Assembly: GCA_017450205.1 (NCBI GenBank)
Contig: JAFSVF010000017.1
Span: forward strand, 1-64,000
DNA: 64,000 nt
From: Bacilli bacterium
GTDB lineage: Bacteria > Bacillota_I > Bacilli_A > RF39 > UBA660
Reading direction: 5' to 3'
Shown: positions 1-64,000 of the stretch, piece after piece
Layout of the letters: each line of letters starts with the position of its first letter
How positions within the stretch are numbered: the stretch's first letter is position 1
The notes under the pieces: generated by a model
What the model was told of the DNA's origin: nothing
Database searches by the model: none
The model's input: the letters and a program-made list of their open reading frames with translations, nothing else
Program-made: the position numbers and the translations under genes

Positions 1-46
1 TATCACGGTGACAATAGTTTCGGCAAAGATAACTCGTTGCAAACTA
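1..46 (+). rRNA. rrf: 5S rRNA, 3' part only (window edge)
   Basis: The first 46 bases align with the 3' third of the complete 5S gene at 490-596, sharing the block GATAGTTTCGGCAAA with a few changes and ending in GCAAACTA followed by a T-run that looks like the transcript end. It is probably the last gene of an rRNA operon lying to the left. It differs from the second copy at about nine positions over this stretch, which is a lot for two 5S genes of one genome. Confidence 0.8.
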
Positions 47-194
47 TTTTTTTTTGCTCTAATTTTTGTTAATTTTTATATAGTTATTAACATTTTTATA
101 TAAATGACAGTAGATCTTATGAAAATTCATAAGATTTTTTTTGATTTTTTTAAACTTGTTATTCATAATAAGAAACACAAAGAAAGCGATAAAA

Positions 195-458
195 ATGAAT
201 GAAAGAAACGTATATAGTGAGAAAATAACAGAGTTAGAAACTAAAAAGACAAATATGGGAAAAAATGAATTGGATCTAGAGCATGCTAAAGAATTATTAA
301 AATCATTTGATAGGTATAAAAGCCTATGTAACGAAGAAATAAATAATAAAGACAACAATATAACTCATATTAATTCATTTACTAAAAATATAACTCATAA
401 TAAAAATAAAACTAGATCTTTAAAATATAATAAAAATAATATTAAAAAAAATAGTTGA
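195..458 (+). CDS. Doubtful small hypothetical protein between the 5S genes
   Basis: An open frame of about 87 codons from the ATG at 195, extendable upstream to 141. The product is polar, rich in Lys, Asn and Glu, with a probable helix in its first 50 residues and low-complexity Asn/Lys sequence after that. There is no clear ribosome binding site and the last third is simple AT-rich sequence with a repeated ATATAACTCAT. It may be a gene remnant or chance. I do not recognise it. Nothing else is visible in 47-454 apart from an opposite-strand hydrophobic shadow frame. Confidence 0.2.
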   Translation: MNERNVYSEKITELETKKTNMGKNELDLEHAKELLKSFDRYKSLCNEEINNKDNNITHINSFTKNITHNKNKTRSLKYNKNNIKKNS

Positions 459-483
459 CTATATTAGAATAATTTGATTAAAT
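455..483 (+). promoter_or_regulatory. Promoter of the stand-alone 5S gene
   Basis: TTGACT at 455-460, a 17-base spacer and TTAAAT at 478-483 lie about seven bases before the predicted 5S start near 490. A dedicated promoter means this 5S copy can be transcribed without a 16S-23S operon. Confidence 0.6.
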
Positions 484-489
484 ATAAGT

Positions 490-596
490 GGTTTGTGATT
501 ATGGCACTGTGGATACACCTCTTCCCATCCCGAACAGAGAAGTTAAGCACAGTCACGCTGACGATAGTTTCGGCAAAAATAGGTCATCGCAAACCT
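490..596 (+). rRNA. rrf: 5S rRNA, complete stand-alone copy
   Basis: Contains the conserved 5S core CCCATCCCGAACAGAGAAG followed by TTAAG and the 3' domain GATAGTTTCGGCAAAAATAG. The ends GGTTTGTGAT and ATCGCAAACC pair to form helix I. It is followed by a T-run at about 595-602 that should end the transcript. There is no 23S gene directly upstream; the copy is separated from the preceding 5S tail by about 440 bases and has its own promoter. Confidence 0.9.
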
Positions 597-667
597 TTTT
601 TTGTGCGTTAAAAATTATATACATAAATTTATAAGTAAATACTTGTCATTCAAGGGTTATTTTTTTG

Positions 668-695
668 TTGCAGTGGTCTTATAAATATGTATAAT
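668..695 (+). promoter_or_regulatory. Promoter of the t6A operon
   Basis: TTGCAG at 668-673 and TATAAT at 690-695 with a 16-base spacer, about 20 bases before the tsaE start codon. Confidence 0.6.
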
Positions 696-714
696 TATAA
701 TAGGTGATAGAAAA

Positions 715-1167
715 ATGGATTATAAATATACTTCAAGAAGTATTGAAGATACAATGGAACTAGCTGAAAATATCGAAGCTGAAAAGTTCCCTGGAATGGT
801 TATATGCTTAAATGGTGAATTAGGTTCAGGTAAAACTGTATTTGTAAAAGGTTTTGCTGGATCTCTTGGAATCAAAGATAATATAACTAGTCCAACATTT
901 AATATAGTTAAGGAATATGAAAGTGGTGAATTACCACTATATCATATGGATGTATATCGTTTAGAAGATACAGATGAAACTATCGGATTTAATGATTACT
1001 TTAATGGTAATGGTATAACTATTATTGAATGGGCAGATATTATTGAAGATAAACTTCCAGAAGAAAGATTAGATATTACATTTAAATTAATTGATGAGGA
1101 TACAAGAGTTTTAGTTCTTACTCCTCATGGTCAAAAATATGAAGATGTAGTAAATTTTGTTTTATAG
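715..1167 (+). CDS. tsaE: tRNA threonylcarbamoyladenosine biosynthesis protein TsaE
   Basis: ATPase that drives the TsaB-TsaD-TsaE complex making N6-threonylcarbamoyladenosine at position 37 of ANN-decoding tRNAs in the cytoplasm. Seen: a P-loop GELGSGKT around residues 34-41, the family segment SPTFNIVKEY near residue 62 and the HMDVYRLED block near residue 78. At 150 residues it has the normal family length. The ATG at 715 follows AGGTGATAG at ideal spacing. It is first in a run with tsaB, rimI and tsaD, and its stop codon sits in a terminator hairpin, so it may be partly uncoupled from the genes downstream. Confidence 0.95.
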   Translation: MDYKYTSRSIEDTMELAENIEAEKFPGMVICLNGELGSGKTVFVKGFAGSLGIKDNITSPTFNIVKEYESGELPLYHMDVYRLEDTDETIGFNDYFNGNGITIIEWADIIEDKLPEERLDITFKLIDEDTRVLVLTPHGQKYEDVVNFVL

Positions 1168-1188
1168 ACACTGAGGTGTCTTTTTTTT
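1166..1188 (+). terminator. Intrinsic terminator after tsaE
   Basis: Hairpin AGACAC-TGAG-GTGTCT followed by eight T residues; the TAG stop of tsaE overlaps the 5' arm. The next promoter begins within about ten bases. Confidence 0.7.
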
Positions 1189-1196
1189 GTGATTAG

Positions 1197-1205
1197 TGTT
1201 ATAAT
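1197..1205 (+). promoter_or_regulatory. Extended -10 promoter of tsaB-rimI-tsaD
   Basis: TGTTATAAT (TGnTATAAT form) 25 bases upstream of the tsaB start. The region where a -35 would sit is the T-run of the preceding terminator. Confidence 0.65.
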
Positions 1206-1230
1206 ACACGTGTTTAAAGGAGGAATTATC

Positions 1231-1830
1231 ATGTATACTTTATTCATTGATACTCATAACATAGATATTAATTTAGCTATATATAAAGATGGTGATTTAT
1301 TAGATACTAGAGTTAAGTCATCAACTCTTCATCATTCAGATAATATTATGCCATTATTAAGTGAATTATTAAAAACTAATAATTTAAAAGTTAATGAAAT
1401 TAATAGTATTTTCTGTGTTAATGGACCTGGATCATTTACAGGTGTTAGACTAGGAGTAACAATTGCTAAAACGTTAGCATATACTTTAAATATTCCAATA
1501 AGAACTATTACTAGTTTAGAAATGTTTTCTGTATCATCTAATTCAGATAAAGAAAAGTTAGTTATTATTAAAGATTTAAAAGGATGTTTTGGTGGATTAT
1601 TTACATCAGATAATAAACTAATTGGTGAATATTTCTATAAAAATAATTCCGAGTTTGATGAATACATCGAAGCAAATGATTTAAAAGAAAATATTGTTGA
1701 AAACAAAGTAGATTTCAACAAATTATATGAATTTGCAATGACTAAAGAAACAATTAATCCACATAAAGTTAATCCTATATATATAAAGGTTATTGAGGCT
1801 TTAAAAAATGATAAGAAGAGCAACATATAG
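1231..1830 (+). CDS. tsaB: tRNA threonylcarbamoyladenosine biosynthesis protein TsaB
   Basis: Catalytically inactive actin-fold partner of TsaD in t6A synthesis. Seen: N-terminal FIDTHNIDINLAIY typical of the fold, then GPGSFTGVRLGVTIAKTLAY around residues 66-85, the diagnostic TsaB block. The chosen ATG at 1231 follows AAAGGAGGAATT; an in-frame upstream start at 1189 would lie inside the promoter and is rejected. The product is 199 residues, slightly short of the usual 220-230, because of a brief C-terminal half. Its 3' end overlaps rimI by 23 bases, so the two are translated from one mRNA. Confidence 0.93.
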   Translation: MYTLFIDTHNIDINLAIYKDGDLLDTRVKSSTLHHSDNIMPLLSELLKTNNLKVNEINSIFCVNGPGSFTGVRLGVTIAKTLAYTLNIPIRTITSLEMFSVSSNSDKEKLVIIKDLKGCFGGLFTSDNKLIGEYFYKNNSEFDEYIEANDLKENIVENKVDFNKLYEFAMTKETINPHKVNPIYIKVIEALKNDKKSNI

Positions 1831-2224
1831 AGATGTAGATAGTATTAATGAAATAGGAAAAGAATTACATGATAATTTTGCTTATTTATTTAAAATGGAA
1901 AATGTTGTTAATACAAGTTATTCAAGAGTATACCTATATGAAGAAAACAATAAAGTATTAGGTTTTATTCATGTAGATTCTCATTTTGAAATAATGGATT
2001 TAATAAATATTGTAGTTTTAAAAGAATATCAAAATAAAGGAATAGGATCAAAACTTCTAGAATTTGTTGTTAATAATGAATCTTATGACAAAATAATGTT
2101 AGAAGTTAGAGAAACAAATTTAAACGCAATTCATTTATATGAAAAATATAATTTTAAGGAAATTTATAGAAGAAAAAAATATTATGGCGACTGCGATGCA
2201 GTAATCATGGAAAGGATGAAATAA
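1808..2224 (+). CDS. rimI: GNAT N-acetyltransferase, RimI-like
   Basis: GNAT-fold acetyltransferase of 138 residues. Seen: N-terminal MIRRATYRDVDSINEI and the acetyl-CoA loop VVLKEYQNKGIGSKLLEF around residues 64-81, with the LEVRETNLNAIHLYEKYNF block near residue 98, typical of RimI. Between tsaB and tsaD this position is classic for RimI, which acetylates the N terminus of ribosomal protein S18 in Escherichia coli; whether S18 is the substrate here is an inference. It starts inside tsaB and its stop overlaps the tsaD start by one base (TAATG). Confidence 0.85.
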   Translation: MIRRATYRDVDSINEIGKELHDNFAYLFKMENVVNTSYSRVYLYEENNKVLGFIHVDSHFEIMDLINIVVLKEYQNKGIGSKLLEFVVNNESYDKIMLEVRETNLNAIHLYEKYNFKEIYRRKKYYGDCDAVIMERMK

Positions 2225-3270
2225 TGCTTGTGAAAAAAGATGTATATATATTAGGTATTGAATCTAGTTGTGATGAAACAAGTATATCTATTGTAAAAAA
2301 CGGATATGAAGAAATAGCAACAACAGTATTAACTCAAATGGATACGCATGCATTATATGGTGGTGTTGTACCAGAAATTGCTTCTCGTATGCATACAGAA
2401 AATATAACTATGGTATTAGAAGATGTATTAAAGAAAGCAAATATGAGTGTTGAAGATGTTGATGCAATAGCAGTAACTTATGCACCAGGTTTACTTGGTG
2501 GCTTATTAGTAGGTGTTGAATTTGCTAAGGTATTATCTTTTGTATATGATAAACCTTTAATCGCAACTCATCATATTGCTGGTCATATTTATGCTAATAA
2601 TTTAGTTGAAAGATTAGAATTCCCATTACTTGCATTAGTGGTTAGTGGAGGGCATACAGAGCTAGTAAAAATGACTGGTGATTACGAATTTGAAGTATTA
2701 GGTACAACTAAAGATGATGCAATTGGTGAATGTTATGATAAAGTAGCAAGAGTATTAGATCTTCCTTATCCAGGAGGCCCTAATGTTGAAAAGTATGCAC
2801 TTAAAGGTGAACATACATATGAATTACCTAAACCAATGGATAATGATTCACTAGATTTCTCATTTAGTGGTCTTAAATCAGCAGTTATTAATTTAAGTCA
2901 TAATGAGATTCAAAGAGGACATGAAGTAAGAAAATATGATCTTGCTAAGAGTTTTCAAGATGTAGCAGTTGAACAAGTTGTAAGAAAAACAAAACTTGCA
3001 ATTGATAGATATAAAGATGAAATTAAAGAAGTAATTGTAGCAGGTGGAGTATCAGCTAATGGATACTTAAGAGAAGAACTAAAAAAATTATGTGAAAGTG
3101 AAAATATTAAGTTATCAATTCCACCTTTAAAATATTGTACTGATAATGCAACAATGATAGCATGTGCTGCTTATCCTCAATTTTTAAAAGGAGATTTTGC
3201 AGATCTTTCTTTAAGAGCACAATCTCAAGAGTACTTTTTTAGTAGTCCAAGTGTAAATAATAATCAATAA
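2224..3270 (+). CDS. tsaD: tRNA N6-adenosine threonylcarbamoyltransferase TsaD
   Basis: Transfers the threonylcarbamoyl group from threonylcarbamoyl-AMP to A37 of tRNA. Seen: GIESSCDETSISIV at residues 11-24, VPEIASRMHTENI near 50, the metal-binding HHIAGH near residue 113, VVSGGHTELV near 140 and the C-terminal TDNATMIACAA block that carries the third metal ligand. Length 348 is standard. With tsaE and tsaB this supplies most of the t6A pathway; tsaC/Sua5 is not in the window. Confidence 0.97.
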   Translation: MLVKKDVYILGIESSCDETSISIVKNGYEEIATTVLTQMDTHALYGGVVPEIASRMHTENITMVLEDVLKKANMSVEDVDAIAVTYAPGLLGGLLVGVEFAKVLSFVYDKPLIATHHIAGHIYANNLVERLEFPLLALVVSGGHTELVKMTGDYEFEVLGTTKDDAIGECYDKVARVLDLPYPGGPNVEKYALKGEHTYELPKPMDNDSLDFSFSGLKSAVINLSHNEIQRGHEVRKYDLAKSFQDVAVEQVVRKTKLAIDRYKDEIKEVIVAGGVSANGYLREELKKLCESENIKLSIPPLKYCTDNATMIACAAYPQFLKGDFADLSLRAQSQEYFFSSPSVNNNQ

Positions 3271-3286
3271 CGATTATTATTTTTTC
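3255..3286 (+). terminator. Intrinsic terminator of the t6A operon
   Basis: AAATAATAATC pairs with GATTATTATTT across the tsaD stop codon, followed by a T-rich run. Confidence 0.6.
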
Positions 3287-3324
3287 TTTTAATGATATAA
3301 TTATGATAATAAAGGGTGATATGT

Positions 3325-5619
3325 GTGAATAATAGCTATTTAACAAACGAAGAATTAAATCAACTTAATAAGTATTTTAATGCAACAAATTATTTAGCAG
3401 TTGGTCAATTATATTTATTAGATAATCCACTATTAAAAAGAAAGCTTGAATTAAGTGACGTAAAACCAAGATTAGTAGGTCATTGGGGAACAATTCCAGG
3501 ACAAAATTTCTTATTTACTCATTTAAATAGAGCAATTACTAAATATGATCTTAATATGATATATATAGTAGGACCAGGACATGGTGGACAAACAGCTGTT
3601 ACAAATGCATATATGGATCATACATATACTGAAGTTTATCCAGAAATCACTCAAGATGAAGAAGGAATGAGAAAACTATTTAAACAATTCTCTTTTCCAG
3701 GTGGTATTTCAAGTCACGTTGCACCTGAAACTCCAGGTTCTATTCATGAAGGTGGAGAATTAGGATATTCTCTATGTCATGCTTTAGGTGCAGTATTAGA
3801 TAATCCAAATTTAATATGTGCAACTATTGTTGGTGATGGTGAAGCAGAAACTGGACCACTTGCAACTTCATGGAATGTTAATAAATTTATAAATCCAATA
3901 AGTGATGGAGTAGTTTTACCAATACTTCACTTAAATGGATTCAAGATTTCAAATCCAACTGTTCTTTCAAGAATTAGTCATGAAGATATAACTAGTTTAT
4001 TTAAAGGATATGGATGGATACCTTATTTTGTTGAAGGTTCAGATATTAATGAAATGCAAAATAAGATGGCAAAAGTAATGGATGATGTCATTACACAAAT
4101 TAAAAAAATAAAAAAATCTTGTGAAGAAACAGGAAATGTTACAAATATAAAATGGCCAATGATTATTTTTAGAACACCAAAAGGATGGACAGGACCAGCT
4201 GAAGTAGAAGGATCATTTAAAGCTCATCAAGTTCCACTTGCTGTAGATTCAAGTTGCCCTGAAAATATTCAAAGATTAGAAAATTGGATGAGACAATATA
4301 AACCAGAAGAAATATTTAATGAAGATGGTTCAATTAAAGAAGATGTAATATCATTCTTACCTAAAGGTGATAAGAGATTATCTTCTAATCCAATTTCAAA
4401 TGGTGGATTATTGCTAAAAGACTTGGTATTACCTAGAATTGAAGATTATATGTTGGATTGTAATCATGGAGATATAGATGCTCAAGATATGATTGAATTA
4501 GGTAAATATTTAAGAGATGTTATAAAACTAAATGAAGTAAATCATAATTTTAGAATTTTCGGACCAGATGAAGCTCAATCAAATAGACTTAGTCATGTGT
4601 TTGATGAAACAAAGAGACAATGGTTACTAGATATAACTGATAAAGATGAAAATATTGCATCATATGGTAGAGTTATAGACTCATATCTTTCTGAACATTT
4701 AGCAGAAGGTGCTCTTGAAGCTTATCTTTTAACAGGAAGACACGGTTTTATTAATACATATGAATCATTTGCTAGAGTAATAGATTCAATGATTGGTATA
4801 TTTGCTAAGTGGTTAAAAATGTGTAATGAAATACCTTGGAGAAAAGATATTTCTTCACTTAATATTATTGAAACAAGTCATATTTGGCAACAAGACCATA
4901 ATGGATATACACATCAAGATCCAGGTCTTATAAATCATATATTATGTAAGAAAAGGAAGATTACCAACATTTATCTTCCATATGATACAAACTCATTAAT
5001 TTATTATGCAGATAAATGTTTGAAATCTAAAAATCATATAAATGTAATAGTTGCATCTAAGCATCCAAGACCACAATGGTTAACAAAAGAAGAAACAATA
5101 AAACATTGTGAAAAAGGACTAGGAATATGGAAATTTGCAAGTGATGAAAATCCTCAAGTTATTCTTGCTTGTGCAGGAGATACTCCAACACTTGAAGTAT
5201 TAGCAGCAACTAAGATATTAAAAGAAAACAATATTAGAGTAAGAGTAATAAACGTCGTAGATTTACAAAAACTTGAATCAATTAGTGATGAAGAATATGA
5301 TTCATTATTCTTAAGAGGAGTACCAACAATATTCTCATTCCATGGATATCCAAATGTTATAAGACAACTTACTTATAATAGAGATAGAGATTATGATGTA
5401 ATTCATGGATATGAAGAAGAAGGATGTATTACAACTCCATTTGATATGAGAGTAGTTAATTATATTGATAGATATCATTTAGTAATTGATACAGTTAGAT
5501 TATTGGGAAATACTAATATAGAACTTAAAAACTATTGTATATCTAAATTAAAAGAACATCATGATTTAATACGTTCAACTGGAAAAGAAATAGATGAAGT
5601 AGAAAACTTTAGATGGTAG
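3325..5619 (+). CDS. xfp: Xylulose-5-phosphate/fructose-6-phosphate phosphoketolase
   Basis: Thiamine-diphosphate enzyme that cleaves xylulose 5-phosphate (and often fructose 6-phosphate) with phosphate to acetyl phosphate plus an aldose phosphate, the key step of the phosphoketolase pathway. Seen: GHWGTIPGQNFLFTHLNRAI, GPGHGG, FPGGISSHVAPETPGSIHEG and the ThDP-binding GDGEAETGPLATSWN. About 764 residues, close to the usual 790. GTG at 3325 is chosen because AAAGGGTG ends seven bases before it; an in-frame GTG at 3316 overlaps that ribosome site. A TATAAT at 3296-3301 gives it its own promoter. It stands as a single-gene unit. Confidence 0.96.
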   Translation: MNNSYLTNEELNQLNKYFNATNYLAVGQLYLLDNPLLKRKLELSDVKPRLVGHWGTIPGQNFLFTHLNRAITKYDLNMIYIVGPGHGGQTAVTNAYMDHTYTEVYPEITQDEEGMRKLFKQFSFPGGISSHVAPETPGSIHEGGELGYSLCHALGAVLDNPNLICATIVGDGEAETGPLATSWNVNKFINPISDGVVLPILHLNGFKISNPTVLSRISHEDITSLFKGYGWIPYFVEGSDINEMQNKMAKVMDDVITQIKKIKKSCEETGNVTNIKWPMIIFRTPKGWTGPAEVEGSFKAHQVPLAVDSSCPENIQRLENWMRQYKPEEIFNEDGSIKEDVISFLPKGDKRLSSNPISNGGLLLKDLVLPRIEDYMLDCNHGDIDAQDMIELGKYLRDVIKLNEVNHNFRIFGPDEAQSNRLSHVFDETKRQWLLDITDKDENIASYGRVIDSYLSEHLAEGALEAYLLTGRHGFINTYESFARVIDSMIGIFAKWLKMCNEIPWRKDISSLNIIETSHIWQQDHNGYTHQDPGLINHILCKKRKITNIYLPYDTNSLIYYADKCLKSKNHINVIVASKHPRPQWLTKEETIKHCEKGLGIWKFASDENPQVILACAGDTPTLEVLAATKILKENNIRVRVINVVDLQKLESISDEEYDSLFLRGVPTIFSFHGYPNVIRQLTYNRDRDYDVIHGYEEEGCITTPFDMRVVNYIDRYHLVIDTVRLLGNTNIELKNYCISKLKEHHDLIRSTGKEIDEVENFRW

Positions 5620-5620
5620 A

Positions 5621-5646
5621 AGAGACTTGAAAAAGTCTCTTTTTTC
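5621..5646 (+). terminator. Intrinsic terminator after xfp
   Basis: AGAGACTT and AAGTCTCT form a stem with a four-base loop, followed by six T residues. Confidence 0.8.
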
Positions 5647-5740
5647 AACAAATTAAATAAAGTTTTCAACAAATTTATGATTTTAGATATATTCAACATT
5701 TTTTTATGGTATAGTTAATGCAATCAAAGAATTCCTTTGA

Positions 5741-5746
5741 TATAAT
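5741..5746 (+). promoter_or_regulatory. -10 element for rplI-dnaB
   Basis: TATAAT 26 bases before the rplI start codon; no convincing -35 box. Confidence 0.45.
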
Positions 5747-5772
5747 GATTATGAACTGGTAGGTGATTAAAA

Positions 5773-6210
5773 ATGAAAGTAATTTTACTAAAAGATGTTA
5801 AAAAACAAGGTAAAAAAGATGAAATTATAGATGTATCAGATGGATACGCTAATAATTTTCTAATTAAAACAGGACTTGCTATTCCATATAATAGTACAAA
5901 TAAAAATAAATATGATTTGACTATGAAAAAGAGAGCAAAAGATGAAAAAGTAACTGTTGAAAGTTTTACTGAAGTTAAAAACAAATTAGAAAAATTATCA
6001 ATTAAGTTTAATGCTAAAACAGGAAAAGACGGAAAAATGTTTGGCTCTATTTCAACAAAACAAATTGCTGATGAACTAAAGAAAAAAGGTTTTGAAGTAG
6101 ATAAAAAGAAAATAGAGTGTGATCATACAATTGATACGCTTGGTACTCACAAAGTAAGTATTAATTTATATAAAGGAGTTGTAGCAGAAGTAAACATTAA
6201 CGTCATTTAG
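5773..6210 (+). CDS. rplI: 50S ribosomal protein L9
   Basis: Large-subunit protein that binds 23S rRNA near the L1 stalk. Seen: the N-terminal L9 signature [19 protein letters not shown] with [10 protein letters not shown] near residue 22, then the long connecting helix and a C-terminal domain with [12 protein letters not shown] around residue 78. Length 145 is normal. It follows AGGTGATTAAA and lies 10 bases upstream of dnaB, the usual Bacilli order. Confidence 0.97.
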
Positions 6211-6220
6211 GGGGATAAAT

Positions 6221-7582
6221 ATGGCAAAAATAACAGAAGTAAAAGGAGAACCAAAAAATTTAGAAGCAGAAAAAAATGTACTTGGCTGTGCAATTATGTC
6301 AAAACAAGCTTTAGAAAAAGTTAGTAATACTTTAACTAAAGAAATGTTTTATGATGATAATAATGCCGTTATATTTCAAGCAGTTGTAGATTTACAAAAG
6401 CAAAATAAAGCAATTGATGCATTAACTTTAAAAAATGAAATTGAGAAATATAAACCAATATCTGAAATAGGTGGAGTAGATTATTTAACAGACGTTATTC
6501 AATCTGTTGTATCTGCTTCAAATATTGATGAATATATTGATATTGTTAAAGATAAAGCATTAAGAAGAAATCTTATTCATGCTTGTGAAAAAATAGAAAA
6601 CGTTGCACGAGAAGAAGATACTCCAACTGCAGATGCTATTGATAGTGCAGAAAAACAAATTTTTTCTATAACTAAGCAAAGAAAAGCTGGGGATTTTAAA
6701 ATTGCATCTGAAGTAGTTAAAGATGCACTTAAAAAACTAGAGTTTTTATCAAAAAATGGATCAGATGTAACTGGTATTGCTACCGGATTTGCAGATTTTG
6801 ATAAACTTACAGGTGGATTGCAACCAAATCAATTTATTATTATTGCAGCACGTCCAGCAATGGGTAAAACTGCATTTGCACTTAATTTAGCAGTTCATGC
6901 TGCTTTATCAAGTGGTAAAAGTGTAGCTTTATTCAACTTGGAAATGGGTGCTGATCAATTGATGAATCGTATGTTCGCAGCTGAAGGTGCGATTGAAGCA
7001 AGAAGATTAGCAACTGGTCAATTAACAAATGAAGATTGGAAAAAATTAAATGAAGCTGCCAGTACATTAAGTGATGCTCCTATTTACTTTGAAGATGCTA
7101 CTAATATCACTATTAGTGAAATTAGAGCAAAATGTAGAAGACTTGCCGATCAACACAATTTAGGTTTAGTTGTTATCGACTACTTACAATTAATTTCTGG
7201 TGGTTCAGGATATGGATCTAATAGACAACAAGAAGTATCTGATATTTCAAGAAGTCTAAAGACAATGGCGATGGAATTAGAGATTCCAGTAATTGCATTA
7301 TCTCAACTTTCGCGTCAAGTTGAATCAAGAGAAGACAAACGTCCTAACTTAGCAGACTTAAGAGAATCTGGTTCTATTGAACAAGATGCCGATATAGTTT
7401 CATTCCTTTATAGAGATGACTATTATGCTAAGAAAGGTGAAACAGAAGAAAGCAATGTCTCTTTATCAGAATTAATCGTAGCTAAACATAGAAATGGTAA
7501 TACTAAAACTATTAAATTAGTATTTGAACGTAATATTAGTTTATTCCGTAATTATGTTGATAAGGCACAAGAAGAGAATTAG
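6221..7582 (+). CDS. dnaB: Replicative DNA helicase DnaB (DnaC of Bacillus)
   Basis: Hexameric 5'-3' helicase of the replication fork. Seen: the N-terminal domain opening NLEAEKNVLGCAIMSK, the RecA-like core with Walker A ARPAMGKTAFALNLA near residue 207, FNLEMGADQLMNRM near 236, Walker B LVVIDYLQLISG near 315 and the PNLADLRESGSIEQDADIV block near 375. Length 453 is standard. Preceded by GGGGGATAAAT and translated with rplI. Confidence 0.97.
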   Translation: MAKITEVKGEPKNLEAEKNVLGCAIMSKQALEKVSNTLTKEMFYDDNNAVIFQAVVDLQKQNKAIDALTLKNEIEKYKPISEIGGVDYLTDVIQSVVSASNIDEYIDIVKDKALRRNLIHACEKIENVAREEDTPTADAIDSAEKQIFSITKQRKAGDFKIASEVVKDALKKLEFLSKNGSDVTGIATGFADFDKLTGGLQPNQFIIIAARPAMGKTAFALNLAVHAALSSGKSVALFNLEMGADQLMNRMFAAEGAIEARRLATGQLTNEDWKKLNEAASTLSDAPIYFEDATNITISEIRAKCRRLADQHNLGLVVIDYLQLISGGSGYGSNRQQEVSDISRSLKTMAMELEIPVIALSQLSRQVESREDKRPNLADLRESGSIEQDADIVSFLYRDDYYAKKGETEESNVSLSELIVAKHRNGNTKTIKLVFERNISLFRNYVDKAQEEN

Positions 7583-7590
7583 GTGATATT

Positions 7591-9114
7591 ATGAAAGATA
7601 AAATAATTAGTTTTCTATTTACAGGAATATTAGTTATTTTAGTATTTTTTATAGGTATGGATAAACGTGAATTAGGTGATCCTACTGAAGCTTATCAAGT
7701 ATATTTAAATGGTGAAAAGATAGGTCTTATATCTTCAAAGAAAACATTACTTGATATGATAGATAATGAACAAACTATGATTAAAGAATCATATGGTGTA
7801 GATAAAGTATATCCTCCAAATGGTTTAAGTATAAATAAAATATACACATATAATCATGATATAGTTTCTGAAGACAAAATATATGATGAAGTCAAAGAAC
7901 AAGAACCATTTACAATCGAAGGCTATACTATTACTATAAATTATAATGATGAGTCTTCATCAGCATTACAAGAAAACGGTAGAAAAGTTTTAAAAATATA
8001 TACTCTTGAAAAAGATATTATTAAAGAAGCTTTACAAAATACTGCAATTGCCTTTATTGGAGAAGAACAACTTGAAGCTTATGAATCAAGAACACAAAGT
8101 GATATCGTCGATGGTGGAGAAAATTTAACGTCTTTATATTTTGCAGAATCAATAACTATAAAAAAAGATTATGTTTCGACTAAAGAAAAAATATTTACTA
8201 ATGTAGATGAATTATCAATGTATTTAATTTATGGTACAACTGATAAACAAAAAACTGTAACAGTAAATGATAATGAAGATTTACAAACAATAGCTGAAAA
8301 TAACCAATTAAATATCTTGGAATTATTAATTGCAAATCCGGATATTCAAAAAGACTCTTTATTAAGAGAGGGTCAAGAATTAAATGTAGGATTAATTAAT
8401 CCATTAGTATCAGTAACATATGGTAAAAAGGTGGTTGAAACTGTAGATATTTCATATAATACAACTTATGTTGATGATGATTCTAAATATATTTCATATA
8501 AAGAAGTAACTACAAAAGGACAAAATGGTAGAACAAAGATTACTCAAGATATCGTATATGTAAACGGAGATATTCAAAGTTTAGTAATTTCAGATAAAGA
8601 AGTTATTACTCCTGCAATTGATGAAGTTATTACTAGAGGTACAAGGGGATACAACCCATCAAATTATAATTATCAAAATGATTTAGGAAATGAAACATTC
8701 TATTGGCCAACAGTAACACCATTTAAGATTACATCAAGATATGAATGGCGTTGGGGTAAAATGCATAGGGGAATAGATATCTCAGGTTGTGGATTTGGTT
8801 CACCAATTTATTCATCAACTCCTGGAATTGTTATAGATATTATCAATTCATGTGGTAATAGAGGTTCTTATGGTAATACATGTGGTGGAAGTTATGGTAA
8901 CCATGTAACAGTACAAATGCCCAATGGTTATAGAATTATATATGCTCATTTAACAAATAATGTTCCAGTAAGAGTAGGACAAACGGTTACTCAAGGACAA
9001 GTAATTGGTTATATGGGAAGTAGTGGCTCTTCAACAGGAACACACTTACACTGGCAACTTGAAGATCCATCAGGAACAGCATTAAATCCATGTAAGGTGG
9101 CGTTCAAATGTTAG
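7591..9114 (+). CDS. Membrane-anchored LysM-G5-M23 peptidoglycan endopeptidase
   Basis: Predicted wall hydrolase of 507 residues. Seen in order: an N-terminal transmembrane anchor (about residues 5-22), an uncharacterised extracytoplasmic region, a LysM-like repeat near residues 225-270, a G5-like domain near 275-350 and an M23 metallopeptidase domain from about 370 with HRGID and the C-terminal THLHW, the zinc ligands of the LytM family. M23 enzymes cut peptide cross-bridges or stems in peptidoglycan. It starts 8 bases after dnaB and overlaps walJ by 7 bases, so it belongs to the dnaB-walJ-rlmH unit. Confidence 0.9.
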   Translation: MKDKIISFLFTGILVILVFFIGMDKRELGDPTEAYQVYLNGEKIGLISSKKTLLDMIDNEQTMIKESYGVDKVYPPNGLSINKIYTYNHDIVSEDKIYDEVKEQEPFTIEGYTITINYNDESSSALQENGRKVLKIYTLEKDIIKEALQNTAIAFIGEEQLEAYESRTQSDIVDGGENLTSLYFAESITIKKDYVSTKEKIFTNVDELSMYLIYGTTDKQKTVTVNDNEDLQTIAENNQLNILELLIANPDIQKDSLLREGQELNVGLINPLVSVTYGKKVVETVDISYNTTYVDDDSKYISYKEVTTKGQNGRTKITQDIVYVNGDIQSLVISDKEVITPAIDEVITRGTRGYNPSNYNYQNDLGNETFYWPTVTPFKITSRYEWRWGKMHRGIDISGCGFGSPIYSSTPGIVIDIINSCGNRGSYGNTCGGSYGNHVTVQMPNGYRIIYAHLTNNVPVRVGQTVTQGQVIGYMGSSGSSTGTHLHWQLEDPSGTALNPCKVAFKC

Positions 9115-9863
9115 TACATATCTTAGCAAGTGGTTCTGAAGGAAATTCAGTATATATACAAACTAAGAATAAAAAGGTACTTATTGATACAGGAATGAAT
9201 TATAAATATTTAAAAGAAAGACTAGAGGAGATAGATGTAGATCCTAGTGAAATAGATAGTATTCTAATTACTCATACTCACTCTGATCATACATCTGCTC
9301 TTAAAGTATTTTTAAATAAACATAACCCTGAAGTTTATGTTGATGAAGAAATGTTAAATGAAATTCCATTCCTAAAAGAATATACTAATTTAGTATTAGA
9401 TTTTAAAGATTATAAATTTGAAGATACGATTATTGAAATGTTTCATACAAGTCATGATGCTCCTGCATCACGTGGTTATATAATTAAAGAAAATGATGAA
9501 TCATTTGTCTATATAACTGATACTGGTTATATAAATCAAAGATTATTTAAAAAATTATATAATCATACTAAATATGTATTTGAAGCAAATCATGATGTTG
9601 AACTTTTAATGCATGGAAGATATCCACAATGGTTAAAACAAAGAATTCTTTCAGATAAAGGACACCTTTCAAATGCTCAAGCTGGATTCTATTTATCTAA
9701 AATAATTGGACCAGATACTAAAAAAATAGCACTAGCGCATCTATCAAAAGAAAATAATGATCCTGATATAGCATTAAAAGAAGTGAAATCAATTCTAAAA
9801 GAAAATGATGTAAAATTTAACAACTTTGTTATAGCTAAACAAAGAGAAAGAGTTGAATTATAA
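9108..9863 (+). CDS. walJ: Metallo-beta-lactamase fold hydrolase WalJ/YycJ
   Basis: Predicted metal-dependent hydrolase of 251 residues. Seen: opening VHILASGSEGNSVYIQT, the metal motif THTHSDHTSAL near residue 57 and SHDAPASRGY near residue 116. Family members in Bacilli (YycJ/WalJ) sit beside the WalRK genes and have been linked to DNA repair and coordination of division with replication; here the two-component genes are absent but rlmH follows as in many Firmicutes. Its stop overlaps the rlmH start by one base. Confidence 0.92.
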   Translation: MLVHILASGSEGNSVYIQTKNKKVLIDTGMNYKYLKERLEEIDVDPSEIDSILITHTHSDHTSALKVFLNKHNPEVYVDEEMLNEIPFLKEYTNLVLDFKDYKFEDTIIEMFHTSHDAPASRGYIIKENDESFVYITDTGYINQRLFKKLYNHTKYVFEANHDVELLMHGRYPQWLKQRILSDKGHLSNAQAGFYLSKIIGPDTKKIALAHLSKENNDPDIALKEVKSILKENDVKFNNFVIAKQRERVEL

Positions 9864-10297
9864 TGATAAATATTATTTGTGTAGGTAAACTAAAAGATAA
9901 GTATTTACAACTAATGGCAGATGATTATCTAACTAGATTAACTAAATACCATAAAGTAATAGTTACTGAACTTAAAGACTCTAATATTAAAAATGAAGGA
10001 GATTTAATTCTTAAATTACTTAATAATAAAGATTTTATAGTAACAATGGAAATTGGTGGAAAGAATCTTTCTTCACCTGAATTATCTGAACTAATAGATA
10101 AAACATTTATAAATCATCCGACAATAACATTTATAATTGGTGGTTCCGATGGTATAGATGAAAGAGTATTAGAAAAATCTAATTTTAGATTATCTTTTGG
10201 AAAGAATACATATCCTCATGGAGTATTTAGATGTTTACTTTTAGAACAAATATATAGGTCATTTAAAATACTAAATAATGAATCCTACCACAAATAG
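9863..10297 (+). CDS. rlmH: 23S rRNA pseudouridine-1915 N3-methyltransferase RlmH
   Basis: SPOUT-class methyltransferase that methylates pseudouridine 1915 of 23S rRNA in the assembled ribosome. Seen: MINIICVGKLKDKYL, the AdoMet knot FIIGGSDGID near residue 92 and the C-terminal LLLEQIYRSFKI with terminal YHK, diagnostic for the family. 144 residues, slightly shorter than usual 155-159. Last gene of the dnaB-walJ unit; its stop codon is inside the terminator hairpin. Confidence 0.95.
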   Translation: MINIICVGKLKDKYLQLMADDYLTRLTKYHKVIVTELKDSNIKNEGDLILKLLNNKDFIVTMEIGGKNLSSPELSELIDKTFINHPTITFIIGGSDGIDERVLEKSNFRLSFGKNTYPHGVFRCLLLEQIYRSFKILNNESYHK

Positions 10298-10310
10298 TGG
10301 TAGTTTTTTT
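10285..10310 (+). terminator. Intrinsic terminator after rlmH
   Basis: CTACCAC and GTGGTAG form a perfect 7-bp stem with a five-base loop that holds part of the TAG stop, followed by seven T residues. Confidence 0.85.
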
Positions 10311-10316
10311 ATTTTG

Positions 10317-10325
10317 TGTTATAAT
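10317..10325 (+). promoter_or_regulatory. Extended -10 promoter for the DUF2441-like pair
   Basis: TGTTATAAT directly downstream of the rlmH terminator; the first gene starts at 10351 after AAAGGGGGATAAT. Confidence 0.65.
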
Positions 10326-10350
10326 AAGAAACACTTAAAAGGGGGATAAT

Positions 10351-10956
10351 ATGAAATATTATCATATAAGAAAATATAAAAAGGAAAAAGATAACTATCA
10401 CATCGGACAAGAACTAGAATTTACTCCTGATAAAATAAATAATTTATGGATGGATATTGAAAACTTTGATGGTTATTATTTAGATCACATAACAAAAGAC
10501 ACTAATTATTGGGAATGTCTAACACATATATTTAACGTTGATTTAAATACACTAGATAAAGTAACTCTAAATAGAATGAAAAGAGGTTTAGAAGCTTACG
10601 TACATAATGAAGGAATGTTTAGAAGAGAAACTATATTAGAAGAAGTAAGATATAAAAATTATCCAACAAGACCATCAAGACGTAGTTGTATGTGGTTAAC
10701 TGATGAGGAATGTATTGATAGTTGGATAACTTTATTAGAAGAAAAAGGAACAAATTATAATGTTTTTGAAATGAATTTAGATGGAAATATATTTTGTTCA
10801 ACTGAAGAATTATTACCACGTCAAGAATCAAGAATTAAAGAAATCGAAGAGCAAGCAAAAAAATATTGGAATCCAACAAAAGAGGATTTAGAAAAATCAA
10901 TCAAAAGAGAGTATCTATTTGAAGGAATAGCAAGAGTTAAAAAGTTATATAGATAG
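10351..10956 (+). CDS. DUF2441-like protein, first of a tandem pair
   Basis: Cytoplasmic protein of 201 residues with no signal or membrane segment. Seen: MKYYHIRKYKK at the start, YPTRPSRRSCMWLTDEECI near residues 103-121, and a C-terminal EYLFEGIARVKKL. The pattern (YH near the N terminus, a PSR..C.wLTD block, a final E-x-L-x-E-G strand) resembles DUF2441 proteins, some of which I believe fall in the ADP-ribosyltransferase-like fold; that assignment is from memory. Paralogue of the next gene, 11 bases away. Function unknown. Confidence 0.75.
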   Translation: MKYYHIRKYKKEKDNYHIGQELEFTPDKINNLWMDIENFDGYYLDHITKDTNYWECLTHIFNVDLNTLDKVTLNRMKRGLEAYVHNEGMFRRETILEEVRYKNYPTRPSRRSCMWLTDEECIDSWITLLEEKGTNYNVFEMNLDGNIFCSTEELLPRQESRIKEIEEQAKKYWNPTKEDLEKSIKREYLFEGIARVKKLYR

Positions 10957-10967
10957 GAGTTAAAAGT

Positions 10968-11609
10968 ATGAAATTATATCATGTACACAGAGAAAATAAA
11001 TATGATGAATTATTTAAAGAAGGAAATGTAATAGAATTTGGAAAAAATAATAATTATTTAAAAGATTGTTATTATGAAAACAGTGGATTATTTACTACTG
11101 TAGAAAAATTAGAAGATGGAAAACATATAAAGAAGTATTCAAGTTTTTCAGGTGCATTAAGACCAGAAGTATTTGATACTTTTTCTAAAGGTAATCAAAG
11201 AGATTTATTAGAAATGTTAAGAGATTATATTAATCTTACATCTGAATACAATAGAGAAATAATTGTTGAATCTATCAGACAAAAACAATTTCCTGAAAGA
11301 CCATCTAGAGAAAAATGTATGTTCTTAACAGATGAGAGAAACCTAGAATATTGGTATAATAAATTATGTAAGGATACATCAAGATTTGAATTCTTATCTA
11401 ATGATCCAATAAAAGTATTTGAAGTAGAAGCAGAAGGAAATTTATTTGAATCATCAATAGATTTATTACCTGGTATTTATGATATGAATTTAAATATAAA
11501 AGGTAATGCAAATAGATATTGGGCACCATCAGAATATGATTTAAATAATTCATATCCAAATGAATACTTGCTTGAAGGAAAAGCAAAAATATTAAGAAGA
11601 ATTAAATAA
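10968..11609 (+). CDS. DUF2441-like protein, second of a tandem pair
   Basis: 213 residues, clearly related to the preceding gene: MKLYHVHRENK at the start, FPERPSREKCMFLTDERNL near 106-124 and EYLLEGKAKILR at the end. The middle (residues 25-100) is strongly diverged, so the duplication is old. Good ribosome site TAGGAGTT. It is followed 9 bases later by ung, so the three are likely one transcript; a link to uracil repair is possible but nothing in the protein shows it. Confidence 0.75.
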   Translation: MKLYHVHRENKYDELFKEGNVIEFGKNNNYLKDCYYENSGLFTTVEKLEDGKHIKKYSSFSGALRPEVFDTFSKGNQRDLLEMLRDYINLTSEYNREIIVESIRQKQFPERPSREKCMFLTDERNLEYWYNKLCKDTSRFEFLSNDPIKVFEVEAEGNLFESSIDLLPGIYDMNLNIKGNANRYWAPSEYDLNNSYPNEYLLEGKAKILRRIK

Positions 11610-11618
11610 GGAGTAATT

Positions 11619-12266
11619 ATGAACAATAAATGGAAAATAGTTTTAAAAGAAATATTAGATTCAAATTATTATAAAGAATTAATGGCAAAAGTTAATGAAG
11701 AGTATTCTACAAAAACTATTTTTCCAAGTAAAGAAAATATATTTAGTGCATTTAATATTACAGATTATGATGATGTTAAAGTAGTTATAATGGGACAAGA
11801 TCCATATCATGGTGAAGGAGAAGCAATGGGTCTCTCATTCTCTGTAAATAATGGAATAAAATTACCACCATCACTAAAAAATATTTATAAGGAACTTTTT
11901 GATGATTTGGGTATAACAAGAATAAGTGGAGACTTAACTGATTGGTCAAAGCAAGGAGTATTACTTTTAAACTCAACACTTACAGTAGTTAAAGATACAC
12001 CAGGATCACATGCTAAGATTGGATGGCAAACATTTACTGATGAAGTAATAAAAAAAGTAAATGAAAAGACTACACCAGTAGTATTCATTCTATGGGGAAA
12101 TTATGCTAGAAGTAAAAAAGATTTAATTACAAATCCAATTCATTTAATAATTGAATCAAATCATCCGTCACCTTTTAGCGCAAGAAAAGGATTTTTTGGA
12201 AGTAAACCTTTTTCAAAAACTAATGAATTTTTAAAGAAGAATAATATTGAAGAAATAAAGTGGTAA
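11619..12266 (+). CDS. ung: Uracil-DNA glycosylase, family 1
   Basis: Removes uracil from DNA at the start of base-excision repair. Seen: the water-activating loop VIMGQDPYHGEGEAMGLSFS around residues 57-76, the PPSLKNIYKEL block and the DNA-intercalating loop NHPSPFSARKGFFGSKPFS near residues 182-200. 215 residues, typical. Preceded by AAGGAGTAATT. Confidence 0.97.
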   Translation: MNNKWKIVLKEILDSNYYKELMAKVNEEYSTKTIFPSKENIFSAFNITDYDDVKVVIMGQDPYHGEGEAMGLSFSVNNGIKLPPSLKNIYKELFDDLGITRISGDLTDWSKQGVLLLNSTLTVVKDTPGSHAKIGWQTFTDEVIKKVNEKTTPVVFILWGNYARSKKDLITNPIHLIIESNHPSPFSARKGFFGSKPFSKTNEFLKKNNIEEIKW

Positions 12267-12292
12267 AAAAATCATTGATTATTCATCAATGA
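12264..12292 (-). terminator. Intrinsic terminator of lemA
   Basis: TCATTGAT/ATCAATGA stem with a five-base loop; on the minus strand it is followed by a run of T residues. It covers the lemA stop codon and lies between convergent ung and lemA. Confidence 0.75.
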
Positions 12293-12827
12293 CTTTCATA
12301 TCTTCATCAAATAATTCAACTGTTTCATAAGATGGTTGAATTTTTATTTTATTTAATTTAGCAACTACTTTAGGAATAAATTTTTTAGTAAAAGTAATTA
12401 ATAAATCATTATTTTTATTATAAAATGATTTAGCAGCAGTAATTTTTGTATCTGATTCTTCTAATTTTCTAAGTATTTCTTTGAATTCTTTTTTATCACT
12501 TAATTTTTTATAATCAGTATCGATTACTCTGATAGTTTCAATAGCATTCTTAATTTCTATATCTAAATCATAAGAAGTAATATTTGTATTTTTAATATCT
12601 TCTAAATTTTTATAAAAATCCATTTCTTTTTTAGTTACTTTATTTACCATACTTTTAGTATCAAGTATAAGTTTAAATCTATTTTCTAGTTCATCATTTA
12701 TAACTTTAACTGAACCATCTAATCTTGATTTATATGTTTTTAATTTTGATAAATTATAAATATAAACGCATACTATTATTACAATTAATAATGCGATAGT
12801 AGCTATGACTACAACTGTTGCATTCAT
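12279..12827 (-). CDS. LemA-family protein
   Basis: 182 residues. Seen: one N-terminal transmembrane helix (about residues 2-24), a helical domain, and near the C terminus ITAAKSFYNKNNDLLITF, matching the conserved ITAARRFYN block of LemA proteins, followed by a short conserved tail. Topology suggests the helical bundle is cytoplasmic or extracytoplasmic depending on orientation. Start at 12827 is chosen because AGGTGATAAAA precedes that ATG; an in-frame GTG nine bases upstream lies within the ribosome site. LemA function is poorly defined. Confidence 0.8.
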   Translation of the reverse strand: MNATVVVIATIALLIVIIVCVYIYNLSKLKTYKSRLDGSVKVINDELENRFKLILDTKSMVNKVTKKEMDFYKNLEDIKNTNITSYDLDIEIKNAIETIRVIDTDYKKLSDKKEFKEILRKLEESDTKITAAKSFYNKNNDLLITFTKKFIPKVVAKLNKIKIQPSYETVELFDEDMKVIDE

Positions 12828-12840
12828 TTTTATCACCTAG

Positions 12841-12866
12841 TATAATTATATCATGATGATAATTAT
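12841..12866. promoter_or_regulatory. Divergent promoter region of lemA and the hydrolase gene
   Basis: Inverted repeat TATAATTA ... TAATTATA, so TATAAT-type -10 elements for both directions overlap within 26 bases. It could also serve as an operator; no regulator is visible. Confidence 0.4.
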
Positions 12867-12882
12867 AAAGGAAGATGAATAA

Positions 12883-13419
12883 ATGAATATAAAAGTAGTG
12901 GTTGTAGGAGATTTAGAAACTAATTGTTATATTCTAGAAAAAGGTAATAGTTCTTTAATAATAGATCCAGGTGCTGAAGCAGAAAAAATAGTGGCTAATG
13001 TGGATCAACAAAAGAAAGTATGTGGTATTTTAATAACACATAGTCATCAAGATCATATTGGTGCAATTACTGAAATTTTTAATAAGTATAATTGTCCAAT
13101 ATATTCAGTTAATAATTTAAAAGAAGGTATGAATCATATTGAAAACTTTGATTTTGAAATGATAAAATTTCCTGGACATGTTAATGATTTAGTAGCCTAT
13201 TATTTTAAAGAATATAACGTTATGTTTGATGGGGATTTTGTATTTAATGGTGGAATTGGAAGAACTGATATGGAAGGAGGTAATGCAGTTGATATGAAGT
13301 TATCAATTCAAAATCTTCTACATTATCCAGAAGATATTACACTTTATCCTGGACATGGTCCAAAAACTACTATTGCAAATGAGAAAAGAAACTTAATATA
13401 TTTCGAAAAAGTACTATAG
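12883..13419 (+). CDS. Glyoxalase II-like metallo-beta-lactamase fold hydrolase
   Basis: 178 residues. Seen: LETNCYILEKGNSSLIIDPG near residues 11-30, the metal motif THSHQDHIGAI near residue 55, GHVNDLVAYYF near 103, DGDFVFNGGIGRTD near 121 and the final histidine in YPGHGPKTTI. This is the YqgX/GloB-like subgroup that hydrolyses thioesters or related compounds; the substrate cannot be told from sequence. Start follows AAGGAAGATG. Confidence 0.85.
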   Translation: MNIKVVVVGDLETNCYILEKGNSSLIIDPGAEAEKIVANVDQQKKVCGILITHSHQDHIGAITEIFNKYNCPIYSVNNLKEGMNHIENFDFEMIKFPGHVNDLVAYYFKEYNVMFDGDFVFNGGIGRTDMEGGNAVDMKLSIQNLLHYPEDITLYPGHGPKTTIANEKRNLIYFEKVL

Positions 13420-13451
13420 AAATGTAAAAAAAATAATACATTTCTTTTTTT
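13418..13451 (+). terminator. Intrinsic terminator after the hydrolase gene
   Basis: AGAAATGTA pairs with TACATTTCT, followed by T residues. The stop codon overlaps the 5' arm. Confidence 0.75.
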
Positions 13452-13452
13452 G

Positions 13453-13461
13453 TGTTATAAT
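13453..13461 (+). promoter_or_regulatory. Extended -10 promoter of the transporter gene
   Basis: TGTTATAAT two bases after the terminator T-run; the start codon at 13482 follows GGAGGAGG. Confidence 0.65.
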
Positions 13462-13481
13462 GAATTAGGAGGAGGATATAA

Positions 13482-14888
13482 ATGAAAAAAGAAAAGAAAA
13501 ACGGACTTTTAAAAGGAATTGGTATAATTTTACTAATCGCAATTCTTTTAACTTGGATTGTACCTGGATCTCAATTTGGTACAGATGGGCAATTAGTTAA
13601 AGGAGACTTTGTAAGAATTGGTATTTTTGATTTAAGTGTTTATTCGTTCTATGGTTTCCAATATTTTGGATATGTATTCGGATATTTATTCGTTTTAGCT
13701 GGATTCTATAAATTCTTAAATTCATTAAAATCATTTAAAAAATTAACTAGCAATTTTGCTAAAAAAGTTGAAAACTATCCATTCGTATTCACTATAGTTT
13801 CAATGGCATTCTATGCTATTTTAACTAGTATTGTTAAAGATGTTTTAGTTATGTTCTTATTTGTACCATTTACAATTGCAATTATGAGTAAGTTAAAACA
13901 ATCTAAGATTGCAACATTTACTTCATCAGTTGGTGGTATTTTATTAGGTACTCTTGCATCTACAGCTAATGAAAATGTTAGTGTTTTAAAGACAGTTTTC
14001 ACTGTTGAAAAATACAATCCAGAAATGTTTAGCACAATAGGAATTATGATAATTGGTGGACTTCTACTTGGAATTCTTACATTTATCAGTAATAAGAAGA
14101 AAGATGAAGAAAAAGTTGAAAACTTATTAGAAGATGAAAATGTAAAAGTAGATTTCAAAAAGGTTTCAACACTTCCATTAATTATAATTGGAGCTTTAAC
14201 TTCATTATTTGCAATTTTTGGATTTATTGATTGGGCAAACTCATTTGGAGTTTCTGCATTTGCTGATTTTGCTACTAAAGTAACTGAATCAAAAATCGCA
14301 GGTGTTCCTGTATTTAAATATTTAATTGGACAAAGTTCAATTGCATTTGGTGAATGGAGTATATATACTCTAATCGGATTAATTGTAATTGCAACTTTAA
14401 TTTTAGCTATTGTTTATAGAGTTAAATTAAGCAAAGTAGTTGAATTATACTTAGAAGGATTTAAAGCTTATGCTAAACCAATCTTTGTAGTATTTGTAAT
14501 TTATATTTTATTCTTTACAAGTGCTATGTTCCCAACTTTAGGAGTAGTTTATAACTGGATAATTGATGTATTTGGAAGTAATTCATTTACATGGACAATT
14601 ATTTCAATGATTTCAGGATTATTTGGTGTAGCATATGATTATACTATTTATCCAATCAGCCAATTATTAATTAGTAGTGCTGGCGAATCACAAAATGTAG
14701 TTGCTTTTGCTACTCAATTAGGATATGGATTAATTCAATTTGTTGCTCCAACAGGCATTACACTTGCACTTGGATTAACAATATTAGATATTAATTATAA
14801 GAAATATTTAAAATTCATTTGGAAATTCTTCGCTGCAATGACAGTAATTTCTATTTTAGTTTTAATTATCTTAGCACATGTTGCATAA
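13482..14888 (+). CDS. YfcC/ArcD-like membrane transporter
   Basis: 468-residue polytopic membrane protein with about 11-12 hydrophobic segments and one cytoplasmic loop near residues 205-225 rich in Lys and Glu. The start ILLIAILLTWIVPGSQF and the end FVAPTGITLALGL resemble the YfcC/DcuC group of the ion-transporter superfamily, which carries basic amino acids or C4-dicarboxylates. The substrate cannot be assigned. Single-gene unit between two terminators. Confidence 0.7.
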   Translation: MKKEKKNGLLKGIGIILLIAILLTWIVPGSQFGTDGQLVKGDFVRIGIFDLSVYSFYGFQYFGYVFGYLFVLAGFYKFLNSLKSFKKLTSNFAKKVENYPFVFTIVSMAFYAILTSIVKDVLVMFLFVPFTIAIMSKLKQSKIATFTSSVGGILLGTLASTANENVSVLKTVFTVEKYNPEMFSTIGIMIIGGLLLGILTFISNKKKDEEKVENLLEDENVKVDFKKVSTLPLIIIGALTSLFAIFGFIDWANSFGVSAFADFATKVTESKIAGVPVFKYLIGQSSIAFGEWSIYTLIGLIVIATLILAIVYRVKLSKVVELYLEGFKAYAKPIFVVFVIYILFFTSAMFPTLGVVYNWIIDVFGSNSFTWTIISMISGLFGVAYDYTIYPISQLLISSAGESQNVVAFATQLGYGLIQFVAPTGITLALGLTILDINYKKYLKFIWKFFAAMTVISILVLIILAHVA

Positions 14889-14889
14889 A

Positions 14890-14914
14890 AAACTGGAAAA
14901 CTTCCAGTTTTTTA
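14890..14914 (+). terminator. Intrinsic terminator after the transporter gene
   Basis: AAACTGGAA and TTCCAGTTT form a tight stem followed by T residues. Confidence 0.85.
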
Positions 14915-14933
14915 TTTGACTAAAATCGTAAGT

Positions 14934-14939
14934 TATAAT
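14934..14939 (+). promoter_or_regulatory. -10 element for the T-box-pheST transcript
   Basis: TATAAT just upstream of the leader RNA. A TTGACT at 14916 is only 12 bases away, too close to be its -35 box. Confidence 0.5.
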
Positions 14940-14946
14940 AAAATAC

Positions 14947-15161
14947 ATTTAGCAATGCAGTGATTATGTCACAGTAGTTATATGAAAAATCATTAGAGAA
15001 TGGATATCACCGGCTGAAAGTATCCTTGAACTTTTATATAATGAAATTTCAACATAGGAGTATTGATCGTAGATACGCGTTAAGTATATAAAGATGATTA
15101 TAAAGTCATGAAGTAGGATGGTACCACGAGTAATTTCGTTCCTATATTCATGGCTTTTTTT
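14947..15161 (+). promoter_or_regulatory. T-box riboswitch of the phenylalanyl-tRNA synthetase operon
   Basis: Leader that reads tRNA-Phe charging. Seen: the stem I distal-loop motif CCGGCTGAAAG near 15010-15020, a candidate specifier TTC (Phe) at 15048-15050, and the T-box sequence AGGATGGTACCACG near 15115-15128 whose bulge pairs with the free CCA end of uncharged tRNA. The T-box lies inside the 5' arm and loop of a terminator (15104-15161), so binding of uncharged tRNA should favour the antiterminator and expression of pheS-pheT. Exact specifier placement is from sequence pattern, not a folded model. Confidence 0.9.
15104..15161 (+). terminator. Conditional terminator of the T-box leader
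   Basis: AGTCATGAA...TAGGA pairs with TCCTA...TTCATGGCT, followed by seven T residues. Mutually exclusive with the antiterminator that uses the T-box sequence. Confidence 0.8.
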
Positions 15162-15180
15162 ATTTAGAAAGGTGATTTTT

Positions 15181-16227
15181 ATGAAAGAACAAATTTTAGA
15201 AATTAAAAATCAATTAGTAGAAGATATTAAGTCAGTTAATTCACCACAAGATATTGTAGACATTAAAGCTAAATATATTGGTAAAACTGGATTAGTAACT
15301 GGACTAATGAAAAACATGAAAGACTATGCACCAGAAGAAAGAAAAGAAATTGGTCAAATGGTTAATGAAATTAAGAATGAAGTAAGTGAAATTATTCAAA
15401 ATAGAGAAAACGAAATTAACACTGCTATTCTTAATAAAAAATTAGAAAGTGAATCTATAGATATTACTTTACCTGCAACTGAAATAAAGGAGGGAGCTCC
15501 AAATATTTTAGAGAAAGTAATTGAAGACTTCGAAGAAGTATTTATGTCTATGGGTTATGATGTTTATGATGGACCAGAACTTGAAGAAGATAAATATAAC
15601 TTTGAATTATTAAATATTCCAAAAGGACATCCAGCACGAGATGCACAAGATACATTCTATGTAAAAGATGATGAATATTTATTAAGAAGTCAAACTTCTC
15701 CAGTTCAAGCAAGAGTTATGCTATCACTTGGAGGAACTGAACCTGTAAGAATGATTTGTCCAGGTAAAACTTATAGAAGAGATGACGATGATGCAACTCA
15801 TTCACATCAATTTATGCAAATTGAAGGTTTACTAGTTGACCATAATATTTCTTTATCAGATCTTAAAGGAACATGTGATGTAATTGCAAAAAAATTATTT
15901 GGAGAAGATACAGAAACAAGATTTAAACCATCATATTATCAATTTACTGAACCATCAGTAGAATTAGATATTTCATGCTTTAATTGTAAAGGTAAAGGAT
16001 GTAATATTTGTAAAAATACTGGATGGATTACAGTAGCAGGTGCAGGTATGGTACATCCAAATGTACTTTCTATGTGTGGATATGATCCAAAAGAATGGAA
16101 TGGATTCGCATTTGGTTTTGGTGCTGAAAGATGTGCAATGCTTAAATATGGTATTAATGATTTAAGAACTTTCTATAATACAGACCTTAGAGAAACAAGA
16201 AATTTCGATAGAAAGGAGCAAGATTAA
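15181..16227 (+). CDS. pheS: Phenylalanyl-tRNA synthetase alpha subunit
   Basis: Catalytic subunit that charges tRNA-Phe. Seen: a coiled-coil N-terminal arm (residues 1-85), class II motif 2 block with TYRRDDDDATHSHQFMQIEG near residue 197, the Firmicutes Cys cluster CFNCKGKGCNICKNTGW near residue 265 and motif 3 FGFGAERCAMLKYGI near 312. The ATG at 15181 follows AGAAAGGTGATT; the longer frame from 15118 starts inside the T-box and is rejected. 348 residues. pheT begins two bases after its stop. Confidence 0.97.
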   Translation: MKEQILEIKNQLVEDIKSVNSPQDIVDIKAKYIGKTGLVTGLMKNMKDYAPEERKEIGQMVNEIKNEVSEIIQNRENEINTAILNKKLESESIDITLPATEIKEGAPNILEKVIEDFEEVFMSMGYDVYDGPELEEDKYNFELLNIPKGHPARDAQDTFYVKDDEYLLRSQTSPVQARVMLSLGGTEPVRMICPGKTYRRDDDDATHSHQFMQIEGLLVDHNISLSDLKGTCDVIAKKLFGEDTETRFKPSYYQFTEPSVELDISCFNCKGKGCNICKNTGWITVAGAGMVHPNVLSMCGYDPKEWNGFAFGFGAERCAMLKYGINDLRTFYNTDLRETRNFDRKEQD

Positions 16228-16228
16228 T

Positions 16229-18601
16229 ATGATTTCATTAAAATGGGTGAATGATTACGTTGATATTAAAAATGAAGATGTACATGAATTAGCTGATAAA
16301 ATTACTAAAGCTGACATTAATATTGAAGCAGTTAATACTAACCATATTGATAACTTAGTTGTTGGTGAAGTATTAGAATGCATTGATCATCCGGATTCAG
16401 ATCACTTACATGTATGCAAAGTAAATGTAGGTAATGAAACTAAACAAATAGTTTGTGGTGCACCAAATGTAAGAACAGGCTTAAAAGTAATCGTTGCATT
16501 ACCTGGTGCGGTTTTACCAGGTAACTTTGAAATTAAAGCAGGTAAAATTCGTGGTGAAGAATCAAATGGAATGATTTGTGCATTATTCGAATTAGGTTTA
16601 GAAGAAAAAACTGAAGAAAACTATAATAAAGGTATTGAAGAATTATCTGAAGATGCTCCTGTAGGAATGGATGCTATCGAATATTTAGGTTTAGATGATA
16701 CTACATATGAATTAGATATTCATAAACATAGAAATAATGATTGTTATTCACATATTGGTTTTGCTTATGAAGTAGGAACCGTACTTAACAAACCAGTAAC
16801 ACTTCCAGAAGCAAACTATAATGTAGATAAAAGCGATTCAGTTGAAAAACATGTTACATTAAAAGTTGAAACTGAAAAGTGTCCTTTATATTTAGGTAGA
16901 ATGGTTAAAAATGTTAAAATTGGTGAGTCCCCTGATTGGATCAAGAAAAGATTAGTAGCTGCTGGAATGAGACCAATTAACAATGTTGTAGATATTTCTA
17001 ACTTTGTTATGCTTGAATACGGACAACCAACTCATTTCTTTGATGCAGATAAATTAGGTTCAACAGTATTAGTAAGAGATGCTAAAAATGACGAAAAGAT
17101 TGTTACTCTTGATGGTATTGAAAGAACTTTAAATGAAAAAGATATAGTTATTACTGATGGTAATATTCCTACTTGTATCGCAGGTGTTATGGGTGGAGAA
17201 AATACCGAAGTTGATGATTCTACTAAAAATATCTTTATTGAAGCAGCAATCTTTGATGGTGTCTCAATTAGAAATACTTCATCTAAATTAATGCTTAGAT
17301 CTGAAGCATCTATAAGATATGGTAAAGGTTTAAACTATGAATATACATATAAAGCATTAGATAGATGTTTATCTTTACTTGAAGAATATGCAGGTGGAAC
17401 TATCATTGATGGAATGCTAGAACATGATAAAGTTGATAAATCAGAAAAAAAAGTAACATTTACTGCAGAAGATATTAATAGTTTATTAGGAATTAAAATT
17501 TCTACTGATGATATGAAAGTAGAATTAGGCAGACTTGACTTTCCATATGAATTAAATGGAGATACATTTAATGTAACAATTCCAAAAAGAAGATTAGACA
17601 TTGAAGCTAACGTTGCAGATATGGCTGAAGAAATTGGAAGACTTTATGGATATCATAATTTAGTTTCAACATTGCCAAGAATTCCAACAAGAAGAGGAGT
17701 TTATAAAGGTGATGTTGCTATTAGAAAAACAATTTCAAAAAGATTAAGAACATTAGGAATTAATGAAGTTAAAACATACACTTTAGTAAATCCTAAAATG
17801 ACTGAAATATTTAGATATGAAGATAAGGAAACAATTAGTTTACCAAATCCAATGAGTATTGATAAATCAGTATTTAGATTATCATTAATTCCATCATTAT
17901 TAAATGTTTATGAATATAATAAAGCTCGTAAAGTTGAAGATATTAACATTTATGAAATAGCTAAAACTTATGATTCTGAATTTAATGAAGATACTAAAGT
18001 AGCTATTCTTATGAAAGGTAACTACATAACTAATATAGTTAATGGAGTAAATGTTAAAGTAGACTTCTATTTATTAAAAGGTATAATTGAAAACTTATTC
18101 CAATACTTAGGATTAAGAAATAGGTATGACTTTACTAAAGTAGAATTTAAAGAGTTACATCCTGGAATCTCTGCACAAATCTTAGTTGATAGAAAACAAC
18201 TAGGAATAATTGGTAAAGTACATCCATCAATTATGAAAGATGATGTATATGTTGCAGAATTCTCAATGTCAAAACTATATGAATTAAAAACAAAACCACT
18301 AAAATTCAAAGAAGCTTCTCGTTATCCTGAAATTAAGAAAGATGTTGCATTTATTGTAGATAATGCTATTACAAATAAAGAAATCGAAGAAGTAATTAAG
18401 AAAAGTGGTGGAAGATTACTTACTGATATAGATATTTTTGATATTTATAGAGATATTGAAGAAGGTAAAAAATCAATGGCTTATAAATTAACATTTAAAG
18501 ATGAAACTCGTACTTTATCAGATGATGAAGTTATGGAAGTATTTAATAAGATAATTACTGATGTTGAATCTAAACTAAATGCTAAGGTAAGAAATAGTTA
18601 A
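16229..18601 (+). CDS. pheT: Phenylalanyl-tRNA synthetase beta subunit
   Basis: 790 residues, normal for the family. Seen: N-terminal tRNA-binding OB domain with HPDSDHLHVCKVNVG near residue 53 and GEESNGMICALFELG near 110, the B3/B4 editing region with MRPINNVVDISNFVMLEYGQ near 248, the B5 domain and a C-terminal anticodon-binding domain starting at about residue 695 (KEASRYPEIKKDVAFIV). Forms the alpha2-beta2 enzyme with PheS and is co-regulated through the T-box. Confidence 0.97.
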   Translation: MISLKWVNDYVDIKNEDVHELADKITKADINIEAVNTNHIDNLVVGEVLECIDHPDSDHLHVCKVNVGNETKQIVCGAPNVRTGLKVIVALPGAVLPGNFEIKAGKIRGEESNGMICALFELGLEEKTEENYNKGIEELSEDAPVGMDAIEYLGLDDTTYELDIHKHRNNDCYSHIGFAYEVGTVLNKPVTLPEANYNVDKSDSVEKHVTLKVETEKCPLYLGRMVKNVKIGESPDWIKKRLVAAGMRPINNVVDISNFVMLEYGQPTHFFDADKLGSTVLVRDAKNDEKIVTLDGIERTLNEKDIVITDGNIPTCIAGVMGGENTEVDDSTKNIFIEAAIFDGVSIRNTSSKLMLRSEASIRYGKGLNYEYTYKALDRCLSLLEEYAGGTIIDGMLEHDKVDKSEKKVTFTAEDINSLLGIKISTDDMKVELGRLDFPYELNGDTFNVTIPKRRLDIEANVADMAEEIGRLYGYHNLVSTLPRIPTRRGVYKGDVAIRKTISKRLRTLGINEVKTYTLVNPKMTEIFRYEDKETISLPNPMSIDKSVFRLSLIPSLLNVYEYNKARKVEDINIYEIAKTYDSEFNEDTKVAILMKGNYITNIVNGVNVKVDFYLLKGIIENLFQYLGLRNRYDFTKVEFKELHPGISAQILVDRKQLGIIGKVHPSIMKDDVYVAEFSMSKLYELKTKPLKFKEASRYPEIKKDVAFIVDNAITNKEIEEVIKKSGGRLLTDIDIFDIYRDIEEGKKSMAYKLTFKDETRTLSDDEVMEVFNKIITDVESKLNAKVRNS

Positions 18602-18605
18602 ATTA

Positions 18606-18632
18606 AAGTGTGATGATTATCACACTTTTTTG
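18606..18632 (+). terminator. Intrinsic terminator after pheT
   Basis: AAGTGTGAT and ATCACACTT form a perfect 9-bp stem with a four-base loop, followed by T residues. Confidence 0.85.
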
Positions 18633-18745
18633 ATAGTCAAAATAATGTTAACAAAATATTAAACTATTTTTATACATAGTATTTTTTTAGTCTATTTACA
18701 TAATTATAAAAATATTTATATAATTAGAATAGGAAGGTGGAAAGA

Positions 18746-19504
18746 ATGAAATTAAGTGAAATAGTGTTTAGAAAGATGAATATACTTTATGTAATTGTAT
18801 TTGCATTAATGATAACTGCAGTTGCATCAGTTTATGTAGATTATTCTTCTAAAAGATCAATTATCGAAAGTGAAACAAAAGGACTTTATTTAGTTGCATA
18901 TTTTAAAGAAGAACAATCTGTAATAGCAGGTGTATCAGAAATTACAAGAGTTAAAGATGTTGGAAAAGTACTAAAAGTTGATGAATCTCTAACAGGTAAT
19001 CAATGTAAGAGTATTAAAGGCTTAAATACATCAGAAAAGAAATTTGTTGATAATATAGTAAAAAGTAATTTAAATTGCGAAATTGTAGGAGAAGTAAATA
19101 ATGAAGATATTTATCCATATGAATTATTAGTTAGTAAAGATACTTATGATTCAGTTAAAAATGATAGATATGCTTATTTAGTAAAAGTTAATGATTATAA
19201 TGCATTTAAAAATATATATTGGAGAAAAGATGGTGCAAGAATCCCATCAAGTTCAGATGCAGTATTTAGAATTACAATTTCTACTTATATGTCAACAATC
19301 TTTACTTTAAATACTTTAGTAGTAATCTTCTTATTGCTAGTTGTAGTAGTATATTTCAATACACTAAATTATATTAAAGCCAATACTAAGAAAACAAAAA
19401 AGAAAACAAATGACAACAAAATATTAAATGCATCTATTTCAACATGCACTACAATCTTAGCAAGCATCTTAATTGTAGTAGTAGTCATTGTAATTTTAAC
19501 GTAA
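18746..19504 (+). CDS. Membrane protein of unknown family, copy 1
   Basis: 252 residues. Seen: a hydrophobic helix at about residues 12-32, a probable extracytoplasmic domain of about 150 residues with two cysteines (QCKS and LNCE), a second helix near 192-212, a strongly basic segment IKANTKKTKKKT and a C-terminal helix. Shares VDESLTGNQC, LLVSKDTYD and YLVKVND with the next gene, so the two are tandem paralogues. Topology recalls one half of an FtsX-type permease but no ATPase is nearby. Start after AGGAAGGTGG. Function unknown. Confidence 0.8.
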   Translation: MKLSEIVFRKMNILYVIVFALMITAVASVYVDYSSKRSIIESETKGLYLVAYFKEEQSVIAGVSEITRVKDVGKVLKVDESLTGNQCKSIKGLNTSEKKFVDNIVKSNLNCEIVGEVNNEDIYPYELLVSKDTYDSVKNDRYAYLVKVNDYNAFKNIYWRKDGARIPSSSDAVFRITISTYMSTIFTLNTLVVIFLLLVVVVYFNTLNYIKANTKKTKKKTNDNKILNASISTCTTILASILIVVVVIVILT

Positions 19505-19528
19505 AGCGTGAAAAATCACGCTTTTTTC
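19504..19528 (+). terminator. Intrinsic terminator after the first paralogue
   Basis: AAGCGTGA and TCACGCTT form a perfect 8-bp stem with an AAAA loop, followed by T residues. Confidence 0.85.
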
Positions 19529-19577
19529 ATTTATTTAAAAAAAATTAGTATATATAATTAAAATAGGTGGTGTATAT

Positions 19578-20360
19578 ATGAAAATTAAAGATTTAATTTT
19601 TAGAAAAATATCATTATTATATGTATTTATAATTGCACTTATCTCTTTTGAATTATTTATAGTAGGTAATTATACTATTTCATTAAGAGCAAGCTTAGAT
19701 GCTGATGTTAGATCAAATTTAGTGCTATTGTCTTTTAATGAAGCAAAAAAAGAAATTAGTGGTGGAGAAATTATAAGTGAAACTAAGAATGCAAATTATG
19801 TATTAGGTGTTGATGAATCTCTATCAGGTAATGAATGTATTGCATATAATGAAGTATTAAGATTAAAATCAGTAGGTGATGAACTAGATTTAGTAGGAGA
19901 TAATAATACTAATTCAAGTTGTGTTATAAAAGAATTTAGAGGATATTCAATTGGGAATTACCAAGTTTTAGTAAGTAAAGATTTTTATGAAAATTTTAAA
20001 GATGACGGTTATTCATATTTAGTAAAACTTAATAGTTTAAATTCTTTAAATAAATATCAATCAGATGATAAAGTAGATGTTAAATTAGTTATGATTAATA
20101 CAACTATAAATAACTTTTATGATAAATTACTTCAATATGAAGAAAATGTATTCTTAGTAGGTATTAGTGTAATAATTTTAGCTATGATTATTATAATTTT
20201 ATTTGTTAATACAAGTAGTTATATAAAACATAATACTAAAAAAACTAGAAAAAAAGATAATTATAATAAAGCAATTTTAAATATACGCTATTCTACTTTA
20301 ATGATAGCTTTAGGTATAATTATATCTTACATTTTTGCAAGTTTATTATATTTTAAATAA
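19578..20360 (+). CDS. Membrane protein of unknown family, copy 2
   Basis: 260 residues with the same layout as its upstream paralogue: N-terminal helix (about 12-32), extracytoplasmic domain with VDESLSGNEC and VLVSKDFYENF, helix near 193-212, basic linker IKHNTKKTRKK and a C-terminal helix. Overall identity with copy 1 is modest but the landmarks line up in order. Separated by a terminator, so expression is probably independent. Start after TAGGTGGTGTAT. Confidence 0.8.
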   Translation: MKIKDLIFRKISLLYVFIIALISFELFIVGNYTISLRASLDADVRSNLVLLSFNEAKKEISGGEIISETKNANYVLGVDESLSGNECIAYNEVLRLKSVGDELDLVGDNNTNSSCVIKEFRGYSIGNYQVLVSKDFYENFKDDGYSYLVKLNSLNSLNKYQSDDKVDVKLVMINTTINNFYDKLLQYEENVFLVGISVIILAMIIIILFVNTSSYIKHNTKKTRKKDNYNKAILNIRYSTLMIALGIIISYIFASLLYFK

Positions 20361-20385
20361 TTTAAAAATATTATTAGTAAACTTT

Positions 20386-20406
20386 AACTCCTTCGGGAGT
20401 TTTTTG
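20386..20406 (+). terminator. Intrinsic terminator with UUCG tetraloop
   Basis: AACTCC-TTCG-GGAGTT followed by T residues, a stable C(UUCG)G loop. Confidence 0.9.
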
Positions 20407-20458
20407 TTTTTATGGTGTGTTATAAATGATATAATTAAGTAATGAAAAGAGTGATAAC

Positions 20459-22543
20459 ATGGACATATTAAAAGGTTTAAATAAAGAGCAACTTATGGCA
20501 GTAAAACATATAGATGGACCATGTCTTGTTATGGCGGGAGCAGGATCAGGTAAAACTAGAGTTTTGACAACAAGAATAGTAAATTTACTTGAAAATGGAA
20601 TAGATGATTATAATATTTTAGCAATTACATTTACTAATAAAGCATCTAAAGAAATGAGAGAACGTATTACTAAAATGTATGGAGAAACATCAGCATTTAT
20701 TGGTACATTCCATGCTTTTGGTTTAACTATATTAAGAAGATATTATGGTCTTTGTGGATTAGAAAAGAACTTCACTATAATTGATAGTGATGATTCTTTA
20801 TCAATTATAAAGAAAATATTAAAATCTAAGAATTTAGATCCTAAAAAATATAGTCCATATGCAATTCGTAATAGAATATCTTTTATTAAAAATGAAGATT
20901 TAAGTGAAGTTGAAATTTCAAGAACTATGAATAGTCCATTAGATAAAATATATATAGAAATATATCATAAATATCAAAAAACATTAGAAGAATCTAATGT
21001 TGTAGATTTTGATGACCTACTATTAAAACCAGTTAGATTATTTGAAAAAGATCCAGATATCTTGTCAGAATATCAAAATAGATATAGATACATATTAGTA
21101 GATGAGTATCAAGATACAAACCCAGTACAATATAAACTTTGCAAACTACTATCATCTAAATATAGAAATATCTTTGTAGTAGGAGATATGAATCAAAGTA
21201 TATATGCTTTTAGACAAGCAGATTATAAAAATATTGAATATTTTGAAAGAGATTTTAAAGATTGTACAGTATATAAACTTGAAGAAAACTATCGTAGTAC
21301 AAATAATATCTTAAATGCTGCAAATCAAGTTATTAAAAATAATACTCACAGAAAAGATTTAAAACTATGGAGCGAAAAAGGTGATGGCTTAAAAATTAAA
21401 TATAAAAGATGCTATGAAGAAAAAGATGAAGCTCATTATGTAGTTGGCGAAATAAAAAAACTACTTGATGAAGGTGTAAGAAGAAAGGATATAGCAATCC
21501 TTTATAGAACTAATGGTCAATCGCGTGTTATCGAAGAAGAAATAGTTAGAAATAACATTCCATATAAAGTTGTTGGTTCAGTATATTTCTATAACAGAAA
21601 AGAAATTAAAGATCTTATTGCATACTTAAGACTTATATATAATCATAATGATTCAATTTCTTTAAGAAGAATAATAAATGTTCCTAAAAGAGGAATTGGT
21701 CAAACTTCTGTAGATAACTTAAGTGATGAAGCTGAACTTCAAGAAATTTCAATGTATGAATGCCTATCAAGTAAAAAAGAACTTGAATTTAAAAAACTAA
21801 TTGAAGAATTAACTGAAGATTCAAAGAATATGAGTTTAACATCATTAATTGATACAATCATAACTAAGACAGGAATCAAAGATGAATTACTATCAGAAGA
21901 ATCAATCGAAGCTGAACTTAGATTAGATAACTTAATGGAATTTAAATCAGTTACCGAAAACTTCGAAGAAAATGAAGGCATTGTTGATTTAGGTGCATTT
22001 CTTGAAGAAGTTTCATTAGTTGCTGATATGTCACAACATCGTGAAGATGGTGATGAAATAACATTAATGACTATACATGGTGCAAAAGGTCTTGAATTTG
22101 ATGTGGTATTCCTAGTTGGTATGGAAGAAGGATTATTTCCACATTCTAATGCATTTAATGAAGAAGATGGAGTTGAAGAAGAAAGACGACTTTGCTATGT
22201 AGGTATTACACGTGCTAAAGAAATACTTTATATGACAAATACAAAAAGAAGACTTCTATATGGTCAAACAAAAGAAAATACAGTATCTAGATTTATAAAA
22301 GAAATTGATGATTCATTATTAGATAATCAAAATGTTGGTGATACATCGCTTGAAAAACCAATTGATTCTAGTAAAATGTATGTTGAAGGTAATAATGATG
22401 ATATAAGTATTGGAGATACTATTAGTCATGAAACATTAGGGCTTGGAGTAGTAGTAAAAGTAGATGGATCTCTAATAGATGTTGCCTTTAAATCAGGAAT
22501 AAAAAAACTGATGAAAAATCATAAGAGTATTAAGAAAGTGTAG
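20459..22543 (+). CDS. pcrA: ATP-dependent DNA helicase PcrA/UvrD
   Basis: Superfamily 1A 3'-5' helicase used in repair and in clearing proteins from DNA. Seen: Walker A GAGSGKTRV near residue 25, ITFTNKASKEM (motif Ia), DEYQDTNPVQY (motif II), VVGDMNQSIYAFRQA (motif III), TIHGAKGLEFDVVFLVG (motif V) and RRLCYVGITRAKE (motif VI). The C-terminal 45 residues keep the small PcrA domain (HETLGLGVVVKVDG ... GIKKLMKNH) that contacts RNA polymerase in relatives. 694 residues, slightly short because the C-terminal linker is brief. Confidence 0.96.
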   Translation: MDILKGLNKEQLMAVKHIDGPCLVMAGAGSGKTRVLTTRIVNLLENGIDDYNILAITFTNKASKEMRERITKMYGETSAFIGTFHAFGLTILRRYYGLCGLEKNFTIIDSDDSLSIIKKILKSKNLDPKKYSPYAIRNRISFIKNEDLSEVEISRTMNSPLDKIYIEIYHKYQKTLEESNVVDFDDLLLKPVRLFEKDPDILSEYQNRYRYILVDEYQDTNPVQYKLCKLLSSKYRNIFVVGDMNQSIYAFRQADYKNIEYFERDFKDCTVYKLEENYRSTNNILNAANQVIKNNTHRKDLKLWSEKGDGLKIKYKRCYEEKDEAHYVVGEIKKLLDEGVRRKDIAILYRTNGQSRVIEEEIVRNNIPYKVVGSVYFYNRKEIKDLIAYLRLIYNHNDSISLRRIINVPKRGIGQTSVDNLSDEAELQEISMYECLSSKKELEFKKLIEELTEDSKNMSLTSLIDTIITKTGIKDELLSEESIEAELRLDNLMEFKSVTENFEENEGIVDLGAFLEEVSLVADMSQHREDGDEITLMTIHGAKGLEFDVVFLVGMEEGLFPHSNAFNEEDGVEEERRLCYVGITRAKEILYMTNTKRRLLYGQTKENTVSRFIKEIDDSLLDNQNVGDTSLEKPIDSSKMYVEGNNDDISIGDTISHETLGLGVVVKVDGSLIDVAFKSGIKKLMKNHKSIKKV

Positions 22544-22560
22544 GATTATTTGTAGTTAAT

Positions 22561-23131
22561 ATGTTTCTTGAGCCATTTATGCATGGTTCTATTGATAAAC
22601 CAGTCTTATATCTTTACCCTGAAGAAGATATAAATGTTAAAGTTTCTTTTGAAAAACCGGAATTATTAACAACAACATATCCAAAATATAATAATGGATG
22701 GAATGTATTTGTTGATAAGTCGGGAAATATTAATGATGGAAAAAATAATTATTATGCATTATATTGGGAAGAACAAACTACTAAAAGCGAATCATTTAAT
22801 GAAGGATTCTATGTAGAAAAAGATAATGCAATTGAATTTCTAGAAGAAAAACTATCAATTATTGGTTTAAATGATAGAGAAAGAAATGAATTTATAATGT
22901 ATTGGTTACCAATACTTGAAAAAAATAAAAAATCATTAGTTTATTTTGAATTAACTGATGAAAAACAAAAAGCAAATGAACTTATTATTGAGCTAAAAAC
23001 CAGATTCATTATTAAGACTTACAATGCATGTAAAAAAAGTTAATAGAAAAACAGAAATAAAAGAACAAAAATTAAATACTTTTAAGCGTATTGGATTTAC
23101 TGCTGTAGAGTGGGGAGGAATAGTTGAATAA
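22561..23131 (+). pseudogene. Broken gene: truncated, frameshifted conserved C-terminal domain
   Basis: Frame 1 reads KPVLYLYPEEDINVKVSFEK, WNVFVDKSG, YYALYWEE, GFYVEKDNAIEFLEEKL and EFIMYWLPILEKN, a domain I recognise from secreted Firmicutes proteins, and stops at 23043. From 23024 a shifted frame continues with MHVKKV and ends RIGFTAVEWGGIVE at 23131, the expected family ending. Removing one A at 23023 would join them. The true stop at 23129-23131 lies in the terminator hairpin. The 5' end has no ribosome site or signal peptide, so the N-terminal part is also missing. Confidence 0.8.
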
Positions 23132-23145
23132 ACTATTCCTTTTTT
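23116..23145 (+). terminator. Intrinsic terminator of the broken gene
   Basis: AGGAATAGTT and AACTATTCCT form a 10-bp stem followed by T residues; placed right at the frameshift-corrected stop. Confidence 0.85.
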
Positions 23146-23244
23146 GTTGAAAAATAAGTTGTTTCTAGCTTTTTAGTTAATATTTTATTAATTTCAAATA
23201 TATAATCTTATTGCATAAAATATAATAACAATAATAATCATTAG

Positions 23245-23253
23245 TGTTATAAT
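23245..23253 (+). promoter_or_regulatory. Extended -10 promoter of the nucleotidyltransferase gene
   Basis: TGTTATAAT 24 bases before the start codon at 23277, with GAGGGAGA as ribosome site. Confidence 0.65.
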
Positions 23254-23276
23254 AAAATCATCGAGGGAGATTGTGT

Positions 23277-24170
23277 ATGAAAGATAAAACATTAGTTATT
23301 TTAGCTGCGGGAATGGGTTCTCGTTTTGGAGGACTTAAACAAGTTTATCCTGTAGGTCCTAATGGTGAATTTATTATAGATTATTCTATATATTCAGCCG
23401 TTAAGTATGGATTCAATAAGATAGTTTTTGTTATTCGTGAAGAACATAAAAAATTATTTGAAGAATCTATTTGTAAAAGAATTGAAGGAAAGGTCGATTA
23501 TGCTTTTGCATATCAAAAGTTAGATGATATACCTAAAGGTTTTAAGATTCCTGAAGGAAGAGAAAAACCATGGGGAACTGCACATGCAATTTATTGTGCG
23601 AGAAAAGAAATTAAAGGTAACTTTGCAGTTATAACTTCTGATGACTTCTACGGAGATGAAGCGTTTAAAGATTTATCAGAAAGTTTAAATGGTGAAGATT
23701 ATTCAATTATAGGATATAAAGTAGGAGATACTTTATCTGAAAATGGTGCAGTAAAACGTGGAATTATAAAATCCAAAAATGGTATTGTTACTAAGATAAT
23801 TGAATCTAGTTGTGTTCTTGATGGTGATCAAGTAATATGTACACCACTAGATAAGAAAAAGAGAAAATTTAAAGTTCCTAGAGATAATTCATGTTCAATG
23901 CTAATGAACGGATTTACAAAAGAAATGTTAAAGAAAATTGAATCAGTAATGAAAAGTGAATTTGAATCTCATAAAGGTGATTTAATGAACTATGAAATGT
24001 TACTACCAGATATTATGGATGAATCTATACAAGATGGAGTTAAGATTCATGATATTACAACTAATTCAAAATGGATTGGAATGACTTATAAAGAAGATGC
24101 TGATTTTTTAAAAACATATATTAAAGATGAAATAAAAAATGGAGTATATCCAAAAAAATTGTGGAAATAA
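23277..24170 (+). CDS. Sugar-nucleotidyltransferase family protein
   Basis: 297 residues with the nucleotidyltransferase-A fold. Seen: LVILAAGMGSRFGGLKQVYP at residues 6-25 (the GxGxR NTP loop with following Lys), PWGTAHAIYCARK near 99 and the metal-binding ITSDDFYG near 121. This fold transfers a nucleotidyl group to sugar phosphates or phosphocholine; the subgroup is not one I can tie to a substrate. Start at the ATG at 23277 after GAGGGAGATTGTGT. Stands alone, so no operon context helps. Confidence 0.8.
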   Translation: MKDKTLVILAAGMGSRFGGLKQVYPVGPNGEFIIDYSIYSAVKYGFNKIVFVIREEHKKLFEESICKRIEGKVDYAFAYQKLDDIPKGFKIPEGREKPWGTAHAIYCARKEIKGNFAVITSDDFYGDEAFKDLSESLNGEDYSIIGYKVGDTLSENGAVKRGIIKSKNGIVTKIIESSCVLDGDQVICTPLDKKKRKFKVPRDNSCSMLMNGFTKEMLKKIESVMKSEFESHKGDLMNYEMLLPDIMDESIQDGVKIHDITTNSKWIGMTYKEDADFLKTYIKDEIKNGVYPKKLWK

Positions 24171-24282
24171 TCAATTATTTTACTTTACATATAATTTACA
24201 CTATTAAAAATGCTCAATTTGATAATACGTTTAATACTAGATATAATTATAGTGAATACACATTTATTAAGGAGTGATATTT

Positions 24283-24852
24283 ATGAATAGAATGACTGAA
24301 AATGAAAAAGAAGCATTGTTAGTTGGATTATTCAACAGTAAAAAAGAAAAAGAAGACAAAATTAAAGAAATAGACAAAAAAATTAAAGAACTTGAAGTTT
24401 TACAAAGTAGAGTAGCAGGCGAAATCAAAGACATGAGTCCTGAAAAACGTGAAGCTTATTTAAGTATGATTGGTAGAGGTAAATATGCTGATGCAATTAT
24501 GGAACCAGCTAGACTTAAACAAGAATACAATAGTTTACAAAATTCTGCTACAGAAAAATATAATGGTGAAGTTAGTAGAGATGCTATTAAAGCATTTGAA
24601 GGAAAAGGACCTGTTCTACAAGAAGATATTGAAATAGCAGAAAATGAAGCAAAAAAAGCTGAAAAGCAAGTAAGTGATATTTTTAATGCTGATTTAGATT
24701 TAAATAGTAGAAAAAAAAGTATTAAAAAAGACATTAAAACTCAAATTAGAGAATTAAAACAATTAAAGAAAGACATTAAATTAATCGAAAGACAAATTAA
24801 GAAAACTGATAAAATCAAAACTGAAGAAACAGGTTTAGGAAGAGGAAGATAA
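24283..24852 (+). CDS. Hypothetical coiled-coil protein
   Basis: 189 residues, cytoplasmic, almost entirely charged helix: about residues 15-45 and 125-180 have heptad-like Leu/Ile spacing with many Lys and Glu. A middle section (50-120) is less regular. No signal, no Cys and no known motif. Start chosen after AAGGAGTGAT. It precedes another coiled-coil gene with which I see no clear sequence identity. Confidence 0.7.
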   Translation: MNRMTENEKEALLVGLFNSKKEKEDKIKEIDKKIKELEVLQSRVAGEIKDMSPEKREAYLSMIGRGKYADAIMEPARLKQEYNSLQNSATEKYNGEVSRDAIKAFEGKGPVLQEDIEIAENEAKKAEKQVSDIFNADLDLNSRKKSIKKDIKTQIRELKQLKKDIKLIERQIKKTDKIKTEETGLGRGR

Positions 24853-24979
24853 TTCTTCTTTTTTCTTTAATAGGCAAAATATTAAGGAATATTACTTGTA
24901 AATTTATACTTAATATTTTAATTATTTATGTAGAAAATATAGAAAACTGTGTTATAGTAAACGAACAGAGGTGAAGAAG

Positions 24980-25561
24980 ATGAAATTTACAGATGAAGAT
25001 TTTGATAGTATGACAGCAGATTTAGATCTTATTAATTTACTATTAGATCAATTTAAAAAAGATTTAACTGAAGCAGAAATAGATAAACTAGAAATTCTAA
25101 AAAAAGAAAAGGAATTTTTGATTTTAGGTGAGAAACAAGTAAAACTAATTAAAAGGGAAATTAAACCTGAACTAAATAAAATCATTGCTGCTGAAGCGGG
25201 AAAAGGAGCTTACTATCCATTTTACAGTGAACCACTAAGTATCAATAATGAGATTATGAATTATGAAAATTCTTTAAAGAATCATGGAGAGTATAATAGA
25301 AAATATGATAAACATTTATCAGAAGAGGAAAAAGAAAGAATCTCTTTAATGATTGAAGACTTACGTTCCGATTATGAAGAATCTGATAAGAATTTAAGAG
25401 AGTATTTAGATTATTCAAGTAAAGTAATTGCTATTAATAATAGAGTTTTTAATACTCGATATAATATTAAAGTTAGATTAGCACTTAATTATCTTGAAGA
25501 ATTAAAATTTAAATTAGGTATAAGTAAGCCTAAAGAAAAAAATAGATCATTAAAAAAGTAA
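24980..25561 (+). CDS. Hypothetical coiled-coil protein
   Basis: 193 residues, charged and helical throughout, no signal or membrane segment. Long helices near residues 5-65 and 95-150. The ATG at 24980 is preceded by AGAGGTGAAGA, so the in-frame GTG at 24971 is not used. TGTTATAGT about 25 bases upstream is a plausible extended -10. I do not recognise the family. Confidence 0.7.
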   Translation: MKFTDEDFDSMTADLDLINLLLDQFKKDLTEAEIDKLEILKKEKEFLILGEKQVKLIKREIKPELNKIIAAEAGKGAYYPFYSEPLSINNEIMNYENSLKNHGEYNRKYDKHLSEEEKERISLMIEDLRSDYEESDKNLREYLDYSSKVIAINNRVFNTRYNIKVRLALNYLEELKFKLGISKPKEKNRSLKK

Positions 25562-25586
25562 ATCAATTTTTTGATTTGCTTTTTTT
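25560..25586 (+). terminator. Intrinsic terminator after the second coiled-coil gene
   Basis: AAATCAA and TTGATTT form a stem across the stop codon, followed by GC and six T residues. Confidence 0.6.
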
Positions 25587-25705
25587 ATAATTACGAATCA
25601 TGATTAAGATGTTACCTTCATTTAATATTATTGCCCTTTTTTAATATCTTAAAAAAGGAATAAAACAATACAATCTTCATAGTATAAATGGTATAATACT
25701 CATAG

Positions 25706-28205
<2,500 letters not shown>

Positions 28206-28230
28206 ACGTATATATTATATTTTTTTGTTA

Positions 28231-28239
28231 TGTTATAAT
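28231..28239 (+). promoter_or_regulatory. Extended -10 promoter of the GGDEF-sensor unit
   Basis: TGTTATAAT 28 bases before the start codon at 28267. Confidence 0.65.
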
Positions 28240-28266
28240 TTATATGTAAAAAATTGAGGTGATATT

Positions 28267-28815
28267 ATGGCCAGAAAAGTAATTAGAAAGTTAAGAAAAT
28301 CAGATGAAAAACCTGAAAAAATAAAACCAAAATTTTCAGTAAGAGTCAGAAGATTTTATAGAAATAATAGAATTTATTGTATTTTAATGGGAATATCTTT
28401 TGCTAGTATTGTACTTATTATACTTGCATTACTAGCACATTTTATTCATCAAAATACATCAAATCCATATGGTAATAGATTAGAAGATATTAAGAATTAT
28501 CCAGTACAAGATAATATTAATGAAACTAAAACAAAAACTGAAGAAAATGAACTTGTTGAAAATGTATCTATTGAAGTAAAGGGTAAAATAATTTGGTTTG
28601 TTATCAAAGTAAAAGCTGATGCATCACTTGAAGATATGCAAAATGTTGGAACAAGTACATTACAATATTTCTCACCTGAAAATCTTGGATATTATGATAT
28701 GCATTATTTAATCCAAAGAGATGGTAAAAAGGGTTATTTTGGAGATAAATCAGCAAGTGGAACAACAATCACATGGGCTAAATATAACCTAGATGAGGAT
28801 GATTTAGATGAGTAA
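28267..28815 (+). CDS. Single-pass membrane protein, partner of the GGDEF sensor
   Basis: 182 residues: a basic cytoplasmic N terminus (1-38), one transmembrane helix near 39-62 and an extracytoplasmic domain of about 110 residues containing VKGKIIWFVIKVKADASLED and an acidic tail. No family recognised. It overlaps the next gene by 8 bases, so the two products are probably made together and may form a receptor pair; this is inferred from position only. Confidence 0.75.
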   Translation: MARKVIRKLRKSDEKPEKIKPKFSVRVRRFYRNNRIYCILMGISFASIVLIILALLAHFIHQNTSNPYGNRLEDIKNYPVQDNINETKTKTEENELVENVSIEVKGKIIWFVIKVKADASLEDMQNVGTSTLQYFSPENLGYYDMHYLIQRDGKKGYFGDKSASGTTITWAKYNLDEDDLDE

Positions 28816-30847
28816 GAAGACTAAGAGAATATTCTTAATTATTATTGGAATATTACTAATAATATTAGCAGGGGTAGTTGGTCTTAATTTATTAAAAGAT
28901 AAAGATGCATTAAGTGTTGAAGAAAAGAAATATCTTGATAGTAATTCATCAAAAGTATTTGATATTATAGTTCCAAATGATATTTCAATATTTGGTGATT
29001 CAGGTAAAGGCGTATTCTTTGATTATATTGAATATTTAAAAGAAAATTTAGATATTAATGTTAATAATCATAATACTAAATATGATTCTAATATCGATTC
29101 ATATGGATTTTATATAACAAAAAATTATAGTGATGTTGATTCATTATTTTATAAAGATCACTTTGTAGTAGTTTCATCACTTACTGGTCTTGTAAATAAT
29201 TTTACTCCAAATGGTAAAACAGTTGGTGTATATAAAAATGATGCATCATATGTAATGGATTATTACAATGTTGGAGAAGCAGGAATAAAACAATATGATG
29301 ATTATTCAACAATAACTACTGATTTAGGTAATGGAACTATTACTTATGCTATTGTTTCACTAAACGAATATAAATCAGAATTAATTGAACACGGAATTAA
29401 TATTGTTGCTCATATATCGGATTTAAATAAGTATTATTATTTCCATTATAGTGATAATAAAGTATTAAATTCTATTTATAGAAAAACTGCTAATAAATTC
29501 TTAAAGGGTGAATTTGATAAATCATTTAATAAGAATAATTATAATTTATTTATTAGTAAATTAGGTATAAGTGATGCTGAAGAAGATACTTTAACAAACA
29601 AAGTATATAAATATGGATTTGTAGAAAATCTACCATATGAAATACTTAAAGGTGGAGAATATGGTGGTATTACTGGTCAATATCTACAATTATTCCAAGA
29701 ATTTAGTGGTGTAGAATTCACTTATCAAAAATATCAAAGTTTTGATAAATTAAATGATTCTGTAGCTAACAAAAAAATAGATTTATTCTATAATTACTAT
29801 ACACCTGAAACTGGTTTTATTGATTCTGGAGCATTATCATTAATTAATTTCTATGTATATGCAGATAACTCAATAGATTTATCTATGAGTAATATTCAAG
29901 GACTTCAATATAAAGAAGTATATGTTCAAGAAAACTCATATATTTATGATTATATTAAAGAAATTGAAGGTATTAAGATTAAAACATTTGCTACTACTGC
30001 AGAACTAAAGAAAATCTTAAGAAAGAAATCAATTCTAGTAGTAGATAAAAATACAGTTACTTACTATTTAACTCAATTAACTAATGATTATTCAGTTAGA
30101 TTCTCAGGTACTGTACCAGATAAATATTATTCGTTTAAATATACTAATTCTAGTGATACATTATATAGATTATTTAATGCTTATACTAAGACAATAGATA
30201 TTAATGATTTAGTTAGAAAAGGTATTACTACATATAACAAAGTTTATAATGGTGGTACAGTTCTAGAAAATATTGCGATTGTTATTCTAGTAATTATTGT
30301 AGTTTCTTTATTAATCTACTTCATTTATAAGAAGAATAAAAAGAGATTAAAGATTAAGACTAAAGTTAAAAAAGAAGATAGAATTAAGTATATCGATATG
30401 TTAACTTCACTTAAGAATAGAAATTACTTAAATGAACAAATGCCTTTATGGAATAAAAATAAAATTTATCCACAAACATGTATAGTATTTGATATTAATA
30501 AAGTAAAAGAATTAAATGATTCAAGCGGATATGAAGCTGGAGATAAACTAATTCAAGAAGTAGCTAATATTCTAGTTAAGAATCAAATAGATAACTCAGA
30601 AATAATGAGAACAGATGGTAATGAATTCATGGTATACATGGTTGGTTACTCAGATAAACAAGTTATGTCTTACTTAAAGAAAATTACAAAGAGTTTAAAT
30701 AAATTAAATTATGAACCAGGAGTAGCAGTAGGTTACTCAACTGTTGAAGATAGTACTAAACTTGTTGAGGATGCATTCAATGAAGCTTCAATTAAAATGA
30801 GAGAGAACAAGGAAATTGAAGGTGAAAGAGATGCAAAAAAAGATTAA
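28808..30847 (+). CDS. Membrane sensor with periplasmic-binding-like domains and degenerate GGDEF domain
   Basis: 679 residues. Seen: transmembrane helix near 8-25; a region to about 255; a solute-binding family 3-like domain starting YKYGFVENLPYEILKGGEYG near 268; a second helix near 494-514; a cytoplasmic GGDEF domain from about 530 with YIDMLTSLKNRNYL and VFDINKVKELNDSSGYEAGD. The signature reads RTDGNEF instead of RxGGDEF, so the first Gly and the catalytic acidic residue are changed. It is probably a nucleotide-binding or regulatory pseudo-cyclase rather than a c-di-GMP synthase. It overlaps yihY. Confidence 0.85.
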   Translation: MSKKTKRIFLIIIGILLIILAGVVGLNLLKDKDALSVEEKKYLDSNSSKVFDIIVPNDISIFGDSGKGVFFDYIEYLKENLDINVNNHNTKYDSNIDSYGFYITKNYSDVDSLFYKDHFVVVSSLTGLVNNFTPNGKTVGVYKNDASYVMDYYNVGEAGIKQYDDYSTITTDLGNGTITYAIVSLNEYKSELIEHGINIVAHISDLNKYYYFHYSDNKVLNSIYRKTANKFLKGEFDKSFNKNNYNLFISKLGISDAEEDTLTNKVYKYGFVENLPYEILKGGEYGGITGQYLQLFQEFSGVEFTYQKYQSFDKLNDSVANKKIDLFYNYYTPETGFIDSGALSLINFYVYADNSIDLSMSNIQGLQYKEVYVQENSYIYDYIKEIEGIKIKTFATTAELKKILRKKSILVVDKNTVTYYLTQLTNDYSVRFSGTVPDKYYSFKYTNSSDTLYRLFNAYTKTIDINDLVRKGITTYNKVYNGGTVLENIAIVILVIIVVSLLIYFIYKKNKKRLKIKTKVKKEDRIKYIDMLTSLKNRNYLNEQMPLWNKNKIYPQTCIVFDINKVKELNDSSGYEAGDKLIQEVANILVKNQIDNSEIMRTDGNEFMVYMVGYSDKQVMSYLKKITKSLNKLNYEPGVAVGYSTVEDSTKLVEDAFNEASIKMRENKEIEGERDAKKD

Positions 30848-31712
30848 AAAGACATACTCTAAAGTAAAAAGTGATGTTAAGAATTATTTTGAAGATTTAC
30901 TAAGTATAATTAAAAGACCTGAAATGAGTATTCTACCAGGGCAACTTGCTTTTACAATTGTTCTTTCAATGGTACCTATAATTACATTTACAGGTTACTT
31001 AGTATCAATTTTAAATCTTAACACTAATTATATTATTGAATTATTAGATCATATCATACCGGGAGGAAGTAGTTTTTTAGTTACTTCTTTATCGGCATTT
31101 AAAACACAAATTAGTTTTATAGATATATTAATATTTATATGGATGTTTTATATTGCAACAAACGGTTGTAATACAGTTATAGTTGTAAGTAATCAAATAT
31201 ATGGTATAAATTCATCTACTTGGTTAAAAAGAAGATTAAAAGCAATTTTTATGACTATATATATTATATTATTGATTGTATTTGTAATATTATCTCCAAT
31301 ATTCTTAGATTCATTATTTGATTTATTTGATAGAATCATCATTTGGGATGGTATTTATAATATAATTAATTATTTAAAAACACCATTTATGTTTGTGCTT
31401 ATATATATTTTCTTAAGGGTGTTTTATAACTTCGCACCAGATAGAGTACGTGAAAATTCACATCTTAAAGCCGGAGCTTTGTTTACTACAATCGGATGGT
31501 TTATAGTTACATCTATATATCAACATAGCGCTTCTAATATGAGTACTTATACAGCATTTTATGGTGCACTTGCAAATGTAGCTATAATTATGATTTGGTT
31601 ATATTTTGTATCGTATATATTTGTTATTGGTTTAATTCTAAATTATGGTGAAGAATCAAAAGAAGATGATTTAGAAAAAACTGGTGCAATAAAAGTAATT
31701 AAAGGAAGATAA
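30831..31712 (+). CDS. YihY/BrkB-family membrane protein
   Basis: 293 residues with about six transmembrane helices. Seen: LPGQLAFTIVLSMVPIITFT near residue 35, GCNTVIVVSNQIYG near 107 and PDRVRENSHLKAGALFTTIG near 200, the landmarks of the YihY/BrkB family (once misnamed RNase BN). The role is unknown; transport or envelope functions have been suggested. The ATG at 30831 follows GAAGGTGAAAGAG and lies within the end of the GGDEF gene. Confidence 0.88.
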   Translation: MQKKIKKTYSKVKSDVKNYFEDLLSIIKRPEMSILPGQLAFTIVLSMVPIITFTGYLVSILNLNTNYIIELLDHIIPGGSSFLVTSLSAFKTQISFIDILIFIWMFYIATNGCNTVIVVSNQIYGINSSTWLKRRLKAIFMTIYIILLIVFVILSPIFLDSLFDLFDRIIIWDGIYNIINYLKTPFMFVLIYIFLRVFYNFAPDRVRENSHLKAGALFTTIGWFIVTSIYQHSASNMSTYTAFYGALANVAIIMIWLYFVSYIFVIGLILNYGEESKEDDLEKTGAIKVIKGR

Positions 31713-31748
31713 GTAAAACTTATTTTCTTTTTGTATAAAGGAGTATTT

Positions 31749-32219
31749 ATGATTGAAGAATTAACTCCACAAGAGTGTTCATTAGAAAATTTTAAAAGGA
31801 TGCATGAAATTCTAATTGAAAATCAATGTATAACATATCCAGGATTTGTTGATGAACCAAATAACTTTAATATTTGGATTAATAATATGAAAAATGAAAA
31901 AGATTATCATATACTTTTATATAAAGAAACTGATGAAATAAAAGGTTTTCTAAATTATGGTTTCATCAATGAAGAAAACTGGATTGCAGAAATACAAATA
32001 GATAATAAAGAAAAGAATAAAGGTATTACTAAAAAACTTTTAAAAAGATTTTATAATATAAATAAGAATAAGATAAAAGAAGTATATGCATTCATAAATC
32101 CAAATAACAATTTATCAAAAGAAGTATTTATTAATCATGTTGGATTTAAAAAACTTGATAGATATAAAAATAGATATGTTTTAACAATTAATGATCTTAA
32201 AAATTATCTTGAAAAATAG
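31749..32219 (+). CDS. GNAT-family N-acetyltransferase
   Basis: 156 residues. Seen: strand pattern EIKGFLNYGFINEENWIAEIQIDNKEKNKGITKKLLKRF-like region around residues 63-102, where the acetyl-CoA loop QxxGxG is replaced by a looser KNKGITKK. The C-terminal half KEVFINHVGFKKLDRYKNRY fits the fold. Substrate unknown. Start after AAAGGAGTATTT. Confidence 0.7.
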   Translation: MIEELTPQECSLENFKRMHEILIENQCITYPGFVDEPNNFNIWINNMKNEKDYHILLYKETDEIKGFLNYGFINEENWIAEIQIDNKEKNKGITKKLLKRFYNINKNKIKEVYAFINPNNNLSKEVFINHVGFKKLDRYKNRYVLTINDLKNYLEK

Positions 32220-32291
32220 ATTGTAATTTAAGTCTATTCAATTGACTTTAATATGTAAAAATAATAATATTAAATTATAAGGATGATTATA

Positions 32292-32411
32292 ATGGTAAGA
32301 AGCAAAATAAGAGAAGCTAATGCTATAAGAGTAGTTAACGTATTTATTTATTTACTTTCAATTATAGTTCTTGCAATGCTTGCTTTATTATATGTAACAA
32401 CATGTAAATAA
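32292..32411 (+). CDS. Small single-pass membrane protein (39 residues)
   Basis: A short gene beginning ATG at 32292 after AAGGATGATTATA. The product has a basic N terminus (MVRSKIREANAIRVVN), one transmembrane helix of about 20 residues and a short tail TTCK. It ends 10 bases before the next gene, which has its own AAGAGGTAAAT site, so they are probably co-transcribed. Function unknown; support is the ribosome site, the clean helix and the tight spacing. Confidence 0.6.
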   Translation: MVRSKIREANAIRVVNVFIYLLSIIVLAMLALLYVTTCK

Positions 32412-32421
32412 GAGGTAAATT

Positions 32422-33567
32422 ATGAGAAGATTGAAGGGAATAATTTTAATAATTTTAGCTTTAATATTTACTTATTTTTATTTTGTGTTTATTAAAGTGG
32501 CATGCCCAAATAGCGCACCTTGTATTATGGCATCATTCATTTGCGTTCTTGCTTATTTAGCATATGAATTTTATGGTTTTCCAAGATTTAATGATACTCC
32601 AATACAAGTCACTATTATTAGGGGTATTATAGCAATTATGGTAATATACTTTATAGTATTATATGTACTTGGTATATTCTCTGGTTATGTAAAAAATACA
32701 TATAGTTTAACAACTTTAATGGTTGTTATTAGTTTAATAGCAACAGAAATATTTAGATATATTTTAATAAATGCAAATAGAGATTCAGATATTTTTCCGT
32801 TCTTAACAACTTTAACATTAATAATATTAGAAATATCCACTGTTTTAGATGTTAATGTAATGATATCAACCGGATCATTTGCAATTTATATAGCAACGGT
32901 TATTACACCGATAATTATAAGAAATATATTATTAACTTTATATTGTCAACACATAAATATAAGACTTGCAATCATATATTCAATAATAGTACTTCAATAC
33001 AAAAGTATTATTCCGATAATACCTAAACTAGATGATTTTATATATTCATATGCTGACATTTTATTATCTTTCATGGTCTTAACAATGAGTTATAGAGTTA
33101 TTATTAAGAATTATGAAGGATATCCAATGATTGGCCTTAAAGACGGATTTAGTTTCTTAGATATTCTGATATTTATATTCTTTGTTAGTTTTGGAATATT
33201 AGTTAGTGGAGTAACTCCAGTTCAATTGTATGTTACAACTAATAAGATTAATCATGTATCAATTGAAAAAGGAGATGCACCAATTGTTTTTAAGGGAGTA
33301 AATGCATTCTCATTACATGAAAAAGATATAATTATGTATTTAAATGATAATGATGAATTAAATATTTATCCAATAAATACACTTGAAATTGTTAAACCAA
33401 CAAATGCTGAAGAAAAAGAACAAAGAAAATTATATATTTTAAATGATGATAATGAATTAGAACTTATCGATAATAAAAGAATTAAAGCAAAAGTTATATT
33501 TAATTTAAAATATGTATTTAAACCATCATTGGATGCTAAAAAGTATTTAGGTGGAGGTGCAAAATGA
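32422..33567 (+). CDS. Polytopic membrane protein with C-terminal S26-like domain
   Basis: 381 residues: about eight hydrophobic helices (residues 5-265) then an extracytoplasmic C-terminal domain of about 110 residues. That domain contains IEKGDAPIVFKG and LHEKDIIMYLN, spaced like the GD and GDI blocks of SipW-type signal peptidases, but the Ser-Met catalytic motif is absent, so if related it is inactive. It ends in the only TGA stop I found in the window, overlapping the next start (ATGA). No family confirmed. Confidence 0.7.
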   Translation: MRRLKGIILIILALIFTYFYFVFIKVACPNSAPCIMASFICVLAYLAYEFYGFPRFNDTPIQVTIIRGIIAIMVIYFIVLYVLGIFSGYVKNTYSLTTLMVVISLIATEIFRYILINANRDSDIFPFLTTLTLIILEISTVLDVNVMISTGSFAIYIATVITPIIIRNILLTLYCQHINIRLAIIYSIIVLQYKSIIPIIPKLDDFIYSYADILLSFMVLTMSYRVIIKNYEGYPMIGLKDGFSFLDILIFIFFVSFGILVSGVTPVQLYVTTNKINHVSIEKGDAPIVFKGVNAFSLHEKDIIMYLNDNDELNIYPINTLEIVKPTNAEEKEQRKLYILNDDNELELIDNKRIKAKVIFNLKYVFKPSLDAKKYLGGGAK

Positions 33568-34037
33568 AAAAAGTTTTAAAAACCTACGCACCAACATTGG
33601 TACTTATCTTATGTTTGTATTTTATACTTTTTAATTTAATTACGACAAAACCAAAGTTATTAATAATATTTATAACTTCATCTATTATGATAGTATTAAT
33701 TAAAACATTATGTGAAATGATAACTACATTTAATGAACAATCTGAATTTAAAAAAGAATTATGTAATTATGTTAGAACATATGGTTTTATTTTAACTAAG
33801 GTAGATAATATTCCAAATATAAATAGTTTTAATATATTTAAAGTAAAAAGTTTTGATAAAATCCTTGAAAAAGCAATGGAAGATAGAGTTAATATGATTT
33901 ATGTTCAAGATGATCATACATGTGATTTTCTGTTCACAAGTGGTGGTAACTTATACATTTATACTATTAAAGAAAGTGAAAAGTATTATTCAAGGGTAGA
34001 TAAATACTTTATTCAACAACAAACAGTACTTAAATAA
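33564..34037 (+). CDS. Membrane protein with small soluble domain
   Basis: 157 residues: two transmembrane helices (about 10-27 and 32-50) followed by a cytoplasmic-looking domain with KVDNIPNINSFNIFKVKSFDK and a C-terminal VQDDHTCDFLFTSGG. Overlaps the preceding gene by four bases, so translation is coupled. Not recognised. Confidence 0.7.
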   Translation: MKKVLKTYAPTLVLILCLYFILFNLITTKPKLLIIFITSSIMIVLIKTLCEMITTFNEQSEFKKELCNYVRTYGFILTKVDNIPNINSFNIFKVKSFDKILEKAMEDRVNMIYVQDDHTCDFLFTSGGNLYIYTIKESEKYYSRVDKYFIQQQTVLK

Positions 34038-34056
34038 GGCGCATAAGCGTCTTTTT
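34038..34056 (+). terminator. Probable intrinsic terminator
   Basis: GGCGC-ATAA-GCGTC with one G-U pair, followed by five T residues. Confidence 0.5.
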
Positions 34057-34117
34057 CTTTCTCAAAAATTAGATTTTATGTTATTATTTAATTAGAAGTA
34101 GCATATGGGGTGTTTTT

Positions 34118-34867
34118 ATGAGAAAGCTAACAATAAAGGATAATGATGTATTTATTGAATTAGATGGAATAATAACTGCTATCGTTGGTCCTACTAATTC
34201 TGGTAAAACTGTTATATTAAAAAAACTATGTAATAGAATAGAAAACAAAGATGTAAAAATAGATGATGTACCTATTGATGAATATGATATTAATTTTTTA
34301 AGAAATAATATTGTTGTATGTTTAGATGATAATGAATACAAACAAGAATATGTAGCAGAAGAATTATTTCATAATTTAAATCTATTAGGTTATAGAATTG
34401 ATGAAATAACTTCTAAGATTGAAGAAATAACTAAAATATTTAAAATAGAAAAATTAATGTCAGAAAGAATTGATTCTTTATATCTAGAAGATAAAATTCT
34501 AGTCAAGATATTATCATTTTTAATTGTTGATCCAAAAATAATAGCTATAGATGATTTATTCTCATATTTAGACCCTAAAAAATTAGAAATATTATTTGAT
34601 TATATAAGAAAAAAAAATATTTCAATGATATATGTTACAACTAATCCAGAACATTTATTACTTGCAGATGATATTGTATTAATGAATAACTATAAAGCAA
34701 TTATTTGTAGTGATCGTAGACAATTCTTCTCAGGTAATAGTGTACTTCCTTATATGGGATTAGGACTTCCTTTCATAATAGAAATGTCTCATAATCTTGA
34801 ACTATATGGTTTAGTAGATAAAACATATGAATCAATAGAAAAGGTGGTAGATCATATATGGAAATAA
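34118..34867 (+). CDS. Degenerate ECF-type ABC ATPase (EcfA1 position)
   Basis: 249 residues, ABC-ATPase fold. Seen: intact Walker A GPTNSGKT near residue 26, Walker B with D-loop PKIIAIDDLFSYLDPKK near 143, but the ABC signature is SLYLEDK where LSGGQ is expected, the catalytic Glu is Asp (IDDLF for LDEP), and the H-switch His is Asn (VTTNPEH). It may bind ATP but is unlikely to be a normal transport ATPase. Its position before a second ATPase, truA, rplM and rpsI is the standard EcfA1 slot of Firmicutes. Confidence 0.75.
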   Translation: MRKLTIKDNDVFIELDGIITAIVGPTNSGKTVILKKLCNRIENKDVKIDDVPIDEYDINFLRNNIVVCLDDNEYKQEYVAEELFHNLNLLGYRIDEITSKIEEITKIFKIEKLMSERIDSLYLEDKILVKILSFLIVDPKIIAIDDLFSYLDPKKLEILFDYIRKKNISMIYVTTNPEHLLLADDIVLMNNYKAIICSDRRQFFSGNSVLPYMGLGLPFIIEMSHNLELYGLVDKTYESIEKVVDHIWK

Positions 34868-35484
34868 TGTATGTTAATAAAAGTAATATAGAACTTAAAA
34901 CTACTGCACTTTATGGAGATGTTTTAGATTTAATTGATATGGGAGTAGATGTCGAAGGAATTGAATATGATGATAACTGGACAGTAAAAAAGTTCTTATC
35001 TAATTCACTACTTGCTAAAAAAAGAATTGAAAATGTATTTAAATATTTAGATTTAGATACTAAATACTTAAATTGGAAAATAAAAGAATTATCTAAAGTA
35101 ACATTTAAATATGTATTATTAAGTCATGCTTTACTTAATAATAAGAAAATTCTAGTATTTGAAAGATTTGAAATAGGACTTTCAAATAAAGAAAGAAAAA
35201 ATATTGTTCAAATAATAAAAAAATTAAAAAATGATGGAATAACAATGATATTTGTGACTAAAGATTTATTATTTGCAAATCAAATTGTTGAAAACATCAT
35301 AGTTATAAAGAATAAAAAAGAAGTATTTAATGATTCAATAGATAAGTTAATTACAAAAAAGAATATTATAGACATGCCACCAGTAATTAAATTTGTTGAG
35401 TGCGCAAATAAAAAGAAAGCAGGTTTAACTTATACATTAGATCATAAAGAATTGTTAAAGGATATATTTAGAGAGGTTGTCTAA
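34858..35484 (+). CDS. Pseudo-ATPase, remnant of EcfA2
   Basis: 208 residues. Seen: alignment to the second half of an ABC ATPase through KELSKVTFKYVLLSHALLNNKKILVFERFEIGLS, where LSGGQ, the Walker B Asp and the catalytic Glu are all replaced; no P-loop exists in the first 60 residues (ALYGDVLDLIDMG stands where it should be). The frame is intact and has a ribosome site, AAGGTGGTAG, so the protein is probably made. It overlaps its neighbour by 10 bases and truA by one. The usual ecfT gene is missing. Confidence 0.7.
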   Translation: MEIMYVNKSNIELKTTALYGDVLDLIDMGVDVEGIEYDDNWTVKKFLSNSLLAKKRIENVFKYLDLDTKYLNWKIKELSKVTFKYVLLSHALLNNKKILVFERFEIGLSNKERKNIVQIIKKLKNDGITMIFVTKDLLFANQIVENIIVIKNKKEVFNDSIDKLITKKNIIDMPPVIKFVECANKKKAGLTYTLDHKELLKDIFREVV

Positions 35485-36203
35485 TGAGATTTTTAATAAG
35501 TGTTAGCTATGACGGAGAAAAACTATATGGTTTTGAACGTCAACCAAGAAAGAAAACTGTTCAAGGCGAACTTGAAAGAGTTTTAACTAAAATCAATAAA
35601 ACTACTGTACTTGTTAAAGGAGCAGGAAGAACTGATAGGGGAGTCCATGCTTATGATCAAAAGGTTCATTTTGATTTAAATGTTAATATTACACCTGAAA
35701 GATTAAAAAGAGGAATGAACTCTATGTTAGATCCAAGTATATATGTTAATTCAGTAAAAGTAGTTAGTGATGAGTTTCATGCTAGATTTGATGTTAAAAA
35801 GAAAATATATAGATATGATATTAATTTAGGAGAATACAATCCAATAATTAATTCATATGTATATAATTACAATAGAAATCTAAACGTATCGGCTATGAAA
35901 AAAGCTTCTAAATATATGTTAGGAATAAACTCATATGAAGCATTCACATCAGGTGAAAGAGAAAACTATAATTCAATAATTTATAAAATAACATTTAGTA
36001 AAAAGAAAGATATCTTATCAATTAAATTTGAAGGTAAAGCTTTTTATAGATATATGGTTAGAAATTTAGTAGGTGCTTTAATATTAGTTGGTGAAGGAAA
36101 AGAGAAACCAGAATATATTAAAGAACTTATTACTAAAAAAATACGTAAAAAGTATGTTACGGTACCTGCAAATGGGTTATATTTGATGAAAGTTGATTAT
36201 TAA
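35484..36203 (+). CDS. truA: tRNA pseudouridine(38-40) synthase TruA
   Basis: Isomerises uridines 38-40 in the anticodon arm of tRNAs. Seen: ISVSYDGEKLYGFERQP at the start, the catalytic block GAGRTDRGVHAYDQKVHFD with the active Asp near residue 52, and FYRYMVRNLVGALI near 187. 239 residues, normal. Starts on the last base of the preceding stop, in the conserved position upstream of rplM. Confidence 0.96.
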   Translation: MRFLISVSYDGEKLYGFERQPRKKTVQGELERVLTKINKTTVLVKGAGRTDRGVHAYDQKVHFDLNVNITPERLKRGMNSMLDPSIYVNSVKVVSDEFHARFDVKKKIYRYDINLGEYNPIINSYVYNYNRNLNVSAMKKASKYMLGINSYEAFTSGERENYNSIIYKITFSKKKDILSIKFEGKAFYRYMVRNLVGALILVGEGKEKPEYIKELITKKIRKKYVTVPANGLYLMKVDY

Positions 36204-36216
36204 GTCAACTTTTTTA
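36190..36216 (+). terminator. Intrinsic terminator after truA
   Basis: AAGTTGA and TCAACTT form a stem around the stop codon, followed by T residues. It separates the truA unit from rplM-rpsI. Confidence 0.7.
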
Positions 36217-36236
36217 AGTTAACTTAACAAAACCAT

Positions 36237-36265
36237 TTGACATTATTGCACTAATACCATATAAT
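36237..36265 (+). promoter_or_regulatory. Consensus promoter of rplM-rpsI
   Basis: Perfect TTGACA (36237-36242), 17-base spacer, perfect TATAAT (36260-36265). The best sigma-A-type promoter on the plus strand of the window. Confidence 0.9.
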
Positions 36266-36271
36266 GTAAGT

Positions 36272-36355
36272 TGGTACATTTTTCAAATTTGTAAGGTTAT
36301 AAGAACTGGGAATTCTTATAATTGAGCAATAATTAATTTGAAAGGAAAATTTAAA
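36272..36355 (+). promoter_or_regulatory. Structured 5' leader of rplM (probable L13 autoregulatory leader)
   Basis: TTTCAAATT (36281-36289) pairs perfectly with AATTTGAAA (36335-36343), which overlaps the start of the ribosome site AAAGGA. Inside lies a perfect 9-bp hairpin TTATAAGAA/TTCTTATAA (36297-36321) with loop CTGGGAA. An RNA with this plan upstream of rplM fits the known L13 leader of Firmicutes in position and logic; I have not matched it to the family model. Confidence 0.65.
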
Positions 36356-36790
36356 ATGAAAACAACATTCATGGAAAAGAAAGAAACTGTAAAAAGAAAT
36401 TGGTATGTTATCGATGCAACTGATTTAACTTTAGGTAGACTTGCTACTGAAGTTGCTAACTTACTAAGAGGTAAAGGTAAAGTTACTTATACTCCTCATG
36501 TTGATTGTGGAGACTTCGTTATCGTTACTAATGCTAACAAAGTTAAGTTAACTGGAAACAAATTAAACGACAAGATGTACTATAATCATTCTGGATTCCC
36601 AGGTGGTTTAAGAGAAAGAAACGCTGCTGAAATGATTGAAAAATACCCAGTAGAAATGATTGAAAGAGCTGTAAAAGGTATGTTACCTAAAAATCGTTTA
36701 GGACGTCAACAAATCAAAAAATTAAAAGTATATGCTGATGATAACTACGTTGAAAAAGCTCAACAACCAAAAGAATACAAGGTTAAATAG
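36356..36790 (+). CDS. rplM: 50S ribosomal protein L13
   Basis: Early-assembling large-subunit protein. Seen: [20 protein letters not shown] near residue 12, [18 protein letters not shown] near 57 and the family block [20 protein letters not shown] near 107. 144 residues, normal. The ATG at 36356 is used because AAAGGA precedes it; the in-frame TTG at 36338 overlaps that site. Co-transcribed with rpsI. Confidence 0.97.
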
Positions 36791-36801
36791 GAGGGTAATA
36801 C

Positions 36802-37215
36802 ATGAGTAAAGTTATAACAGCTAGTGGTAGAAGAAAAAGATCTATCGCTCAAGTAAAAATGGTTCCTGGTTCAGGAAAAATAACTGTTAATGGAAAAGAC
36901 GTAAGAGAATACTTACCATTCGAAGTTAATGTTATGAATTTAATGCAACCTTTAGTTGCAACTAAGAACGAAACTACTTTCGATATCGATGTTGTAGTTA
37001 AGGGTGGTGGCTACAGTGGTCAAACTGAAGCTATCAGATTAGCTATTACTAAAGCATTACTTGTTTATGATGAAAACACTGATCCAAATAGTGATTCATC
37101 ATACAGAAAAATCCTTAAAGCAGCTGGTTTCATTACTAGAGATCCAAGAGTTAAAGAACGTAAAAAATACGGTCTTAGAAAAGCTCGTAGAGCTCCTCAA
37201 TTTAGTAAGAGATAA
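36802..37215 (+). CDS. rpsI: 30S ribosomal protein S9
   Basis: Small-subunit head protein whose C-terminal Lys-Arg tail reaches the P-site tRNA. Seen: GRRKRSIAQVKMVPGSGKI at residue 9, GGGYSGQTEAIRLAITKALL near 73 and the basic C terminus ERKKYGLRKARRAPQFSKR. 137 residues. Starts 12 bases after rplM with AGGAGGGTAAT. Confidence 0.97.
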   Translation: MSKVITASGRRKRSIAQVKMVPGSGKITVNGKDVREYLPFEVNVMNLMQPLVATKNETTFDIDVVVKGGGYSGQTEAIRLAITKALLVYDENTDPNSDSSYRKILKAAGFITRDPRVKERKKYGLRKARRAPQFSKR

Positions 37216-37233
37216 TTTATTTACAAGTTTCAT

Positions 37234-37263
37234 GAACACGTTTACACGTGTTCTTTTTCTTTT
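37234..37263 (+). terminator. Intrinsic terminator of rplM-rpsI
   Basis: GAACACGT and ACGTGTTC form a perfect stem with a four-base loop, followed by a T-rich run. Confidence 0.85.
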
Positions 37264-37308
37264 TAAAAAATAAAATTAAATATTGATATAATAAAGTTGG
37301 TGATAAAT

Positions 37309-38301
37309 ATGAATCAAGAAAAAATAGAAATAATTAAAACAATCGTATCTAATTTTTCAAAAGTGTTAAATTTAAATGAAGAAGATTTAAAAGGTTTTAT
37401 AAATGAAATTATTAATCTTAGAGAAAATGATGCAATTGATTTATTAATTGTTCAAATACATAGACTTTTAGAAAGTAAAAGAATAAGTGAAAAAGATGTA
37501 TTTGATAATATTGATTTACTAACAAAGATTTCAGAAAATTATAAAACTAAAGAAGATATATTAAATAGATATGAATTTTTAAAATCAATGAATATGCTTT
37601 ACACTAATACTCCACTTGAAGAAAATCATGAGATAGTTTTAGAGGTATTCGATATGTTCAATGAACTAATTGGAACTGATTATGATGCTTATTATACTGG
37701 TGGATTAATGGGATATATTAAGACAAAACATAAATTAGAAAGATATCATGGAGATTTAGATTTATTTATAAATGAAAATGGATTAGAAGACCTATATAAA
37801 TTAGTTAAAGATAGTGATTCTTTTGAATTTATAAGTAATATGGATGATAAAGAAGAAAATGGCCATGAATTTAAAATTCAATATAAGGGAACTAAAATGA
37901 GTATTGGTTTATTCTTGTTTGAAAGAAAAAATGATGGTGAAATAGTTATAAAAGAATATTATCATAAAGATAACAAACCAGAAAAAGAACTATTGGTTAA
38001 TGAACAACACTTATTACCAGAATATGCAAATTTAGTATTTAGCAAAAATATCGAAGAGTATAATGGTAAACTTTATAAAATGCAAAGTTTAGAAAGTATT
38101 TATAATGTTAAAAAGAATTCTAGACCAAAAGATAAATATGATGCAAGTATCATTAAAGACTATGTTGATTTAAGTATTGACTCTCGATTGGATGAGCTAA
38201 AGAAAGAAAACTATCAAGTTAAAGGCAATGATGCAAGTAATTCCATTGTTGCTGATTTAGAAGAAAAAATAAACAATAAAGAAAGCATTAAAAGCTTATA
38301 A
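37309..38301 (+). CDS. Nucleotidyltransferase-fold protein
   Basis: 330 residues. An N-terminal helical region of about 100 residues precedes a minimal-nucleotidyltransferase-like core with YYTGGLMGYI near 127-136 and RYHGDLDLFI near 144-153 (the GG ... DxD pattern), and later SRPKDKYDASIIKDYVDL near 280, typical of aminoglycoside-nucleotidyltransferase-like proteins. The substrate is unknown. Good GGTGATAAAT ribosome site; TGATATAATAA just upstream is a plausible promoter. Ten bases before the next gene. Confidence 0.65.
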   Translation: MNQEKIEIIKTIVSNFSKVLNLNEEDLKGFINEIINLRENDAIDLLIVQIHRLLESKRISEKDVFDNIDLLTKISENYKTKEDILNRYEFLKSMNMLYTNTPLEENHEIVLEVFDMFNELIGTDYDAYYTGGLMGYIKTKHKLERYHGDLDLFINENGLEDLYKLVKDSDSFEFISNMDDKEENGHEFKIQYKGTKMSIGLFLFERKNDGEIVIKEYYHKDNKPEKELLVNEQHLLPEYANLVFSKNIEEYNGKLYKMQSLESIYNVKKNSRPKDKYDASIIKDYVDLSIDSRLDELKKENYQVKGNDASNSIVADLEEKINNKESIKSL

Positions 38302-38310
38302 GGAGAATTT

Positions 38311-38790
38311 ATGAAAATAGTTTATATGCATCACGCAGAAAGAGCAATCGGGGAAAATCATTCAGACCCAGAATTAAGACAACTTGAAGATATAACTGAA
38401 GTAGGAATTAAGTCAGCTGAACTTCTTGCTGAACGTATAAAAAATCAAAATATAACTGCAATTGTAACATCACCATATTTAAGATGTAAACATACTGCAG
38501 AAATCATTAATAAGTATCATAACGTTCCAATAATCGAAGATGAAAGATTTAATGAAATGGGATGGAAAGAAGAATGGAAAGATTTACTTAAAAGAAACAT
38601 GGAAGCCATTGATGATATTTATAATAAATATAATGAGGAAGACACAATTATATGTGTAACAAGTGGAGTAAATCTATCAGCATTTGTTTGCTATTTCTAT
38701 AATATCGAACCAACAAATGATGTTCCTTGGTGCCAAGGCGGAGATATCTCTCCAGTTAATTTTACAAAGGGTAAAAAAATGTTAGATTAA
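38311..38790 (+). CDS. Histidine-phosphatase-like protein with altered active site
   Basis: 159 residues with the phosphoglycerate-mutase-like fold. Seen: MKIVYMHHAER at the start, where RHG is expected, SPYLRCKHTAEII near residue 54 (the conserved Arg is kept), ERFNEMGWKEEW near 79, and VTSGVNLSAF near 111 where the second catalytic His is replaced by Ser. It keeps one catalytic His but has lost two of four key residues, so phosphatase activity is doubtful. Co-transcribed with the nucleotidyltransferase-like gene. Confidence 0.75.
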   Translation: MKIVYMHHAERAIGENHSDPELRQLEDITEVGIKSAELLAERIKNQNITAIVTSPYLRCKHTAEIINKYHNVPIIEDERFNEMGWKEEWKDLLKRNMEAIDDIYNKYNEEDTIICVTSGVNLSAFVCYFYNIEPTNDVPWCQGGDISPVNFTKGKKMLD

Positions 38791-38819
38791 GAATAAATAG
38801 AAATATTTATTCTTTTTTT
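38791..38819 (+). terminator. Intrinsic terminator
   Basis: GAATAAAT and ATTTATTC form a stem right after the stop codon, followed by seven T residues. Confidence 0.75.
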
Positions 38820-38827
38820 GTTATAAT
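38819..38827 (+). promoter_or_regulatory. Extended -10 promoter of murB
   Basis: TGTTATAAT whose TG overlaps the end of the terminator T-run; murB starts at 38848. Confidence 0.65.
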
Positions 38828-38847
38828 TTATATAAGGAAGAGTTTAT

Positions 38848-39747
38848 ATGAAAAGAATAGTTAAAGAAATAATAAATCTTGATATAGGCAAGGTTGAAGA
38901 AAAAGTAAGTTTAAAAAAAAATACAACTTATAAAGTTGGTGGTAATGCATTAGCATTTGTATACCCAAATGATATTGATTCATTAATCAAGTTACTAAAA
39001 TATTTAAGAAATAATAATATAAAGCATATGATTTTAGGTAATGGATCAAATGTAGTATTTAAAGATACGACTTATAATGGAATAATCATAAAATTAGATA
39101 TTTTAAATAAATACAAAATTAAAGAAAATATAATAATTGCTGAATCTGGAGTAAATTTAATTCCATTATCATTTAAAGCAATTGATTTATCTCTTGAGGG
39201 ATTAGAATTTGCATGTGGTATACCTGGGTCGGTTGGTGGATGTTTATACATGAATGCTGGAGCTTATAAATCTGACATGAGTAATATTGTAAAGAGTGTA
39301 AAAGCATTAACACCAGATTTTAAAATTAAGATTTTTAAAAATAAAGATTTAGAATTTGGTTATAGAGATTCGTTCTTTAAACATCATAAGGATTATATTG
39401 TATTAGAAGTAACATTTGAGTTAAAAAAAGGTAAAAAAGAAGAACTCATTGAACTTGCAAATGATAGAAAAAGAAGAAGATTAGAATCACAGCCACTTGA
39501 ATATCCAAGTGCAGGCAGTGTATTTAGAAATCCACCTGATAACTTTAGTGGTAAATTAATTGAAGACTTAGGTCTTAAAGGATATTCAATCGGTGGAGCA
39601 AAGGTTAGTGAAAAACATGCTAATTTTATAATTAATTATAATAATGCTACCGCAAGTGATATTAGAAAATTAATCAAATATGTTCATACAAGAGTAAAGA
39701 AAAAATATGATATAGATTTGTTCATCGAACAAGAATTTATTGATTAA
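38848..39747 (+). CDS. murB: UDP-N-acetylenolpyruvoylglucosamine reductase
   Basis: FAD enzyme that reduces UDP-GlcNAc-enolpyruvate to UDP-MurNAc in peptidoglycan synthesis. Seen: KNTTYKVGGNALAFVYP near residue 24, LGNGSNVVFKDTTYNGIIIK near 62, CGIPGSVGGCLYMNAGAYKS near 121 and YPSAGSVFRNP near 219 with the catalytic Ser. 299 residues, type II MurB. Shows the cell makes a murein wall. Start after AAGGAAGAGTTTAT. Confidence 0.96.
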   Translation: MKRIVKEIINLDIGKVEEKVSLKKNTTYKVGGNALAFVYPNDIDSLIKLLKYLRNNNIKHMILGNGSNVVFKDTTYNGIIIKLDILNKYKIKENIIIAESGVNLIPLSFKAIDLSLEGLEFACGIPGSVGGCLYMNAGAYKSDMSNIVKSVKALTPDFKIKIFKNKDLEFGYRDSFFKHHKDYIVLEVTFELKKGKKEELIELANDRKRRRLESQPLEYPSAGSVFRNPPDNFSGKLIEDLGLKGYSIGGAKVSEKHANFIINYNNATASDIRKLIKYVHTRVKKKYDIDLFIEQEFID

Positions 39748-39759
39748 ATGTAAATTGTT

Positions 39760-39818
39760 AAAAAAGTGTAAAATTAAATGTATTTTTTTAAAAGTACTGA
39801 AATTTACACTTTTTTTTA
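39760..39818 (+). terminator. Intrinsic terminator of murB
   Basis: AAAAAAGTGTAAA and TTTACACTTTTTT form a long stem with a 26-base loop region, followed by T residues. Confidence 0.6.
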
Positions 39819-39845
39819 GTATATTCTAATTAAGATATATATGGT

Positions 39846-40505
39846 GTATAGGAGGTGTAATAACTATAATGCTTAAGAGAAAAGCTTATACATGTATTGC
39901 AAATGCTGCAAAACCAGTAATGGAGGTATGTAGAAGCGGAACTTTATAAACCCATTCGATTCTTATATAACTTGAATTGAATGGGACTAGTTAAATATTA
40001 AAATTATCAAAGGAATTTAATATCCAATGCAAAGAGTTATTTGGTTATATGTTTTCCGAGAATAATAATTCAAAAACATATATAAAATAAATCTTCAAAA
40101 GTAAATTATTCTAAACTAAGATGCTGGTGTAGAAATATTGACTGACGAATATTCCATTAGATAAATATGTAAAGACTAGTTCCTTATTGAAGATAAAAGT
40201 TCAATAAATAATTAATTAAATAAGAAATGCTATTTATGAATCTTAAAGAAAGATTTAAAAAAACAATATAAACTATAAATTATACTAAGTTAAGAAAAAT
40301 GTAAATGAGAGGTTGATGTTAACTAGATACCTATAATCTTTACGAGAGAGTACTAGTATACGTGACAATTTATTGGAGTTTATATTTATGTAAAAGAGGT
40401 ATTGTGCATTTACTTAAAACAAATTAATTATAATTTTAAAAAAATATAGAAATTACACCTGTATATCTTATATAAGAGAGAATAAATAAAATATTCTCTC
40501 TTTTT
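39846..40505 (+). ncRNA. Candidate large structured non-coding RNA (about 650 nt)
   Basis: The 830-base gap between murB and the next gene holds no long frame. AGGTGTAAT (39853-39861) pairs perfectly with ATTACACCT (40452-40460) and the flanks TGTATA/TATATC extend the helix, closing about 590 bases. Inside are CCCATTC/GAATGGG (about 39951-39984), TTATTGAA/TTCAATAA (about 40181-40208) and GTAAATG/CATTTAC. It ends in a terminator hairpin at 40475-40505. RNase P, tmRNA and group II intron signatures are not seen. Family not identified; size and closed ends fit ornate large RNAs. A 26-codon ORF (39869-39949) lies near the 5' end. Confidence 0.6.
40475..40505 (+). terminator. Intrinsic terminator of the large RNA
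   Basis: AGAGAGAATA and TATTCTCTCT form a perfect 10-bp stem with a seven-base loop, followed by T residues. Confidence 0.85.
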
Positions 40506-40575
40506 ATATGTTTTATTGACTATAATATTATTCTCTTTATATAATTACTTTAGGATATAGTGTATAGGAGGTGTT

Positions 40576-42054
40576 ATGAAAAAACTTTTAAAATGCGTGA
40601 GTGTTTTTGTTTTGGTATTCGCATTAATGCCTATAGTTAAGGCTGATGGACCTGCTGAAGCAATTACATCAGGAAATCTAACTCTAAAGAGTATTCCACT
40701 TACTAAAGAAAAAGATAGAATGTGGTATCCAAATGTTCAAGAAGAGTTTAGTGAATGGGATGATTATGACCTAGATATTGATGATGAGGATATTAATAAA
40801 GGTGTTCTAAAAAAGTGGAATGAAGAACATGATGAAATAATCGCTACAAAAAACGTAACTATTACATATGAATATGATGAGGCAATCAAAAAGGTTGTTG
40901 ATGGACTTATTGCTAAATTAGGAGATAATCCTATTGAATTTGAATTAAATGATGTTGAAGCATTAACATATAGAATTTCTGCAGATTCATATTTAACTGA
41001 TCATCCTGAATACCAAGGTGAAATTGATTTTCCATTCTTCTTTTCTAATTTTTCATTAGACTTAATGAAAACAATAGAATATAAGAATTTCAATTTACTT
41101 GTTGGAGCAGGTGGAGGATACTATTTAAATAATTCAAATATGGGAGAATTATCATTCATATATGATGATGTGTTCTATGGATGTGGTCCTACCACAATTA
41201 TTCAATACAATGCAGTTGTATTTATTCCTGAAGGAGCAACTGATGTACCAAAAGCTATAAAAGATAGATTATCTAAATATTTTAACGTTAAAAGTGTATC
41301 AGATACATATGGTAATATTGGACCTTTAACTGCTAAAGATTTAGCAGAAATCAAAGACAGACAATACTATCAAACAAATAAAAATGATTCGTCTTCTGTA
41401 GCTGGTCAATATGCTACAGAAGACGAATATATAGCCTCAATAGACTATAATACTTTTATATATGGTGATTATGCTACTAAAGATTCACCAGTTTATTTTG
41501 TTGAAATGGCAGATGGAGCTGTAGCTGCAGTTGTAGTTTATGAAGATTCAGAAAAGAATGCTGATGAGAGAGAGTTTAAAACATCAGATGTAGGAACTGG
41601 AATTGAAGTATCAGTTGATGGAATTATTCCATTAGATACACTTATTCATGTTGCTAGAGTTACATCTGGTGATGAATACGATAAAATAGTAAAAATATTA
41701 AAAAATAATAATGTTGATATGTTTGATTTAAAAATGATTACAAAATCGAATGAAACTATCACTAAATTAGATGATGGAAAATTTAGAGTAAAATTACCTA
41801 TTAAAGAAGAATTTAAAGGTAAAGAGTTAAAAGTATATTATGTAGGTGATGATGATAAAGTTGAAGAATATAAAGTAACTATCTCAGATGATGGTAATTA
41901 TGCAATATTTGAAACTGATCACTTTAGTATTTATACTTTAGCAGCAGGAGCTGCAACTAAAAATCCTAAAACAGGAGATAGTATTATGATATATGTAGCT
42001 ATACTTATATTATCTTCTGCATATCTATTAACAAGAAAATTAAGAAAAAACTAA
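40576..42054 (+). CDS. Secreted surface protein with C-terminal NPKTG sorting signal
   Basis: 492 residues. Seen: a signal peptide (KKLLKCVSVFVLVFALMPIV, cut near residue 24), an acidic extracellular region, and a C-terminal sorting signal: NPKTGD at 463-468, a hydrophobic helix and the basic tail RKLRKN. This predicts covalent anchoring by a sortase that accepts NPxTG; no sortase gene is in the window. Residues 380-450 (LPIKEEFKGKELKVYYVG, FETDHFSIYTLA) resemble a bacterial Ig-like or extracellular beta domain. Strong GGAGGTG site. Ligand or role unknown. Confidence 0.85.
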   Translation: MKKLLKCVSVFVLVFALMPIVKADGPAEAITSGNLTLKSIPLTKEKDRMWYPNVQEEFSEWDDYDLDIDDEDINKGVLKKWNEEHDEIIATKNVTITYEYDEAIKKVVDGLIAKLGDNPIEFELNDVEALTYRISADSYLTDHPEYQGEIDFPFFFSNFSLDLMKTIEYKNFNLLVGAGGGYYLNNSNMGELSFIYDDVFYGCGPTTIIQYNAVVFIPEGATDVPKAIKDRLSKYFNVKSVSDTYGNIGPLTAKDLAEIKDRQYYQTNKNDSSSVAGQYATEDEYIASIDYNTFIYGDYATKDSPVYFVEMADGAVAAVVVYEDSEKNADEREFKTSDVGTGIEVSVDGIIPLDTLIHVARVTSGDEYDKIVKILKNNNVDMFDLKMITKSNETITKLDDGKFRVKLPIKEEFKGKELKVYYVGDDDKVEEYKVTISDDGNYAIFETDHFSIYTLAAGAATKNPKTGDSIMIYVAILILSSAYLLTRKLRKN

Positions 42055-42074
42055 TTAAATAACACTATTTCCTA

Positions 42075-42100
42075 GGGAAGAACGACGGTTCTTCCTTTTA
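42075..42100 (+). terminator. Intrinsic terminator after the surface protein gene
   Basis: GGAAGAAC-GACG-GTTCTTCC followed by a T-rich run. Confidence 0.85.
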
Positions 42101-42157
42101 TTTTCTTGTTTATTTAAGTGTTTTAAGTTATACTACATATAATTTGAAAGGATTAAT

Positions 42158-43474
42158 ATGAAAGAAGCAATTAGTTTTATCAAAAATCAAAATATTAGTA
42201 CTGATGAACCAGTAATTGTAGCATGCTCAGGTGGTCCAGATAGCATGTTCCTTTTGAGTGTTTTAAATAACCTGGGGCTAAAAGTTGTATGTGCTCATGT
42301 TAATCATAATGTAAGAGTAGAATCTATTGATGAATATAAATTTATGAAAGACTATTGTAGTAAAAATAATATTATATTTGAAGGTACTGAGTTAACAAAT
42401 GCTCCTACAAAAGATTTTGAAAACTATGCAAGAATGTTTAGATATAAATTTTTTGAAGAATTAATCAAAAAATATAATTCTAAATATTTATTTACAGCTC
42501 ATCATGGTGATGATTTAATTGAAACGATTCTTATGAGAATTTCAAGAGGATCTACTCTTAATGGATATGCAGGTTTTAATTTTATAACTGAAAAAAATAA
42601 TTACAAAATAATTAGACCTCTTATCTATATGACTAAAGAAGAAATTGAAAACTATAATGATAATAACAATATTCCATATAATATTGATAATACTAATTTT
42701 GAAGATGAACATACAAGAAATAGATTTAGGCATAAAGTATTACCATTCTTAAAAAGCGAAAATAAGAATATTCATAAACAATTTATTAAATATCATAATA
42801 CTGTTCAATCTTATTATGATTATGTTAATAACTTAGTGTATATCAACAAAGCAAAAATGTTTAAGAATGACATTTTAGATTTAAACCAATACAATGAGCT
42901 TGATGATTTTCTTAAAGATAAAATTCTTTGTGAAATTATTAGAGATTATTATCCAGATGACTTATATTATGTTGGTTCATCTCACGTTAATGAAATAGTT
43001 AAATTAATTAATTGTGATAAAGCATCACTAACTATTAGCTTACCTCGAGGTATCAAAATTCATAAAGAATATGATAAATTAATCTTCAATTTTAAAGAAA
43101 CTACATATAATGATTATTTTTATGAATTAAAAGAAGAAAATGAGACACCATTGGGTAATATATATATAGTAAGTGAATCAAATGATACAAGTAATTTCAC
43201 TATTAGATTAAAGAAAGATTCATATATAATTAGGAATATAAAAGAAGGAGATAAAATGACTGTCAAAAATATGACTAGTCCTAAAAAAATTAAAGATATT
43301 TTAATTAATGAAAAAATTCCTGCTAATATAAGAAAGAAACTCCCTGTATTAGTTAATTCAAACAATGAAATTGTATGGATTCCAGGTATAAAGAAAAGCA
43401 ATTTTGATATTCCAATTAATGGTGAGTATGATATAATAATTAAGTATGTAAAGGAGATTAAAAATGAAGAATAA
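42158..43474 (+). CDS. tilS: tRNA(Ile)-lysidine synthetase
   Basis: Converts cytidine 34 of the AUA-reading tRNA-Ile to lysidine. Seen: the PP-loop VACSGGPDSMFLLSVL near residue 21, AHVNHNVR near 46, TAHHGDDLIETILMRISRGS near 112 and RNRFRHKVLPFL near 186, with a C-terminal TilS domain (INEKIPANIRKKLPVLV). 438 residues. Start after GAAAGGATTAAT. It overlaps ftsH by 11 bases; the hpt gene that often separates them in Firmicutes is absent. Confidence 0.95.
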   Translation: MKEAISFIKNQNISTDEPVIVACSGGPDSMFLLSVLNNLGLKVVCAHVNHNVRVESIDEYKFMKDYCSKNNIIFEGTELTNAPTKDFENYARMFRYKFFEELIKKYNSKYLFTAHHGDDLIETILMRISRGSTLNGYAGFNFITEKNNYKIIRPLIYMTKEEIENYNDNNNIPYNIDNTNFEDEHTRNRFRHKVLPFLKSENKNIHKQFIKYHNTVQSYYDYVNNLVYINKAKMFKNDILDLNQYNELDDFLKDKILCEIIRDYYPDDLYYVGSSHVNEIVKLINCDKASLTISLPRGIKIHKEYDKLIFNFKETTYNDYFYELKEENETPLGNIYIVSESNDTSNFTIRLKKDSYIIRNIKEGDKMTVKNMTSPKKIKDILINEKIPANIRKKLPVLVNSNNEIVWIPGIKKSNFDIPINGEYDIIIKYVKEIKNEE

Positions 43475-45443
43475 GAAAAAAGATTATAGAAAATTTAGTT
43501 CATATATAATGCTTATTGTTGCTATCGCAGTTATCTTTGTATTATATAGTTTAGGAAATACAAAATATAATGATTTTAGTTATGATGAATTACTTAAACA
43601 TTTTAATGAAAATGAAGTAACTGAAATTAAAACTTCAAATCATACAGGAGATCAAACAATAATTATTGTAGGTAAACTAAAAGATTATAAAGACAATGAA
43701 TACTTCAAAGTTAGTGCTCCATATGGACAAAGTACTTCAGAAGTAATTCAAAGTTATTATGAAAAGAATAACTTTAAATGGGAAGTTATTAAGAATTCAG
43801 AAAATTCTAACTGGATTGTATTACTAGTAAACGTAGTTCCTATTGTTTTAATTCTTGGAGGATGTATGTTCTTATTTTCAAGACTTAATAAAACAAATAG
43901 TAATTCTATGGACTTCGGAAGAAGTAGAGCAAGACTATCTGAAGATGGTGGAAAAGTTAGATTTAAAGATGTAGCTGGATTAAAAGAAGAAAAAGAAGAA
44001 GTTGCTGAAATTATCGACTTCTTAAAGAATCCTAAAAAATTCCAAAAAATGGGTGCTAGAATTCCAAAAGGTGTTTTATTAGAAGGCCCTCCAGGAACTG
44101 GTAAAACTTTACTTGCAAGAGCAGTTGCAGGTGAAGCGAATGTACCATTTTATTATATAAGTGGTTCTGATTTCGTTGAATTATTCGTTGGTGTTGGTGC
44201 ATCACGTGTAAGAGACATGTTCAAACAAGCTAAAGCTTCTGCTCCATGCTTAATTTTCATTGATGAAATTGATGCAGTTGGACGTCAAAGAGGTACTGGT
44301 TTAGGTGGTGGACATGATGAAAGAGAACAAACACTTAACCAATTATTAACTGAAATGGATGGATTTGGTGTTAATGAAGGTATTATCGTTATGGCTGCAA
44401 CAAATAGACCAGACGTACTTGACCCAGCATTATTAAGACCAGGTCGTTTCGATAGACAAGTTACTGTAGGTCTACCTGACCCAACAGAAAGATTAGATAT
44501 CTTAAAAGTACATGCTAAAGGTAAAATTTTAGCAAGCAATGTAAGTTTAGAAAACTTAAGTCATAGAACTCCAGGATTCAGTGGAGCTGATCTAGAAAAC
44601 TTACTTAATGAAGCTGCTTTATTAGCAGTTAGACGTGATAAAGAAAAAATCACTATGGCTGAAATTGATGAAGCAACTGATAGAGTACTAATGGGACCTG
44701 CAAAGGTATCTCGTAAATACAATGATAAAGAAAAACAATTAGTAGCAATCCATGAATCAGGACATGCTGTTGTTGGATTAAAACTAGAAGATGCTGAAGA
44801 TGTACATAAAATCACTATTATCCCAAGAGGATATGCTGGTGGTTATACAATGATGATGCCAAAAGAAGAAAAAATGGCAGTTCAAACTAAGAATGAATTA
44901 CTTGCAAGAATCACTGGTTTACTTGGTGGTAGAGTTGCTGAAGAATTATTCTTAGGAGAAATGACTACTGGAGCAAGTGACGACTTTAGTAAAGCAACTA
45001 AGATTGCTAGAGCTATGGTTACTCAATATGGTATGTCAGATTTAGGACCTCTTACTCTAGAAGAAAAGAATGAAGGAATCTTCTTAGGTAGAGATTATAA
45101 TAAAGCTAGAGACTTTTCAGATGCAGTTGCATTAGAAATTGATAAAGAAGTTCAAAAAATCATTGAAGAATGTTATAAAGAAACTAAGAAAATCTTAAAA
45201 GAAAACGAAAAACTAGTTTGGGCAATTGCAAATGCTTTGGTAGAAAGAGAAACAATTACTAAAGAAGAAATTGAAGAATTAGTTGAAACTGGTAAGATTA
45301 CTGATAGATCTAAAGATGAAACTACAACTGAATTAGATGATTTAAAAGAACAAGCTAAAGAAGCAGGAATCAAAGGTTATACTAAAATGACTGAAGATGA
45401 ACTTAGAAAAGCTTTAAAAGAAAATAAAGAAGACGAAAAATAA
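43464..45443 (+). CDS. ftsH: Membrane AAA+ zinc protease FtsH with C-terminal SAP/Rho-N-like tail
   Basis: ATP-dependent membrane protease for quality control and regulatory proteolysis. Seen: two transmembrane helices (about 13-31 and 112-135) flanking an extracytoplasmic domain, Walker A GPPGTGKT near 210, Walker [11 protein letters not shown] near 266, the SRH block [19 protein letters not shown] near 313 and the zinc site HESGH near 432. The last 35 residues ([20 protein letters not shown] and on) look like a Rho-N/SAP-type helix-extended loop, not a usual part of FtsH. 659 residues. Confidence 0.96.
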
Positions 45444-45456
45444 TTCGTCTTTTTTT
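45432..45456 (+). terminator. Intrinsic terminator of tilS-ftsH
   Basis: GACGAA and TTCGTC form a stem over the stop codon, followed by seven T residues. Confidence 0.75.
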
Positions 45457-45513
45457 GTTTTGTCTCTATACTAAAAAGTCACTTATTTGATATACTAATA
45501 TTAGGTGACTATG

Positions 45514-46224
45514 ATGAAAATAGATAAGAAAGTAAATGTATATAATACAACAGCTTCTTTTATTATTTTTTCGCTGATTTTAGTAATTGGAATAGTTGGA
45601 ATGTTTATGTTTTTAAACTTAATGGGAAAGAATACATCTTATCCAGAAGATGAAGAAACAACAACCACAACAACTGCTGAGACAACAACTACTAAAGTAG
45701 AAGAAGATAATTTTATTTCATATGTTGCAAAATTAAATAATATTACATCAAGTTATAAATTTAAAAAAAATTATGATGTAAGAATAAATTATCAAGGTAC
45801 AAATTATTATTTTAAATGTACAAAAATTGAAGATGATAATTGTATATCAGGATTTGGATTGTTAAATTATGATAATACATCTATTCCTTTATTTATATTT
45901 GATAAATCAGAAGATAATTATCTAACAAATAATAAAGAATATTATATAATTGTAGATGGTAATTATGTAATATTAACATATGACAATACAACACATATTT
46001 ATACTAAAGATGGAAATTCTTATTTAGATATTAATTCAATATTAACCTCATTTAATACAAATGATTCAAGCATATCTAAAACGAATGATACTATACCAGT
46101 TTTAAATGATGATACATTAACTTATTATAGTTGCGATACTAATACAGTTATAAAAAAAGAACTATCTTTAAAGAATAAACAACTAAATAGTTCTGAAAAG
46201 ATAGATAATGGTATATGTGAATAA
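45514..46224 (+). CDS. Single-pass membrane protein with Thr-rich linker
   Basis: 236 residues: a short cytoplasmic start, one transmembrane helix near 13-35, a Glu/Thr-rich linker (TTTTTAETTTTK region near 45-60) and an extracytoplasmic domain of about 170 residues with several Cys (KCTKIEDDNCISG and YYSCDTN). Start at 45514 gives the best spacing to AGGTGACT; ATG at 45511 is also possible. Same architecture as the gene at 52976. Not recognised. Confidence 0.75.
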   Translation: MKIDKKVNVYNTTASFIIFSLILVIGIVGMFMFLNLMGKNTSYPEDEETTTTTTAETTTTKVEEDNFISYVAKLNNITSSYKFKKNYDVRINYQGTNYYFKCTKIEDDNCISGFGLLNYDNTSIPLFIFDKSEDNYLTNNKEYYIIVDGNYVILTYDNTTHIYTKDGNSYLDINSILTSFNTNDSSISKTNDTIPVLNDDTLTYYSCDTNTVIKKELSLKNKQLNSSEKIDNGICE

Positions 46225-46231
46225 ATTTTTT

Positions 46232-46262
46232 GAGTATAAAGAAGAGTATTTATACTCTTTTT
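46232..46262 (+). terminator. Intrinsic terminator
   Basis: GAGTATAAA and TTTATACTC form a 9-bp stem with an eight-base loop, followed by T residues. Confidence 0.8.
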
Positions 46263-46304
46263 AATTGAAGTTTGATATAATTTTAATAGAAGGCAGTGAT
46301 ATTT

Positions 46305-47108
46305 ATGACAAGAGTAATTTCAATAGTTAATCAAAAAGGAGGAGTTGGTAAAACTACTACTAGTATTAATTTATCATCTTCATTAGGTAAACTAGGGAAA
46401 AAGACTCTTTTAATAGATTTAGACCCACAAGGTAACACATCTACAGGACTTGGAATTAACAAGGGTGAGATTAAAGCTAGTATATATGAATGCCTTAAGG
46501 GGGAAGTATCTACAAAAGATGCTATTATAAAAACTAAATTCGATAGATTATCTGTATTACCATCAACTATTAATCTTGCTGGTATTGGTTTAGAGATTAA
46601 TATTATGGCATCACAAGATCCAGAATTTAGAATGAATGAACAATTACTAAATGTAATTGAACCAATTAAAAAACAATATGATTATATTATAATTGATTGT
46701 CCACCAAGCTTAGATTTACTAACAACTAATGCATTATGTGCAAGTGATGCAGTAATTATTCCAGTTCAATGTGAATTCTTTGCTCTTGAAGGTATAACTC
46801 AGTTACTAAATACAATTATTAGAACTCAAACTAATTTAAATCCTAAATTACAAATTGAAGGTGTTTTATTAACGCTATTAGATCAAAGAACAATTCTAGG
46901 ATTAGAAGTAGTTGAAGAAGTAAGAAAATATTTCCATGAAAAAGTATTCAATACAATTATTCCAAGATTAATTAGATTAGTTGAAGCACCAAGTCATGGA
47001 GAGCCAATTTGTGAATATGATCCAACTAGTAGAGGCGCTGAAGCATATTTTAATTTAGCTAAGGAGGTTATTAGTAGAGATGAGTCAAACGAACGAGAAA
47101 ACAAATAG
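46305..47108 (+). CDS. parA: Chromosome-partitioning ATPase ParA (Soj)
   Basis: Walker-type ATPase that with ParB moves origin regions apart. Seen: the deviant P-loop VNQKGGVGKTTTSINLSS at residues 7-24, DLDPQGNTSTGLGI near 40, DYIIIDCPPSLDLLTTNAL near 124 and a C-terminal SHGEPICEYDPTSRGAEAY. 267 residues. The ATG at 46305 follows GGCAGTGATATTT. parB starts 29 bases before its stop. Confidence 0.96.
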   Translation: MTRVISIVNQKGGVGKTTTSINLSSSLGKLGKKTLLIDLDPQGNTSTGLGINKGEIKASIYECLKGEVSTKDAIIKTKFDRLSVLPSTINLAGIGLEINIMASQDPEFRMNEQLLNVIEPIKKQYDYIIIDCPPSLDLLTTNALCASDAVIIPVQCEFFALEGITQLLNTIIRTQTNLNPKLQIEGVLLTLLDQRTILGLEVVEEVRKYFHEKVFNTIIPRLIRLVEAPSHGEPICEYDPTSRGAEAYFNLAKEVISRDESNERENK

Positions 47109-47991
47109 AAGAAAGGCATTAGGAATTGGTTTAGATCAATTATTTTCTAACAATAATGTTAATCAATTAGATTTTGATACAATTGAAAAAACTATAATTG
47201 AAACTACTCCAGAAAACGAAATTAAATTAATTCCAGTTGATGAGATTAGAAGTAATCCATATCAACCAAGAATTCATTTTGACCAAGATGCTTTAAATGA
47301 ACTTGCTGAATCAATCAAAGAACATGGTGTCTTAGAACCAATCATTGTTAAAAAGAGTATTAAAGGTTATGAATTAGTTGCTGGTGAAAGAAGAACTAAA
47401 GCTTCAAAAATTGCAGGTAAAGCTACAATTCCAGCAATTATTAAAGATTTTGATGATCAATCTATGATGGAAATTGCACTTCTTGAAAACATTCAAAGAG
47501 AAAATCTTACTCCAATCGAAGAAGCTAAAGCTTATAAAAACTTCATGGTAAAAATGGGATTAACTCAAGAAGAAGTAGCAAATAAGTTTAAAAAATCAAG
47601 ATCATATGTTACGAACATGTTAGGTTTATTAAAACTACCATCTGAAGTTCAAAGAGACGTAGTTAATGGAAAAATCTCTATGTCTCATGCAAGAGTATTA
47701 TCAAAATTAGATGATGAAGATAAAATATTAGAGTTAGCTAAGAAAATCAAAGAAGAAGGTATTAGTGTACACGCTCTAGAGAATATGACTCAAAATGAAG
47801 AAATTATAAAAAGAAAACCTATTAAAAGAGATGATACTAATAAAATTCTTTACAAAATATATGAAAAGACAATGAAAGATACTTTAGGAACTAAAGTTTC
47901 TATTGGTACAAATAAAATTACAATTAATTTTAATTCTAATGAGGACTTAAATAGACTACTTGAAATAATGAATATAAAAGTGGGTGAATAA
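47080..47991 (+). CDS. parB: Chromosome-partitioning protein ParB (Spo0J)
   Basis: CTP-dependent DNA clamp that loads at parS sites. Seen: N-terminal RKALGIGLDQLF (ParA-contact region), SNPYQPRIHFD near 63, the CTP motif VAGERRTKAS near 104, ALLENIQRENLTPIEEAKAY near 136 and the helix-turn-helix TQEEVANKFKKSRSYVTNML near 163. 303 residues. I found no parS-like TGTTTCACGTGAAACA in this window. Confidence 0.96.
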   Translation: MSQTNEKTNRRKALGIGLDQLFSNNNVNQLDFDTIEKTIIETTPENEIKLIPVDEIRSNPYQPRIHFDQDALNELAESIKEHGVLEPIIVKKSIKGYELVAGERRTKASKIAGKATIPAIIKDFDDQSMMEIALLENIQRENLTPIEEAKAYKNFMVKMGLTQEEVANKFKKSRSYVTNMLGLLKLPSEVQRDVVNGKISMSHARVLSKLDDEDKILELAKKIKEEGISVHALENMTQNEEIIKRKPIKRDDTNKILYKIYEKTMKDTLGTKVSIGTNKITINFNSNEDLNRLLEIMNIKVGE

Positions 47992-47992
47992 T

Positions 47993-48799
47993 ATGTCTAA
48001 AGATTTGTTTTTAGATGTGATACGTTCTAAAGAATTCTACGTTCCAATTATAACAATAATGTTTTCAATACTTATTGTTTCTGCATCATCAAGAATAGTT
48101 AAGAAATTATTTAATGATGATGTTCATGACTTTGGAGCAAAAAGAAGAAGAACTGTTGTTATTTTAATAAATAATATTATTAAATATTTAGTTATATTAA
48201 TTGCATTTGTAGTTATACTTTCTTCATGGGGAGTAAATGTAAGTGCAATAGTTGCCGGACTTGGAGTTGCTGGTGCAGTTGCTGGTCTTGCTTTGCAAGA
48301 TGCTCTTAAAGATATAATTATGGGAATTAATATTATTTTAGATAATTATTTTGTAGTAGGAGACCTTGTTACGTTTGGTGATTTTACAGGTACTATTATA
48401 GAATTTGGTTTAAAATCAACTAAAATTAAATCAGTTGATGGAACTACTTTAATTGTTGCTAATAGAGAAATTAGTCAAATAAGGAATCAAAGTTATAAAA
48501 ATGCTTCTATCCAAATTACAATCCCTGTAGCATATGAAGAAGCAGAACCAAAAGTTAAAAAAGAGCTAGAAAGAATATGTGAAGAAATTTCTAAATGGGA
48601 TGAAGTAGTAGGTGAAGCACAATATTTAGGGATTAATAATCTAAATTCTTCAAGTGTTGATTATATGATAACTATTTCATCAAGAATTACTGATAAATGG
48701 CCACTTAAGAGAAAAGTATATGCATATATCAAGAATGAATTTGATAAGAAACATATAAAAATTCCATATCAACAAATTGAGGTACATCATGGAAAATAG
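47993..48799 (+). CDS. mscS: Small-conductance mechanosensitive channel MscS
   Basis: Heptameric channel that releases solutes on hypo-osmotic shock. 268 residues with three N-terminal helices; the pore helix reads VAGLGVAGAVAGLALQDALK near residue 85, followed by GINIILDNYFVVGDLV and the cytoplasmic beta domain (VDGTTLIVANREISQIRNQS). The ATG at 47993 follows GGTGAATA; parB ends just before. In many Firmicutes mscS follows parB and precedes DUF951, as here. Confidence 0.94.
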   Translation: MSKDLFLDVIRSKEFYVPIITIMFSILIVSASSRIVKKLFNDDVHDFGAKRRRTVVILINNIIKYLVILIAFVVILSSWGVNVSAIVAGLGVAGAVAGLALQDALKDIIMGINIILDNYFVVGDLVTFGDFTGTIIEFGLKSTKIKSVDGTTLIVANREISQIRNQSYKNASIQITIPVAYEEAEPKVKKELERICEEISKWDEVVGEAQYLGINNLNSSSVDYMITISSRITDKWPLKRKVYAYIKNEFDKKHIKIPYQQIEVHHGK

Positions 48800-48977
48800 A
48801 GTTTTTAAAATTGGTGATAAAGTTATAATGAAAAAACCACATGCTTGTGGTGAAAATAAATGGATTATTACTCGTGTAGGAGTAGATATGAAATTAAAAT
48901 GTATGAATTGCGGACATGAAATCATGATGGATCGTCTAGAATTCAAAAAGAAGTTAAAAGGAGTTTGTGATGAATAG
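48789..48977 (+). CDS. DUF951 small zinc-finger-like protein
   Basis: 62 residues. Seen: FKIGDKVIMKKPHACGENKW near the start and KLKCMNCGHEIMMDR near 37, the DUF951 landmarks including a CxxC pair that with the earlier Cys-His could bind metal. Members are small, widespread in Firmicutes and of unknown role. Starts 11 bases before the mscS stop. Confidence 0.9.
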   Translation: MENRVFKIGDKVIMKKPHACGENKWIITRVGVDMKLKCMNCGHEIMMDRLEFKKKLKGVCDE

Positions 48978-50511
48978 AATAAAAAGTTTTAAAACAAAAG
49001 TATTTCTACATCCAATGATGGCTATTATTGTACTTATATTCCTTGTTATTATTCTTAGTGGTATTTTAAATCTATTTGGAGTATCAGCAAGTTACAATAC
49101 AGTAAATGCAGTTACTGGGTCATATCAATCTAATTTAGTAACTGTAGAGTCACTATTTAGTTTAAGAGGATTGAAATACATTTTTTCAAATACAGTTGCA
49201 AACTTTTCTTCGTTTGCACCACTAATAATGCTACTTATATCATTAATTGGTATAGGTATTCTAGAAGAAAGCGGTTTTCTATCAACATTCTTCTTTGCAG
49301 TTACCAAAAGACTTCCAAAATATGTAGTTACATTTATACTATCATTTTTATGTGTAGTATTAAGTATTACGGGAGATGTATCATATGTAATATTTATACC
49401 TATGGCAGCTCTTTTATTTAAACACGGAAGAAGAAATCCTTTAGCAGGTATTATAGTTTCATTTATATCTATATCTATTGGATTTGGTATTAATTTATTT
49501 ATGAGTGGTATTGATTCATCTTTAGCAGAAATGACTGTATTAGCAGCTAAAATGCATGGTAATTATTCAATGCATTCATTAGGTTTATTATTTATTATGT
49601 TCTTTGCAACTATTATAAGTAGTATTCTAATTACTTATGTATGTGAAAAATATACAATTTATCAATTAGGTAAATATGAACCAGATGAAGAAGAAATAAC
49701 ATTTGATAAAGATAAACTAACAAAAAGAGAAGTTAGAGGATTATTATTTGCAGGTATTGGATTTGTTATTTATGCAATTATCTTAATATATAATATTATT
49801 CCTTATGTTCCATTTGGTGGTAATTTTCTAGATTATAGTCAAAGTAGATACATTGATAAGTTATTTGGAGCTAATTCATTCTTCAATAGTGGATTTATCT
49901 TTGTAATAACATTTATGTTCTTCTTAATTGGTTTTCTATATGGTTTAGGAGCTAAAACAATCGAAGATCATAGAGACATGTGTGACTTTTTATCTAAGTC
50001 ATTAGATGGTATTGGAAAGATTATTATTCTTATATTCTTTGCAAGTATTTTAGTATCATTATATAAATATACTAATATTGGTTCATTAATAACTGCACTT
50101 TTCTCAACAGTTATTTATAAATCTAACTTTAGCGGAATACCACTTGTATCACTTGTAATGTTTGTAAGTTTAGTTACTACGATATTCTTACCATCGTTAA
50201 CTGCAAGATGGGAAATTCTATCTGGTACAGTAGTACCTCTATTGATGACTAGTGGATATACAGCTAATTTTGCACAACTATTATTTAGTTCACTTGGAAC
50301 TGTACTTTATGGATTTACACCAATTATGGCATATTATGTTATTTATCTATCTTATAGTGATAAATATGACCGTGGAGGTACAGGTATCATTAAAAGCTTA
50401 AGATATTTAATTCCATATGTACTTGTAATATTAGCAATGTGGATTATAATAATTACATTATGGTTATTAGTTGGAATTCCTCTTGGAATTGGTACTAATG
50501 TATTGTTATAG
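48970..50511 (+). CDS. AbgT-family transporter
   Basis: 513-residue membrane protein with about 11-13 helices. Seen: FAPLIMLLISLIGIGILEES near residue 77, GDVSYVIFIPMAALLFKHGR near 135, SISIGFGINLFMSGIDSSLA near 168 and the C-terminal SLGTVLYGFTPIMAYYVIYL, matching the AbgT family. Members import p-aminobenzoyl-glutamate or export sulfonamides; the substrate here is unknown. The ATG at 48970 follows AAGGAGTTTG and overlaps the DUF951 stop region by eight bases. Confidence 0.88.
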   Translation: MNRIKSFKTKVFLHPMMAIIVLIFLVIILSGILNLFGVSASYNTVNAVTGSYQSNLVTVESLFSLRGLKYIFSNTVANFSSFAPLIMLLISLIGIGILEESGFLSTFFFAVTKRLPKYVVTFILSFLCVVLSITGDVSYVIFIPMAALLFKHGRRNPLAGIIVSFISISIGFGINLFMSGIDSSLAEMTVLAAKMHGNYSMHSLGLLFIMFFATIISSILITYVCEKYTIYQLGKYEPDEEEITFDKDKLTKREVRGLLFAGIGFVIYAIILIYNIIPYVPFGGNFLDYSQSRYIDKLFGANSFFNSGFIFVITFMFFLIGFLYGLGAKTIEDHRDMCDFLSKSLDGIGKIIILIFFASILVSLYKYTNIGSLITALFSTVIYKSNFSGIPLVSLVMFVSLVTTIFLPSLTARWEILSGTVVPLLMTSGYTANFAQLLFSSLGTVLYGFTPIMAYYVIYLSYSDKYDRGGTGIIKSLRYLIPYVLVILAMWIIIITLWLLVGIPLGIGTNVLL

Positions 50512-50537
50512 AATGGTTTATAACCATTCTTTTTTTT
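50511..50537 (+). terminator. Intrinsic terminator after the AbgT gene
   Basis: GAATGGTT-TAT-AACCATTC followed by eight T residues, begins on the last base of the stop codon. Confidence 0.85.
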
Positions 50538-50545
50538 GCTATAAT
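50537..50545 (+). promoter_or_regulatory. Extended -10 promoter of the thioredoxin-like pair
   Basis: TGCTATAAT starting at the last T of the preceding terminator run; start codon 16 bases further on. Confidence 0.65.
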
Positions 50546-50560
50546 ATTATTGGTGAAAGT

Positions 50561-51157
50561 ATGAAAAAAGTATTATTATTCTTAAGTTTATTTTTAATTT
50601 TTATTCCAAATGTATTTGCTAAAGAAAAAGTAACAATTTCAGTTTTCTACAGTAAAACATGTATTCACTGTACTCATTTACATGAATACCTAGATAATTT
50701 AGCAAAAGATTCAAAATATGGAGAAATGATTAATATAGATTATTATGAAGTAAATGAAAAAGAAAACTCTAAAATTTTTAACAAAGTATTAGCATATTTT
50801 AAAAGACAATCAAGTGGGGTACCTTTCTATGTAATCGGATCAAAATATGAAGTAGGTTTTCCAAATCCAGAAACTATGGAAAAAGAATATAAAGAAACAG
50901 ATGTAAAGATTAAAAAGTTAATAGATGAAGAATACAAAAATAATAAAAAAACTAGAATTGTAAAAGATATAATTGATGAAAAGGTAAAAGTAACAACAAC
51001 TGAAAAAAGTACATTACCTTTAGTAGAAGAAAACAACAGTTTCATAGAACCTGCTAATCAAAAGCATAATACTTTTAAATATATAATATATATTGGTATA
51101 CTTTCTGCAATTATATTAATAGTATATATTTTTATTAGAAAAAAGAAAGAGGTATAA
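50561..51157 (+). CDS. Membrane-anchored extracytoplasmic thioredoxin-like protein (CxxC)
   Basis: 198 residues: signal peptide (about 1-19), thioredoxin-like domain with ISVFYSKTCIHCTHLHEYL near residues 26-44 (active site CIHC) and SGVPFYVIGSKYEVGFP near 86 (cis-Pro loop), then a C-terminal transmembrane helix near 168-190 and a basic tail RKKKEV. Predicted to sit outside the membrane and carry out thiol-disulfide exchange. A longer frame from 50471 overlaps the AbgT gene and is rejected because GGTGAAAGT precedes this ATG. Confidence 0.85.
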   Translation: MKKVLLFLSLFLIFIPNVFAKEKVTISVFYSKTCIHCTHLHEYLDNLAKDSKYGEMINIDYYEVNEKENSKIFNKVLAYFKRQSSGVPFYVIGSKYEVGFPNPETMEKEYKETDVKIKKLIDEEYKNNKKTRIVKDIIDEKVKVTTTEKSTLPLVEENNSFIEPANQKHNTFKYIIYIGILSAIILIVYIFIRKKKEV

Positions 51158-51158
51158 T

Positions 51159-51809
51159 ATGAAGAAAATAACATTACTAATTATATTAGCCTTAATTTTT
51201 CCAATAACTGTATTTGCTCATGAAGCTAATACACCGGTAATAGTAGATGTATTTCACAATACTGAAAACAGTGATTATAAATCATTTAAGATTGCAATTA
51301 ATGCACTTAAAAATGATCCAGATGTAAAAGGTAAATTTGAGGTTGTTGAACATACATTCAATGATAAAAAAGGTAAAATAATAAGAAAATATGCTGATTT
51401 GAATACTGAAAGTGATTTTGTATACTTTGTAAATATTTACTATTCTGAATATTTTGACCAAGAAAGTATAGATATAAATGATACTTCATTTTCTACATAT
51501 GATTATGATACATATGAATTAAAAAGATTAATTCAAGAACAATATGGTATTTACTATATATCTGTTGTTGATCATATTGAAGCCGGAGATTATGACTTTC
51601 TTATAGATGAAGAAATGACAACTACAAACACGAATAAAAATTTACCAACAAACAATGAATTTGAAGAACTTGATGAATTAGTAAAAGAGATAAAAGAATC
51701 GTTAAAAGATTATGAAAAATATAAACCATATATTTATGCAATTATTTTATTCATTATTTTAAAGATATGCGGAAATATTCTTAAGAAATCAATACATAAA
51801 AATCACTAG
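51159..51809 (+). CDS. Thioredoxin-like membrane protein lacking the CxxC motif
   Basis: 216 residues: signal peptide ending near VFAHEA, a domain starting VIVDVFHNTENSDYKSFKIA that aligns with the start of its neighbour's thioredoxin domain but has ENSDY where CxxC would be, an acidic/Thr-rich stretch and a C-terminal transmembrane helix near 187-207. No Cys is in the active-site position, so it cannot be a redox enzyme; a chaperone or partner role is possible. It starts two bases after the previous gene. Confidence 0.7.
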   Translation: MKKITLLIILALIFPITVFAHEANTPVIVDVFHNTENSDYKSFKIAINALKNDPDVKGKFEVVEHTFNDKKGKIIRKYADLNTESDFVYFVNIYYSEYFDQESIDINDTSFSTYDYDTYELKRLIQEQYGIYYISVVDHIEAGDYDFLIDEEMTTTNTNKNLPTNNEFEELDELVKEIKESLKDYEKYKPYIYAIILFIILKICGNILKKSIHKNH

Positions 51810-51829
51810 TTATAATAGTGATTTTTTTT
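51801..51829 (+). terminator. Intrinsic terminator
   Basis: AATCACTA and TAGTGATT form an 8-bp stem with a seven-base loop containing the stop, followed by T residues. Confidence 0.85.
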
Positions 51830-51846
51830 CTACTTTTGATTATTTA

Positions 51847-51855
51847 TGTTATAAT
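51847..51855 (+). promoter_or_regulatory. Extended -10 promoter
   Basis: TGTTATAAT 18 bases after the preceding T-run; the next gene starts at 51874 after GGAGGGTATT. Confidence 0.65.
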
Positions 51856-51873
51856 TAATTTATGGAGGGTATT

Positions 51874-52662
51874 ATGAAGAAATTTTTAAAAGTATTAATC
51901 GTTGCTATGGTATTATTAATGCCATTAACATTTGTATCTGCTAAAAAAGCAAAAACAACAACAACTACCGAAGAAGTTGTTGCAAACGGAACACCAGTTA
52001 AGTTATATGTGTTCTATGGATCAACTTGTTCACATTGTGCTGATTTACATACATATTTAAGTGAATTAACTACAGATAAAGAATATAACTATATGTTCGA
52101 AGTAGTTGATTATGAAGTATGGTCAGATACAACTAATGCTTCTTTAATGCAAGATGTTGCTAAAGCATTAAATACAACTGCAAGTGGAGTTCCATTCTAT
52201 GTTGTTGGTGATTATTATGCATCAGGATTCCCAAATGTTAGTAGTACTGATGAACAAGTACAAGCTACTGTAAAAGAGGTAACTGATGAATTAAAAGCAG
52301 CTATTAAAAAAGCATATGTTGAAGCAAATAAATCAAATGGTTCTTATAAAGATATCGTAGCATCAGTTGGAACTGGAAATGCATCAGTTAATGATGATGA
52401 AAAATCAAGTTCTGATAATGATATGGTAGGATATATCCTATTAGGAATTACAATTATAATTGTTGTTTGTATTGTATTTGGTAGAAGTTCTACAAAAGAA
52501 GACTTCGAAGAAGTAACTGAAGAAGTTAAAGCTGAAGAACCTGTAAAGGAAAAAGTAGTTGAAGAAAAACCTGAAGAAAAGAAAACTCCAGCAAAGAAAA
52601 CAACTGCTAAAAAAACTACAAAAAAATCAACAACAAAAAAATCAACAAAAAAAAATAAATAG
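51874..52662 (+). CDS. Extracytoplasmic thioredoxin-like protein with Lys-rich cytoplasmic tail
   Basis: 262 residues: signal peptide (about 1-24), short Thr-rich linker, thioredoxin-like domain with YVFYGSTCSHCADLHTYLSE near 48 (active site CSHC) and SGVPFYVVGDYYASGFP near 107, a transmembrane helix near 184-203, then an acidic stretch and a tail of repeated Lys-Thr (KKTTAKKTTKKSTTKKSTKK) like bacterial histone-H1-type tails. The tail would be cytoplasmic and may touch nucleic acid or acidic partners. Close relative of the gene at 50561. Confidence 0.85.
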   Translation: MKKFLKVLIVAMVLLMPLTFVSAKKAKTTTTTEEVVANGTPVKLYVFYGSTCSHCADLHTYLSELTTDKEYNYMFEVVDYEVWSDTTNASLMQDVAKALNTTASGVPFYVVGDYYASGFPNVSSTDEQVQATVKEVTDELKAAIKKAYVEANKSNGSYKDIVASVGTGNASVNDDEKSSSDNDMVGYILLGITIIIVVCIVFGRSSTKEDFEEVTEEVKAEEPVKEKVVEEKPEEKKTPAKKTTAKKTTKKSTTKKSTKKNK

Positions 52663-52687
52663 ATTCATTTGAATCTATTTTTTTTTT
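52661..52687 (+). terminator. Intrinsic terminator
   Basis: AGATTCA-TT-TGAATCT followed by a long T-run. Confidence 0.8.
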
Positions 52688-52715
52688 AAAAAAAAGTAAC
52701 CGTTTAATCGGTTAC
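52686..52715 (-). terminator. Intrinsic terminator of the minus-strand small RNA
   Basis: GTAACCG and CGGTTAC form a 7-bp GC-containing stem; on the minus strand it is followed by eight T residues. Confidence 0.85.
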
Positions 52716-52866
52716 CAAGATAATAAGTAATACATAATTTTAAACTAAATGGAAATCCTATTTAAAACTATGTAACAGTGAGTAAGATAGGAAGATGATA
52801 AAATAATATCAAATGAAAGATATCGTGGATTTCCATTAACAAACGAGACATATACCCCTTTGCCGA
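52688..52866 (-). ncRNA. Candidate small structured RNA, about 180 nt (6S-like size)
   Basis: In the 313-base gap before the next gene the minus strand carries a consensus promoter, an RNA of about 178 bases and a clean terminator. GGATTTCCATT (52827-52837) pairs perfectly over 11 bases with AATGGAAATCC (52748-52758), enclosing 68 bases. The 5' end starts near TCGGCAAAGGGG. Length, solo promoter and long irregular hairpin would suit 6S RNA, but I did not recognise conserved 6S sequence, so the family is open. No frame of note on either strand. Confidence 0.65.
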
Positions 52867-52872
52867 GGAGAT

Positions 52873-52901
52873 ATATTACCAAAAAATTAAAAGTTTGTCA
52901 A
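52873..52901 (-). promoter_or_regulatory. Consensus promoter of the minus-strand small RNA
   Basis: On the minus strand TTGACA (52901-52896), 17-base spacer, TAATAT (52878-52873); predicted start near 52866. Confidence 0.8.
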
Positions 52902-52975
52902 ATTTTTTTTGAAAAAAATTTAAATTATTTATTTAATGTCAAATTTAAGGTATATTATTAATAGAGGTAATTAAA

Positions 52976-53779
52976 ATGTTAGAAGATAAATTTAAGCTTA
53001 CAAGAGCAAATATTACATTAATTGTTATAAATTGTATATTAGTTGTTTTTGTTATTTTAGCAGCTATTCAACTAATATTTAGTTTAAAAGATAAAAGTGG
53101 AGAAATACCTGAACTTAAAACTACTGCAGGTAAGAGTTCAACTTTGGTAGCAGATGGAACATCAACTACATCTATAGAAACAACAACTACAACAACAAAA
53201 AAAATAGGTAATGAGACTAGTCCATATTATGATATAGATATTTATTCTATTTTAAATAAAGACCTATTAGAAAATGAAAATATTAGTAAGGATGAAAAGA
53301 TTGAGTTAGGAAAACAATTTTTTTCTATTCTTGATGGTATAGTTAATCCAAGTAATGATGATTTTATAAATATTAGTTATTTATTAACAAAAGCTAAAAC
53401 TGGTGAAACTGATAAAATTAATGTAAATGGTAAAGACTATGGAATAATATATAATGGTACTAATTTAATGAAATCAATAATGGATGCTAGTTCAATCGAA
53501 CACATTAAAAAGATAAAAATAAATGAAATTCCAGTTATTTACTATAATGAACAAACTAAAAACTACTATAAAATTAGTGGTGATAATGAAATTAATGATT
53601 ATAAAATAATAAACTATGAATTTAATACGTCTGGACAAAAACAATATAGTTTAAAAATTATATATACAAATCCAAATGAAAAAGGATCAGAGTATAAATC
53701 TGCATCTATTAAATTACAATATACATATGTAAAGAAATGTTGGGAAATTATCGAATTCAAATTCCCATATGAGGATTAA
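52976..53779 (+). CDS. Single-pass membrane protein with Thr-rich linker
   Basis: 267 residues: one transmembrane helix near 13-36, a Ser/Thr-rich linker (TTSIETTTTTTKK near 62-75) and an extracytoplasmic domain of about 185 residues ending KKCWEIIEFKFPYED. Same plan as the gene at 45514 but no clear identity outside the plan. Start after AGAGGTAATTAAA. Two bases before the next gene. Not recognised. Confidence 0.75.
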   Translation: MLEDKFKLTRANITLIVINCILVVFVILAAIQLIFSLKDKSGEIPELKTTAGKSSTLVADGTSTTSIETTTTTTKKIGNETSPYYDIDIYSILNKDLLENENISKDEKIELGKQFFSILDGIVNPSNDDFINISYLLTKAKTGETDKINVNGKDYGIIYNGTNLMKSIMDASSIEHIKKIKINEIPVIYYNEQTKNYYKISGDNEINDYKIINYEFNTSGQKQYSLKIIYTNPNEKGSEYKSASIKLQYTYVKKCWEIIEFKFPYED

Positions 53780-53781
53780 TT

Positions 53782-54186
53782 ATGAATGAAGAAGTAAAAA
53801 GATATGTAGATCCTGCAAATAGAAACTTAGATATAGTATTAATTTTAGTAGCAATTGTTTTAGTAGCAGCTTTTGGAATTATCTATTATATGTATCAACA
53901 AAATGAATCTACAAAAGTAAAATTTAAAATTAATGAATTTAAAGATGTTACATGGGTAAATGAATTAAATGAAATTAAATTTACAGTAAGTGATGATAAA
54001 GTTAATCTTGTTATTGATTCAGCCGATGTTATCAAAGATGCCACATACGAGTTAAATAAAGGTACAGGTGAAATGATAATAGATGGAGAAAAAGGAAAAC
54101 TATATATAAGAGCAGTTAGTAATAACTCACTTACTATATGGTATAACTATGCTGAATATCATTTGGAAAAAGAATATAAAAAATAA
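53782..54186 (+). CDS. Small single-pass membrane protein
   Basis: 134 residues: cytoplasmic start MNEEVKRYVDPANRNLD, one transmembrane helix near 18-39 and an extracytoplasmic beta-rich domain of about 90 residues (VKFKINEFKDVTWVNE, KGKLYIRAVSNNSLTIW). Immediately follows the preceding gene with a GAGGATTAATT site, so the products probably work together at the membrane. Not recognised. Confidence 0.75.
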   Translation: MNEEVKRYVDPANRNLDIVLILVAIVLVAAFGIIYYMYQQNESTKVKFKINEFKDVTWVNELNEIKFTVSDDKVNLVIDSADVIKDATYELNKGTGEMIIDGEKGKLYIRAVSNNSLTIWYNYAEYHLEKEYKK

Positions 54187-54187
54187 A

Positions 54188-54222
54188 AAGTAAGAATTAA
54201 TTAAATAATTCTTACTTTTTTT
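54188..54222. terminator. Bidirectional terminator between convergent genes
   Basis: GTAAGAATTA (54190-54199) and TAATTCTTAC (54206-54215) form a perfect 10-bp stem with A-rich and T-rich flanks usable in both directions. Confidence 0.85.
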
Positions 54223-56197
54223 ATGGTTCAACTAATGCAGGAGTAGGAACTTGAGTTTGTTTTGTTGTTTCACTAGTAGAAGAACTTGTAGATGTTTCTT
54301 TTGTTCTTGAACTACTAGATGAACTACTAGAAGAAGCAGATGTTTTCTTTTCTGCATTTACTCCTAAAACTATGTTAGTTAATGTTGATGTTAAGGTTCC
54401 TTTTAAAGCACTTTGAGTAACAACTGTACCTGTTGGATACTCACTATTATAAGCAGGATTTCCTTCACTAACTTCAACAGTAGTAACAGTAATATTTCTT
54501 GCTGCACACCATTCTTTAGCTTCTGTAATAGTTTTACCTACAAAGTTAGGTAATGCTTCATTTTTAGAAGTAGAAAGGTATGATTTACCAATTACTGTTG
54601 GTTCGTATGTTTCATTAATTGAATAGTCAAATGTTTTAATCCATGTAGGTTTTTTCTTACCTAATGTAATATTTAATGCATCTTTAATTTCGTTTAAACT
54701 TGATTCATAGTATTGATATGTATAAACTGGCATAGTTCTTGAAATATTAGTAACAATCATATTTAAATTATAACCAGTTAAGAATGTCTTTTGAATATTT
54801 ATCATTGATCCGTTATTACCATCAATAACAGCGACCTTAAATACATTATATAAACTTAATAATTGAGCAGTACTCATATTAGTAACCATATTATTTGATA
54901 TAGCCTCTAATACTGCATAGAAATCATTAACACTTTTCATTGATTTCATTTGATTTGCCATAGCTTCAACTACATCTTGTTGATGTTGAATACGAGCAAA
55001 ATCAGATAAATTATAAAGGTGTCTACATCTAGAATAAGCAAGTGCTTGTTCACCATTTAATGTTTGTAGACCAGGATTCATACATATAATTTGATTTCCA
55101 AATTGTCTCTTTGAATTTTGTTCACAAACTTGTCCGTTATATGGTTTTTTAAAGTCTGGTTCTTGAACTTCAACTGTAACACCACCAAGAGCATCAACTA
55201 AATCAACAACACCTTGGAAGTTAATCATAGAGTAGAAGTCAATTGGAATACCAGTTAGATTTTCAACAGTTTTAACAACGCAAGCTCCACCGTAAGCAGA
55301 AGCTGAATTAATTTTACTAGAAATACCTTTATTACAAATAGGTACATAAGTATCTCTTGGAATAGAGAATACTGTTGCACTTAATGTTTTAGGATTAAAT
55401 GTAACTAACATAAGCGTGTCACTATTAAATCCTGAATTAAAGTTTAATGTACTTTTTTCAGAGTCAACACCAATAAGTAACATAGTAAATGGTTCAGTAA
55501 CATTTGAATGATTATTTTCAATTACTTCTTTAGTTTCCATTTTCTTTGAATATTGGAATTGAATTTTTGTTTGTTCGGCAATTGATTCATATTGTTCATA
55601 AGTAGAGTAAGTATCAACATATCCATCTCCTATGAAGATACCATTTAAGTCTCCACTATAAAGTAGTTCTAACATTTCAAAATAAGTATCATATTTAGTA
55701 ATTGATATATTTTTAATATTCTCTTTATTTATAAGTTCATAAGCAAGAATGTTACCTTCAATATCTGTGTCATTATTAATAATACCAACTTTAAATGAAG
55801 ATTCATTCTTAAATTCAGTACCACTCATAAGAACTAAATCACTTGTATAAGTAGTAAATTCTCCTTCAGTAATCTTATCAAGTAAACTATATGCTTTGTT
55901 TATATATAATGATCCTATAATACATACACATGATATAAGCATACATATAACACTTAATATAATTACAGTTTTATACTTCTTACATAAGAGTAGTAATAAA
56001 TCTAAGAACCAATAAATTAATAATAGAGTTCCTAAAAATATAATAACTATTATTCTAATAACATTTTCTATACCATTAAGTAATAATAATGATTTTGTAA
56101 ATAATATATATGAAACTAAGAATAGTAAGAATACAAAATAATATATAAGTCTTACACTTAGTTTAGTTCTTTTTAATTTTCTGAAAAATACCTTCAT
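54221..56197 (-). CDS. LytR-CpsA-Psr family protein with C-terminal PASTA-like domain
   Basis: 658 residues. Seen: about three N-terminal transmembrane helices (15-115), an extracytoplasmic accessory region, an LCP domain with LLIGVDSE near 241, SDTLMLVTFNPKTLSATVFS and IPRDTYVP near 260-290 (polyprenyl-phosphate-binding Arg), ALGGVTVEV and GEQALAYSRCRH near 383, then a PASTA-like repeat LPNFVGKTITEAKEWCAARN near 552 and a Ser/Thr-rich tail. LCP enzymes attach glycopolymers to peptidoglycan. The LCP-PASTA combination is unusual. Start after TAGGAGGCTTT. Confidence 0.88.
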   Translation of the reverse strand: MKVFFRKLKRTKLSVRLIYYFVFLLFLVSYILFTKSLLLLNGIENVIRIIVIIFLGTLLLIYWFLDLLLLLCKKYKTVIILSVICMLISCVCIIGSLYINKAYSLLDKITEGEFTTYTSDLVLMSGTEFKNESSFKVGIINNDTDIEGNILAYELINKENIKNISITKYDTYFEMLELLYSGDLNGIFIGDGYVDTYSTYEQYESIAEQTKIQFQYSKKMETKEVIENNHSNVTEPFTMLLIGVDSEKSTLNFNSGFNSDTLMLVTFNPKTLSATVFSIPRDTYVPICNKGISSKINSASAYGGACVVKTVENLTGIPIDFYSMINFQGVVDLVDALGGVTVEVQEPDFKKPYNGQVCEQNSKRQFGNQIICMNPGLQTLNGEQALAYSRCRHLYNLSDFARIQHQQDVVEAMANQMKSMKSVNDFYAVLEAISNNMVTNMSTAQLLSLYNVFKVAVIDGNNGSMINIQKTFLTGYNLNMIVTNISRTMPVYTYQYYESSLNEIKDALNITLGKKKPTWIKTFDYSINETYEPTVIGKSYLSTSKNEALPNFVGKTITEAKEWCAARNITVTTVEVSEGNPAYNSEYPTGTVVTQSALKGTLTSTLTNIVLGVNAEKKTSASSSSSSSSSRTKETSTSSSTSETTKQTQVPTPALVEP

Positions 56198-56323
56198 TAT
56201 TTAAAGCCTCCTATCATTATTATACTACATATGATATTTCTTAGATAGTTTACGAATTCAATTTTTTGTTTATTTTTAATATATGCTTTGATATAATTAA
56301 TAAGGAAATGAGGCAATAAAAGC

Positions 56324-57091
56324 ATGAAGAAAAAAACTACAGCTTTCGTAATTTGCATCTTTTTATTAGTAGCATTATTTATAATATATATATTCTCAGA
56401 ACTTTATACTGAAAGCGATATGACAACAAATACAGAAAAAACAATAACAGATTCAGAAAAGTTTGAAAAAGAGTATGAAGATATCAACAGTAAATTAACA
56501 GAAACAGGAAAAACAATTAGACCAATTAACATAGATAGTAATAATCCAATTGAATATATAACTGAAGATAAATTAATTGAAAAGATTAATAATAAAGAAT
56601 CATTTATTGTATACTTTGGATTTGCTTCTTGTCCTTGGTGTAGAAGTGTAATTCAAGAATTCTTAGATACATCAAAAGAGTATGCAATTGATAAGATATA
56701 TTATTTAGATGTTAGTGATATTAGAGATAAATACGAGCTAAATGAAAAACATGAATTAGTAAAAACTAAAGAAGGTACTTCAGGCTATAATGAATTACTA
56801 AATAAATTAGGAAAAGTTTTAGACGATTATGAACCATTAACATATGTTAATTCAAAAGGTAAAACTAAAAAAGTAGCTATAAATGAAAAAAGAATTTATG
56901 CTCCAAACTTTGTATTAGTTGAAAATGGAGAAGCTATTATTAAAGTCACTGGTATTCCTGATACAATGACTGATCCCTATATAGAATTAGATGATACATT
57001 AAAAAATTATCAAAAGAGTGAATTCTCAAAAATATTTTCTTCATATAATAAAGGAGTAGTAACAACTACTTGTGGAGATACAATGTGCTAA
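56324..57091 (+). CDS. Membrane-anchored thioredoxin-like protein (CPWC)
   Basis: 255 residues: N-terminal transmembrane anchor (about 6-25), a charged stalk to about residue 85, then a thioredoxin-like domain with FIVYFGFASCPWCRSVIQEF near 95-114 (active site CPWC) and APNFVLVENGEAIIKVTGIP near 196 (cis-Pro loop). Ends TCGDTMC, a possible second Cys pair. Predicted extracytoplasmic disulfide oxidoreductase or bacteriocin-type thioredoxin. A single-gene unit with its own terminator. Confidence 0.85.
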   Translation: MKKKTTAFVICIFLLVALFIIYIFSELYTESDMTTNTEKTITDSEKFEKEYEDINSKLTETGKTIRPINIDSNNPIEYITEDKLIEKINNKESFIVYFGFASCPWCRSVIQEFLDTSKEYAIDKIYYLDVSDIRDKYELNEKHELVKTKEGTSGYNELLNKLGKVLDDYEPLTYVNSKGKTKKVAINEKRIYAPNFVLVENGEAIIKVTGIPDTMTDPYIELDDTLKNYQKSEFSKIFSSYNKGVVTTTCGDTMC

Positions 57092-57122
57092 AAAAATCAG
57101 AAATTAAATTTCTGATTTTTTA
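57091..57122. terminator. Bidirectional terminator
   Basis: TCAGAAATT (57097-57105) and AATTTCTGA (57107-57115) with A- and T-runs on both sides, between convergent genes. Confidence 0.8.
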
Positions 57123-58109
57123 TTTATTATAATATTTTGGTTTTAATATTTTCTTAAGTTGTTCACCAATTTCAGGTATTGTTGAATCTTTTATTTGAGC
57201 AGCACCAGAGTGATTATTACCACCACCACCAAATTCTTTCATTATGGGTTCAACATTTAAATCTGATTTACTTCTAGCACTGATTCCAATAATTTCATCA
57301 CTTAATCTACCAATTACGAATGATGCATCATTACCAAATTTTAAAGCTTCATCAGCAGCTTTAGCTAATTCTTCTTTTTCGTATTCAACATCATCACTCG
57401 CTTGAATTAAAGCATAAGTATATTGAATAACATCCATTGCACTTACTAAAGCATGAACTTTTTTATAACTTTCAATGTCTTCTGTAAACCAAGAAGATAC
57501 AGTATCTAAGTTTGCACCACAATGCATAAGTTTAGATACAATCTCCATTGTTTGTGGAGAAGCATTCTTAACAAACTTAGATGTATCAAGATAAATTCCT
57601 GCAAGTAAATAGTTTGCAATATTTACTGGTATTTTAATCTTGTATTCATTTAATAGTTTATATATTATTTCAGATGCAGAAGAAACCGTTGAATCAATAT
57701 ATATATGATTTGATTCTAATGTATCATCATCTGGAAGATGATGATCAATAATAACGGTTTTCTCTGGATTTTTAGCAATATCAGCCATACTTATTAATTT
57801 CTTTTTATTAACATCTGTTAATACAAATAAATTGTCATCATTATGCATTTTTAGATATTTTTCTTTATTGGTAAATTTAATATCATTCTTTGCATCATCC
57901 ATAATTATTTTACAACCTCTCTCAATAATATGAGGTGGGTCATTAACAATTACATATGGATCTTTTTTATATTTATTTCCAATTAAAGTTAGAGCAATTG
58001 CAGAACCAATTGCATCAAAATCAACTTTATTATGTGGGACTATAATCATTTGATGTGAAGACGTTAAGCATTGTTCTAGATTTATCCTTAAGTCCTTTAT
58101 ATTTATCAT
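57120..58109 (-). CDS. DHH-DHHA1 phosphoesterase, GdpP-like
   Basis: 329 residues, soluble. Seen: IVPHNKVDFDAIGSAIAL near residue 22 (metal motif), VIIDHHLPDDD near 119 (DHH) and the DHHA1 block EFGGGGNNHSGAAQI near 290. The spacing and the segment IYIDSTVSSASEIIYKLL resemble the C-terminal half of GdpP, the c-di-AMP phosphodiesterase, without its membrane, PAS and GGDEF parts. Likely substrates are c-di-AMP, pApA or short RNA; which one is not decided by sequence. Start after AAGGAGATAAT. Confidence 0.85.
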   Translation of the reverse strand: MINIKDLRINLEQCLTSSHQMIIVPHNKVDFDAIGSAIALTLIGNKYKKDPYVIVNDPPHIIERGCKIIMDDAKNDIKFTNKEKYLKMHNDDNLFVLTDVNKKKLISMADIAKNPEKTVIIDHHLPDDDTLESNHIYIDSTVSSASEIIYKLLNEYKIKIPVNIANYLLAGIYLDTSKFVKNASPQTMEIVSKLMHCGANLDTVSSWFTEDIESYKKVHALVSAMDVIQYTYALIQASDDVEYEKEELAKAADEALKFGNDASFVIGRLSDEIIGISARSKSDLNVEPIMKEFGGGGNNHSGAAQIKDSTIPEIGEQLKKILKPKYYNK

Positions 58110-58183
58110 ATTTTTATTATCTCCTTCTTGTTAAAAAAATTATACATCATAATTTTCCTTTGTCAAACTAAAAGTAATAGGCA

Positions 58184-58211
58184 CAAAAAAACCAGAATAT
58201 TAATTCTGATT
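58184..58211 (-). terminator. Intrinsic terminator
   Basis: On the minus strand ATCAGAAT and ATTCTGGT (one G-U pair) form a stem followed by seven T residues, just after the CmpB-like gene. Confidence 0.75.
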
Positions 58212-58215
58212 ATTT

Positions 58216-58974
58216 TTATTTATATTTCTTAGCTTGTTTCTTTGCTAACTTATATTTTCTTTTACTATTATTAATATACTTTAAATATTTCTTTTTTTGT
58301 TCTTCTAATTTAGTTCTTATAAGTGATAATCTATTATTAATTTTCATATCAGGGAATGATTCAAGTAATCTTCTATAAGGTAGAGTAGAAGCTTCAAGCA
58401 TTCTCTTAACTTCTTTAGTAATAACTTCAGTATTATCTGACTTAATTGAGTTAGAAATATTTTTAAGTTTAGAAATAAAGTTAAATGAAAGAATAGTATC
58501 TACTAATTGTAAGAATAGTATTACATATGTAATAGTTGTTAAAACATTAATATCAAATACTTTAAATATTGGATCTACAACATAGGGATTAATAACGTAT
58601 AGAATTGCCATAGCACCTAAACCAAAAGCAAGTCCACACTCCAAGCAAATACGTCCATTAATATTGAACTTCATATGTGAGTAATCCCACCAACGTGCTT
58701 TAAATAATTTTTCTAATATATATGAAGTAAAATATTCAAGTGTACAACAAATAAATATAGCAGTTAAGAATACAAAGAATGGTTCTTCAACATATGGTGT
58801 TAAAAATTTTGTAATCATAACTGAACCAAATCCATATATTGGACAAATAGGGCCAATCAAAAATCCTCTATTAATAAACTTCTTAAATTTAAATATACTT
58901 TGTATAACTTCTTGAGCCCATCCAATAAAAGAATAGATATAAAAGATTACAACGTAGTAAACAAAAGTTTCCAT
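58216..58974 (-). CDS. CmpB-like (putative ABC transporter type IV) membrane protein
   Basis: 252 residues: about five helices in residues 1-160 then a basic cytoplasmic tail of about 90 residues. Seen: YSFIGWAQEVIQSIFK near 14, FINRGFLIGPICPIYGFGSV near 33, LEYFTSYILEKLFKARWWDY near 79 and NGRICLECGLAFGLGAM near 105. This is the PF06541 family. Function poorly known. Start after TTGGTGATAGT. Confidence 0.85.
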   Translation of the reverse strand: METFVYYVVIFYIYSFIGWAQEVIQSIFKFKKFINRGFLIGPICPIYGFGSVMITKFLTPYVEEPFFVFLTAIFICCTLEYFTSYILEKLFKARWWDYSHMKFNINGRICLECGLAFGLGAMAILYVINPYVVDPIFKVFDINVLTTITYVILFLQLVDTILSFNFISKLKNISNSIKSDNTEVITKEVKRMLEASTLPYRRLLESFPDMKINNRLSLIRTKLEEQKKKYLKYINNSKRKYKLAKKQAKKYK

Positions 58975-59030
58975 ACTATCACCAAAAAAATTATATCATT
59001 ATAGTGGATATTAGTAAATTAGATAAAATA

Positions 59031-59039
59031 TGTTATAAT
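59031..59039 (+). promoter_or_regulatory. Extended -10 promoter of the 59061-60531 unit
   Basis: TGTTATAAT 21 bases before the start codon at 59061, divergent from the CmpB-like gene. Confidence 0.65.
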
Positions 59040-59060
59040 TATTTAAGGAAAGTGATTTAA

Positions 59061-59522
59061 ATGAAAGAATTATTGAAAGTTTTAAGTAAACCTAGAAGTA
59101 TTTATTTTTCTATTGTCGCTATGTTAACTTTAACTCTTGTATTAATGAAAATATCTTTTTCATATTATATTCCATTATCTGTAGATAAAGGTGAACTTAA
59201 AGTGCCTGATTTAAAAAACGTATTAACAATTGATGGATATGATTCGAATGAATTAGTGTTTGAACCTAATGAAATTAAAGAGTTAACACTTAAAGTTAAT
59301 AGTGAAAATGAAATAGAATCTTCTTTTGTTATCTTTTATGAAGGAGAAAACTTCACAATTGAACCTTTAACTGCAATTAATTCTAAAATTAATCCTTTCG
59401 AAGAAAAACAATATATTATAAATATAACTAATAATTTAGATACAAATAATACAATTAAACTTGATATTAAATCAGGATTTAATAATAAAACAATCGAAGT
59501 AACAGAAAATATAATTAAGTAG
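59061..59522 (+). CDS. Single-pass membrane protein with extracytoplasmic beta domain
   Basis: 153 residues: basic start KELLKVLSKPRS, one transmembrane helix near 14-34 and an outside domain of about 115 residues with alternating beta pattern (LVFEPNEIKELTLKVNSENE, KQYIINITNN) like an immunoglobulin-type sandwich. Seven bases upstream of the glycosyltransferase gene, so probably co-expressed. Not recognised. Confidence 0.7.
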   Translation: MKELLKVLSKPRSIYFSIVAMLTLTLVLMKISFSYYIPLSVDKGELKVPDLKNVLTIDGYDSNELVFEPNEIKELTLKVNSENEIESSFVIFYEGENFTIEPLTAINSKINPFEEKQYIINITNNLDTNNTIKLDIKSGFNNKTIEVTENIIK

Positions 59523-59529
59523 GTGTGAC

Positions 59530-60531
59530 ATGAAGTATATATCATTTGTTGTTCCTTGTTATAATTCGCAAGAATATATGGAACATTGTATTGATTCTTT
59601 ACTAATTGGTGGAGACGACGTAGAAATAATAATAGTTGATGATGGTTCAACTGACTCAACTGGAAAAATTGCAGATAAATATGAAAAAAAATATAAAAAT
59701 ATTGTTAAAGTAATTCATCAAAAGAATGGTGGACACGGTGAAGGAATTAACCAAGGATTAAAGATTGCAACTGGAAAATATTTTAAAGTAATTGATAGTG
59801 ATGACTGGGCTGATGAAAAAGCTTATAAAACATTACTTAAAAGAATTAAAAAAATTGATAGTGATGCTATTGTTATGAATTACGTTTATACATATACAGA
59901 TGGAAGAAAGAATCAAGTAATTAACTTCTCAAATGTATTTCCTGATAATAAAGAATGCACTTGGGAAGATACAAAGAGATTTAAAACTCAACAATATTTA
60001 AGTTTACATTCAATGATGTTTAAAAAGAGTGTTCTGGATAAAACTAATATCAAACTTCCAAAACACTGTTTCTATGAAGATAATTTATTTATCTATTCTG
60101 CACTTAAATATGTTGAAACAATTTACTATATGAATTTAGACTTCTATAGATATTTTATTGGAAGAGCAGACCAATCAGTTCAAGAACCACAACTAATTAA
60201 AAGAAGTACTCATCAAGTATTAGTATCTACTAAAGTAGCAACTTTATATGATCTTGAAGATTTAAAGGGAAAACATAAAAAGATAATGATGAGACATTTA
60301 TCTTTAATAGTGACACTTGGAATAATCTTCTCTAGACTTGGTAGAACTGATGAAAGAGAAAAACAATTTAAAGATATGTGGAAAGAAATAAAAGAAAAGA
60401 ATCCAATTATTTATAAAAAGATTCATAGTCCACTAAGAATGTGTGGATGGGCTTCTCTACCTGGTAAACTAGGAAGAGAAATATCTCTAGGAGGATATAA
60501 ATTTGCTCATAGTTTAGTAAACTTTAATTAG
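59530..60531 (+). CDS. Family 2 glycosyltransferase
   Basis: 333 residues, GT-A fold. Seen: YISFVVPCYNSQEYMEHCID near residue 3, IIIVDDGSTDSTGKIADKYE near 34, HQKNGGHGEGINQGLKIATG near 62 and the metal site VIDSDDW near 87. Acts on an activated sugar to build a surface glycan or glycolipid; donor and acceptor are unknown. No membrane helix. Start after TAGGTGTGAC. Confidence 0.88.
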   Translation: MKYISFVVPCYNSQEYMEHCIDSLLIGGDDVEIIIVDDGSTDSTGKIADKYEKKYKNIVKVIHQKNGGHGEGINQGLKIATGKYFKVIDSDDWADEKAYKTLLKRIKKIDSDAIVMNYVYTYTDGRKNQVINFSNVFPDNKECTWEDTKRFKTQQYLSLHSMMFKKSVLDKTNIKLPKHCFYEDNLFIYSALKYVETIYYMNLDFYRYFIGRADQSVQEPQLIKRSTHQVLVSTKVATLYDLEDLKGKHKKIMMRHLSLIVTLGIIFSRLGRTDEREKQFKDMWKEIKEKNPIIYKKIHSPLRMCGWASLPGKLGREISLGGYKFAHSLVNFN

Positions 60532-60551
60532 GAATAATATTCCTAATTTTT
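60528..60551 (+). terminator. Intrinsic terminator after the glycosyltransferase gene
   Basis: TTAGGAAT and ATTCCTAA form a stem over the stop codon, followed by T residues. Confidence 0.75.
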
Positions 60552-60554
60552 TAT

Positions 60555-60562
60555 GTTATAAT
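60555..60562 (+). promoter_or_regulatory. Extended -10 promoter of a probably leaderless gene
   Basis: TG at 60554-60555, one base, then TATAAT at 60557-60562. The ATG of the next gene begins seven bases after the hexamer, where transcription should start. Confidence 0.6.
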
Positions 60563-60568
60563 ACTCTC

Positions 60569-61087
60569 ATGAAGAAAAGTATATTAATAACAATTTTAAT
60601 TTCAATTATTTTAACTATCATAGTTGGTGTATTCTTAACTTCTAGAACTAAAAAGAATGTAGAAAAAGGAGTATTTGATTATGACTATATTTGTTCATAT
60701 GAAGTAACTACAGATGATGAAGATTCTTTTAATCAATCTATAAAGAAAAATCTTTATTTAAAAGTAGATGATAATGGATTTGTAAGTAGTGCTATCTATG
60801 AAAGTATTTATAAGAATGAATATTTTTCAAATTCAATGATGAATCTTACTCAAGAAATCTTAGATATATATAATGAAATAGATGGAATAGAAACTAATAT
60901 AATAACTGATAAGGCTAATTCATATGTAACTATTAAATATGACTACGATAAGATTAACTTTAAAGAGTTGAAGAATAGTCTAAAAACGTTATTAGAAGAA
61001 GATTCAATTCAATATAAGATGAATAATAAAATAAAAGTAGAAGATTATATCAAGGAATCTAAAGAATATACATGCACAAAAAAATAG
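60569..61087 (+). CDS. Membrane-anchored hypothetical protein, probably leaderless
   Basis: 172 residues: N-terminal transmembrane helix or uncleaved signal (ILITILISIILTIIVGVFLT), then an extracytoplasmic domain of about 145 residues with one Cys near the start (YICSYE) and one at the end (EYTCTKK). No Shine-Dalgarno sequence is present; the ATG lies at the expected transcription start. The YICSYE ... YTC layout recalls small Firmicutes lipoprotein-like families, but I cannot name it. Confidence 0.7.
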   Translation: MKKSILITILISIILTIIVGVFLTSRTKKNVEKGVFDYDYICSYEVTTDDEDSFNQSIKKNLYLKVDDNGFVSSAIYESIYKNEYFSNSMMNLTQEILDIYNEIDGIETNIITDKANSYVTIKYDYDKINFKELKNSLKTLLEEDSIQYKMNNKIKVEDYIKESKEYTCTKK

Positions 61088-61109
61088 TTCCAACTTGGAA
61101 CTATTTTTT
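61083..61109. terminator. Bidirectional terminator
   Basis: AATAGTTCCAA and TTGGAACTATT flanked by A- and T-runs; ends the gene at 60569 on the plus strand and the candidate RNA on the minus strand. Confidence 0.8.
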
Positions 61110-61600
61110 CAACTAATTCGGAATTTAAAGTTTAATTCAGTACAGAAGTAGTTTAGGGGAAAGAATTTTTTTCTTTAATATTGTACTAATTAAATTCTAA
61201 ATTCTAAATCTCACTCCATAAGACTTTAATGAACAGCTCGTGCTCATTTTAATTAAATAACCGAAAATTTTTAAATAAATAATCATCACATTTACGAGAA
61301 TAAATACATCTCTCATTTAACCGCCTAGCACTTGTAATAGTCTAACAAGTATGTGATTGCTAGATTAAAGCCTTCAATTATAAGCATCCTGCTTACAATT
61401 GGAAATTTTAAGCATATAAGGTAATCAGTACATTTTAAGTACTCACTTGGCAGTCTGTTGTAAAATCTATGTTGTATAATTCAAGAACTATTCCAAACTC
61501 AGTTTTACTCTACATCGGATATTCTATACCATCTTGGTACACCAAGAATATCGGTAAAACCTATAGTACTCTAACCACCTACAATAATATTACTACATCA
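61085..61600 (-). ncRNA. Candidate large structured RNA (about 500 nt, minus strand)
   Basis: The 587-base gap holds no long frame but has dense nested stems: GTTTTAC/GTAAAAC (61502-61508 with 61554-61560) enclosing GATATTC/GAATATC (61518-61524 with 61546-61552); CAATTATAAGC/GCTTACAATTG (61375-61401, one mismatch); CTAGCA/TGCTAG (61325-61330 with 61358-61363) enclosing CTTGT/ACAAG. A terminator exists only at the low-coordinate end, so the minus strand is the likely transcript, with a TATATT-type -10 near 61604-61620. RNase P, tmRNA and SRP motifs are not seen. The exact 5' end and family are unknown. Confidence 0.55.
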
Positions 61601-61639
61601 AATCAATATAATATATAAATTTAAAAATAAAAAAATTAC

Positions 61640-61668
61640 TAGACATAAAATTTTACACACTATATAAT
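61640..61668 (+). promoter_or_regulatory. Promoter of the DUF1294 gene
   Basis: TAGACA (61640-61645), 17-base spacer, TATAAT (61663-61668). The ATG at 61675 is seven bases past the hexamer, so the mRNA should begin at or next to its start codon. Confidence 0.7.
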
Positions 61669-61674
61669 TTTTAT

Positions 61675-61941
61675 ATGAATAATTTGAATAAATATATAAT
61701 TGCAATAAATATTATTACTTTCCTTATATATGGACTTGATAAATTCTTAGCAAAGAAAAAACTAACTCGAGTGCCTGAGGTAGTACTTTTCTTAATGGCA
61801 CTTATTGGTGGTCCATTAGGAGCTTTAATAGGAATGAAATTTTTTCATCATAAAACAAGAAAGTTATCATTTTATATATTTAACATTATATTTTTAATTA
61901 TATATCTATATATATTAATGAAAGGAAAACTATGGATTTAA
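61675..61941 (+). CDS. DUF1294 membrane protein, probably leaderless
   Basis: 88 residues with three hydrophobic helices. Seen: IYGLDKFLAKKKLTRVPEVV near residues 18-37, LIGGPLGALIGMKFFHHKTR near 44-63, the DUF1294 signature. Small membrane proteins of unknown function. There is no Shine-Dalgarno sequence and the start codon sits at the predicted transcription start. It overlaps the next gene by 10 bases. Confidence 0.88.
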   Translation: MNNLNKYIIAINIITFLIYGLDKFLAKKKLTRVPEVVLFLMALIGGPLGALIGMKFFHHKTRKLSFYIFNIIFLIIYLYILMKGKLWI

Positions 61942-62129
61942 AAGATTTAATAGATAAATATGTACAAATAGAATTAAGAAATGGTAAGAAGTATAAAGGA
62001 ATACTTACTGCAGTAAAGGATTATGAAGATGGTGATTATTACTATACTGCATTACAATTAAGACTTAAAGAAAATGATTATAAAATAATTTACTTAATTG
62101 AAGTAGATTCTATTGGAGAAATTCTATAA
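61932..62129 (+). CDS. Small Sm-like protein (65 residues)
   Basis: 65 residues, soluble. The pattern VQIELRNGKKYKGILTAVKD near residues 11-30, followed by YYTALQLRLKEN and a final IIYLIEVDSIGEIL, matches the five-strand Sm/Lsm plan (hydrophobic-L-x-N-G, G near strand 2, I-x-x-V-x-x-I at the end). It could be an Hfq/Lsm-like RNA binder or another small beta-barrel; the classic Sm RNA-binding residues are not certain. Good GAAAGGAAAACT site, translationally coupled to the DUF1294 gene. Confidence 0.7.
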   Translation: MDLKDLIDKYVQIELRNGKKYKGILTAVKDYEDGDYYYTALQLRLKENDYKIIYLIEVDSIGEIL

Positions 62130-62133
62130 CCTG

Positions 62134-62210
62134 TGCTATAATCTAATTGCAGTGCCTACTGCATTTTTTATTTTAGATTCTTAGCAATATCTTTTGATAT
62201 TGTTTTTTTT
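62134..62210 (+). promoter_or_regulatory. Extended -10 element followed at once by two terminator hairpins
   Basis: TGCTATAAT (62134-62142) would start RNA near 62149, exactly where TGCAGT/ACTGCA with a T-run (62149-62169) begins; a second hairpin CAATATC/GATATTG with T-run (62185-62210) follows. Another TATAAT at 62221-62226 then serves the next gene. Either two terminators of the upstream unit, or a promoter whose transcripts end early. Confidence 0.4.
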
Positions 62211-62245
62211 ATATAAAAAAATTATAATTACCTTAGGGTGATAAT

Positions 62246-62839
62246 ATGAATATTAAAGAAAAAATTATTAATAGCGCAAAGAAAGGTGAAAAGAGTATTA
62301 TTGCTAGTGCCATTCTTACTTTAGTAGTTGGATTAATGCTTGCAATATACCCTGGAGATACTTTAAGTATCATAACAAAAGTAATAGGAGGATGTTTGAT
62401 AGCATATGGTGTTTTACAAGTTATAAACTATTTTAAAGATGCAAAAGAAAATAGAATTGGTTCAGCATCATTTGCATTAGGAATTATTCTATTTGCAATT
62501 GGTTTATATATAATTGTAAATGATTCAGCATTAACAAATGTAATTACTACAATTATTGGTTTACTTATTTGTGTAAAATCAGTTTATAAAATTCAACTTG
62601 CAATAAGCTTAAAAGACTATTCTAAAACATGGAAATATAACTTGGTATCAGGAATAATTATTTTATCAATTGGCCTTATTGTTGTATTCTATCCAAATGC
62701 AACAGCTCAAACAGTATTAAGAATAATTGGAATTGCATTAATTGTTTCATCAGTATATGAAATAATTGAATCTCTTATTCTTATTAAGAAAATTGATACA
62801 ACAGTAAAAGATTTACCATTTAAAGAAAAAGGTGAATAG
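62246..62839 (+). CDS. DUF308 (HdeD-like) membrane protein
   Basis: 197 residues with about six helices arranged as two similar halves: LVVGLMLAIYPGDTLSIITK near residue 27 and SIGLIVVFYPNATAQTVLRI near 147 share the LxxGxxxxxxP pattern typical of DUF308/HdeD proteins. Role unknown; some relatives are linked to acid or stress tolerance. Start after AGGGTGATAAT. It is directly followed by the truncated gene at the window end. Confidence 0.85.
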   Translation: MNIKEKIINSAKKGEKSIIASAILTLVVGLMLAIYPGDTLSIITKVIGGCLIAYGVLQVINYFKDAKENRIGSASFALGIILFAIGLYIIVNDSALTNVITTIIGLLICVKSVYKIQLAISLKDYSKTWKYNLVSGIIILSIGLIVVFYPNATAQTVLRIIGIALIVSSVYEIIESLILIKKIDTTVKDLPFKEKGE

Positions 62840-62840
62840 T

Positions 62841-64000
62841 ATGAATAAAAAACTTAACAGGATGCAAATGATACTTATAATAGCTTCATTTCTAATAATG
62901 ATTGCTAATATAAGTTTAATAACAAGCAGTTTAGTTGAAAATATTTATATTAAAGGAGTACTTGGATTACTTATTCCATCAATCCTTTTATTTATTTCAA
63001 ATGAAGTAGAACATACATTAAAACTTGAAAAATCATCTAAACTAATTACATTAATGGCAATGTTCTCATTCTTTATTTCTTTAGTAGGAACTTATTTTAA
63101 TTTTTTACATGAATTAAATATTGATTCTAAGTTTATTAATATTGGATTCTTTAGTTTAAATAAGTTTACTATCGTAGCTCTTATTGGAATTATTATTCCA
63201 TTAATTGGTTATTTCTTAAATAGAGATATTTTATATAAGAAAATAATAGTAGTTTCTTCATTATATTTAGCATATTTTGTTTTAAACTCTATTTATACTT
63301 CTTGTACATTTAATATTTTAGGAATGACTAATACAAATTGTACATTAGAATATGTAACTTTATCACTAGTACTTATGCTTTATAATTTATTCCTAGATCA
63401 AAAGTATTCAAAAACATTAAGTATAGTTAATTTATTTTATACATTCTATATATTAAATAACGTAACTATTGGAATTAAATTAATAGCTCCAACAATTGTA
63501 ATTACTTCAATATGTATTTTTACATTCTTAATGAGAATTAGAAAAGAAGAAAGTAAGAAATATGATGCAATTCCATTTATAGGAATAGTTCTATTATTGT
63601 TAAATCTAATAGTAGAATTTTCTAGTAGTTTACTTATATTACCATTAGGTTTTGTAATTATAACAGATATGTTAATAATTGTATGTGATATTGTTAAAGA
63701 TAGAAAAGAAGGACTAACATATAAAATTATATTAGATTTATTAACTATTATTATATTGATTTATTCAATATCAAATAGCGTTAATATAATTACAACTGTT
63801 CTTATTGTATTAATAAGTTCATTAGTTTCAACATATGCATTAAAAGGTGATTATCATGAACAATATATATTACCATTCAAAATGGTGCTTTGTATTATTG
63901 GTATATTAGTTGAAATTAATAATCATATTTATTTAGATCCAGTACTAATTGTATTAATAGTTAATGTATTTACAACATTATGCTCATATATTACTAAAAA
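62841..64000 (+). CDS. Polytopic membrane protein, cut by the window end
   Basis: Open from ATG 62841 (after GGTGAATAGT) to the last base with no stop, at least 386 residues. About twelve hydrophobic helices, for example MILIIASFLIMIANISLITS near residue 10 and FIGIVLLLLNLIVEF near 250, with short loops. No charged active-site motif is visible. Two bases after the DUF308 gene, hence co-transcribed. I do not recognise the family. Confidence 0.8.
   Translation, partial: MNKKLNRMQMILIIASFLIMIANISLITSSLVENIYIKGVLGLLIPSILLFISNEVEHTLKLEKSSKLITLMAMFSFFISLVGTYFNFLHELNIDSKFINIGFFSLNKFTIVALIGIIIPLIGYFLNRDILYKKIIVVSSLYLAYFVLNSIYTSCTFNILGMTNTNCTLEYVTLSLVLMLYNLFLDQKYSKTLSIVNLFYTFYILNNVTIGIKLIAPTIVITSICIFTFLMRIRKEESKKYDAIPFIGIVLLLLNLIVEFSSSLLILPLGFVIITDMLIIVCDIVKDRKEGLTYKIILDLLTIIILIYSISNSVNIITTVLIVLISSLVSTYALKGDYHEQYILPFKMVLCIIGILVEINNHIYLDPVLIVLIVNVFTTLCSYITK

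Follow-up and report, generated by a model that had tools for sequence, protein, structure and literature searches.

The window analysed here is a stretch of 64,000 nucleotides (contig JAFSVF010000017.1 of assembly GCA_017450205.1, our contig C11) from the draft genome (1.41 Mb, 92% complete) of a Bacilli bacterium (GTDB lineage Bacteria; Bacillota_I; Bacilli_A; RF39; UBA660), in which two genes, here A1 and A2, lie before truA and two further genes that we take to be rplM and rpsI from their sequences and from the gene order of the Bacilli ecf operon (Table 1). The earlier note had placed this pair in the ecfA1-ecfA2 slot of that operon and had described open frames with ribosome sites and tight overlaps; coordinates, strand and profile comparison agree with the placement, and we found a likely ribosome-binding site before each of A1 and A2, GAGAGG before the truA start and overlaps of 10 nt and 1 nt. 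The ancestral order of the Bacilli operon is A1-A2-(T)-truA-rplM-rpsI, as far as the consulted portion of the source goes (PMC8046335), and the constant neighbourhood of truA is inherited gene order and no evidence of function.

Table 1. Genes and sequence features of the A1-A2 locus, in positions of the window
Feature	Positions	Strand	Remarks
Likely ribosome-binding site of A1, GGGGTG	34107..34112	+	from sequence
A1, EcfA1 orthologue by profile comparison	34118..34867	+	249 aa; signature, catalytic Glu and H-loop His missing
A1 Walker A GPTNSGKT, kept	34187..34210	+	G24, G29 and K30 invariant in 22 EcfT-less A1
SLYLEDK at the A1 position of the LSGGQ signature	34475..34495	+	from alignment
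A1 Walker B IAIDD	34541..34555	+	D145 kept, catalytic Glu replaced by Asp
A1 C-terminal helices (LPF..LS..L..Y)	34733..34864	+	putative dimerisation region, after group II EcfA
Likely ribosome-binding site of A2, AAGGTGG, within A1	34841..34847	+	from sequence
A1/A2 overlap, 10 nt	34858..34867	+	A1 end TGG AAA TAA, A2 start ATG GAA ATA
A2, EcfA2 orthologue by profile comparison	34858..35484	+	208 aa; N-terminal P-loop core lost
A2 C-terminal region, conserved	35332..35481	+	from alignment and profile comparison
truA	35484..36203	+	TIGR00071, 189.5 bits; 1-nt overlap with A2
rplM (presumed)	36338..36790	+	follows truA in the ancestral Bacilli ecf operon
rpsI (presumed)	36802..37215	+	from sequence and operon order

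Upstream of A1 lie genes for a membrane protein of 381 aa (32422-33567) with no Pfam match and for a 157-aa protein (33564-34037) with a sub-threshold DUF5305 match, and of all the loci compared G007 alone has them as well. At other loci (L059, L067, L071, L076, L080, L081, L087 and L094) the pair is preceded by several small genes in a row (about 70, 88, 96, 104 and 100 aa), of which the last two have predicted membrane segments, and in G044, where the pair is gone, such a row stands directly before truA. Elsewhere in the window (22148-22245) a match to Rfam n00280, a C. difficile sRNA within a helicase gene, scored 66.2 bits against a gathering score of 65.2 and may be coding similarity.

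Profile comparison with hhalign aligned the A1 group of the window with the A1 group of genomes that have EcfT over 246 columns (E 2e-55), and its A2 group with the EcfA2 group over 155 columns (E 3e-31), both alignments reaching the C-terminus; the match of the same A2 group to the A1 group was weaker (E 2e-15). By this comparison, A1 is a full-length orthologue of EcfA1 and A2 an orthologue of EcfA2 that is shorter by about 70 residues, the loss lying in the N-terminal core. The best NCBIfam matches, ECF_ATPase_1 for A1 (76.8 bits) and ECF_ATPase_2 for A2 (46.5 bits), fall far under the equivalog cut-offs of 315 and 330. A1 passes the gathering cut-off of the Pfam ABC ATPase family (PF00005; 36.9 bits versus 25) and its best PDB matches are EcfA2 and EcfA1 chains, and A2 matched no Pfam family at E values up to 1. 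AlphaFold2 runs on A1 and A2 with alignments of three sequences each (window, L039 and L040) gave mean pLDDT values of 39.6 and 48.9, respectively, too poor for a fold search.

Examined for the parts of a working ATP site, A1 of the window retains only Walker A and the Walker B Asp, and A2 retains none. The alignments thus bear out what had been noticed of A1 from its sequence, namely a kept P-loop, SLYLEDK in place of LSGGQ and Asp for the catalytic Glu, and add the kept Walker B Asp (D145). Two details of the earlier note were corrected. The H-loop His of A1 is indeed absent, but its position is taken by Thr and the Asn named as its replacement is one residue further; likewise, A2 has lost P-loop and signature as claimed, but the statement that it has no Walker B acid was too strong, as it carries Glu at that position and six of the eight congeners with complete A2 carry Asp (alignments of such degenerate motifs may be one residue off).

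As the earlier note had it, ecfT is missing: EcfT (PF02361) was found neither in the host genome nor in any of 10 congeners. PF02361 was detected in only 20 of the 70 draft genomes sampled from the family, whereas all 47 other genomes of the class have it. A family EcfT profile built from 29 family proteins, five of them shrunken to 194-216 aa, matched its 29 source genomes only, leaving 41 of the 70 without a match (hereafter EcfT-less); in five genomes (G018, G024, G052, G066 and G069) EcfT has both shrunk and diverged. Nor did we find a normal ecfA1A2T set elsewhere, which had been named as a finding that would reduce the pair to ordinary pseudogenes, in the host genome, in the congeners or with the family profile. 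Searches of the host genome for S components with four Pfam families gave nothing over the family cut-offs: PF07155, PF09515 and PF02632 had no match, and PF12822 a single one at 7.2e-4 (place unlisted). These absences fit the loss of vitamin uptake that had been suggested for this organism. Across the 70 family genomes PF07155 and PF09515 have no match over cut-off, BioY is absent from all 35 genomes tested, and PF12822 is matched at E 1e-3 in seven, with values under 1e-5 only in G011, G013 and G025. The matches in these three may not be vitamin S components, as they lie in clusters with neighbours that are presumably of ApbE- or FMN-binding type. Canonical S components seem nearly absent family-wide, even alongside near-intact EcfA1A2T.

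Comparison of the ATPase motifs across the family revealed how far the pair has changed where EcfT is gone. Among 34 EcfT-less A1 proteins, Walker A is kept in 30 and the Walker B Asp in 32, the catalytic Glu in two and the signature and H-loop His in none; of the four A1 without Walker A, two are short (G017 and G054), one has lost it (G030) and one is cut by the contig (G001). The 34 EcfT-less A2 proteins keep Walker A in two, Walker B Asp in 15, Glu and His in three each and the signature in none. Where EcfT is present, Walker A, Walker B Asp, signature, Glu and His are found in 21, 21, 11, 16 and 10 of 23 A1 proteins and in 19, 22, 3, 19 and 10 of 24 A2 proteins, respectively, and the five A1 proteins that accompany a diverged EcfT show Walker A in four and signature, Glu and His in none. 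All ten motif features occur together in no family genome. As read from these motifs, the EcfT-less pairs converge on one motif state; a single fixed end state is nevertheless not universal by the same alignments, given that EcfT-bearing G042 (L079) and G067 (L102) show the opposite asymmetry, with the A1 P-loop lost and the GK and Walker B of A2 kept.

Twelve residues are invariant in the 22 of the 34 EcfT-less A1 proteins that were aligned, namely G24, G29, K30, D145, G214, P218, F219, S224, L227, Y230, W248 and K249. The first four stand at positions that in ABC ATPases bind the nucleotide and its magnesium, and the six from G214 to Y230 lie in the C-terminal region of A1. The invariance of W248 and K249 is imposed at least partly by the 10 nt that A1 shares with the beginning of A2. 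More generally, overlapping start codons and ribosome-binding sites may account for part of the conservation seen in the A1 tail (V..(L/I)WK) and at the ends of A2.

The C-terminal helices of both A1 and A2 are conserved by sequence comparison, and in group II EcfA proteins these helices contribute to dimerisation, according to the portion of PMC6828968 consulted, which also describes an acidic residue that meets an arginine of the EcfT coupling helix. Reading this docking position from the alignment to G103, we found the acid in A2 of all 24 EcfT-bearing genomes and of all five with diverged EcfT and in only six of the 34 EcfT-less ones, and in A1 of 20 of 23 EcfT-bearing genomes and in 24 of 31 ungapped EcfT-less rows. 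In the window it is kept in A1 and lost in A2, the register of degenerate rows being uncertain. The retention in A1 is what would be expected if the pair were still part of a transporter in which a membrane partner that we failed to recognise has replaced EcfT and nucleotide binding alone opens or closes the complex, as one groove could still take a helix. We nonetheless consider this unlikely, since the catalytic residues are gone, the A2 acid has been lost in 28 of the 34 pairs, and the 41 EcfT-less genomes lack matches to PF02361 and to the family EcfT profile alike. The upstream gene, moreover, differs between congeners (an unassigned membrane pair in both the window and G007, a DcuC-like gene in L044, BrkB in L045), for which reason we rejected it as a substitute for EcfT.

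The slot could be read in 38 of the 41 EcfT-less genomes, and 35 of these keep the pair, with A1 and A2 together seen in 34 of the 41; in G003 the A2 end lies at a contig edge, adjoining truA. Three (G028, G037 and G044) have truA and no pair, so that the pair is not indispensable. G010, G059 and G068 stand outside the count, as no truA match was obtained in them and A1 was seen only in G068. A search for a relocated pair in G010, G028, G037, G044 and G059 gave only general ABC ATPases. The tree built from truA, rplM and rpsI has 66 rows, many of them only half filled, and weak support on 22 of its 63 inner branches. In its best version EcfT presence changes at least seven times, indicating that the pair outlived EcfT repeatedly, and the window falls within a 23-row clade that is wholly EcfT-less, with a support of 100. 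Independent EcfT contrasts on well supported branches number only three, too few for power, and no motif association was significant among them.

The frames of A1 and A2 are under selection at the amino-acid level. In close pairs of genomes dN/dS (NG86) was about 0.10-0.17 for A1 and A2, similar to truA (0.06-0.13): for G000-G001, G000-G007, G001-G007 (three comparisons that have branches in common) and G005-G009 the values were 0.109, 0.101, 0.101 and 0.113 for A1, 0.145, 0.169, 0.113 and 0.117 for A2 and 0.120, 0.071, 0.125 and 0.061 for truA, respectively. Pooled by segment, dN/dS was 0.07-0.14 in A1, with a short tail at 0.29, and 0.10-0.19 in A2, whose tail has no nonsynonymous change, every segment of either protein thus staying below 0.3. 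Simulated neutral evolution at 0.3, 0.6 or 0.8 substitutions per site left 0 of 1000 frames open, for A1 and A2 alike. Neither the broken frame nor the relaxed selection of a pseudogene was found in the pair, and a search for relatives with frameshifts at the locus, named in advance as a sign of decay, came up empty. The earlier view that the two genes look maintained rather than decaying is therefore strongly supported, and we are nearly certain that A1 and A2 are protein-coding and selected.

These results bear directly on the proposal of a slow decay, in which ecfT and the S components were lost first and the ATPase genes are pseudogenes-to-be whose frames are open by chance. The stepwise erosion of motifs across the family, the shrinking EcfT in five genomes and the loss of the pair in three are all as such a decay would have them, as is the higher dN/dS of distant pairs (0.30-0.78 for A1 and A2, with the maximum in A2, and 0.20-0.34 for truA, where computable), values that we set aside because synonymous sites are saturated at that distance and that would look like relaxation. 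Decay is improbable, however, given dN/dS close to that of truA in close pairs, the failure of neutral simulations to keep a frame, the persistence of the pair in nearly all readable EcfT-less slots and across a deep clade, and a conservation centred on nucleotide-binding and C-terminal residues. Even less credible is that the frames are kept just so that translation can run on through overlapping starts into truA and the genes for ribosomal proteins, since, for all that the 10-nt overlap recurs in 56 of 62 family pairs with the A2 start codon within the last A1 codons (L041-L105; the overlap differs in the three genomes read from outside the family) and in most EcfT-less genomes the end of A2 falls in a range from 20 nt before the truA start to 11 nt beyond it, selection acts on amino acids over the whole length and three genomes retain truA without the pair.

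The reading that we favour, by a modest measure and from sequence comparison, is that A1 and A2 make up an ECF ATPase heterodimer that has ceased to drive transport and is kept as a soluble pseudo-ATPase. Its parts differ in strength. ATP-driven transport by the pair is very improbable. That A1 and A2 form a heterodimer is likely by analogy with group II modules, and that A1 binds nucleotide is somewhat less so, though still rather likely from its kept motifs. Because these motors have lost their ATP-burning parts yet selection protects them, the pair probably does another job after the loss of the pump. A putative regulatory or scaffold role, such as the earlier note had in mind, is a tentative assignment.

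Under the pseudo-ATPase reading, both proteins would be made together from the overlapping genes and the A1-A2 dimer would be held by the C-terminal helices. A1 would bind ATP or ADP without hydrolysis, in a site that lacks sandwiching by a signature, and the bound nucleotide would alter the shape of the dimer, which could act on a partner as a nucleotide-responsive switch or as a scaffold. In an ECF module with an E-to-Q mutation, ATP binding without hydrolysis suffices for closure, as reported in the portion of PMC10368641 consulted; a nucleotide-bound state can therefore carry a conformational signal, though in that case with EcfT and two sites.

Some ABC ATPases, such as UvrA, ABCE1 and ABCF, are soluble and have no membrane domains, and there are also ABC pairs with a degenerate site. 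They resemble the pair in using the ABC fold beyond transport and in the asymmetry of their sites, but they keep working catalytic sites, whereas the pair described here descends, in one bacterial family, from ECF ATPases. With the group II module EcfA1-EcfA2-EcfT the pair has the orthologous ATPases, the gene order and the C-terminal helices in common; it differs in that no EcfT and no S component were found, in that signature, catalytic Glu and His are missing, and in that A2 has no P-loop and mostly no EcfT-docking acid. A likeness for the expected state of A1 is the hydrolysis-dead solitary ECF module with the E-to-Q exchange, where, by the consulted part of PMC10368641, ATP is bound and unhydrolysed; that module is engineered and has EcfT and both P-loops, whereas the pair is natural, EcfT-less and one-sided. 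In the titles and abstract openings searched, we found no description of an EcfT-less or motif-dead EcfA pair.

It is plausible, though less likely than not, that the pair represents a kind of free-standing ABC pseudoenzyme that is new as a class, in which EcfA1-EcfA2 would have been freed from the transporter in several lineages of this one family and converted in each in the same manner to a one-site nucleotide sensor (A1 binding, A2 non-binding), by which these small-genome bacteria would regulate some process in the cytosol. If the pseudo-ATPase reading is true, a transport motor has become a non-transport nucleotide-binding pair several times within one family, with all intermediates alive (the full module, the module in erosion, a shrinking EcfT, the EcfT-less pair and the loss of the pair), and the evolution of an enzyme into an ABC pseudoenzyme would be directly testable here. 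An ecfA annotation in reduced genomes would then not mean that vitamins are taken up, a point of relevance to metabolic models in which auxotrophies are predicted from gene presence.

Follow-up and report, generated by a model that had tools for sequence, protein, structure and literature searches.

Which kind of element occupies positions 39748-40575 of the window (the whole stretch of 64,000 nucleotides from a Bacilli bacterium that was analyzed), a gap with murB on one side and the gene for a 492-aa surface protein on the other? As the earlier note had reported, a long ORF is absent, the gap being devoid of ORFs of at least 60 aa. We consider it likely that a structured non-coding RNA of about 670 nt is encoded here by a free-standing gene and works with the surface gene as a small unit; both the transcription of the RNA and its joint action with the surface gene we infer from the sequence. 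The RNA gene would be flanked by a promoter-like site and a terminator of its own, and its product would contain three or more internal domains enclosed by a closing helix (Table 1). The large element described in the earlier note is present, but its bounds had to be shifted: the transcript is predicted to extend from about 39832 to about 40505.

Table 1. Features of the RNA locus and of its downstream neighbor (coordinates refer to the window)
Feature	Position	Strand	Remarks
Promoter-like site of the RNA, CTGAAA-17-TATATT	39797-39825	+	predicted start near 39832
Candidate structured non-coding RNA, about 670 nt	39832-40505	+	fold z about -6; homolog 84-85% identical vs 60% at fourfold sites
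Leader motif GGTGTATAGGAGGTGT	39843-39858	+	differs little from the surface gene's ribosome-binding leader
Closing helix, 5' arm	39854-39868	+	13 pairs, mean probability 0.89 in both species
26-codon ORF (MLKRKAYTCIANAAKPVMEVCRSGTL)	39869-39949	+	open in the homolog, without coding signature
Branched 5' domain	39884-39937	+	closed by 39884-39893/39928-39937
11-bp hairpin CCATTCGATTC/GAATTGAATGG	39952-39984	+	probability 0.99 and 0.95 in the two species
Central domain	39986-40180	+	closed by ACTAGTT 39986-39992/GACTAGT 40174-40180
3' domain	40221-40416	+	closed by 40221-40230/40406-40416; three compensatory changes among 10 pairs
Closing helix, 3' arm	40445-40459	+	
Intrinsic terminator	40474-40505	+	stem 40474-40502 and T-run
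Separate promoter of the surface gene, TTGACT-18-TATAAT	40516-40545	+	11/12 consensus bases; kept in the homolog
Sortase-anchored (NPKTG) surface-protein gene	40576-42054	+	constant downstream neighbor of the RNA

The predicted transcript folds with a minimum free energy (MFE) of about -141 kcal/mol, compared to -105 for dinucleotide shuffles. Against shuffled sequence, the z-score is -6.0 for the window and -5.8 for a homolog from a second species (see below). The minus strand folds as well (z -6.4 and -6.8, respectively). The strand was therefore assigned from the terminator and the upstream promoter-like site, both of which point to plus, the fold z-score being uninformative in this respect. 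The 9-bp complement on which the earlier note based its claim that the ends of the RNA meet (39853-39861/40452-40460) is found in the sequence and also in the MFE structure, where it extends inward to form the closing helix. A bare end-to-end complement of 9 bases is not very rare, as it occurs in 125 of 5000 shuffles of this AT-rich sequence. The full closure goes beyond that, with 27 end-to-end pairs in the window and 25 in the homolog, numbers that were equalled by 0/100 and 1/100 of the respective shuffles.

Among 11 genomes of the genus, one clear homolog was detected, which belongs to a second species (genome G007, C8:35222-35880). The RNAs of the two species are about 84-85% identical (549 of 654 aligned positions; 85% over 676 bases). 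In the collinear region of this genome pair, identity is 60% at fourfold-degenerate sites (n=3148) and 68% at third codon positions. A T-box region (14889-15117) is as conserved as the RNA (86%), and the surface protein diverges much more (47% identity). Judged by an identity that far above neutral, the RNA is under purifying selection. The longest conserved block, 44 identical bases at 40022-40065, is located inside the central domain.

For an assessment of structure conservation, each sequence was folded alone and its structure was projected onto the other, with permutation as control. In the two directions, 172 pairs were kept versus 165 expected (p 0.011) and 182 versus 174.7 (p 0.004), with 4 double changes versus 1.45 expected (p 0.048) and 5 versus 1.07 (p 0.0025). 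Three of the double changes fall into the helix that closes the 3' domain, and two others preserve pairing of the terminator stem. According to pair probabilities, the two species have twelve likely helices in common. Conservation and covariation in relatives, on which the earlier note had made its proposal depend, are thus found: the one homolog is conserved and folds similarly, and both a long helix and the terminator show compensatory changes. Such base changes are what a structured non-coding RNA of any kind should display, but they are modest here and come from just two sequences, and only about half of the pairs (104 of about 210) are common to both single-sequence folds, which weighs against our explanation. 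In the closing helix, where covariation would have been support according to the earlier note, two one-sided wobble changes are seen. In an alternative outer register (39843-39848/40454-40459), the pair 39843-40459 changes from G-C to A-U, as read from the alignment. Both registers may exist.

The palindrome ACTAGT is found three times within conserved blocks of the RNA (39986-39991, 40175-40180, and 40352-40357). The predicted fold pairs two of the copies, and the third might be used for a tertiary contact or for dimerization.

Taken together, the folding, the purifying selection, the compensatory changes, the terminator, and the exclusion of a coding sequence (see below) support a large structured RNA whose ends pair. 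We regard this as well supported for a two-sequence case, although proof of the full fold is beyond the reach of two sequences.

The intrinsic terminator proposed earlier proved to be real (1 found vs 0.1 expected). The promoter-like site of the RNA is weak by consensus and no better than chance (9 such sites found vs 9.2 expected), which counts against a free-standing gene; its hexamers and spacing are kept in the homolog (L084:1478-1506). The terminator separates the RNA from the surface gene, and the RNA has its constant position directly 5' of that gene in both species. This arrangement would also fit a very long cis-acting leader with the terminator as attenuator, allowing signal-dependent read-through into the surface gene. 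We consider this rather unlikely. A near-consensus promoter that belongs to the surface gene follows the terminator in both species, an anti-terminator alternative was not seen, and 600 nt would be unusually long for a leader.

The free-standing RNA gene and the surface gene share about 23 bases just after each promoter, in both predicted transcripts (23-nt match, E 7e-5). Whole genomes were searched for AGTGTATAGGAGGTGT, allowing for a maximum of two mismatches. Sites with one mismatch or none number just two in each of the two genomes, one at the RNA and one at the surface gene, and are absent from the other nine species of the genus. This points to a leader that was duplicated and has been kept since before the split of the two species. 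Shared regulation, competition, and mere descent are all possible readings of the shared leader, and as a duplication relic without present function it would lend no weight to our explanation. The RNA probably controls the surface gene or shares its regulation. The start codon (ATG) of the surface gene corresponds to ATA in the RNA, which might thus present a copy of the surface-gene leader within a stable closed fold. Translation of the surface protein would be adjusted in this way, the copy either binding the factor that targets the surface-gene leader or competing for it. We put such competition forward as the most likely mechanism, but only tentatively. Antisense pairing of the 3' arm of the RNA with the start region of the surface gene was also considered (-13.7 kcal/mol) and was dropped as neither specific nor exceptional, ranking second of 63 start regions.

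The surface gene, which the earlier note had named as one neighbor, is located directly downstream of the RNA in both species and is its constant neighbor. The other neighbor, murB, is not conserved: in the second species, the gene order is rpsI, RNA, surface-protein gene, and murB is on a different contig. In the window, a nucleotidyltransferase-like ORF, a histidine phosphatase gene, and murB (37297-39747) lie between rpsI and the RNA; these are absent there in the second species. The fact that the RNA has kept its position before the same surface gene although three upstream genes differ indicates that its murB context is incidental. Other species of the genus have different genes after rpsI, with tilS among them in several. 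Judged by gene order, the RNA and the surface-protein gene were inserted as a small unit into a variable spot flanked by rpsI and tilS. This spot adjoins core ribosomal-protein genes. The surface protein ends with the NPKTG sorting signal; sorting-signal matches are weak, just below the cut-off.

A coding function was considered for the 26-codon ORF, which is open in both species and is preceded by GGAGGTG, so that the transcript could be an mRNA for a 26-residue peptide with a long structured 3' UTR. We give this little credence. Substitutions are evenly distributed over the codon positions (3/3/5), six of the seven changed codons alter the residue, the spacing between GGAGGTG and the start is long, and the peptide has no family match. 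Moreover, most of the conservation lies outside the ORF. Because the indels between the two RNAs are not triplets (1, 2, and 5 bases), a long coding sequence is excluded. Together with the even spread of substitutions, they argue against both coding and decay.

It was then asked whether the RNA belongs to a known family. Both copies were compared with Rfam 15 at E<=10, which returned only chance matches to unrelated small RNA families. Models of ROOL, GOLLD, OLE, raiA, RNase P, tmRNA, and group I/II introns, most of which the earlier note had named for such a check, are all unmatched. RNase P, tmRNA, SRP RNA, raiA, and group I/II introns were rejected on this basis, which agrees with the lack of RNase P, tmRNA, SRP RNA, and group II landmarks reported before. 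A possible likeness of GGTATGTAGAAGC to tmRNA was not upheld, as ARAGORN finds no tmRNA. A housekeeping RNA was likewise rejected, since nine other species of the genus are without a detectable copy. The same kind of search easily found a T-box although that match is below its gathering score. A search of the genome with the ROOL model found nothing, a result that is weak by itself given that control genomes are also without ROOL.

The search for further members was extended beyond the genus. BLASTN against 386 genomes of the family returned one true homolog and otherwise many AT-rich chance matches. Covariance models of three RNA domains (R1 against 386 family, R2 against 385 order, and R3 against 395 class genomes) revealed no third copy; low-scoring matches in G003 and G006 were rejected, as they lie inside transporter genes. 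No additional member that convinced us came from phages, plasmids, or viral contigs, the last of which were searched with exact patterns. In other genera, the homologs closest to the surface gene (L149, L150) are not preceded by such an RNA. A 447-kb contig from a viral collection (L179) carries GGTATGTAGAAGCGGAAC at 4427-4444 (18-base match), followed by a hairpin and AGTTAAA as in the RNA; the site belongs to an intergenic region (about 4190-4510) that looks structured, adjoins cellular genes, and has no Rfam match. With a covariance score of 13.6 bits (E 0.47), it is treated as chance.

Size, paired ends, many domains, and conserved unpaired blocks would suit a distant ROOL, GOLLD, or OLE member overlooked by covariance models. 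This is even less probable than a peptide mRNA, as both species lack a match at E<=10, tRNAs are not nearby, and phage or viral relatives were not found. Least credible is a decayed coding sequence, raised in the earlier note, or a mobile-element relic, which the variable spot between rpsI and tilS might suggest but which conservation largely refutes: coding homology with the neighboring surface gene is absent beyond the leader, identity is far above neutral, and folding is preserved.

Two other RNA matches were observed in the window. A T-box leader (14951-15140; 59.8 bits, Rfam gathering score 93; E 7e-13) lies upstream of an ORF called at 15118, and because the match extends past that position, the start of the ORF is probably misplaced. 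A match just over the cut-off at 22148-22245 (Rfam n00280, a Clostridioides difficile sRNA "included into helicase gene") is likely conserved coding sequence and not an sRNA.

Few bacterial RNAs as large and complex as the one described here are known, and most of them are without an assigned function. It is possible, though doubtful, that our RNA represents a new class: a large structured bacterial RNA which carries the ribosome-binding leader of its neighbor in a closed fold and controls a sortase-anchored surface protein. Because position and a shared leader tie it to one surface-protein gene, the connection of a large RNA to a target can be put to the test here. Its existence further suggests that surveys limited to broadly conserved RNAs have overlooked large ones carried by uncultured gut bacteria of narrow lineages. 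Of the likeness to ROOL, GOLLD, and OLE noted earlier, size and closed shape hold and nothing further, so that the family resemblance is architectural only. ROOL is a homo-octameric RNA cage. Our RNA is similar in size to ROOL (RF03087; model of 574 positions) and also has a complex multi-domain fold, but is without a covariance-model match. ROOL was first described from rumen sources (PMC12286853). It is borne by phages or prophages and is often found near tRNAs, whereas our RNA was found in just two species, next to a single surface gene on the chromosome; the window contains no tRNA, the RNA has no phage match, and the neighborhood is that of core ribosomal proteins. GOLLD is larger, with many examples >800 nt (PMC12286853). 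Both RNAs are large, ornate, and without assigned function, but GOLLD is phage-associated and our RNA does not match it. Circularly permuted group II introns (T-large RNA) are likewise large, ORF-less structured bacterial RNAs, of about 900 nt and with group II domains 5/6 present (PMC8637638). Our RNA differs from them in having no group II match. OLE RNA, of about 600 nt, is associated with the proteins OapA/OapB/OapC. An Rfam match to OLE is lacking, but our RNA is also chromosomal, belongs to a Gram-positive lineage, and shares with OLE the long end-to-end helices.
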